Shown: one piece after another, positions 1 through 31,202 of the stretch | Layout of the letters: every line of letters starts with the position of its first letter | Position numbering within the stretch: the stretch's first letter is position 1 | Source of the DNA: a virus | Length of the DNA stretch: 31,202 nucleotides | Direction: 5' to 3' (one strand) | IMG/VR virus record: IMGVR_UViG_3300030419_001896 | Span: 1-31,202 of that record | Position numbers and translations under genes: made by a program | Notes under the pieces: generated by a model | What the model saw: the letters and a program-made list of their open reading frames with translations, nothing else | Database searches by the model: none | What the model was told of the DNA's origin: nothing

Positions 1-528
1 TCTATGTTACAGGCTGAGTTGTTTGGCCATGTAAAGGGAAGTTATAGTGGAGCATACAGTAATCGTATGGGGCTACTCATGGCTGCATCCAAGGGTACAG
101 TATTCCTCGATGAGATCGGAGAGATATCACCTAACCTACAGGTTCTACTCTTGCGCTTAGTGGAGACACGTAAGTTTCGTAGGATGGGAGAGAACGAAGA
201 CTCAGAGTTTACAGGTAGATTTGTCTTCGCTACAAATCGTATAGACTCTGACTTTCGTAACGATCTGTACCATAGGATAGCTACCTTTAGACTCCACATA
301 AAGCCATTGAGACAGCGCATGGAAGATGCAAGTCTTATCCTAAAGGACACCATGACTCAAGTAGAGTACGAAGACTTGCTTAAGTTAATAAATGATAACA
401 GGAAATCTTGCAGCAAGAGCTACCCCAAGCTTCTGGGAGGTAATGTTCGAGAGCTTCTTCGCTTGGCCAAGCAGTATAAAGTCCTAGGCCCAGATGGTCT
501 AGACTTCCGCTGGGAGGGTACACACTAA
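1..528 (+). CDS. sigma-54 activator-type AAA+ ATPase domain, 5' end cut by window
   Basis: The frame is open from base 1, so the ATG at 4 is probably internal and the Walker A region lies outside the window. Numbered from that ATG, the sequence reads ELFGHVKGSYSGA at residues 5-17, a variant (GSYSGA) of the GAFTGA loop with which bacterial enhancer-binding proteins contact sigma-54. Walker B is GTVFLDE (D36, E37), sensor I is FVFATN (73-78), the arginine-finger segment is FRNDLYHR (R85, R91), and sensor II is GGNVREL near 145. In this family ATP hydrolysis remodels sigma-54 RNA polymerase to open -24/-12 promoters. The protein stops soon after the AAA+ domain and has no Fis-type helix-turn-helix, so it may act from solution or through an unseen N-terminal domain. 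A matching promoter candidate lies at 646-662. The family call is firm; the role in phage transcription is inferred. Confidence 0.88.
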   Translation, partial: SMLQAELFGHVKGSYSGAYSNRMGLLMAASKGTVFLDEIGEISPNLQVLLLRLVETRKFRRMGENEDSEFTGRFVFATNRIDSDFRNDLYHRIATFRLHIKPLRQRMEDASLILKDTMTQVEYEDLLKLINDNRKSCSKSYPKLLGGNVRELLRLAKQYKVLGPDGLDFRWEGTH

Positions 529-529
529 C

Positions 530-617
530 GGTAACAATAACATAGCGATTGGTAACAATGCAGGTAAAGCTTACAACAGGTAACAATAATGTAGCGATTG
601 GTAATCGTGCTTGTGTT
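530..617 (+). repeat. two tandem fossil copies of a fibre-head-type repeat
   Basis: Two related units start at 530 and 579. Both begin GGTAACAATAA, followed by TAGCGATTGGTAA two bases later. Translated, they read GNNNIAIGNNAGKAYN and GNNNVAIGNRAC, the same motif as the NxAIGxxAG repeats of the minus-strand fibre at 24442-30717, but on the opposite strand. The offset is 49 bases, so the copies lie in different frames, the first hits a stop at 581, and neither can be a working protein. I saw no exact DNA match in the fibre gene. It may be recombination debris from another fibre gene. Its place just upstream of the sigma-54-like promoter also allows a role as a tandem activator site. Confidence 0.75.
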
Positions 618-629
618 AATAAAAAACTT

Positions 630-723
630 TTAACTGTTAACATAGTTGGCATGATTCCTGCTTATTATTAATCGTTAAGATTTTTTATGCTTAACAAAAT
701 AAAAATTTTGCGCTAACAGTTAA
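630..723. repeat. 10-bp inverted repeat flanking the -24/-12 promoter
   Basis: TTAACTGTTA at 630-639 is the exact reverse complement of TAACAGTTAA at 714-723. The two arms bracket the promoter candidate at 646-662. Further TTAAC/TAACAG words occur at 691-695 and 734-739. The predicted transcription start (about 673) lies between the arms, so a role as paired operator sites is more likely than an RNA hairpin. The binding protein is unknown. Confidence 0.45.
646..662 (+). promoter_or_regulatory. sigma-54 (-24/-12) promoter candidate
   Basis: TTGGCATGATTCCTGCT matches the sigma-54 consensus YTGGCACGrNNNTTGCW at 12 of 14 specified positions. The essential GG (648-649) and GC (660-661) are separated by exactly 10 bases. 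The predicted start is near 673, giving a leader of about 83 nt before the gene at 756. No comparable match was seen in the other plus-strand gaps. The adjacent upstream gene encodes the AAA+ activator domain that such a promoter needs. Confidence 0.65.
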
Positions 724-733
724 CAGCGCGAAA
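706..733 (+). promoter_or_regulatory. hairpin in the leader of the first downstream gene
   Basis: GCGCT (710-714) pairs with AGCGC (725-729). U/A and G-U pairs extend the stem outward to 706 and 733, around a 10-base loop AACAGTTAAC. It ends 22 bases before the start codon at 756. There is no U-run, so it is not an intrinsic terminator. A role in translation or mRNA stability is possible but unproven. Confidence 0.4.
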
Positions 734-755
734 CTAACAGATAAGGTAAACATAT

Positions 756-1181
756 ATGTCAAATGTAAATACAAACTACGAGGTGGAGCATTTCCAGTCT
801 GGAGATTGGAAAGACTTCAAGTTTCATGTACCAGAGTTCAAGTCTACAGCAGACGCAATCTCTAGGTATGGTGAAGAGAAAACGCTAGGCTTGTTGAATC
901 AACAGGTTAGCGCACGGATACGGTCTACAGTAAAGAACTCGTTGAAGCCTAACGGTAAGACGACTGAAGAACTGAGGACTGAGTTAATGTCAAAGCATCC
1001 TGACCTTGTGATCTACTCTAAGGAAGATGCAGACAAGTGGACTCCAGAAGCAGGTGGAGCAGAGACTCCCGGCAAGCTCTTTAAGAAGGCAAAGCTTGCG
1101 TTTGCGGCTGGCGATGTCGATCAGGGTAAAGAGTACCTTGCTCGTATGCAGGAACTGATGGCTACCGAACAGGAGGACTAA
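756..1181 (+). CDS. hypothetical protein, first gene after the sigma-54-like promoter
   Basis: I do not recognise this 141-residue protein. It is charged and soluble, with no signal peptide or membrane segment. An N-terminal part (to about residue 65) includes FKFHVPEFKST and a probable helix AISRYGEEKTLGLLNQQ. A middle part is rich in Lys, Glu and Thr. A helical C-terminus ends in acidic EQED. The start is the ATG preceded by AAGG nine bases upstream. It is the first gene behind the promoter at 646-662 and is followed by a structured leader (1188-1269), so it may be expressed separately from the genes after it. The acidic tail is reminiscent of small phage DNA-transaction proteins, but no function can be assigned. 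Confidence 0.8.
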   Translation: MSNVNTNYEVEHFQSGDWKDFKFHVPEFKSTADAISRYGEEKTLGLLNQQVSARIRSTVKNSLKPNGKTTEELRTELMSKHPDLVIYSKEDADKWTPEAGGAETPGKLFKKAKLAFAAGDVDQGKEYLARMQELMATEQED

Positions 1182-1187
1182 CACACA

Positions 1188-1269
1188 GGGGTAGCGTAGC
1201 ATGGTGTCGTACGAGATGTACGAACGAAGGGTTCAACGTTTACCTTTCTAGGAAACACTACGCTACCTC
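1188..1269 (+). ncRNA. structured leader element, copy 1 (micro-ORF inside a closing helix)
   Basis: GGTAGCGTAG (1190-1199) pairs perfectly with CTACGCTACC (1258-1267), extendable by G1188-C1269 and a G-U. Inside are ATGGTG, then a 6-bp hairpin TCGTAC/GTACGA with a GAGAT loop (1207-1223), then two weaker hairpins. A micro-ORF MVSYEMYERRVQRLPF runs from 1201 to a TAG at 1249-1251, with AGGGG about 9 bases upstream lying partly in the closing helix. The closing helix runs into CCTCACTT (1266-1273), which ends 8 bases before the next start codon at 1282. The same layout recurs at 6025-6106 with compensatory base changes. It is probably a cis-acting leader controlling the gene at 1282. The class is unknown to me. 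Confidence 0.7.
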
Positions 1270-1281
1270 ACTTTTATTACG

Positions 1282-1524
1282 ATGAATATTAAACAACAGA
1301 ATATAAACATAGACTACGATACAAGGCGTTCTTTATATAGGAAAGGTAAGTATACATTTCGCCTAGCTGTACCCGTTCCTACGGGTGCATGGAATGAAGA
1401 CTCTTGGATAAGGTATATTGACTCAACAGGACGGTGGCTCATCGACAATACTTGGTACAAGAGGTTAAGAGATAGCACGAATTCTAAACCTTACGAACCA
1501 GTTGGAGCCTACCGTCCAGAATAA
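1282..1524 (+). CDS. hypothetical protein downstream of structured leader 1
   Basis: This 80-residue protein is basic and unusually rich in aromatic residues (Trp and Tyr, including WNEDSWIRYID and WLIDNTWYKRL). No catalytic motif, signal or membrane segment is visible. The ATG at 1282 has no Shine-Dalgarno sequence. It lies 8 bases after the conserved CCTCACTT of the leader and 30 bases after the micro-ORF stop, so translation may be coupled to that micro-ORF. The next gene starts within ten bases of its stop. The aromatic, basic composition could suit nucleic-acid or host-protein binding, but I do not recognise the family. Confidence 0.7.
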   Translation: MNIKQQNINIDYDTRRSLYRKGKYTFRLAVPVPTGAWNEDSWIRYIDSTGRWLIDNTWYKRLRDSTNSKPYEPVGAYRPE

Positions 1525-1531
1525 TATTATA

Positions 1532-2077
1532 ATGGATAACACACTACAAGATCACTCAGAACTCTTACGTCAAATACGTAAGAGAGCTGCAATCTCTAGG
1601 TCTACATACAGCCCTACAAATGCACAAAGAGTTAAGCCTATCATAGACAAGCTTCTTGAAGGCCAGAATGACGTACTCATTACAGCAAAGGAAACTGGTT
1701 ATACAGTTGGAACACTTCATGTAAAGTTAACTGATGGCTTTAAGTTCCTTGTGGATAATTCTGTAGAGTACGGCCCTATCTACGGTGAGCTGCGTACACA
1801 AGTTGCCTTACGTAAAACAGAAACTGGTGTACTGATTTACTTTAAGGACACGATACGTAATCGCATGAAGGCTGAAGCACTTAACTATCAGCATACAGAT
1901 CCTTCCGTATGGAGGTCTGAGTTGCTTACGTGGTTACAGAGTGCGAAGGAGATGGATAAGTTTGAACGAGAAAAGCTTATCATAAACTCTGAAGATATTG
2001 AGTGGCTAAAGGAACAGCAGAAACTTACAGAGTTTGAGTTTAGTACAGAGAACGACTCGCTTGTTGTTATAAGGTAA
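1532..2077 (+). CDS. hypothetical protein, 181 residues
   Basis: I chose the ATG at 1532, seven bases after the previous stop. An upstream TTG at 1502 in the same frame would overlap the preceding gene. The N-terminus is basic (LLRQIRKRAAISRSTYSP). The middle is probably mixed alpha/beta, with segments such as DVLITAKETGYTVGTLHVKL and GVLIYFKDTIRNRM. The C-terminus is charged and helical (residues 140-170). There are no cysteine clusters, P-loop or transmembrane segments. It sits in the early cluster between another unknown and a membrane micropeptide, before the recombination nuclease. No family could be assigned. Confidence 0.75.
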   Translation: MDNTLQDHSELLRQIRKRAAISRSTYSPTNAQRVKPIIDKLLEGQNDVLITAKETGYTVGTLHVKLTDGFKFLVDNSVEYGPIYGELRTQVALRKTETGVLIYFKDTIRNRMKAEALNYQHTDPSVWRSELLTWLQSAKEMDKFEREKLIINSEDIEWLKEQQKLTEFEFSTENDSLVVIR

Positions 2078-2081
2078 AGTT

Positions 2082-2168
2082 ATGCCACTTATAATTTTAG
2101 CAGCACTCTCCTTATTTTTTACACTACTGTTTGTTACCATGCTTATCCTAGATATTTATGACAATTGA
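2082..2168 (+). CDS. 28-residue single-span membrane peptide
   Basis: This short frame begins MPLIILAALSLFFTLLFV and ends LDIYDN. Residues 2-23 form one continuous hydrophobic helix with an acidic tail, as expected of a small inner-membrane phage peptide. AAGG lies seven to eight bases before the ATG. The frame starts four bases after the upstream stop and overlaps the next gene by 11 bases, the compact arrangement used elsewhere in this module. A role in host membrane takeover is only a guess. The sharply hydrophobic composition and clear ribosome site argue that it is real. Confidence 0.6.
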   Translation: MPLIILAALSLFFTLLFVTMLILDIYDN

Positions 2169-2373
2169 ACAGCTACTGGATTGTACGGTAGAAAAGCTGG
2201 AGGCTATGTCTGATGAAGAGTTACTCCAGCACTTTGATGCCTACTTAAAGTTAACTGAGCCGAAGGTAGAGTTAGCAAAGCCCAAGACTGCGCGTAAGAA
2301 ACGTGCGCCCAAGGAAAAGAAAACCCTGCTAGATCAAGTAGAACTACTAAAGAAAACTTATGGAATCACCTAG
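2158..2373 (+). CDS. small Lys-rich hypothetical protein
   Basis: This is a 71-residue protein in two parts. An acidic helical N-terminus (MTIEQLLDCTVEKLEAMSDE, then ELLQHFDAYLKL) could form a short helix-turn-helix-like or SAP-like bundle. A very basic linker (KPKTARKKRAPKEKK, about residues 41-56) is typical of DNA-contacting tails, and a short helix ends the protein. It overlaps the membrane peptide upstream by 11 bases and the nuclease gene downstream by 14 bases, so it is probably co-translated with the nuclease. A DNA-binding partner role is inferred; the family is not recognised. Confidence 0.7.
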   Translation: MTIEQLLDCTVEKLEAMSDEELLQHFDAYLKLTEPKVELAKPKTARKKRAPKEKKTLLDQVELLKKTYGIT

Positions 2374-3298
2374 AGAATTAATTAATTTAGACAAAACAGA
2401 AGAGGGAAAGCTTATAGTAAAGATAGATGCGTCGTTGATAAAGGAGTCAAGTTGTGAACGTAGACTCTGGTATATGCTGTGTCGTGGTCTACGTAAGCGA
2501 AACTCCAATCATAAGATGGAGTACGGTACTGCGGTACACAAAGCGTTGGAATCGTACTATACTGATGGCGATGAAGAGCAAGCTATCGGTAAGGCCATAG
2601 CCCATTACGAAGATGTCCTTGTACCTGACAAAGACTTTCGCGACATGGCTCATCTGGTTAACCTACTCACGCAATATTTTAAACAGGACACGGGCTTGGA
2701 TGTACGTAAAGATCCAGAGCCTAGGCTTGAGATGCGTTTTGCGTATCCCTACAAGCAAACAAAAGACTTGGATATTTTGTTTTGCGGTACGATAGATTTT
2801 ATTGGAACTTACTTTGGCAGACCTGTTATTGTAGATCATAAATCTACAGCAGCCTATAACCCTGCTGCCTACTTCGCACCTTATAGAGTCTCGCCTCAGC
2901 TTATGTTCTACAATCTTATATGGAACAAACTCTTTCCAGAAGATCCTGTGGGTTGTATGATTAACGGGCTGTTCCTAGGTAGATCAAACAAGAACAAGTT
3001 TGAACGTAGTGAAATCTTTGAGTTTAGTAAGGATAGGCTCTACAAATTTCAAGCCTACGTTGATGACTTGGTTGACCGCTTGATTCTAAGACTTAACACG
3101 TTGAAGATTAGAGACAAGTGGGCCGAAGACTTGGAGGCAGAGGAAATTTTTATAAGTAATTTTTCCTGTTGCGAAACACGTTTTGGTTTGTGTTCGTTCG
3201 CGCCCTTGTGTACAGCCAACTCAAGTCAGGACAGGGAATCGATAGTAAGCATGGATTATGTAAATAAAGTTTACGATCCGTTACAGTTTCAGCTATGA
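2360..3298 (+). CDS. PD-(D/E)XK nuclease, Cas4/RecB-like, with Fe-S-type cysteines
   Basis: This 312-residue nuclease carries the superfamily motifs in order: GTAVHKALE (H60, E64), GTID (D146), VDHKST (D159, K161) and PQLMFY (Q180, Y184). D146, D159 and K161 are the expected metal-binding and catalytic residues. One cysteine near the N-terminus (C32) plus a C-terminal group (C271, C278, C284, with C270 adjacent) matches the split cysteine layout that binds a 4Fe-4S cluster in Cas4 and AddB-like nucleases. Phages use such enzymes as exonucleases that resect ends for recombination. Here a Sak4-like ATPase follows within the same operon and an SSB-like protein further on. The start overlaps the preceding gene by 14 bases. 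The cluster is inferred from spacing only. Confidence 0.9.
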   Translation: MESPRELINLDKTEEGKLIVKIDASLIKESSCERRLWYMLCRGLRKRNSNHKMEYGTAVHKALESYYTDGDEEQAIGKAIAHYEDVLVPDKDFRDMAHLVNLLTQYFKQDTGLDVRKDPEPRLEMRFAYPYKQTKDLDILFCGTIDFIGTYFGRPVIVDHKSTAAYNPAAYFAPYRVSPQLMFYNLIWNKLFPEDPVGCMINGLFLGRSNKNKFERSEIFEFSKDRLYKFQAYVDDLVDRLILRLNTLKIRDKWAEDLEAEEIFISNFSCCETRFGLCSFAPLCTANSSQDRESIVSMDYVNKVYDPLQFQL

Positions 3299-3480
3299 AA
3301 AATCAAAGAATAATTGGTATAGAAAACGGTATGGTTGTTAGCGTTCCGGTTAACGATGTTAACAACTACAGAGGTTGGACTAAGTTAAACACCGAAAACT
3401 CTGGAGAGTTCAGGCATCGTTCCGTAAAGGCTGAACGTCAGACAAAGAGCAATAATACACAACGAAGATATACAATATAA
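3295..3480 (+). CDS. small basic hypothetical protein
   Basis: This 61-residue protein starts in an ATGA overlap with the nuclease stop codon, so it is probably translated by coupling. The N-terminal half (IIGIENGMVVSVPVNDV) looks like a short beta hairpin. The C-terminal half is basic and polar (HRSVKAERQTKSNN and onward). There is no signal, membrane segment or recognisable motif. Its context suggests a nucleic-acid-associated accessory of the recombination module, which cannot be tested from the sequence. Confidence 0.7.
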   Translation: MKNQRIIGIENGMVVSVPVNDVNNYRGWTKLNTENSGEFRHRSVKAERQTKSNNTQRRYTI

Positions 3481-3485
3481 AATCG

Positions 3486-3755
3486 ATGGATAAAGAAAAA
3501 ACATTGAAGGCTAGGCATAATGCCTACAGGGATGGCATGGATAACTTTACCATGCTACGCTACACGGCAGCTATGGAGTCTCTTAATAGGACTCTTGAAG
3601 CTACGTTACAGGACAACGAGTTAACAGGTATGGTGACTGCGGATTGTGCGAGCTTTACGGCAGCGCAGCTTGCAGCGGCAGATATGATTTCCAGTAAGTT
3701 AACTGGAATTGACAAGACACTACAGAACTTGACCAAGGTTTTAGCAGAAAAATGA
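3486..3755 (+). CDS. helical hypothetical protein, 89 residues
   Basis: The protein is almost wholly alpha-helical, with heptad-like hydrophobic spacing (for example MLRYTAAMESLNRTLEATL and ADMISSKLTGIDKTLQNLTK), so it may form a small coiled-coil oligomer. The ATG is five bases after the previous stop, and its TGA overlaps the ATG of the next gene (ATGA). No family is recognised. Coupling to the DUF1599-like gene suggests joint expression and possibly a shared complex. Confidence 0.7.
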   Translation: MDKEKTLKARHNAYRDGMDNFTMLRYTAAMESLNRTLEATLQDNELTGMVTADCASFTAAQLAAADMISSKLTGIDKTLQNLTKVLAEK

Positions 3756-4117
3756 AGATACAACTCGATACTTTGGCAGGTAAACGTGCGCTTTTTATAG
3801 CGGCTAATTGTGTTAGTTTGCTGGACGCAAAGCAGAAAGACTACGGGCCTAAGAACATCAGTAGGTTTGGTGTTAAAGGTCTTAGCGTACGCCTTTACGA
3901 TAAGGTTGAACGTCTTGCTAACTTGTTAATGGATAAAGAAGCGTGTCCACAAAACGAATCGTTAGAGGATACGTTCAAGGACATTGCAAACTACGGACTC
4001 ATCGGTCTTATGCTACTTAAGGATGAGTGGCCAGCCGAAGAACAAGCAGAATTTGATACCTTTCACGGTGTCATTGGGCCAGAAACAGAAGTAAATATAC
4101 CACAAGAAAATGTATAA
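3752..4117 (+). CDS. DUF1599-like protein (nucleotide-modification-associated, MazG-like helical fold)
   Basis: The 121-residue sequence matches the pattern I know for DUF1599: KDYGPKNISRFG near 29-40, GLSVRLYDKVERLANLL, and later ESLEDTFKDIANYGLIGLML. These fit an all-helical fold related to MazG-type NTP pyrophosphohydrolases, with conserved acidic and Lys/Arg residues around a metal/nucleotide site. The domain is often found in phages near nucleotide-metabolism or base-modification genes, but no biochemical activity is settled for it. The start lies in an ATGA overlap and the end overlaps the Sak4-like ATPase by 8 bases. A house-cleaning role on nucleotides before replication is plausible. 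No thymidylate-hypermodification gene is visible in this window. Confidence 0.75.
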   Translation: MKIQLDTLAGKRALFIAANCVSLLDAKQKDYGPKNISRFGVKGLSVRLYDKVERLANLLMDKEACPQNESLEDTFKDIANYGLIGLMLLKDEWPAEEQAEFDTFHGVIGPETEVNIPQENV

Positions 4118-4766
4118 ACCACTAATTGCAGTCGTGGGTCATAGTGGTAGTGGCAAGAGTACGTCACTACGTAACCTAGATCCCAAAACAACCTACGTCC
4201 TAGACTTGGAACGCAAGGGATTCCCCTTTCCCAAAGCAAACAAGTTTAACATTGTTCCGGTAGATAATGCCAATGCCTTTACCAAGATACTTAACCAAGT
4301 ATTAAAGGAAGACAATTGTGAGACTATAGTAATCGAATCCTTTACGAAGTATGTAGAGCAGGTTCATACTCTAGCTTCCAACTCTTTTAAAGGCTACGAT
4401 ATTTGGTCGTTCTATAACAGAACCATACGGTCTACGCTGGACGCTGTTAAGAATGACAAGGCTACAGTAATATTCACAGCGGTAGACGACATTGTAAAGA
4501 TACCGCAGATTACAGGTGGTGAGACTTCACACCGTAGGATAAAGGTACAGGGTAAAGTTCATGAGGGCGCGATAGAGAAAGAGTTCCTTATGGTTTTGTT
4601 TACTGAGGTACGCAAAAACGAGAAGACAGATGAGATGGAATACTTTTTCCAGACTAATACGGATGGCGTTACATCGGCCAAAACCCCAATGGGTATGTTC
4701 GATGAACAGTTGATACCCAACGATATTGTTAAGGTACTGGATAAGGCAGAGGAATACTACAAATGA
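4110..4766 (+). CDS. Sak4-like RecA-fold ATPase (single-strand annealing type)
   Basis: This 218-residue P-loop ATPase has Walker A GHSGSGKST at residues 10-18, followed by the DLERKGFPFP segment typical of phage Sak4/AAA_24 proteins. The Walker B strand is TIVIES (I75, E76), with Glu where Asp is commoner. A later segment, ATVIFTAVDDIVK, fits the next core strand. In the Sak4 family these proteins promote single-strand annealing with help from the phage SSB. The Cas4-like nuclease upstream and the SSB-like gene downstream support that role. The start overlaps the preceding gene by 8 bases and the stop forms an ATGA with the next gene. A general phage ATPase is the main alternative. Confidence 0.85.
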   Translation: MYKPLIAVVGHSGSGKSTSLRNLDPKTTYVLDLERKGFPFPKANKFNIVPVDNANAFTKILNQVLKEDNCETIVIESFTKYVEQVHTLASNSFKGYDIWSFYNRTIRSTLDAVKNDKATVIFTAVDDIVKIPQITGGETSHRRIKVQGKVHEGAIEKEFLMVLFTEVRKNEKTDEMEYFFQTNTDGVTSAKTPMGMFDEQLIPNDIVKVLDKAEEYYK

Positions 4767-4999
4767 AAACAAAACTAAAGTTAAAACTGGGTAGAATCCT
4801 TGAGGTAGATAACAAGCGTAAGCATAAAGCTGCTAACAGTAAGTACAGTCTTGTGTACTTGGAAGGATTTTACAAAACCAAGGACGGCAAACCAACGCCT
4901 TACTTGTTCACTACGGCACAGCTTGTAGAAGCTAGAGACAGGGCGCAGAAGAACAAAGAGGATTGTGGCGCATTGTCTAAATGGTGGAAGTTTTGGTAA
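4763..4999 (+). CDS. small basic hypothetical protein
   Basis: This 78-residue, strongly basic protein begins MKTKLKLKLGRILEVDNKRK, has a beta-rich centre (KYSLVYLEGFYKTKDGK, then YLFTTAQLVEARDRAQ) and ends in a tryptophan-rich tail, WWKFW. The alternation of strand and basic residues suggests a small nucleic-acid-binding fold, but there is no diagnostic motif. The start is in an ATGA overlap with the Sak4-like gene. It ends one base before the ATG of the thermonuclease gene. Confidence 0.7.
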   Translation: MKTKLKLKLGRILEVDNKRKHKAANSKYSLVYLEGFYKTKDGKPTPYLFTTAQLVEARDRAQKNKEDCGALSKWWKFW

Positions 5000-5000
5000 G

Positions 5001-5369
5001 ATGAAAACCGAGAATAAACTTTACCACTACAGCGCAGAGGTTACACGGGTAGTTGATGGGGATACTGTTGACGCCTTCGTAGACTTGGGTTTTGATATGC
5101 ACTCCAAGCAACGGGTAAGACTGTACGGTATCAACACGCCAGAGTGTCGCACCCGTGACAAGGTGGAAAAGAAAGCTGGACTGGCAGCCAAGGCTAGGTT
5201 AAAGGAAATGCTTAAAGAGAATAAAAACAAATGCGTCATCAAGACTCGTCTTGACAAGAAGGGTAAGTTTGGCCGCGTGTTAGGTGTTCTCTACGTAAAT
5301 GACAAAGACTTAAACAAGTCTCTTGTTAACGAGGGCCATGCAGAGGTATACCACGGTGGCTCTAGATAA
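5001..5369 (+). CDS. thermonuclease-like (SNase-fold) nuclease
   Basis: The 122-residue protein fits the staphylococcal nuclease fold. VVDGDTV gives D19 and D21. RLYGINTPE gives R40 and E48, the counterparts of catalytic R35 and E43. KFGRVLGVLYV gives R92, the counterpart of R87. The usual Asp40 is Asn here (N45), a change seen in other members. There is no signal peptide, so it should act in the cytoplasm on host or phage DNA or RNA. I chose the ATG at 5001; a GTG at 4965 would overlap the upstream gene. A strongly structured gap follows. Confidence 0.9.
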   Translation: MKTENKLYHYSAEVTRVVDGDTVDAFVDLGFDMHSKQRVRLYGINTPECRTRDKVEKKAGLAAKARLKEMLKENKNKCVIKTRLDKKGKFGRVLGVLYVNDKDLNKSLVNEGHAEVYHGGSR

Positions 5370-5374
5370 ATTTT

Positions 5375-5494
5375 GGTTGTGTTGTTTTGCTTTGTCATGG
5401 TTTCAACACAACCTTCCCTTGCTGTAGCTGGGCAACAACGGGAGCAGCAAGGGAGAATTTCCCTATGAGTGTAGGGAGAACGTGTACACTACAC
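5375..5494 (+). ncRNA. four tandem hairpins upstream of the SSB-like gene
   Basis: Four stem-loops follow each other almost without gaps. GGTTGTGTTG (5375-5384) pairs with CAACACAACC (5404-5413). TCCCTTGCTG (5415-5424) pairs with CAGCAAGGGA (5445-5454). TTTCCCTA (5458-5465) pairs with TAGGGAGA (5472-5479) including one G-U. GTGTA (5482-5486) pairs with TACAC (5490-5494). None is followed by a U-run on either strand, so simple terminators are unlikely. An unstructured A/T-rich stretch leads to the start codon at 5534, which has no Shine-Dalgarno sequence. The region is probably a regulatory leader or a small RNA. It shows no clear homology to the elements at 1188 and 6025. Confidence 0.6.
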
Positions 5495-5533
5495 ATAATA
5501 AACATATACAATAAACTACATACATAATAACTA

Positions 5534-6016
5534 ATGGCTAAAATAAGTCTAAAAGATATTACGGAAAGTTCGGGTAGGCCATACCTCCCGAATGGTACAT
5601 ACACGCTACGCATTGTAGATGCAGAGCGTAGGCAATCGCAAAAAGGTAACGACATGGTTGCCATAGTTGCTGAAGTTGTTGAGCCTACTGAAGTCAACGG
5701 CCCTAGCGGTTTCGTTGAAGTTAGTGGTGTTCAAGTGCGAGACTACCCTCTGATTCCTTCTAGGAGTCTGAAGGAGTATCATAAGATCTTTGACTTACCA
5801 GATGAGTTTGATCTGGATGAGTACGATGAGATCGCAGGTGGGCTTAAGGGTAAAGCTTTCAAGGCTGTACTCTACACGAAATCTGAGGCTAGGATGGACG
5901 AGATCACGGGCGACCCCATGATTGACCCTATTACTGGACAACCTATAGCGAACTATCGCTATAACGTGGAGCGCAGGTTAGAAGCTGCCGAAGACCACGA
6001 TCTGTCTGGACTCTAG
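5534..6016 (+). CDS. single-stranded DNA-binding-like protein (DUF669-type OB fold)
   Basis: The 160-residue sequence has a pattern seen in phage SSB-like proteins of the DUF669 type. PNGTYTLRIVDAERRQSQKG, then NDMVAIVAEVVEP (residues 19-52), give an OB-fold-like beta core. A helical, acidic insert follows (YHKIFDLPDEFDLDEYDEI). A later strand region, GKAFKAVLYTKSEARMDEI, and an acidic C-terminal tail, EDHDLSGL, fit the tails that recruit replication partners in SSBs. It would coat single strands during replication and annealing. The start is the ATG at 5534 in an A/T-rich leader without a ribosome site, downstream of four hairpins, so translational control is likely. The SSB assignment rests on fold pattern and context. 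Confidence 0.75.
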   Translation: MAKISLKDITESSGRPYLPNGTYTLRIVDAERRQSQKGNDMVAIVAEVVEPTEVNGPSGFVEVSGVQVRDYPLIPSRSLKEYHKIFDLPDEFDLDEYDEIAGGLKGKAFKAVLYTKSEARMDEITGDPMIDPITGQPIANYRYNVERRLEAAEDHDLSGL

Positions 6017-6024
6017 TCTCTAAC

Positions 6025-6106
6025 GAGGTTTGCGGTATGGTGCGTGGAGAGATTCTGCGACAGGTTTACAACTGTGTTGTTCCCTTCTGAAACAAACGCA
6101 AGCCTC
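6025..6106 (+). ncRNA. structured leader element, copy 2 (micro-ORF inside a closing helix)
   Basis: GAGGTTTGCG (6025-6034) pairs with CGCAAGCCTC (6097-6106) over 10 pairs including one G-U. Inside are ATGGTG, a 6-bp hairpin CGTGGA/TCTGCG with a GAGAT loop (6043-6059), a hairpin ACAG/CTGT (6060-6075) and a bulged TTGTTC/GAACAA hairpin (6077-6095). The micro-ORF MVRGEILRQVYNCVVPF runs from 6037 to a TGA at 6088-6090. GAGG of the closing helix sits 8 bases before its ATG. CCTCACTT (6103-6110) ends 7 bases before the next gene's ATG at 6118. Every pair of the GAGAT hairpin differs from copy 1 (1188-1269), yet all still pair. Confidence 0.72.
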
Positions 6107-6117
6107 ACTTAAAGAAA

Positions 6118-6291
6118 ATGAAAACAAAACAAAAGTCGGATAGCAGGGTAAAGCGTTATTGCCCTTTTATGGTTCCCGAAGGTTTGCACCATAAGGTTAA
6201 GAAACGCGCAAAACAAAAACACTTGAGGCTCAACCAATACGTGCCTCTCCTATTAAATGCAGGTTTAAAAACAGAAGATGACAGTCATTGA
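6118..6291 (+). CDS. ribbon-helix-helix (Arc/CopG-like) DNA-binding protein
   Basis: This 57-residue basic protein contains a clear ribbon-helix-helix pattern. A short strand ending in FMVPEGLH is followed by the helix HKVKKRAKQKH, a turn at LRLNQY and the helix VPLLLNAGL. The family forms dimers that insert an antiparallel beta ribbon into the major groove, usually as transcriptional repressors. It starts 7 bases after structured leader copy 2, so its synthesis is probably controlled by that element. It overlaps the next gene by 14 bases. An autoregulator of the early module is a reasonable inference. The call comes from pattern alone, since the protein is short. Confidence 0.7.
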   Translation: MKTKQKSDSRVKRYCPFMVPEGLHHKVKKRAKQKHLRLNQYVPLLLNAGLKTEDDSH

Positions 6292-6544
6292 TCTATTAAA
6301 AGAAGAGTTGAACAGCTTGGCTCCTGACAAGGCACAGGATTGTGAAGCAGCGGTACATAGAATAAAGGATCTAATGGCAAAGATCTTGGTCGTAGGCTAC
6401 AAGGCTGGCTTCCGAGATGCTGCGTCGCTGATTTCAACCTATGCTGATGATCGCTTCGTAGACAACAAGGATTACAACAAGGAGTCTGAAGAGATCGCTA
6501 CAGAGAAGCTCATGGAGTTAAAGCTTCCAACCGATGCGGCATAA
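6278..6544 (+). CDS. acidic helical hypothetical protein upstream of DNA polymerase
   Basis: This 88-residue acidic protein is predicted to be all helical (ELNSLAPDKAQDCEAAVHRI, AAVHRIKDLMAKILVVGY, ESEEIATEKLMEL). It has no recognisable motif. The start overlaps the ribbon-helix-helix gene by 14 bases, and the end overlaps the polymerase gene by 11, so the three are probably translated together. A role as a polymerase or regulator partner is possible, with no direct support. Confidence 0.7.
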   Translation: MTVIDLLKEELNSLAPDKAQDCEAAVHRIKDLMAKILVVGYKAGFRDAASLISTYADDRFVDNKDYNKESEEIATEKLMELKLPTDAA

Positions 6545-8921
6545 GCCAACAGAAAACTACTCTGGCTTAACTGTTGTCATCGACACGCCCTCGCGGTTTG
6601 ACCGTTCCGTTCTTATGAGCGGTTACGCGGGGGCGTTTTTCGATTCTACACTTGCAGTTAATCGGAACTCCTGTGATTTGCGTACGCTATCCACCATGAA
6701 TGCTGGGTTGCTACCGGACACCAAGGTTGTTTTATTGCTTGGGCGTAAGTCTTTGCATAGATACAAACCCGGCGTTGGCCTTGATGAACAGAGAGGAAAC
6801 CCTTGGAGTGAAGAGGGTATAACCTACCTTGCATCCTATATGCCACAAGATGCCTATGACCGTAAGAATTATTTCAACCCTAACGAAGAGTATGTAAGCG
6901 GTAGTGATGATGATAAAGTAACACACGGCAGAACCAAAAGACAGAACTGGAGGTTCTGGTTGCGTAAGGATTTACGCAAGGCGTGTCGCTACTTGCTGGT
7001 AAGACCTAAGTTGGCAGAAGTGGGTGAGGTTATTTATCCTAGGCTGGAGGATGTTGTTGAAGACCTTACACAAACTAAAGGTAAGGATTTGTTCTTTGAC
7101 GTAGAGACTGCCAGCGATCTTACACTAACCTGCTTTGGTTATGGCTGGGATTCCAAGACAGCTATCTGCGTTCCCATGTACGAAATTCCGCGTCAAGCCT
7201 ACTACTATGGCGGTAAGGGTACAGCAAAGATTTTAAGAGCCTTGGCGGTGGCATTCCGTGACAATACGGTAGTAATCCACAATGCCATGTTTGACCTGTT
7301 TGTCATGGCCTACAAATACGGGATACCCTACCCCCGCAAAGTCTACGATACGATGCTCTCCCATCATCGACTGTATCCAGAAGTGGAAAAATCCCTAGGC
7401 CACTGTATATCGCTTTATACAGATCGTGAGTACCACAAAAACGAAGGCGTCTTTGAACCGCGCAACCAGCAACAGATACTTTCCCTCTACCACTACAACG
7501 CCAAGGATGTAATCAGTCTTGCCCTGCTAAAACCAAAACTCGAACTTCACGCCAAGCAACTCTACGCAGAAGAAAGCATCCAACAGGTAAACGACAGCAT
7601 CACACCGTACCTGACTGCCATCTATCAAGGACTCAACTACAACAAACAAGACTTGGATGCCAAGATAATTGCCAACACAAGATACTGCGCTCAACTCTCA
7701 CGGATGCTTAAGCTTCTCGTAGGCTACGAACTTAATCCCAATAGTCCCAAGCAAGTGTCCAATTATCTGTACAATTGTATGTTGTACAAGAAACCTGCGA
7801 AGGATTTAACGAATGAGAAAACCCTGTTGCAGCTACGGTTAAAGTATCCAAACCCTGTGCTTACAATTATATTAAAGTACCGTGAGGTAGCAAAGCAGTC
7901 AGGCCAGTTAAAGTTTCCACCATACGTTCCGCGTGGCACAACCAAGGAAAGAATTACTACATCCTACAACTTGGCTGGCACAACCACGTTTAGACTGGCC
8001 TCCAAAAGATTACTTGGTCGCTGGGGTACAAACGTGCAAAACTTTCCTAAAGGTTTACGTAAGCTTTTTATTCCAGATGACGGTAAGGTATTTGTTCAAG
8101 TTGACCAATCAGGTGCAGAGGCACTTGTTGTTTCTTACCTGTGTACTGAAGGTAACTTTCGCAATCTTTTTCTACACGGTATTAAAAGTCACGTGTATGT
8201 TGCCCTTCGTCTTTTTGCCGAGGTGTGGTCTGCAGAGCTGGGTTACTCAGTGGATGATTTCTGTAATGCGCCGATTGCCGAGGTTACTAAACTGCGAGGC
8301 TGGTCAGAACTCGACCGTTTAATAAAGTCTAGCGATAACTGGAGTGCAGAAAAGCGTTACTACTTCATAGCCAAGATGGTATGCCATGCCAGTAACTACG
8401 GTATGAAGCCGCCAACATTTAGAGTAAACCTACTCCAGAAATCAGAGGGTAAAGTTTCTATATCCATGCCAGAAGCCAAGCGTTTCCTTAACACCTACCA
8501 CGATCTCTTCCCTGAGATACGCCGTTGGCACATGGAGACTATAAACAATCTACGCCGTGAGGGTATTCTTCGTAACCTGTTCGGATACCCGCGTGTGTTC
8601 ACGGCTAACATAGAGGAATCTATGTACAAGGAGGCCTACGCGTTCGTACCTCAATCAACCGTAGGAACAATAACAAACATCACGTTTACTGAAATGCAAA
8701 AGAAAATAGAAAACACCGATGATCCACTATCTTCCATGAATGTGGATATACTACAGAACAACCATGATAGCGTTTTGTTGCAATGTCCAGCGGAACACGC
8801 AGACTATGTATCAAAAGAGACTATAGCTGTAATGAATTGTAAGCTTGTATCACCACGGGGTGAACAGTTTTCGATGAAGAGCGAGGCTTGTGTTGGAGAT
8901 ACATGGGGAGGTGTAGCGTGA
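6534..8921 (+). CDS. polA: family A DNA polymerase with 3'-5' exonuclease
   Basis: This 795-residue replicative polymerase has an intact exonuclease domain: FDVETA (D189, E191), HNAMFD (N250, D254) and YNAKD (Y321, D325). Polymerase motif A is VDQSGAEALV (D524, with the steric-gate-type Glu five residues on). Motif B is AKMVCHASNYG (K614, Y622, G623). Motif C is NNHDSV (D745), with Ser in place of the usual Glu after the catalytic Asp. The O-helix residue equivalent to Phe762 of E. coli Pol I is His618. No 5'-3' nuclease or DnaJ-like insert was seen. About 180 N-terminal residues precede the exonuclease and are unassigned. It overlaps the upstream gene by 11 bases and is followed by the helicase-like ATPase. 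Confidence 0.95.
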   Translation: MRHKPTENYSGLTVVIDTPSRFDRSVLMSGYAGAFFDSTLAVNRNSCDLRTLSTMNAGLLPDTKVVLLLGRKSLHRYKPGVGLDEQRGNPWSEEGITYLASYMPQDAYDRKNYFNPNEEYVSGSDDDKVTHGRTKRQNWRFWLRKDLRKACRYLLVRPKLAEVGEVIYPRLEDVVEDLTQTKGKDLFFDVETASDLTLTCFGYGWDSKTAICVPMYEIPRQAYYYGGKGTAKILRALAVAFRDNTVVIHNAMFDLFVMAYKYGIPYPRKVYDTMLSHHRLYPEVEKSLGHCISLYTDREYHKNEGVFEPRNQQQILSLYHYNAKDVISLALLKPKLELHAKQLYAEESIQQVNDSITPYLTAIYQGLNYNKQDLDAKIIANTRYCAQLSRMLKLLVGYELNPNSPKQVSNYLYNCMLYKKPAKDLTNEKTLLQLRLKYPNPVLTIILKYREVAKQSGQLKFPPYVPRGTTKERITTSYNLAGTTTFRLASKRLLGRWGTNVQNFPKGLRKLFIPDDGKVFVQVDQSGAEALVVSYLCTEGNFRNLFLHGIKSHVYVALRLFAEVWSAELGYSVDDFCNAPIAEVTKLRGWSELDRLIKSSDNWSAEKRYYFIAKMVCHASNYGMKPPTFRVNLLQKSEGKVSISMPEAKRFLNTYHDLFPEIRRWHMETINNLRREGILRNLFGYPRVFTANIEESMYKEAYAFVPQSTVGTITNITFTEMQKKIENTDDPLSSMNVDILQNNHDSVLLQCPAEHADYVSKETIAVMNCKLVSPRGEQFSMKSEACVGDTWGGVA

Positions 8922-10126
8922 CGATGCGGGACAACTGGCGGCTATACCTTGAAGACCTTGAATCCCCAGACCTCTACATAGACTGGGGATTTTACTTTCT
9001 AATAAGTAGTTGCCTACAGCGTAGAGTATGGACTTCGCAGGGTATTAACGCAATCTACCCTAACCTGTTCATGCTACTGGTAGGCCCACCTGCTTGCGGT
9101 AAGAGTCGTCTCATCTCAATGGTTTCCGACATACTGCAAGATAAGGAACTGTTGATAATGAGTAAGGATAAGAAACATACAGCACCGATATTTCCCTACG
9201 CAGCAGACAGCATTACAGCCGAGGCTCTTAGTCAATACCTAGCTCAGGAGTGTACAAAAATATTCCAGAGAGAGGATGGTTCGGATTATATCCACGCATC
9301 CTGTACCATGCTGGTTGAGGAACTCGGAGTCTTCCTAAAGAAACGCACAGAAGATACTGTCAATATGCTTAACCAACTCTACGATGCGCGTAACTATCGT
9401 TATTATACAAAGGCAAAGGGTAAAGATAATGTACAAAACGTGTGCCTATCGCTTGTGGCAGGTACAACTCCATCGTTTATCCGCGAGTGCTTTAACGAGA
9501 ACCTTATATCCCAAGGCTTCACCTCACGCTTTGTCGTAGTCTATCAAGAACAACCAAGGTTTCTGCGACAGTTCACAGGCTTTGAAGATAAGCACATGAA
9601 AGCTAGGGCAGAGCTGGTTCAGCACGTAAAGAAACTATCCAAACGTTGTGGGCCTATACCCATGTCGGAAGAGTGTGCAGCTTACCACAAGGAACGTTAC
9701 GAAAGCGGTTCGTACATCAACAACAGAATTAACAGTAGTCCAAAGCTGGATATGTACTATGCTAGAAAGAATATTCATCTACAAAAACTGGCTTTGGCAA
9801 TACAGATGGGCAAGCTTGCAGAGTCGAAAGAGATTGATGTAGATTCATTCAAACAAGCGGAGAAGTTTATTGCTGAAACAGAAATCTTTATGCACCTCAG
9901 TTACGATCTAACAGGACGTAACGTGATTCACGAATTTACACGAAAGCTTAGTGACTATATAAACAGTAAGCCAGAAGGAGTTTCCCATAAAAGAGTATGG
10001 CTGGATTGGCACAGTGATTTAAAGAAAGACGAGCTGGAAGCAGCCTTGGAGTTCTTGCTTCAGACGGATCAAATTGTTGCGGCAAAGCAAAAAGGTAAGT
10101 TAGTCTACCTGCCGAAGGGTAGTTAG
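8918..10126 (+). CDS. DUF3987-like replicative helicase/primase-associated ATPase
   Basis: The protein resembles phage DUF3987-type ATPases. It opens with NWRLYLEDLESPDLYIDWGF and LQRRVWTSQGINAIYPN, then Walker A GPPACGKS (residues 56-63), an acidic Walker B VEE (E134, E135), and the segment GFTSRFVVVYQE typical of the family. The C-terminus (DELEAALEFLLQTDQIVAAK) looks like a small winged helix. It probably unwinds or loads at the fork with the neighbouring polymerase. I chose the GTG at 8918 because it forms GTGA with the polymerase stop and lies six bases after a GGAGG. The ATG at 8924 is the alternative. Its stop is one base from the stop of the convergent 2158-residue gene. Confidence 0.82.
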   Translation: MTMRDNWRLYLEDLESPDLYIDWGFYFLISSCLQRRVWTSQGINAIYPNLFMLLVGPPACGKSRLISMVSDILQDKELLIMSKDKKHTAPIFPYAADSITAEALSQYLAQECTKIFQREDGSDYIHASCTMLVEELGVFLKKRTEDTVNMLNQLYDARNYRYYTKAKGKDNVQNVCLSLVAGTTPSFIRECFNENLISQGFTSRFVVVYQEQPRFLRQFTGFEDKHMKARAELVQHVKKLSKRCGPIPMSEECAAYHKERYESGSYINNRINSSPKLDMYYARKNIHLQKLALAIQMGKLAESKEIDVDSFKQAEKFIAETEIFMHLSYDLTGRNVIHEFTRKLSDYINSKPEGVSHKRVWLDWHSDLKKDELEAALEFLLQTDQIVAAKQKGKLVYLPKGS

Positions 10127-10127
10127 C

Positions 10128-13100
10128 TTATCTGCCATAACCTTTCTCTGCAAGGAATCCCGGTAAACTTTCATGTATAAGATTTTTGCGTTTGTTAGCT
10201 AAAAGGGTATCGCGCTCTTCTTGCCTTATAATATCCCTAACAGCATCCTTGCTTCTAACTCTGGCTGTAAAGTCTGCAAACTTACGGGCTTCTCTTTTAG
10301 AGTAAAGGTCGTCTCCAGCAGGGGAAATGTTTTCAGGTTTTGCATAACCTTGTTGCAACAGGCTCGTAAATCTATTCGGGTCTGGCTTACCTTGAACTAA
10401 AGACCGTTTCCAAACACTCTCCAAAAATGGCCTTACATTTTCTTCCATATCAGATTGTGTTGTAGAATATTTAAAAGCTGTGGCGGGTACTTTTTCATAG
10501 CGGTCAAGATTCTGAAACCAACCTGCTGTATGTTCCCCACGATGCAACCTGTTAAAAACCCTAAGATTGCGCTTTAACTTGTCACGATTAAACTCAGCGG
10601 AACGTTCTTTAAAGTAAGATGTGTCCAATGCTTTATCAACACCTCTAGCTGTACTTGAACTGGCTAATATTTGATTCCTAGCTATACGTAAAGTTTGATT
10701 AAGATTTGTAAGCACATCTTCAGTTAAACGTAGAACTGCTTTGGGGTTGGCCATCTCACCTGAGCGCAGGTATGAAAACAAACTCTTTGCCAAGCCTTTG
10801 TCTAAAAGCAAAGCTTCCAACGCAGGGAAAGTTACAGCAGAAACATCTTCAAGACCTGCTTTTTTCGTACGGAACATACGTACAGTATCGTTAGCCAAAC
10901 CGGAAAGAACACCGAAATAACCACTAACATTAGCCAGATGCATTGCATGATAAATAAACTCTTCGTAAGCGGCATCAGATTCAAAAAGTTCTGACGTTGA
11001 AGGCTCGTAGCTTTCCTTGGCATTAACCATATTGGATAGTTCAATCAGCAAAGCACCCTCCACAGCAGAACCCAGCGTAGCTTTTATAAAAGGCTTGAAG
11101 TCTCGCTCAGTTTTTATCGGCATGACAACATCCTTTAAGTAACGGTTAAATTTTTCAACAGACCAACGAGATAGGGATAGAAAGTAACTGGACTTGCCTC
11201 TAATCATTGCCGATGGAACACCGCGCACACCGTACGTACCTTGGTTAACGTCAACCCAAGCCGTCGCAAGCTTGTGAAGGTCGGCTTCTGTCATGGATTC
11301 AGGATTTTTACGTAGCCTACTAATATCCACATCACCTACACGACCCATTGTAGCAAGCACCCGCTTAATGTGGGGGCTGTCACTTGCGCTGTTGACGTAG
11401 CTACGCATCAACAGCTTGCCTAGGTTAAACTGTATTGCACGTGTACCTCGCTCAAACAATTCACGACCAGAGTATTTTTGCGAAAAGTCTGCAACGACAG
11501 CCATAGCATCTGCTGCACGATCTACACTATCATGTGCGAATTCTATCTGAGAGATTGGGTTGGATCTATTTGCACCAGCTTTATGACTTTGCTTCCATGC
11601 ATCCTGTAAGTTTGTAAAAGACTTAAGAATCAAAGGCCAGTCTGACGTTTGCATATAAATATTTGCGTTCTTAAATGAATCAACAGTATCACGAATGCCT
11701 GACATGGTTCCAAGCCACCAAGAAGTTACCAGCCTGTTAGCACGTAGAATGTTTATATCCCAATCTGTATGAAAACCTGCATGAGTTTCGTCAAGATTAC
11801 GGAATGTTTTTTCCGCTCGACTACCGTAGGCTGCGTCAACGTCATCACCGAAGATTTCCTTTAACGTAGGTGTTCTAGGTTTGCTAATATCATCTTCAGG
11901 CTCAAGAGGTCTGTGTGTAAAGTTACCTTCTTGATCGGGCAAGTTACGTATAGCCCTCATAACATGGTCATCTTCTATCTGCGTAAACCATGCCATGTCT
12001 TTTGAAAATCTACCAATATAACGCTGCGCTCTTACAAAAGGATCGGGGTCTACCAAATCTGGCGGCATCAACATACCTTCTGTTTTTCTTAACGCATTAA
12101 ACTTGGACGCAGTTGTAAGATCAACAGTCTCACCTGTGGTTTTAATGTAACTATCTTTGTTGCCCAAGACTGCGATATACTCTGCAAGGTCATTACGCAA
12201 CTCATCTTCAAGGCCCGGTTTTGGTGTACGCTGCTTTATCCAAAAGTTTATAATCTTATCTTGTAGGTCTTTCCCTTCCTTGGTGTGCGCCTTGTCTTTC
12301 AAGATCGAAGTCGCATCTCGACTAAGCATAAACGGATCATAGTAACCTTCCTGTACTTCTTTAGGCTCTCTCCAATGATCGCCAACTTTTTGTTTAGGCC
12401 CGTTAGCTATATGCTCATCCCTAGTCTGTACATATAAAGTATCCAGTTCTTTGTTTGCGTCACTAAGCTTACGAGAACCTATAACCATAGAGTGTAACTT
12501 CTGGTACTCTGTGTTATACTGACGCATAAACTCGTTATCTACCTCCTTGTAATTTTTCTTAACCAACCTCCGCAGTGTTCTGTACTGACCGAGCAATTCT
12601 CTCTCTTGTCTAGAAAGATTCATCTCTTTCATACGCATGACTAACGGCTCGGCAAACCTGTGAACATAACGTCTGGCTATTAACTCAAGCCTGTTATGTG
12701 CGTCTCTGGCATACAACGCCATGTTTTTGGTTGCGTCTGTAATTTCAGAATTCTGTAAACCTTTAAACGGCCTTATCAGTAACTGATCTGTTTCAGCCGC
12801 AGCATATTGAATTAAGCGAAGCCAGCTTACAGGATTGTACCAAGCGCGATCTTTAAGCCCGCCCGATAAAACCTGCCGGTCAGGGTCAAAGCTTTCTAGA
12901 TTTGTACCAAACTTATCAAAAGTTTCTGTCATGTGTCTGGCATGGTTACGGCCAGCAGCAAAGAGGAAGCCCTCGTCCGGTACGGTACGTTCGCCACGAG
13001 CTTCTTGGTATTTTATACTCTCACGACGGCTAAAGCGTTGACTTAACGGTATAACTTCATTTGTTTCTTTATCACGAACCACAGGGTCAGCGGATTTAAT

Positions 13101-16100
13101 CTGGTTTTCGTGGAACAACATATAAGACTTTTGTAAGTCACTTTTGCTAAGGTCAAAGTATGTATCGCCTTCCTTAACCATTTCAAATTTGTTTTGGTAG
13201 CTTATAGAATCATAGCCGTGCTTCTTTAAAATATTAGCTACTTCTAATATACGTTTTTTATTAGACCAATCTTCTGCTGTGGCTGTACCAGCACCTATCT
13301 TAACCCAGTCATCATCAGTAATAGGTTTCTTTACGCCTTCAACTAGAGCGTCCTCTAATTCTTGCAGTTCTTTTGAGATAGCAGTTAGCTTTTTGTGTTC
13401 AGCCATAGTAGCTATTGCGTTCTGCTCTGATCCTTTGGCTAGTAGAACTTTCGTAGCTTTTTTACTTACGAGCGATTCTAAAGCACTTACATCCCAGCCG
13501 GGGGTGTCTTGAAGATGTAGAGGATTCCCAACCTTGGCGTATACATTGAGTACGTTAGTACCCAAACTTTCAGGTCGAGCTGCAATAGCTTCCGCTGTGC
13601 TGGGTAAATCACCCATCAATTCTGATACATCCACAGCTTTTCCAGATATACGTTCTGCAACTTTTGGATGTAGTGTAACATGAACTAAGCCTACTTCTGG
13701 ACGACGCAAACCTCGATGACCACCAACTTTATCGTAATCAAAGACATCAAACTCAGCCTTAGATGGCGTACCATGAAAAGCTCTAACATTATAACCGCTA
13801 AGTTTTGCAGCTTGTTCTGTTAAGGATCTTAAAGCCTGTGTATCATTCTCACTAAGCGCACGTTCATAGGCTGCGTCTACTTCTTGAAATTTTAAACCTG
13901 CATCTTGACCTGCCTGTTTTATGCTACCACGCGCACGGGCTACTTGGTCAGGATCTACATCAGTAGGCCTTTCACCCATCCCAAGAGTTTTTCTTAGCTC
14001 TGCAAATAATTCGTTTCCACGATCTTCTGAAACAACCTCCTCACCTTTAGAGTTGTAGCGTTTCTTTTCCTCTTGAAACTTTAAATTTTTCCACGGATCA
14101 TCAACTCCAACACGTGAAATAGCTGAACCGGCAAGCACAGGTCTGCCAGCTTTTACGTCCTCCATTAACTGTTCTTTTGCAGCTCTTCGTTCTGAAACCA
14201 TCGAAGCTTTTTGTGTCTCTGACATACGGGCCAGTTGGCTTTCACTAAGTTCTGAAAGTTTCGGTACGCCACGAGTACCAAGAAAACCATCCATAAGTTC
14301 GCTCTGGAAAATAAATGGATGATCGCGTTCGTATTTAATCAACAGGTAATCCTTAAGTTCTTTTGATGTAAGCTGTCTGCCGAACTTGTCTTTCCAACGA
14401 AGACGGGCTTCTCGTAAAAGTTCCTTGAAGGTAGCTTCTTTTCTTCTGGCTATTCTGGCAGCCATAGCTCTACCTAAAAACTCAACACCACGTTCTTCCG
14501 TATCAAAAAGCTTAATAAAATCATCTCTAAGTTTTTGATCCTTGGGGTTTGTTGAGTATTGGAGATCGTCCAAGAAATTATGAAAGCCTTCATGGGCTAT
14601 TGTATCATCACCCATACGCCTTGGGTCAAAACCTACAGTGCGCGTATCGTACGCAGCAAATCCCGCTTTCGTACTACCTTCCAAGTGTATGCGACTTGCA
14701 GCCTCCTCAAGATTGAAACCACGAACCAATGCAAGTTTAGCTAATTGTAAAACTACCCCCATATTAAGTGGCGGCAGCTCTTTGATTTTTCCTGTAGCTA
14801 ACTTGTGTTCACGCTCAAGCCTGAGTCTGGCATCTTCTGCAAGCTTTTGTACACCCCTAACGTGATCCTCAAATTGCCGACGAATCTTTTTTGCACCTGC
14901 CTTGCTTACATGAAACCACTCGACGCTGCCGTCAGGTGCTTGCGAAGCTCGCTGAAAATTACCATCGTCATCCATACGCACACCCAGAAATTGTGAAACC
15001 TCACCTGTTTCTGGATCTCTAATAATACCCTCTCTTAAACCTGCTGGCTCCCATACATCTAATCTTTCGTGCAACGGCTCCCCATTGCGATCTACAATTC
15101 TTTGACTCGCCTCTTTAGGAACCAACACGCTTTTAACTTTACGCGGTCTTCCTGTTATAGGATCAAGAATCTCCGTAACTTTCGCCTGACCAGCAAATAG
15201 TTTCTTAATTGCAGACTTTTCGGCAGGGATCATACTGTCAGAAATATCTGCAAGCTGGCTTTCGGCCTTTTTTATACTCTTCTCTAGTTTGTTAACTTTA
15301 GTTTGCGCTGCTTGTATAGGTTTTTGCGGTGGTCGATAGCTGTGTAACCGACTCGACCAAACAGATTCGGGTGCATTCTTTGCTGCGTTTAGTTCATCAG
15401 TAGCCTTTGCCAACTCTGCTAAGTCATTGTTTAGTTTTTGTTTTATCTCTGCTTCCTTAGCCGCTCCAGTACCGTAAGTTTCTCTTACAACTTGTGGCGT
15501 AACGCCCTGCGCTGCGGCAACTTCTTCTAAAGTTAGCGGCACATGACCAATACCCGCTCCTCTTGTGCCACCAACACCACCCAAAGCTTGCGCTGCTGGG
15601 CCGGGTTTTAATGGATCAAGAATACCAACTCCGCGAGTTACCTCCATATCAATAGCGAAGGCTAAGTTGGAATCTGTTGGTGTCGCTGCGTTTTCTACAA
15701 TACCAACCTTAGTACCAGCGTCACCTGAGTAAGTCTTGCCTTGGTTGTACAGACTGTAAACCCGTGTTTCCAAGGCATCACTATAAGCAGCACCTGTTGG
15801 TAAAGGCTCTGCCCACAAGTTAAAAACTTTGCTTGGCTCATCTGGCTTAAACCAAGAACCTTTTGTTCGCATGGCTGCTCGCTCTTGGCCTCTTTTAACA
15901 AGCTCATCCACACCTCTAGGTTTAAACGTGGGCTTCTGTAGTGTAGCACCTACGGTGGCAGCTAACCCTAATTTACCGGGATCGAAGTCTCCCGCAGTAA
16001 TTTGTCTGGCACCCTCTATTGCTGTGTCAAGCCCTGCACCGTAAAGTGATTGCTTCAAAGCTTGTTCTGTAGCTGGCTCCAAACCCCTAGCCCCTACAAC

Positions 16101-16604
16101 TTGGCCTATACCTCTACCTGCTTTTCCAAGTTGTGTAAGTGACGGTTTAAAAGCCAGCAACGAGGGCATCATTTCGCCACCAAAGTACGAGACAGGGTTT
16201 GCAAGCTCTGCTTCACGGCGATTTCTTTGTAGCTGTGCGCGTTCCTCATCATCAAAAATGGCATCTTCAATCCTACCTTGAATAGCATTCCCTGCAACTG
16301 CGCTGGCAATAGCACCGCCAATCATCATAGGTATACCAACGACAGCACCAGCACCTGTAGCAGAGGCAAGCGCACCTGCACCTAACATACCAGCAGCACC
16401 GCCTATGCCTCCACCTATGTTTCTAGTTAAACCATAACCAGCAGACTCCAACTTACTGTAGTCTTCAGCCAGATACGTTTCGAGTTCTTCATCAGTTAAA
16501 GCCTCAAACTCATCGGGATTGTAGTTATGATCTCTAAGGTGTCTGTCCCACACACCTTTACGTGGCGTTGTGGGTCGCCTTCTTACTATGTGTAAACCGG
16601 GCAT
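10128..16604 (-). CDS. giant internal virion (ejection) protein with metallopeptidase and ART-like domains
   Basis: This 2158-residue protein closes the structural operon. Residues about 60-107 form a Gly/Ala-rich hydrophobic stretch that could enter a membrane. TIAHEGFHNFLDDL places a zinc-peptidase HExxH motif at H671-H675. Residues about 940-1172 resemble the ART domain of polyvalent phage proteins: AFHGTPSKAEFDVFDYDKVG with H944, then NVYAKVGNPLHL, KKHGYDSISY, and a terminal FHENQIKSADP (Q1168). The remaining 950 residues are helical and charged, with no lysozyme or transglycosylase motif seen. By size, position and domains it is probably packaged and injected with DNA, to cleave or ADP-ribosylate host targets. 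The two enzyme calls rest on motifs; activity is untested. Confidence 0.8.
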   Translation of the reverse strand: MPGLHIVRRRPTTPRKGVWDRHLRDHNYNPDEFEALTDEELETYLAEDYSKLESAGYGLTRNIGGGIGGAAGMLGAGALASATGAGAVVGIPMMIGGAIASAVAGNAIQGRIEDAIFDDEERAQLQRNRREAELANPVSYFGGEMMPSLLAFKPSLTQLGKAGRGIGQVVGARGLEPATEQALKQSLYGAGLDTAIEGARQITAGDFDPGKLGLAATVGATLQKPTFKPRGVDELVKRGQERAAMRTKGSWFKPDEPSKVFNLWAEPLPTGAAYSDALETRVYSLYNQGKTYSGDAGTKVGIVENAATPTDSNLAFAIDMEVTRGVGILDPLKPGPAAQALGGVGGTRGAGIGHVPLTLEEVAAAQGVTPQVVRETYGTGAAKEAEIKQKLNNDLAELAKATDELNAAKNAPESVWSSRLHSYRPPQKPIQAAQTKVNKLEKSIKKAESQLADISDSMIPAEKSAIKKLFAGQAKVTEILDPITGRPRKVKSVLVPKEASQRIVDRNGEPLHERLDVWEPAGLREGIIRDPETGEVSQFLGVRMDDDGNFQRASQAPDGSVEWFHVSKAGAKKIRRQFEDHVRGVQKLAEDARLRLEREHKLATGKIKELPPLNMGVVLQLAKLALVRGFNLEEAASRIHLEGSTKAGFAAYDTRTVGFDPRRMGDDTIAHEGFHNFLDDLQYSTNPKDQKLRDDFIKLFDTEERGVEFLGRAMAARIARRKEATFKELLREARLRWKDKFGRQLTSKELKDYLLIKYERDHPFIFQSELMDGFLGTRGVPKLSELSESQLARMSETQKASMVSERRAAKEQLMEDVKAGRPVLAGSAISRVGVDDPWKNLKFQEEKKRYNSKGEEVVSEDRGNELFAELRKTLGMGERPTDVDPDQVARARGSIKQAGQDAGLKFQEVDAAYERALSENDTQALRSLTEQAAKLSGYNVRAFHGTPSKAEFDVFDYDKVGGHRGLRRPEVGLVHVTLHPKVAERISGKAVDVSELMGDLPSTAEAIAARPESLGTNVLNVYAKVGNPLHLQDTPGWDVSALESLVSKKATKVLLAKGSEQNAIATMAEHKKLTAISKELQELEDALVEGVKKPITDDDWVKIGAGTATAEDWSNKKRILEVANILKKHGYDSISYQNKFEMVKEGDTYFDLSKSDLQKSYMLFHENQIKSADPVVRDKETNEVIPLSQRFSRRESIKYQEARGERTVPDEGFLFAAGRNHARHMTETFDKFGTNLESFDPDRQVLSGGLKDRAWYNPVSWLRLIQYAAAETDQLLIRPFKGLQNSEITDATKNMALYARDAHNRLELIARRYVHRFAEPLVMRMKEMNLSRQERELLGQYRTLRRLVKKNYKEVDNEFMRQYNTEYQKLHSMVIGSRKLSDANKELDTLYVQTRDEHIANGPKQKVGDHWREPKEVQEGYYDPFMLSRDATSILKDKAHTKEGKDLQDKIINFWIKQRTPKPGLEDELRNDLAEYIAVLGNKDSYIKTTGETVDLTTASKFNALRKTEGMLMPPDLVDPDPFVRAQRYIGRFSKDMAWFTQIEDDHVMRAIRNLPDQEGNFTHRPLEPEDDISKPRTPTLKEIFGDDVDAAYGSRAEKTFRNLDETHAGFHTDWDINILRANRLVTSWWLGTMSGIRDTVDSFKNANIYMQTSDWPLILKSFTNLQDAWKQSHKAGANRSNPISQIEFAHDSVDRAADAMAVVADFSQKYSGRELFERGTRAIQFNLGKLLMRSYVNSASDSPHIKRVLATMGRVGDVDISRLRKNPESMTEADLHKLATAWVDVNQGTYGVRGVPSAMIRGKSSYFLSLSRWSVEKFNRYLKDVVMPIKTERDFKPFIKATLGSAVEGALLIELSNMVNAKESYEPSTSELFESDAAYEEFIYHAMHLANVSGYFGVLSGLANDTVRMFRTKKAGLEDVSAVTFPALEALLLDKGLAKSLFSYLRSGEMANPKAVLRLTEDVLTNLNQTLRIARNQILASSSTARGVDKALDTSYFKERSAEFNRDKLKRNLRVFNRLHRGEHTAGWFQNLDRYEKVPATAFKYSTTQSDMEENVRPFLESVWKRSLVQGKPDPNRFTSLLQQGYAKPENISPAGDDLYSKREARKFADFTARVRSKDAVRDIIRQEERDTLLANKRKNLIHESLPGFLAEKGYGR

Positions 16605-16633
16605 AGTTGTTTGTTTTTACGGTCTTTGTAGGC

Positions 16634-17827
16634 TTAGTCACGCCAGCCGGGTGTATTCGGCGTCGTCCACTGTGCTGGGCCAATATAACCACTAGAACCG
16701 CCGGGAACTCCCAAAGTATTACCAAGATTTGACAAGGGGTTGGTAAGACTTTCGTAACGAGCGCGTTGAGCCTTAGCTGTTTCAAGTTGTGTTTGGAGCA
16801 GTAAGAGTTTATTTCGGTAGTCAGCTCCCATAGCTCCACCTTCTGTTTGGTAGGTTTGACCCTCCGGTGTATTCTGCAACCAAACCAAAGCAGCCTGTAT
16901 AGACTTCAACTCTAACTCTAAAGCTTGACTTTGTTTGTCGGCACCAAGTTTTTCAAGCTCTGCCCCCTGTGTCTTTGCCACATCAAGCCTGTGTTTACTA
17001 AGTAACATCTCAAGTTCATCACTTACAACACGCTTATCAGCTAGAATCTGTGCATAGTTTTGCGGCAAAGCAGCTCTAACGTCACTTGAAAGTTTGTTAG
17101 CTTCTTGCAAATCTTCAAGCTTTAAGAAACCAACATCGTTTGCAATTTCCTGCGCTTTTATGGCTTGCTCTTGCGCTTGTATTGGTAAGCTTTCTTGTTG
17201 TAATACCTTAAGCTCTGCTTCCTGTTCTGGAGTTATTCGTGGAGTAGGATTAGATGCCAGATAAGCTTCTTCAGATCTGAAAGGTATAGAACCACCCTCA
17301 CCCGAAGCATAACGCTCTGACGGAGTAGTTCGCGGCAAGCCTTTCAAATATTGCTGGCGTTGTTCAGCGTCAATGCGTCTTTTCCGGTCTGCATCAAGTC
17401 GTTGCTGATTAAACTTTTGCTGTCGGTTAAACTGTTCTACCGCTGCTCGCTCCCGATCCGCAACAGCAGCGGGTGATGATGCACGTTTAATAGCTGATCG
17501 CTGTTCGCTTGCAGCACTTTTCCGTGCTGTCTTTCTTGCTTCCTTGGCAGCAGCCATTCTTTTAGCCTCGTTCTGACGCCACAAATACTCTTGCAAGTTT
17601 CGCTCCTGTGCAGGTTGTAACGCTTTGCGTATCTCGGCCAGATTCTGAGTACGCTGAGTACCGCCACCATAAGACCACGGAGAAACTTCGCGTTCTTGTG
17701 GGACGTACACACCTTTAGAACGCAGCTCTTCCATCAACCTACGTTCTTCGTCATCTAAACCTGCACCGCCCATGCTATACTCGCTTGGAGCAAATGCTTT
17801 ACTTAATATATCACTAAGACTTGCCAT
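16634..17827 (-). CDS. coiled-coil internal virion-like protein
   Basis: This 397-residue protein is rich in Gln, Ala, Arg and Glu. Long helical stretches run from residues 75 to 165 (NEAKRMAAAKEARKTARKSA, RQQKFNQQRLDADRKRRIDA) and from about 205 to 350. The C-terminus is Gly/Pro-rich. There is no signal or enzyme motif. It lies between two other virion-type genes, downstream of the tail nozzle gene, where podoviruses encode internal core and ejection proteins. It starts five bases from the gene at 17833 and ends 29 bases before the giant protein. Function is inferred from position and composition. Confidence 0.7.
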   Translation of the reverse strand: MASLSDILSKAFAPSEYSMGGAGLDDEERRLMEELRSKGVYVPQEREVSPWSYGGGTQRTQNLAEIRKALQPAQERNLQEYLWRQNEAKRMAAAKEARKTARKSAASEQRSAIKRASSPAAVADRERAAVEQFNRQQKFNQQRLDADRKRRIDAEQRQQYLKGLPRTTPSERYASGEGGSIPFRSEEAYLASNPTPRITPEQEAELKVLQQESLPIQAQEQAIKAQEIANDVGFLKLEDLQEANKLSSDVRAALPQNYAQILADKRVVSDELEMLLSKHRLDVAKTQGAELEKLGADKQSQALELELKSIQAALVWLQNTPEGQTYQTEGGAMGADYRNKLLLLQTQLETAKAQRARYESLTNPLSNLGNTLGVPGGSSGYIGPAQWTTPNTPGWRD

Positions 17828-17832
17828 AATAA

Positions 17833-18762
17833 TTAGCCTCCGCTGGGGTTAAGCCAGTCATGTCGCCATTGTGCGCCTTGTTTCATTGTGTTCGCCCAAC
17901 CACCGGGAGTTGCTTGCGACATTAAATTTGGCGACAAACTCGGCATTTGGTTGGAATAATTTTGTACAGGTTGAACACCTTGGAACCCTGCTGCTATCTG
18001 ATTAGTACCGCTACCTCTACCTAGGGTAGCCTGTACAGGATCAAAACCTGAGCGCGAGCCAGCCATAAAGTTGGTTGCTGTCTGTAGGGCGTTACCTAAC
18101 GCAGCCCTCTTTCGATCCAACGCAGAACCAAACTGCATAGCGTTCTCGATAGCCGTAAGGTTTCCACCGCCACCTGCCTGACCTCTCTGCATATTCCGTC
18201 TGGCATTCATACGCTCAACTTCTGCACGTTCCGCACCAGAGAGACCATCCATGTTTATACTATCAAGCAGGTCTTGTACTTTCTGCGCCCCTGCTGCTCT
18301 GGATTGCAACCACGGCTGGTCAGTTATGGCCAACTGGTTCATCACGTTCTGAGCCATGTACGGCCCTTGCAAATCCATGATGCTCTTATCCGTACCAGCA
18401 GCCATTCTACGTGTTACGTGATCTACCTCACCACCCAGACCAGCGTAATCAACCATACCCGGTATAAAACCGGGCTTATAATCTTTAATGCCTTCGCTAC
18501 CTTGTGCAGTTTCCCAAGCTAACCGCTGTTGCTGTGGAGTAAACTGTCTTTGTACATCAAGCTCTGCTTGTGCGGTTGCAGGTAATTGAGTTCGTATAGC
18601 TGACATTATGCGGGGATACGATGCCGCATACATCTGTCCATAATCCTTACCCACATCTTTAGGAGACTGCTCTGTTAACTTACCTATACCGTAGTTAACA
18701 AGACCTGTACCTATATCTCCCCACGAAGGTAAAAAAGGTAATCCAAGAATTCCGTCGCTCAT
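17833..18762 (-). CDS. virion-associated hypothetical protein, Gly/Gln/Asn-rich
   Basis: This 309-residue protein has a hydrophobic N-terminus, MSDGILGLPFLPSWGDIGTG. A helical centre follows, with a low-complexity section rich in Gly, Ala, Arg and Gln (RRNMQRGQAGGGGNLT). The C-terminus is rich in Gln, Asn, Ser and Pro. The composition is like internal virion or DNA-ejection proteins of short-tailed phages. It follows the head-fibre-like gene and precedes the coiled-coil protein, so the three genes downstream of the nozzle look like one ejection cassette. No family was recognised. Confidence 0.7.
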   Translation of the reverse strand: MSDGILGLPFLPSWGDIGTGLVNYGIGKLTEQSPKDVGKDYGQMYAASYPRIMSAIRTQLPATAQAELDVQRQFTPQQQRLAWETAQGSEGIKDYKPGFIPGMVDYAGLGGEVDHVTRRMAAGTDKSIMDLQGPYMAQNVMNQLAITDQPWLQSRAAGAQKVQDLLDSINMDGLSGAERAEVERMNARRNMQRGQAGGGGNLTAIENAMQFGSALDRKRAALGNALQTATNFMAGSRSGFDPVQATLGRGSGTNQIAAGFQGVQPVQNYSNQMPSLSPNLMSQATPGGWANTMKQGAQWRHDWLNPSGG

Positions 18763-18774
18763 AACTCTAACTCC

Positions 18775-19020
18775 TTACGTTGCTAATACCCCTGCCGTCC
18801 TAAGACTTGCAAGCAGTGCATTAATTTTTGTTTGGTTATCTGCTGCCGCAGGTGATCCCGAAAGATCAGCCACCGCAGCAGCTTGTTTTACTGAACCGTA
18901 CGTTGATGTCGTGGCCGCAGGTACGGTAAGCCCAGCCAGCCACGTATCAAAATCATCTTTACTGGTGAACAACGTCACCTTGTCCGACTTCGTTACTGAA
19001 CTATTTATTGCTATAGACAT
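18775..19020 (-). CDS. head-fibre-like small structural protein
   Basis: This 81-residue protein has the section TYGSVKQAAAVADLSGSPAA, followed by NQTKINALLASLRTAGVLAT. That closely resembles the C-terminal pattern of phage head-fibre proteins (phi29 gp8.5-like): a Gly-Val-Lys-Gln-Ala-Ala element, an Ala/Asp stretch and a helix ending in a Leu-rich RxAGvl. The N-terminus is short and charged, so it may be a stand-alone trimerisation or capsid-attachment piece. It sits immediately after the nozzle-like gene. Moderately confident in the family, less so in the capsid location. Confidence 0.65.
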   Translation of the reverse strand: MSIAINSSVTKSDKVTLFTSKDDFDTWLAGLTVPAATTSTYGSVKQAAAVADLSGSPAAADNQTKINALLASLRTAGVLAT

Positions 19021-19021
19021 A

Positions 19022-21406
19022 TCATGCTGAATATGCTTGGTTAATGAGTGACGATTTTAACGTCACATCCTTGGTTTCCAGACGTATCTGGGAAAGTTTA
19101 GGCGACCCCTGTAGATAAATTCTATACTTCACCTTCCAACCTTGACTACTTGATTGCCAATTAAACGCTAAGTTTGCGTGAGTGTTTACATCAAACTCTG
19201 TAGGAAACACTACGGGATACCTTACACCAGACTGAATCAAAGGTAAACCTCTAGTCTGCAAGCCGCCCAACGTACCGCCCGTTCTAGTATCATCTACAAA
19301 CTCAGAAACAGAAACATAACCTGCGTTACGTCCTGTATCATTATCAGACACACCAGCATTTGACAGAACACCTGCAATCTTGGTTGCGCTATTAGACAGT
19401 GACTTACCTATCGAACCGTCCTCTGCAAACTCTTTGTAAACCAACGTAGCCCCACTATCAAAAAACAAAGTGGTATTGTGTATGGGAAGGTTTTCATCTG
19501 TTACAGACGTATCCCCCTCTTTAAAATTATCAACCGTAAGATACAGACTTGTAGATGAACCGCTATGTAATTCGGTAGTTGCAGTAGACGGATAAACTCC
19601 CGGCGGGTAGCCAGAACCATTATTGATTTTAAACGTATGGTAAGCCTCAAAAGGTTTGTTAAACATAATGTTCATGCTTAACGGCTTTATTTCAACTTTT
19701 GGATCTTGTGTACAATAAGCCTTGGTATCCACCCTAGCCATCGCAAACTCAGAACTACCATACAAATGTTTAACCCAAAAAGATTTGCTGTTTGGATCAT
19801 CAGTAACTGCAAATAAATCCTTGGCCCCTGCGGTTGTCACGCCTACCGCCATAGCTCTTATCGGTGTGCAGTAGGTATTCGTGTCAAATACATCTATTGT
19901 AGCAGATGCACCATCTTGCCATGTAGCCCCTGTCACGCTTACTTCCTGACGATCAAGGCTTACAAACTTCTTGGTTGCCATGTCATAAACTACTGTAAGG
20001 TATTGGTCAGGTAGATTGGTCAACACATGAAACAGTGCATAACCATCGTGTACTACAGCACACTGGAAAGAGCCGTCCTGAGCTACGTTGTCAAATATGT
20101 CAGAAATAGGCCGGGAAAAAATATCATCTCTTGCTATAGTCTCCGACTGCTGTACTGCATTAAAAGAACGTATCCCATGCTTGTCAATAAACGCCGTATC
20201 TCCAAGCAGATCTATAACAGAGTTTTGATTCACCGGCCCTGTATTAAACAAGAATTTCTTGGTAAAGGTTGGCTCGCCAAAGATTGTGTTTACAGTGTCA
20301 GGTTTTACAGAATAGCTTGAATTCTCTGCCCCTACAAAAAGCTCCTCTGTGTTCAAAGATTTAAGACAGGTTATAGGATCGTTACTTATGGTATAGGCTA
20401 CAGCCTCGACACCACCGCTAGTTTCATCCTCGTGTATCTTATCACCAGCTTCATTCAATGGAACCATGAAATCCAAAGGGCGACCGCTGACACTATGGTA
20501 CAACTTCGTACCATCAGCAGAAGCTACGTACAACTTTCCACCATGAAAAGCCATCTGCTTACCTATCGGCACATACTCACGAAAACCCAACACGCCAACT
20601 TCATTATCTGCCACACTCCCTACCAGTGTCCCAGCTAACGCGGTATCACTAGGAGCATTAGTGTCACTAACCGTAAGCGTAGCCCCGCTCGCAAAAGTAA
20701 TCACCGAACCAGCGTTAATTTGTACAGGGATAGCATCCACAGTATATGTGGCTGTACCGGCACTATAACCACCAACATTATTTATCGTAACATAATGATT
20801 TCTCCACTGCTCATAACCCATTAACTGTCTGGCCGTAACCGTACTGTCTGCGGCAATCTCTATAAGATTAGGCCTGTTAGTCCCATCCTGTACAACTATT
20901 CCCGCAACTGTTGGCGGTATCCTTTTCGTGTAATCCGACTGACCCCCTGCGCTGGCATTGTCCGAAGAGGTAGCTTTACCTGCAAAGTTATCGTACGAAG
21001 GTGGAACAATTGCGGTGTAAATAAATTCAGCAGCTTCAGCCAGTCTTATTGTACCTGTACCTGTGGTTACACCATTAGAGTATGTTGCAGGTTTTGTATG
21101 GCTGCTGGATGTAGTCCAGACTGTAGAGAAAGTATCACTATCCTTAGATTTTTTAAGACAGATGCCGTCTACAAAAACAAAGAAATACGGGTCTACGAAA
21201 ATAATCCCCTGTACTCTGGGATCTGTAGGGCTGTAGCCCCCAAGGGCATTGGTTGTATTAAAAGCCTTAGCCTTTTTCACACACTCTAAAGCATCGTGAC
21301 GATTCCTTACATTATACGCTAGTCCATATTCGCTGGCGGCAAGTCTTGTGTCATCAATACCAAGATTCATGCCACCGCCAAAAGACTGCTGTATAAAATC
21401 TGCCAT
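19022..21406 (-). CDS. tail nozzle / tail tubular protein B-like
   Basis: This 794-residue beta-rich protein starts MADFIQQSFGGGMNLGIDDT and continues LAASEYGLAYNVRNRHDALE, the typical opening of podovirus tail tubular B (gp12-like) nozzle proteins. The middle repeats short beta motifs (MAFHGGKLYVASADGTKLYH, LFVGAENSSYSVKPDTVNT, DTAFIDKHGIRSF), consistent with a beta-propeller-like platform. The adaptor-like gene lies immediately upstream and ends on the same base where this gene starts. In T7-like tails the two form the tube through which DNA leaves. The fold is inferred from pattern and neighbours, without a match to a named homologue. Confidence 0.8.
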   Translation of the reverse strand: MADFIQQSFGGGMNLGIDDTRLAASEYGLAYNVRNRHDALECVKKAKAFNTTNALGGYSPTDPRVQGIIFVDPYFFVFVDGICLKKSKDSDTFSTVWTTSSSHTKPATYSNGVTTGTGTIRLAEAAEFIYTAIVPPSYDNFAGKATSSDNASAGGQSDYTKRIPPTVAGIVVQDGTNRPNLIEIAADSTVTARQLMGYEQWRNHYVTINNVGGYSAGTATYTVDAIPVQINAGSVITFASGATLTVSDTNAPSDTALAGTLVGSVADNEVGVLGFREYVPIGKQMAFHGGKLYVASADGTKLYHSVSGRPLDFMVPLNEAGDKIHEDETSGGVEAVAYTISNDPITCLKSLNTEELFVGAENSSYSVKPDTVNTIFGEPTFTKKFLFNTGPVNQNSVIDLLGDTAFIDKHGIRSFNAVQQSETIARDDIFSRPISDIFDNVAQDGSFQCAVVHDGYALFHVLTNLPDQYLTVVYDMATKKFVSLDRQEVSVTGATWQDGASATIDVFDTNTYCTPIRAMAVGVTTAGAKDLFAVTDDPNSKSFWVKHLYGSSEFAMARVDTKAYCTQDPKVEIKPLSMNIMFNKPFEAYHTFKINNGSGYPPGVYPSTATTELHSGSSTSLYLTVDNFKEGDTSVTDENLPIHNTTLFFDSGATLVYKEFAEDGSIGKSLSNSATKIAGVLSNAGVSDNDTGRNAGYVSVSEFVDDTRTGGTLGGLQTRGLPLIQSGVRYPVVFPTEFDVNTHANLAFNWQSSSQGWKVKYRIYLQGSPKLSQIRLETKDVTLKSSLINQAYSA

Positions 21407-22374
21407 TAGTAAATACCAATTGCTCTAGATGTTTTGGTGTATTTGTTAAGCAGGGATATGTTCAACTTGTCATGTGGATGTTTGTCGAACTTAACTTTCT
21501 GCGTTTGCCCACGTTCAAGATCAGCATTACGCCTACCCATGCTACGAGAAGCTTTCTTATCATACAGCATGGCCTCCTCTATCTTGCCTTGCTCCTCCAT
21601 AAACAACTGCATAACCTTGTTTACAAGAATATTATCGTAGCCGTCTGCTGGAAATTCATCACTATCACGACTTAGGTATGGTAATTTTTTCTTGTAGAGT
21701 ACCTCAAGCGTATGCTCATCATCCGCAGTAGCATCAGATTCCCAAGGGTATTCACTCACATCAAGTATAAGATAACGCGATTCCTTTTCGTTGTTTGGAA
21801 TTACGGCAACCACAGTATCATCCGACTGCTTAATACTTATATCATAAGTACAAATATCCGACTTAATGATGGATTCTATCGCTGTAAACGTAGTGGAGAA
21901 TGTATTACTTGTAGCATCCATCTCCACGGTTTCCACAAATCTAGAAGCATCTGAACGTGTACCTACAACAGTCAGGGATATATCGGTCATTGCCTGAGTT
22001 GCGGTAGCCTTCATGCTGGCAAAACTTGTCGGCGTTACCTTAAACGGTTCATAACCCTTAATACGCCATGTACGATCATCCTGTTCTACGTTATTTCTGG
22101 AGTATCGTTCTGTAAGATTTGCTATGTTCCACGGATACTTGCTCTCCTTCTCCCTTATAGCCCGTATGGAACTTACGTTACTAGGCAAAGCTATTGTCTT
22201 GTTACCCTGAACATAGAAAGAATCCTCCACAAGACTGCCCACCATATCAGATTCCTCGTAGAGTTCTTGCGCTGCCTCGTTAAGGTAATCCAACATGATA
22301 GTACGCTGGTGATTATCGTTAGGATTTATTCCCAGCTTCTTGCCTACCCTGTCCAATATATACTCTACACTCAT
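21406..22374 (-). CDS. head-tail adaptor / tail tubular protein A-like
   Basis: This 322-residue protein has a helical N-terminus with LDYLNEAAQELYEESDM, matching the first helices of tail tubular A/gp4-type adaptors. A beta insertion lies in the middle (about residues 60-220), and a helical return follows (YDNILVNKVMQLFMEEQGKI, then EEAMLYDKKASRSMGRRNAD). Such proteins ring the portal exit and connect to the nozzle. The start forms an ATGA overlap with a 42-residue gene. The order adaptor then nozzle agrees with short-tailed phages. The insertion is larger than in the core adaptor fold, so part of it may contact the fibre or nozzle. Confidence 0.75.
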   Translation of the reverse strand: MSVEYILDRVGKKLGINPNDNHQRTIMLDYLNEAAQELYEESDMVGSLVEDSFYVQGNKTIALPSNVSSIRAIREKESKYPWNIANLTERYSRNNVEQDDRTWRIKGYEPFKVTPTSFASMKATATQAMTDISLTVVGTRSDASRFVETVEMDATSNTFSTTFTAIESIIKSDICTYDISIKQSDDTVVAVIPNNEKESRYLILDVSEYPWESDATADDEHTLEVLYKKKLPYLSRDSDEFPADGYDNILVNKVMQLFMEEQGKIEEAMLYDKKASRSMGRRNADLERGQTQKVKFDKHPHDKLNISLLNKYTKTSRAIGIY

Positions 22375-22499
22375 CTTGCTGTTAACGAGCTAACGGAACT
22401 TTTGGTACGCGCTGTAACAGCGGAAGTAGATCCTTTTGAGCGAGCAGTCTTCTCACTTACCGAGGGTCTGGTTCTTGCTGTTACTGCTGACGTTGCCAT
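22371..22499 (-). CDS. 42-residue Ser/Thr/Arg-rich peptide with internal duplication
   Basis: The frame starts in a TAATG with the o-spanin-like stop and ends in an ATGA with the adaptor gene, so both ends are coupled. The peptide is almost a duplication: TSAVTARTRPSVSEKTARSK, then TSAVTARTKSSVSSLTAR. It is basic, with no hydrophobic segment. The double coupling, lack of a gap and preserved repeat favour a real gene. The function is unknown; a small virion or DNA-binding peptide is one possibility. Confidence 0.55.
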   Translation of the reverse strand: MATSAVTARTRPSVSEKTARSKGSTSAVTARTKSSVSSLTAR

Positions 22500-22726
22500 T
22501 AGCGTCTTTCTATTTCATACTCAAGCCTGTTAATTGTCTTAAGTGCTTCCCTTGTAAATTCTGGAGCTTCTTGCGCTGCTGTCGGAAACTCAGGATGACT
22601 CATCAACCTCTGACTGTTTTCCAGTTTCGCGCTTACGCAACCACTCATCAACAGAAGCATCAACAGCAGCATCCTTTTGGGAACGCCGCTGTTGCGCCTG
22701 TTGCTCTCTAAGCATATCAACTGCAT
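22499..22726 (-). CDS. o-spanin-like lipoprotein overlapping the i-spanin
   Basis: A basic stretch RRNSGVPKR precedes the hydrophobic MLLLMLLLMSGC, where LMSGC is a lipobox-like site. The remaining 45 residues are periplasmic and charged, ending in a helix (EFTREALKTINRLEYEIERR). The gene overlaps the i-spanin-like gene in another frame, the arrangement used by Rz/Rz1 pairs, in which an outer-membrane lipoprotein and an inner-membrane partner fuse the membranes at lysis. I chose the ATG at 22726 so that the positive n-region is included. An ATG at 22672 would remove it and a TTG at 22744 would lengthen it. The lipobox -3 residue is Met, which is less usual. Confidence 0.6.
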   Translation of the reverse strand: MQLICLESNRRNSGVPKRMLLLMLLLMSGCVSAKLENSQRLMSHPEFPTAAQEAPEFTREALKTINRLEYEIERR

Positions 22727-22787
22727 TGCCGAACAAGTCTGCAAGCGTTGGAAACGCCTTAAGAATCGCTGTTACCAGAGCCAGCAC
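22590..22787 (-). CDS. i-spanin-like membrane protein
   Basis: Starting at the GTG at 22787, the product is about 65 residues. A hydrophobic N-terminal helix (LALVTAILKAFPTLADLFG) is followed by a charged, Gln/Arg/Asp-rich stalk (REQQAQQRRSQKDAAVDASV) and a polar tail. That is the layout of an inner-membrane i-spanin, and the lipoprotein frame nested over its 3' half supports it. The start is uncertain: another GTG at 22859 would add 24 residues overlapping the holin-like gene, where the hydrophobic reading may be a shadow of that gene. A small helical accessory protein is the alternative. Confidence 0.55.
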   Translation of the reverse strand: MLALVTAILKAFPTLADLFGNAVDMLREQQAQQRRSQKDAAVDASVDEWLRKRETGKQSEVDESS

Positions 22788-22947
22788 CTGTGTCTGACTT
22801 GACGCCTTTGCGTAAGAAAACAGCCAGTAACGAAGTAACAACCACGTTAATGGTTGCACCCATTTCCATTTCGCCGCTCAAGTACGCACCTACTGCTGCT
22901 AGAATTCCTCCAACAGCCGTCATGTATGTCTTTTTACCACTCAACAT
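22759..22947 (-). CDS. holin-like two-span membrane protein
   Basis: This 62-residue protein has two predicted transmembrane helices (about residues 8-25, TYMTAVGGILAAVGAYLSG, and 31-46, TINVVVTSLLAVFLR). A short acidic loop (EMEMG) joins them, and the polar tail is rich in Gly and Ser. Both termini would face the same side, as in small class II-type holins. It is followed by the spanin pair, which supports a lysis role. No endolysin was found nearby, so the muralytic enzyme must lie elsewhere or be unrecognised. A generic phage membrane protein is the alternative. Confidence 0.6.
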   Translation of the reverse strand: MLSGKKTYMTAVGGILAAVGAYLSGEMEMGATINVVVTSLLAVFLRKGVKSDTGAGSGNSDS

Positions 22948-22950
22948 ATT

Positions 22951-23088
22951 TTAATAACCTCGCTTTCTTTTTGCGCTATAAGCTTTTTGTTGCTTCTTAA
23001 CTTGCCTTTTTGCTTTTGCGTTAGCAGCCCGCCCCTTCTTGGGGGGTCTACCAACCTGTTTACCGTATGTTCCTTCTCCATGTGGCAT
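22951..23088 (-). CDS. 45-residue basic AT-hook-like peptide
   Basis: The peptide starts MPHGEGTYGKQVGRPPKKGR and continues with a Lys/Arg/Gln/Ala-rich helix. VGRPPKKGR resembles an AT-hook, in which a GRP core lies in the minor groove. Small proteins opening with a similar MPxGxGTYG plus GRPPKK pattern recur among tailed phages, to my knowledge without a settled role. The start forms a TAATG with the upstream TM gene. DNA binding in the head or in the infected cell is inferred from charge and motif. Confidence 0.65.
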   Translation of the reverse strand: MPHGEGTYGKQVGRPPKKGRAANAKAKRQVKKQQKAYSAKRKRGY

Positions 23089-23246
23089 TATTTGCGTCTC
23101 CCTTCTAATAATTGTTTTAACTTAACTCCTATATACAATAAGGACAGAATACTTATACCAACTTTTAAAAAGTTATCCATCGTGACAAGCCAGCTTCCAA
23201 GGCCGGTTGCACTTGCGATTGTAACTTTGATATCATCTAAATTCAT
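23088..23246 (-). CDS. 52-residue single-span membrane protein
   Basis: The N-terminal half (MNLDDIKVTIASATGLGSWL) is amphipathic. Residues about 26-42 (LKVGISILSLLYIGVKL) form one transmembrane helix, and the C-terminus is basic (LLEGRRK). The gene starts in an ATGA overlap with the Pro-rich gene at 23243 and ends in a TAATG with the AT-hook-like peptide. In this lysis block it could be an alternative holin, an antiholin or a pinholin-type factor; the sequence does not decide which. Confidence 0.6.
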   Translation of the reverse strand: MNLDDIKVTIASATGLGSWLVTMDNFLKVGISILSLLYIGVKLKQLLEGRRK

Positions 23247-23671
23247 TCTCCCGGTGGTCTTTGCATAAATCCTAGCGGCCCAGACGGGCTGCGAAAGTAA
23301 CCCATGCGATCTTCCATAGTGGGCTGCGGCCCTTGGAAAGTGGGACTCATTGGCTTAGGCCCACGTTTAGGCCCAACAGCCCAAGGAGCAGAGGCAGAAC
23401 CTACGCCATAGTCTACATTAGCTGGCGGCGCACCATAACCTGCCATCTGCTGACCTAGCTGGTCTGCACCTGTGTAAGGTTGTAAGTCTCTTGGAACTTG
23501 TTGAGGACTCATTGGAAACTGTGCAGAACCTAAACGTGCCGTTGGACTAGACGGACTCATACCATAACCTGCGCCGGGGTTAGTAGTCTGTATGGTTCTT
23601 GGTTGCTGCATTCTAGCGGGATCTAAATCCGCTAACGGCATTGATGGAAAATATGGTATCCAACTCGGCAT
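23243..23671 (-). CDS. Pro/Gly/Ser-rich hypothetical protein
   Basis: This 142-residue protein has low complexity and is likely disordered, rich in Pro, Gly, Ser, Gln and Met (for example GYGMSPSSPTARLGSAQFPM and GPQPTMEDRMGYFRSPSGPL). There is no signal peptide or transmembrane helix. It lies between a lipoprotein gene and a membrane-protein gene, with TAATG and ATGA overlaps on each side, so it belongs to the accessory/lysis block. Such proteins can be virion linkers, but nothing specific is visible. Confidence 0.6.
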   Translation of the reverse strand: MPSWIPYFPSMPLADLDPARMQQPRTIQTTNPGAGYGMSPSSPTARLGSAQFPMSPQQVPRDLQPYTGADQLGQQMAGYGAPPANVDYGVGSASAPWAVGPKRGPKPMSPTFQGPQPTMEDRMGYFRSPSGPLGFMQRPPGE

Positions 23672-23808
23672 TATTCTGTTCCCTTTCCTTCGTATTCTAT
23701 ATCAAAAAACGGAGTGTCTATCTCCAAGTTACCCGACAAACTTCTACAGCCTGTCCCTACCCACAAAACAAAAACAACTAAACCTGTAATTATCAGTAAT
23801 CTTTTCAT
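23671..23808 (-). CDS. small lipoprotein, 45 residues
   Basis: The product starts MKRLLIITGLVVFVLW, a classic basic n-region plus hydrophobic core, followed by VGTGC, a lipobox-like site with the acylated Cys at residue 21. Only 24 residues follow (RSLSGNLEIDTPFFDIEYEG and a polar end), too short for an enzyme. It is joined by ATGA to the MscS-like gene and by TAATG to the Pro-rich gene. It could be a second o-spanin-type factor, a superinfection-exclusion lipoprotein, or a partner of the MscS-like protein. Confidence 0.65.
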   Translation of the reverse strand: MKRLLIITGLVVFVLWVGTGCRSLSGNLEIDTPFFDIEYEGKGTE

Positions 23809-24191
23809 TTCTTAGTTACCTCAACCTTTATAGGGCCAAGCTCCGAACCTTTTGGCAAATAACACTTACCACCATTCTCCGGTAATTTCTTTTCTATAGT
23901 TAACTGTTTCAGTTGGCAGTTCGGAACTAACATCTTGGTTTCCCTATCCGTCATAAAGAAGGTTGTGCTTGTAAGCCCAAGCCTAATAACCCGTGCCTGT
24001 CTTCCACTGATATAAAGTATCTCATCATTTTCAAAATCGCTACCCCAGTAAACTATTAAACCTTGTACAAAATTAACTAGAACATCTTTCCCCATCAACG
24101 CAGCAAACGCAGCGAGCAGCAGCCAGCCATAGTGACCAACTGCTTGCTCTGCTAATCGCTCAATGTTTGCTTGATCTAGGAGATTGGTCAT
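23805..24191 (-). CDS. MscS-like mini membrane protein
   Basis: This 128-residue protein contains hydrophobic helices at about 22-33 and 37-49. They are followed by a section that resembles the MscS channel beta domain: VNFVQGLIVYWGSDFENDEI, then a GRQARVIRLGLTSTTFFMT strand pair, then MLVPNCQL with the PN (P90, N91) that is typical of MscS. The pore-lining helix is followed immediately by the beta domain, as in the real channel. The C-terminal vestibule is missing, and only one or two TM helices are present. It is translated with the lipoprotein (ATGA). As a phage gene in the lysis block it may affect membrane permeability or osmotic state. The fold call is by pattern. Confidence 0.65.
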   Translation of the reverse strand: MTNLLDQANIERLAEQAVGHYGWLLLAAFAALMGKDVLVNFVQGLIVYWGSDFENDEILYISGRQARVIRLGLTSTTFFMTDRETKMLVPNCQLKQLTIEKKLPENGGKCYLPKGSELGPIKVEVTKK

Positions 24192-24433
24192 TCATTGGCC
24201 ACTTCTTCTTTAGGTTCTTCTTTCTTTTCCAAGCTTGCTGTAAGCTGACCCATAAAGAAAGCCCTTGCACCCTGAGTTTGCTCAAGACTAAAGCTGATCT
24301 GTCGAATCTTGTTCTCCAAGTCAGCTACTTGATTAAGCAAGTTAATCTGCTCCTGTGAGAGATCACTTGCGTTGTGTTCCTCGCCGTTAATAACGACGAC
24401 CTGCTCTTGTTTTTCTTCTTTCTGTTTTGCCAT
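24188..24433 (-). CDS. coiled-coil small protein after the fibre gene
   Basis: This 81-residue acidic protein has a central helix with heptads (LSQEQINLLNQVADLENKIR, then QISFSLEQTQGARAFFMGQL). It resembles small coiled-coil proteins that follow fibre genes in marine phages. It could be a fibre assembly helper or part of the fibre's trimer base. It begins 8 bases after the fibre stop, and its own stop overlaps the MscS-like start (ATGA). Confidence 0.65.
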   Translation of the reverse strand: MAKQKEEKQEQVVVINGEEHNASDLSQEQINLLNQVADLENKIRQISFSLEQTQGARAFFMGQLTASLEKKEEPKEEVANE

Positions 24434-24441
24434 AGCAAAAA

Positions 24442-27400
24442 TTATCCCTCAAGCGTCTTCACCCGCGCAGACAGTTCCTGAACCGCCTTAATCAGTGGCA
24501 TTACCAGATTGCCATACTTCAATGACAACTTGCCGTTGGGCGATTCATTCACCAGATCGAACTCCACCCCCGCTTCAGTCATCGCGGTCTGTACGTCTTG
24601 CGCTATTAGGCCAAGCCGCACTGTGTCATCATCTTCTGGTCGCGCATCGGCTGGCACTGTGACTGTTTCGTAAACAGCTTCTTTAGCTTCAACGGCTTCT
24701 TTTACCAAACGGCGTTCAATAACTTCTTCAACTGCTGGCGATGCTAGCGTGACAACCCGTGTCTCCGTCCAAGCTTCTTTAGCTGCTGTTACCAATCGAC
24801 GTTCGGTGTGTTCCTCTTTGGCTTCGCTGACCAGCACACGTTCAATGACTTCTTCAACAGCCGGTATGGTAATCGTTTCAGTGACTTCATCTTGTGCCTC
24901 TTGCACAACTACCGTCTCGCGCACTTCTTCCCGTGCCTCTTGGACGATGTACTCTTCCATCACCGGACATTGGTGAATCACCTGTTCAGTGACAGCAGCT
25001 TTTGCTTCAACGGCTTCTTCGATGATTTCAGTTCTGGCAGCTTCGATTTCAACTGTCTCCATTACTGGATCACCGTTTTCATCGACAACACCGTTGCCGT
25101 CATCGTCTAGTTTCTGACGTTCCTCGGTGACTGCTGGAATTTCTCGCGTAACTGCATCCTTCGCTTCAACTGCGTGTTTAATAATATTCAAACACGGTGT
25201 ACCGTCTTCATTAACAACTGGGTGATCGTCGTAAAGTGGTATGCGCTCGATGCGAGTGACTGTCTCGGTAGAGACTTTGCGGATGTAGTTATTGCCTTCG
25301 CCTTTAACCATCTCCACCTTCTCAACTTCTTCAGTGACTTCGCGTTCGTCGTGCTTGTGGCGTTCGCCTTTGATTTCTTCCCGCGCCTCTTGAGTGACAC
25401 GTTCCTCAGTAATTTCCTCACGCGCTTCTTGAACAACCCGCGTTTCTGTGCGCTCGGCTTCTGCACGAACTACCACACGATCTTCATACACTGCGTCTTC
25501 TGCGGGATGCACGATGTCCTCGTAAACAGCGTCTTCTGCTGGGTGTTCGATTGTCTCAGTAACTTCCTCAACAGCGGCTCGTGCTTCTACAACAACAACG
25601 TCCTCGTAAACTGCATCAGCAGCTTCTACCGCTTCACTGACAGTTCGTTGTTCTGTTGATTCTTTAAATCTTGCTTCAGCAATTGGATCTGGAAAATCAG
25701 CGGGATTTATTCGCTTGTAACTAACTGCTGCTAGTTTATTGATGAAATCCAAACCAACCGTACTCGCCGCTACATCTTTCTTAATGCGACTATCAGATGG
25801 CGAAGAAATAGATGTGTCATAACAGTGCAACCCAGAAACGCTACTGTTACCCAACATAACAGTGTTGTCGCCTTGACCAACTGCACCATAACCAAGAACC
25901 GTTTCGTTAATAATTCCAGTAGTAGCAGACCCGCGACTAAAGCCACCAATGTAAGTAGACATTGTTGCTTCTTCCAATTCGTCACCAGCGGATGTACCTG
26001 CCGCATCAAACATACCGGCTTTAAATCCGACAGCGACATTATCATCAGCACTATCAGAATTAAGCGCGTGAAATGCAAATGCACCAATAGCCGTATTTTG
26101 CGCCTCACCGCCATTAGCATCTTGAAGTGCGCTACAACCAACCACCGTATTGTGGTTAGCAGCTTCATCCCCAGCAGAAAGATTAGCTGCTGCCATTCGA
26201 CCAACAGCCGTGTTGCCAGCACCTTGTGCAGTTTTCAGCGCGTTGTAACCCACCGCCGTATTTTCTGAATCATCAGCAAGCGCATTCCCCGCTTCGTGGC
26301 CGATCAGCACGTTCTGTGAGCCGCTGCTAACTAAATAACCAGCTTGATGGCCAATAGCTAGATTGATTGAAGCAGCAGTGTTTTGTGCAACGAGTGCTTC
26401 TGTCCCGATGGCGATACACGATTGGCAAGCACCAGTTGTACCACCTAACGCAGTCTTGCCGATAGCGATATTGTGATTTGCAGCACCAATCATCCCAACG
26501 GCAGATTGATAACCAATGGCGACGTTGTAATCACCCGAAGTCATTACTGCGCCAGCTTGTTTGCCTATAATTACATTGCCGGGGCCAGATAGCGCAGCAG
26601 CACCCGCGCTTTTGCCGATAACTGTATTGTCATTACCAGTACAACTGCGACCAGCCGCAGAACCCATTATGACATTGTTGTTACCAAGCGCAGCAGAGTC
26701 GCCAGCAGCGTGACCAAGCACGGCGTTGTCCGAACCGCCAGTTATGGCATTTCCGGCACTGTAGCCAACAAGCGTATTAGAATCGCCTCCTTCAATACTA
26801 GCACCTGCTAGACCACCAACTGCGGTGTTCTTAACATCACTGTTTTGTGCAGTCAGCGCACGATCTCCAATTGCTACGCAGTAATCTGAACCGGCACAAT
26901 CTGCGCCTAGTGCATCTCGACCAATCGCAATGTTGTAATGTTCTGCACCATTGCAACCGTCCATCGCTTTATAGCCAATAGCTACGTTGCCAGCATTATC
27001 AGTAAACAACTTACCAGCGTTGTGTCCTATCGCTACATTCTGTGAGGCTGTGTCTGCATCTGGCCCCATTGCGTCCATCCCAATTATGATATTGGAATTA
27101 GCGGTAGTCCCAGCTTTACCAGCATCATTGCCGATAATCACATTGTATTGACCGGCAGCACCACCAGAAGCAACACCCACTCCCGTACCCCAAGCAGCCT
27201 TACCAATAACTATATTGTTCTGTGCCGTAGTAATTTCTTTACAAGCAGAACTACCGATGATTGTGTTATTTTCTCCAGTATCTAAATCTTCACCGGCATA
27301 CGATCCCAATATGGTATTATCGTGGCCTTCCGTGATTGCGTAGCCAGTTCTGTGACCAATACAAGTGTTATCATCACCGTAACCGTCTGTGTCACCGCCA

Positions 27401-30400
27401 AACACACCATTACCACCTGCTTCATATCCGACTGCTGTACAACGTATACCACCGTAATCACTGCCAGCTGTTGCTCGTAGATTACTCAGTGCTTTATAAC
27501 CAATCGCAGTGTTTTTTGATTGGTCACGGTTTTGGTCTTCCAATGCATTGTAACCAATAGCCACACACCCATCTGCACCAGACGATTCTGAACCAAGCGC
27601 ATCACTACCAATTGCAATGTTGGAATGTTCACCAGTATTAGCTGCGTCCAATGCTTGCGAACCAATAGCGATGTTGTGGTAATTATCTGTAAAGTTTTCA
27701 CCAGTACCCGTCCCGATAGCAATATTGGCATATCCTATCCCTACATCTTTTAACGCCTTGTATCCAATTGCGACATTATCATTTCCACTTGCACCGTAAA
27801 AAGTCAACGTAGTGCCACCCGCAACAGTATCAGCTACGGCTTGATTTATTACAAACACTTGCGGGTTAGCGGCAGCAGACGCAACCGTGGTAACATAAGT
27901 TCCCGGCTTAATGTTGCTACCAGTAACAGCCATACCAACTAATATGTTAGCATTGGCTCCGTCCATTGTTATGGTCGTCCCGCTACTTATTGCCGATGCT
28001 TGCGTGTTGTCTGTAAAAGATGTGCCTTGCATTGCCTCTCGACCAATTGCAACACACCAATCGGCATCGCCAGCATATTGACCTGCGCTTCGGCCAATAA
28101 GTACGTTACTTGTACCTACAATATTTGCACCCGCATTAGAACCAACAGCTACGTTATAGTAATTATCAGAAATATTGGCTAATGCACTGTAACCAATGGC
28201 AACAGTTTCATCCGCAGAACTAGCGTCCTCTAGTGCAAAACTACCAATGGCAACATTTTTACTTCCAGTTGTAAATTTACCCAAAGCTGCGTAACCTATT
28301 GCAGTATCATAGTCACCAGTCGGCGCAGTTGTACCATCGCCTTTCATTGTTTGATGACCAATTGCAACAGTCGCAGCGGCATTTGTGGCATAACGACCAC
28401 TCTCATAACCAATGAAGATTGAACTATCAGACGTTAAAGAACTACCTGCGTAACTACCAATACCGATGGAATATCCAACATTGGCAGTTTGCAGTGCTGC
28501 GTGTCCAACAGCTATGCAGTTTGAACCAATCGATGCGGCTGAAAACGCACTGTGTCCAATTGCAACATTTGAAGCACCGCTAGTGCAGTTATCTAGCGCA
28601 TAACTTCCGATGGCAATATTCTTGTCGCCAGATGGTTTGGTGGCATTAGCTGTTTCACCGCTTACATCACTCCAGTTTGCGCCAGATAATGCACCGTAAC
28701 CAATGGCAATAGAATCGTCCGTACCATCACAATATCTGCCAGCGTGTGCGCCCAATGCAACATTTCGTGCTTCAGTATTATCTATGGTAGCAAACGCCTC
28801 GTAGCCAACAGCAGTATTTGCTGCGCCAGTTGGCAACGCGCCCAATGCGCCCTTACCAACCGCAGTCAAATAAGCCGCACTTGTTGCTGCATCTGCTGCA
28901 CCAGAACCTACGGCGGTTGCACTGCTTCCAGTGAATGCATAGAGCGCACTAAAACCAAGCGCAGTGTTGTTATCACCGCAGTTACCAGTTCCCAATGCCT
29001 CAACACCCATCGCCACGTTGTTTGCACCGTCATCTGTTGTAGCTAGTGAACCCTTACCTACTGTGGTGTTGTTCAATCCGCTTGTCAGCGAATCACCCGC
29101 ACCACTGCCTACTGCTGTTGCATTGCTTCCGGTAAATAACAACAATGCGTTTTTGCCTATTCCGGTATTATCACTAACACAATCCGCGTTTAACGCTTGA
29201 AATCCAACAGCCGTATTTTGACCGCCATCAACTGTTCCCAGACTTAACGCGCCAACAGCCGTATTGTCGCTGCCAATGGTACACGCATCCATCGCACCTT
29301 TTCCGACTGCTGTTAAATATGTACCGCCACTAGCCGCAGTTGCCGAATCTAACGCACCACTACCAACAGCGGTTGCGTTACTTCCGGCGAATACAAGCAG
29401 TGCATTGTTACCTACCGCTGTGTTATCATTAACGGCAGCAGCACTTAATGCCTGTTGTCCAACCGCAGTATTACGCAGTGCGCCAGTAGCAGCACCATCA
29501 AGCGCAGCAAAACCTAACGCGGTATTGTTCTGGCCAGTTTCAATTGTTTGACCAGCACCCGAACCAACTGCTGTGTTGTAAGCACCAGTTGTAATTGCAA
29601 AGCCAGCGTGATAGCCAACAGCAGTACAATGATTTGCGTCAGCGTGATTCAACCCACCCAACGCACCAGTACCGACTGCTGTTAAGCCATCAACATCAAC
29701 AGCTAAATCTGCTGCACCAGATCCAATTGCAACTGCATTGCTGCCAGTCCACGCAAGTAATGCGTGCTTTCCGACTGCGGTATTATCATCAGCGCAGTTA
29801 CCAGCCAAAGAACCATAACCTACTGCTGTACAGGCTGAGCCTCCTGTCGTTGCTGTTAAAGCTGAACTACCAACTGCGGTGTTGTAATGATCGGTTGCAC
29901 CATTTAACGCACCTAATGCTTCATTACCTATTGCAACATTATGCGTTGATGAAGCGTGTGAAGCATCCAGCGCATTCTGACCAACAGCAGTATTTGAATT
30001 GTGTCCACCCAAACCGTGCCCAATGTCCAGCGAGCCGACTGTGATGCCGCCACCACTGCCAATGCTAAGTTGCTTTGTACCACCAGTGTAAAAATTCATT
30101 ACATCGGTTTCACCGCCAGCGTTATGCGCGTAACTTATTCTACCAGTTCCAGCCGAAGTATCGGAAAAGTAAATGTGCGCTTCGCTACCTGTTCCGGTTG
30201 TGTTTACAAATTCCAGCTTGGTGTCGTGACCAGACCCAGTGCTTTCAATCTGCATCTGCGCTGTCGTGGCGTTTGTTATTTTGACTGCGCCAGACGAGTC
30301 GATGACCATACGAGTAGCCCGATCGCCTCCTGTTGCTTCGGTACTAAATTCAAGTTTACCAGCGTCAACTGCACCGTCTTGTGCTGCACCGATATGGCAC

Positions 30401-30717
30401 AAATACTTGTCACCGTCCTGTGCGCCAAAATAAATATTTCCCAATCCACCCGAAGTAGCCCCGGCTGTGCGCGTCAGCAAAATATCTGGCTCAGTTGCGT
30501 CGTTAACTTGTATATGTCGAGCCGGTGCAGCGACTCCAATACCCAAGCGAGCTGGATCACCTGCGCTGCCACCTTCTACAATATAAATACCATCCGCACC
30601 ACCATCAGACGGCTGCCATTGCATGATCTCACCAGTACCATCTGAACGGATGATAGGTTCGTTCTCGTAAGAAACGCCTGTAGTGTGAATCGAACTTTGT
30701 TGAGTAATCCTAGCCAT
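24442..30717 (-). CDS. giant trimeric tail fibre with YadA-head-type repeats and S74 chaperone
   Basis: This 2091-residue fibre has an N-terminal region (1-220) of short beta segments such as YFGAQDGDKYLCHIGAAQDG and LEFVNTTGTGSEAHIYFSD. About 70 repeats of the NTAVGxxAL / NVAIGxxAG type follow (residues about 235-1620), the left-handed beta-roll unit of YadA heads. A non-repeat module interrupts the array (about 27745-28010). The C-terminal domain begins SPSDSRIKKD (S1641, D1642, K1646), the S74 auto-cleaving intramolecular chaperone motif. It resumes at GLIAQDVQ (about 2036) after an insertion and ends in a trimerising helix, VKTLEG. The fibre should fold and trimerise with S74 help, then cut itself. 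No Shine-Dalgarno sequence is visible near the start. Confidence 0.92.
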   Translation of the reverse strand: MARITQQSSIHTTGVSYENEPIIRSDGTGEIMQWQPSDGGADGIYIVEGGSAGDPARLGIGVAAPARHIQVNDATEPDILLTRTAGATSGGLGNIYFGAQDGDKYLCHIGAAQDGAVDAGKLEFSTEATGGDRATRMVIDSSGAVKITNATTAQMQIESTGSGHDTKLEFVNTTGTGSEAHIYFSDTSAGTGRISYAHNAGGETDVMNFYTGGTKQLSIGSGGGITVGSLDIGHGLGGHNSNTAVGQNALDASHASSTHNVAIGNEALGALNGATDHYNTAVGSSALTATTGGSACTAVGYGSLAGNCADDNTAVGKHALLAWTGSNAVAIGSGAADLAVDVDGLTAVGTGALGGLNHADANHCTAVGYHAGFAITTGAYNTAVGSGAGQTIETGQNNTALGFAALDGAATGALRNTAVGQQALSAAAVNDNTAVGNNALLVFAGSNATAVGSGALDSATAASGGTYLTAVGKGAMDACTIGSDNTAVGALSLGTVDGGQNTAVGFQALNADCVSDNTGIGKNALLLFTGSNATAVGSGAGDSLTSGLNNTTVGKGSLATTDDGANNVAMGVEALGTGNCGDNNTALGFSALYAFTGSSATAVGSGAADAATSAAYLTAVGKGALGALPTGAANTAVGYEAFATIDNTEARNVALGAHAGRYCDGTDDSIAIGYGALSGANWSDVSGETANATKPSGDKNIAIGSYALDNCTSGASNVAIGHSAFSAASIGSNCIAVGHAALQTANVGYSIGIGSYAGSSLTSDSSIFIGYESGRYATNAAATVAIGHQTMKGDGTTAPTGDYDTAIGYAALGKFTTGSKNVAIGSFALEDASSADETVAIGYSALANISDNYYNVAVGSNAGANIVGTSNVLIGRSAGQYAGDADWCVAIGREAMQGTSFTDNTQASAISSGTTITMDGANANILVGMAVTGSNIKPGTYVTTVASAAANPQVFVINQAVADTVAGGTTLTFYGASGNDNVAIGYKALKDVGIGYANIAIGTGTGENFTDNYHNIAIGSQALDAANTGEHSNIAIGSDALGSESSGADGCVAIGYNALEDQNRDQSKNTAIGYKALSNLRATAGSDYGGIRCTAVGYEAGGNGVFGGDTDGYGDDNTCIGHRTGYAITEGHDNTILGSYAGEDLDTGENNTIIGSSACKEITTAQNNIVIGKAAWGTGVGVASGGAAGQYNVIIGNDAGKAGTTANSNIIIGMDAMGPDADTASQNVAIGHNAGKLFTDNAGNVAIGYKAMDGCNGAEHYNIAIGRDALGADCAGSDYCVAIGDRALTAQNSDVKNTAVGGLAGASIEGGDSNTLVGYSAGNAITGGSDNAVLGHAAGDSAALGNNNVIMGSAAGRSCTGNDNTVIGKSAGAAALSGPGNVIIGKQAGAVMTSGDYNVAIGYQSAVGMIGAANHNIAIGKTALGGTTGACQSCIAIGTEALVAQNTAASINLAIGHQAGYLVSSGSQNVLIGHEAGNALADDSENTAVGYNALKTAQGAGNTAVGRMAAANLSAGDEAANHNTVVGCSALQDANGGEAQNTAIGAFAFHALNSDSADDNVAVGFKAGMFDAAGTSAGDELEEATMSTYIGGFSRGSATTGIINETVLGYGAVGQGDNTVMLGNSSVSGLHCYDTSISSPSDSRIKKDVAASTVGLDFINKLAAVSYKRINPADFPDPIAEARFKESTEQRTVSEAVEAADAVYEDVVVVEARAAVEEVTETIEHPAEDAVYEDIVHPAEDAVYEDRVVVRAEAERTETRVVQEAREEITEERVTQEAREEIKGERHKHDEREVTEEVEKVEMVKGEGNNYIRKVSTETVTRIERIPLYDDHPVVNEDGTPCLNIIKHAVEAKDAVTREIPAVTEERQKLDDDGNGVVDENGDPVMETVEIEAARTEIIEEAVEAKAAVTEQVIHQCPVMEEYIVQEAREEVRETVVVQEAQDEVTETITIPAVEEVIERVLVSEAKEEHTERRLVTAAKEAWTETRVVTLASPAVEEVIERRLVKEAVEAKEAVYETVTVPADARPEDDDTVRLGLIAQDVQTAMTEAGVEFDLVNESPNGKLSLKYGNLVMPLIKAVQELSARVKTLEG
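24630..25665 (-). repeat. Glu/Val-rich repeat insertion inside the S74 chaperone
   Basis: Between AVSYKR (Y1667) and GLIAQDVQ lie about 345 residues that do not fit the S74 fold. They are strings of short repeats about 12-13 residues long, for example VVQEAREEITEER then VTQEAREEIKGER, and HPAEDAVYED twice. Related units such as VVVQEAQDEVTET, LVSEAKEEHTERR and EEVIER recur, with single non-repeat pieces between them. The insertion keeps the frame. Confidence 0.8.
25850..30015 (-). repeat. YadA-head-type repeat array in the fibre
   Basis: About 70 degenerate units (I count 71-74) of the type [NC][TVI][AVI][VI]G..AL or ..AG, each roughly 14-25 residues apart, fill the region. The units differ in the middle positions but keep N, A/V, G and the A-L/G tail. 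The array codes for a single continuous domain, not for separate genes. Confidence 0.85.
27745..28010 (-). other. non-repeat module interrupting the fibre repeats
   Basis: The translated segment runs from SFTDNTQASAISSGTTITMD, through ILVGMAVTGSNIKPGTYVTT, to QVFVINQAVADTVAGGTTLT, and is about 70 residues long. It keeps the reading frame and resembles a short beta module found in other tail fibres (GMxVxGxxIxxGTYV). It may act as a side domain on the beta roll. Confidence 0.6.
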
Positions 30718-30733
30718 AACGTAGCCTTATGTT

Positions 30734-31096
30734 TTAGTAAGCTGTACCGGGCGTGTGAACACTATCATCTATCTGCACGCTAAAAACCACGGCAGTAGTT
30801 GTAGCTGTTCCCGCTGCTGTACACGCTGTTACGTCTGTAAATTGTACGTCGCCTATATCAGCTTGTGACATAGGAGAAAGTTTTATATGATAAACGTCGT
30901 CAGTAGCAACTCCATCTACACGGATGTACATATTTTCAGCACCAACATTTTGAACTAATGCTGTCGCGTACTGATAACGCCCGTCAAGAAGCTTTACGTG
31001 TTCACCACCCCCCGCATCAAGAGGAACTGTAACTAAAGAAGGAGTGTTAACTGCGCCGTTTGTTACACGACCAGCCCTTAGAGATAAAGTAGCCAT
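30734..31096 (-). CDS. beta-rich virion-type hypothetical protein
   Basis: This 120-residue protein is rich in Val, Thr, Ala and Asp. Alternating hydrophobic residues suggest a beta sandwich (HVKLLDGRYQYATALVQNV, MYIRVDGVATDDVYHIKLSP). There is no signal, membrane segment or cysteine cluster. It lies just after the terminator at 31111-31137 and 16 bases before the fibre gene, so it may belong to the head decoration or fibre base. The family is not recognised. The ATG at 31096 lacks a clear Shine-Dalgarno sequence. Confidence 0.7.
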   Translation of the reverse strand: MATLSLRAGRVTNGAVNTPSLVTVPLDAGGGEHVKLLDGRYQYATALVQNVGAENMYIRVDGVATDDVYHIKLSPMSQADIGDVQFTDVTACTAAGTATTTAVVFSVQIDDSVHTPGTAY

Positions 31097-31099
31097 AAT

Positions 31100-31140
31100 A
31101 AAAAGAAAAAGTGGAGGGGGCTTTTACACCCCCTCCATTG
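31100..31140 (-). terminator. intrinsic terminator
   Basis: On the minus strand TGGAGGGGG pairs with CCCCCTCCA (31112-31120 with 31129-31137) over nine pairs, with an 8-base loop. It is followed by CTTTTTCTTTTT, which gives a U-rich tail. It sits 10 bases after the stop of the partial gene at 31148 and separates that gene from the small virion gene at 31096. Confidence 0.88.
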
Positions 31141-31147
31141 TTATGAA

Positions 31148-31201
31148 TTAAGTAGTGCGACGACGACGATAGAATATCGGCAAGCAATGGCGAGCATCAC
31201 C
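31148..31201 (-). CDS. 3' end of an upstream gene, cut by window
   Basis: Read on the minus strand, the last bases give GDARHCLPIFYRRRRTT followed by TAA at 31150-31148, just before the terminator. Only 17 codons are present, so the product cannot be named. It could be the C-terminus of a capsid or other virion protein encoded to the right. A second frame (MLAIACRYSIVVVALLNS) is also open to a stop at 31142, so the frame itself is not certain. Confidence 0.45.
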   Translation of the reverse strand, partial: GDARHCLPIFYRRRRTT

Positions 31202-31202
31202 G

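Follow-up and report, generated by a model that had tools for sequence, protein, structure and literature searches.

A widespread, strongly covarying three-way-junction RNA behind phage genes and beside tRNAs, possibly a punctuation element of transcripts

Two elements in the window (the whole 31,202-nt stretch analysed here, from IMG/VR virus record IMGVR_UViG_3300030419_001896) are copies 1 and 2 of one structurally conserved RNA of ~75 nt, and this RNA belongs to a family that numbered 208 distinct elements once the protein-based and pattern-based searches were complete. The family is apparently undescribed and new at the level of an RNA family, although its mechanism could prove to be a known one. 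We tentatively read it as a cis-acting punctuation RNA that separates, trims or insulates transcript segments, possibly by self-cleavage. The layout shared by its members is P1 – NAUGGUG – P2 (6 bp, loop GAGAN) – AC – P3 (variable) – (U)GAAACA – P1', in which three helices, free in sequence, hold ~18 fixed core nucleotides.

In the window (Table 1), the closing helix P1 read from the sequence comprises 12 bp in copy 1 (1188-1199 with 1258-1269, one G-U pair) and 10 bp in copy 2 (6025-6034 with 6097-6106, one U-G pair). The GAGAT hairpins of the two copies differ in 6 of 6 pairs and all six still pair, with two G-U pairs in copy 2. Copy 1 folded at -34.5 kcal/mol (z -4.4), and none of 200 shuffles folded equally well; for copy 2 the folding signal was lower (z -2.0 to -2.7) and the GAGAT hairpin is missing from the minimum-free-energy structure, so that it is placed there by comparison alone. 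When covariance model R1 was run over the window, it retrieved exactly copies 1 and 2 (E 9e-19 and 1e-14), in agreement with the earlier view that they are paralogous. No tRNA was found in the window with ARAGORN or the Rfam tRNA model and the elements are not cloverleaf tRNAs; in other loci the same tools never called the elements tRNA, although they did call their neighbours. Elsewhere in the window, a partial gene for a sigma-54 activator AAA+ domain stands at the start of this phage contig (1-528; PF00158, E 3e-28), which raises the possibility of phage action on sigma-54 promoters. The minus strand at 24442-30717 encodes a 2091-aa protein, likely a tail-fibre protein, that carries dozens of repeats of the TAVG type and matches the Peptidase_S74 chaperone domain.

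Table 1. Coordinates of the two RNA copies, their parts and the adjoining genes in the window.
Feature	Position	Strand	Basis or remark
141-aa gene upstream of copy 1	756..1181	+	no Pfam/PHROG match; adjoins element in relatives too
Copy 1, whole element	1188..1269	+	covariance model R1: 1189-1269, 63.6 bits, E 9.4e-19
Copy 1 P1, 5' strand	1188..1199	+	sequence; P1 covariation in family, 85.4% of cells paired
Copy 1 J1/2, C-AUGGUG	1200..1206	+	alignment A2
Copy 1 P2 hairpin, 6 bp, loop GAGAU 1213-1217	1207..1223	+	own fold; all six family P2 pairs covary
Copy 1 J2/3, AC	1224..1225	+	alignment A2
Copy 1 P3 hairpin, variable arm	1226..1248	+	own fold; family P3 81.7% of cells paired
Copy 1 J3/1, GAAACA	1252..1257	+	alignment A2
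Copy 1 P1, 3' strand	1258..1269	+	sequence
80-aa gene downstream of copy 1	1282..1524	+	phrog_1871; weak DUF5484
SSB-like gene upstream of copy 2	5534..6016	+	phrog_378; DUF669 slightly under cut-off
Copy 2, whole element	6025..6106	+	covariance model R1: 6026-6106, 51.5 bits, E 1.1e-14
Copy 2 P1, 5' strand	6025..6034	+	sequence, fold
Copy 2 J1/2, U-AUGGUG	6036..6042	+	alignment A2
Copy 2 P2 hairpin, 6 bp, loop GAGAU 6049-6053	6043..6059	+	comparison with homologues
Copy 2 J2/3, AC	6060..6061	+	alignment A2
Copy 2 P3 arm, AGG...CCT base	6062..6085	+	alignment A2, family covariation
Copy 2 J3/1, GAAACA	6089..6094	+	alignment A2
Copy 2 P1, 3' strand	6097..6106	+	sequence, fold
57-aa gene downstream of copy 2	6118..6291	+	weak Arc-like repressor match

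The pattern scans for the family kept only the core fixed (AUGGUG, GAGA, AC and GAAACA) and left all helices free, and matches occurred all over IMG/VR as well as in genomes of bacteria and archaea. After a pairing filter, 129 representatives below 82% similarity were retained, of which 95 were aligned (alignment A2). Standard pairs filled 88.6% of pair cells among these 95 homologues, as compared with 51.2% after shuffling and 37-50% in slid structures; the covariation score reached 0.944, while shuffles gave 0.230 and slid structures no more than 0.258; and 21 of 21 pairs in P1, P2 and P3 changed on both sides. By helix, paired cells made up 99.1% (P2), 85.4% (P1) and 81.7% (P3), the values for P1 and P2 being somewhat inflated by the filter, whereas P3 was never a filter criterion; the invariance of the core nucleotides is in part a product of the search pattern. 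When no pairing filter was applied, at least five of the six P2 pairs formed in 97 of 104 distinct viral matches (chance ~3%, our own estimate) and an uninterrupted P1 of at least 5 pairs in 57 of the 104 (chance ~1.5%, likewise our own estimate). A nested three-way junction suffices for the observed covariation. These scores, together with the rewritten but still paired GAGAT hairpins, bear out the earlier proposal of a real RNA structure. That proposal had been made to depend on matches outside the genome of the window, and more than 200 distinct homologues were found.

Members scored up to 80 bits with R1, with E-values to 4e-24, in dozens of unrelated phages. Bacterial carriers are scattered over Acidobacteria, Verrucomicrobia, Planctomycetes, Streptomyces and Nocardia, and the archaeal carriers are two thaumarchaeal MAGs. 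Acidobacteriaceae KBS 83, Terriglobus albidus and Geminisphaera colitermitum TAV2 are carriers available in culture. Because only 3 of 297 genomes scanned in the phylum of an acidobacterial carrier, 3 of 289 in that of a verrucomicrobial carrier and 1 of 398 in that of the archaeal carrier contained the element, cellular carriage is sporadic and the family is mostly viral. The first of the thaumarchaeal MAGs (JACPSZ01, 1.7 Mb; G001, loci L371-L383) held 19 matches at E ≤ 0.01, and the second (JACPBJ01; G002) held five copies. Repeated pattern matches in Pelagibacter, Komagataeibacter and Bacillus were without the pairing and were dropped as false positives. A search of 34 concatenated elements against 50,697 phage records returned no match at E ≤ 1e-3, blastn being weak for short divergent RNAs. 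The earlier statement that no named RNA family has this layout also held: no Rfam 15 family reached its gathering threshold anywhere in the window, and nothing overlapped the element in nine other loci (E ≤ 10) or in two further copy-bearing loci (E ≤ 1). No description of this RNA was found in the literature, where subscription papers and supplements lay outside our coverage, so that an uncatalogued published motif is possible.

The position of the elements is recurrent. P1 started 1-8 nt past a stop codon in 43 of the 129 representatives, a sharp peak with ORFs called simply, and copies 1 and 2 start 6 and 8 nt past the stop codons of the 141-aa and SSB-like genes, respectively, with small genes following both. 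The upstream genes are mutually unrelated (SSB of several families, major head protein, head maturation protease, HU, RusA and Sak4), often with an abundant protein as their product (SSB, major head protein, head protease, HU). Downstream come either tRNAs or protein genes that vary. A tRNA follows at 3-7 nt in ten members, these being all ten close cases; five lie 0-9 nt downstream of a tRNA, and some sit between tRNAs, a few of the tRNA cases being near-duplicates. Tandem copies were mostly 5-15 nt apart (six cases), and Acidobacteriaceae KBS 83 has a tandem pair behind the capsid and protease region of a prophage. A triple tandem array occupies 260 bases of a 124-kb virus record (L460:7602-7861). 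In MAG JACPSZ01, approximately half of the copies stand downstream of expanded PQQ-dehydrogenase paralogues, 22-91 nt past the stop; some copies there are preceded by a TATA-like TTATTTA.

Synteny was examined in 35 IMG/VR loci collected with the window's DNA polymerase, a protein-based set free of RNA-pattern bias. Copy 2 stood behind the SSB-like gene in nearly all loci with ~83-89% polymerase identity, and copy 1 stood behind the 141-aa gene in every relative covering that region. The 80-aa gene downstream of copy 1 was absent there among relatives keeping the element and was seen only in the window's genome, and in three loci (L013, L014 and L020) copy 2 was followed directly by the gene that stands second in the window. 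Across relatives it is the upstream gene that accompanies the element, and the gene on its downstream side varies. In five relatives at ~60% polymerase identity, the SSB slot held a different three-way-junction RNA, and in both of these that cover the copy-1 slot an intrinsic-terminator-like hairpin occupied it, which suggests a 3'-end role for the slot. These hairpins (L025:2885-2990 and L026:4946-5060; 13 bp, T-rich 3' side) replace copy 1 behind the same upstream gene. The second three-way-junction RNA has the core GG-UACA / loop UAUUAAGAU / UUGAUCG-CC and ~18 distinct examples (L026:9089-9165 and L024:1729-1805, also L494, L495, L503, L505, L508 and L509); some of its loci belong to phages distantly related to that of the window, and there it lies behind the SSB gene. 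It is tandem in several loci, one copy has a ~26-bp closing helix, and it has no Rfam match. The protein-based relatives Tunturi_3 and ctz7E20 carried no copy of the family's RNA.

Because any flanking gene is tolerated, no downstream gene is fixed and the elements are packed against stops, tRNAs and their own copies, the RNA reads as a mark between transcript segments, and action in cis with a role in processing is probable. By punctuating polycistronic transcripts immediately past a stop codon or flush with a tRNA, it would allow the RNA on either side to be separated, trimmed or insulated, and tRNAs and the messages of abundant proteins (SSB, capsid, HU) would obtain ends of their own. Self-cleavage would be the most economical route for so small an RNA without a partner gene, and is the simplest one given the compact fixed core; we hold it more weakly, as a tentative further step. 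Its size, fixed nucleotides and multistem junction meet criteria applied elsewhere for picking ribozyme candidates (PMC10085705), and tRNA-adjacent self-cleaving RNAs in phages provide a precedent (PMC10879173). A pyrimidine precedes the A of AUGGUG (C or U in 121 of the 129 representatives), and the likeliest scissile bond is predicted at this unpaired step, where P1 meets J1/2 (1200/1201, C/A, in copy 1 and 6036/6037 in copy 2). That the family is a so far undescribed class of natural ribozyme, cleaving itself between genes and tRNAs in many unrelated phages and at least one archaeal lineage, is on balance unlikely. Permuted forms occur in hammerhead, twister and HDV-like ribozymes, and against a ribozyme reading no clear circular permutant was found here: 103 stretches matched the pattern with P3 open, and wherever P2 was good the stretch proved to be an ordinary or a tandem copy. 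A fixed GAGAN loop, moreover, is odd for a simple ribozyme and could instead make a protein or tertiary contact. Also against the favoured reading, the copies in the archaeon lie 22-91 nt past the stop and behind a T-rich stretch, which could be a promoter or a terminator.

Theta ribozymes (HDV-like; PMC10879173) are likewise small, widespread, tRNA-packed phage RNAs with a proposed part in transcript processing. However, the present family forms a three-way junction with an AUGGUG/GAGAN/GAAACA core rather than a nested double pseudoknot, it lies mostly behind protein genes, and most of its tRNA cases are 5' of the tRNA rather than at its 3' end. A theta/HDV-like ribozyme would be expected to cleave within 5 nt of a tRNA 3' end; five family members lie 0-9 nt past a tRNA and ten lie 3-7 nt ahead of one. 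No Rfam HDV-class match occurred in the window or the nine loci, and the RNA is not a member of the theta family. It resembles the hammerhead ribozyme in its three-way junction, its free-sequence helices, its fixed junction nucleotides and a length of 50-80 nt, yet its junctions in the 95 aligned members are NAUGGUG, AC and UGAAACA instead of CUGANGA, GAAA and NUH, and no Rfam hammerhead model matched the window or the nine loci. The hairpin ribozyme has the same GAAACA strand in its loop B, but the partner strand GUAUAUUAC is missing from the family, as is loop A, and there is no Rfam match. Mu-gpT-DE and similar phage downstream-element RNAs are structured and lie directly 3' of phage structural genes, as several members do here, whereas the three-way-junction family is independent of any one gene family and has no Rfam match to them.

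The nearest rival is a non-catalytic element, either a host-nuclease processing site or an exonuclease block that stabilises the 3' end, and we regard it as unlikely but serious. The placement flush with stop codons and tRNAs, the upstream genes for abundant proteins and the substitution by a terminator-like hairpin in distant relatives all suit such a site. RNase III, RNase P and blocking hairpins, however, need fewer fixed nucleotides than the ~18 of the junction and loop, and archaea, where the element also occurs, have few such nucleases in common with bacteria. Ranked after it, and improbable, is a processive antitermination RNA that binds RNA polymerase and lets the enzyme traverse untranslated regions, tRNA arrays among them, in the manner of the HK022 put and EAR RNAs. 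The lambdoid put and EAR RNAs are structured cis RNAs present in several copies per phage or operon without a dedicated protein, features in which the family resembles them; its multi-stem form and suitable size, its frequent occurrence more than once per genome, its place upstream of tRNAs and at borders of coding and non-coding sequence and its freedom from any gene family would fit as well. Yet the elements lie flush after single genes within coding operons, downstream of late head genes and against tRNAs, not at the operon head, they have no sequence or Rfam match to put or EAR, and their presence in archaea would require a common polymerase contact. A trans-acting or decoy small RNA, released as a separate molecule from tRNA-like arrays, has a small probability. 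Tight packing among tRNAs at a tRNA-like length, tandem copies and, in our own reading, the TATA-like sequence before several archaeal copies speak for it, but P3 and the helices are free, so that no fixed antisense or recognition sequence exists beyond the core.

Very improbable is control of the downstream gene by a metabolite riboswitch or a micro-ORF translational switch, the latter being the role that the first-pass annotation had proposed. With its fixed junction nucleotides, the three-way junction does look aptamer-like, and a small gene follows each window copy. In addition, ATGGTG frames of 16 and 17 codons ending in Pro-Phe-stop are present in copies 1 and 2, and CCTCACTT lies 8 nt (copy 1) and 7 nt (copy 2) upstream of the next ATG, as had been described; both observations stand for the window but were not confirmed for the family. 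Among the 129 non-redundant members, the conserved AUG is in general not a start codon: the frame that it opens ran for 3-366 codons, stopped inside the element in 59 and ended in Pro-Phe in 1. An SD-like sequence preceded the AUG in 28, and the SD-like P1 strand was likewise not confirmed for the family. The missing SD before 1282 and 6118 is nothing special, since most early genes of the window phage have none. With short frame, start signal and stop not conserved in 129 members, a leader-peptide attenuator or micro-ORF switch was rejected; a part for micro-ORF translation in the mechanism is not supported, and the presence of the micro-ORF inside the RNA is a coincidence. Coupling to the downstream gene was ruled out by the synteny in relatives, in which that gene is lost or swapped and the element kept; there is no constant downstream gene class, and the family also occurs before and between tRNAs, where there is no translation. 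An unusual intrinsic terminator, with P1 followed by a T-rich tract, is scarcely credible: at least 6 T in the 10-nt window after P1 were counted in 13% of members versus 2.8% of controls, but most members have no T run and transcription has to reach tRNAs 3-7 nt further on.

Few structured RNA classes are at once widespread, strongly covarying and absent from Rfam; this one spans unrelated phages, several bacterial phyla and archaea, and the alignment and covariance model make it directly searchable. Whatever the mechanism of the favoured punctuation RNA, its position points to a general way for phages to mark RNA ends, and if the family is a self-cleaving class, an RNA of ~75 nt with no visible partner gene would set RNA ends during infection.
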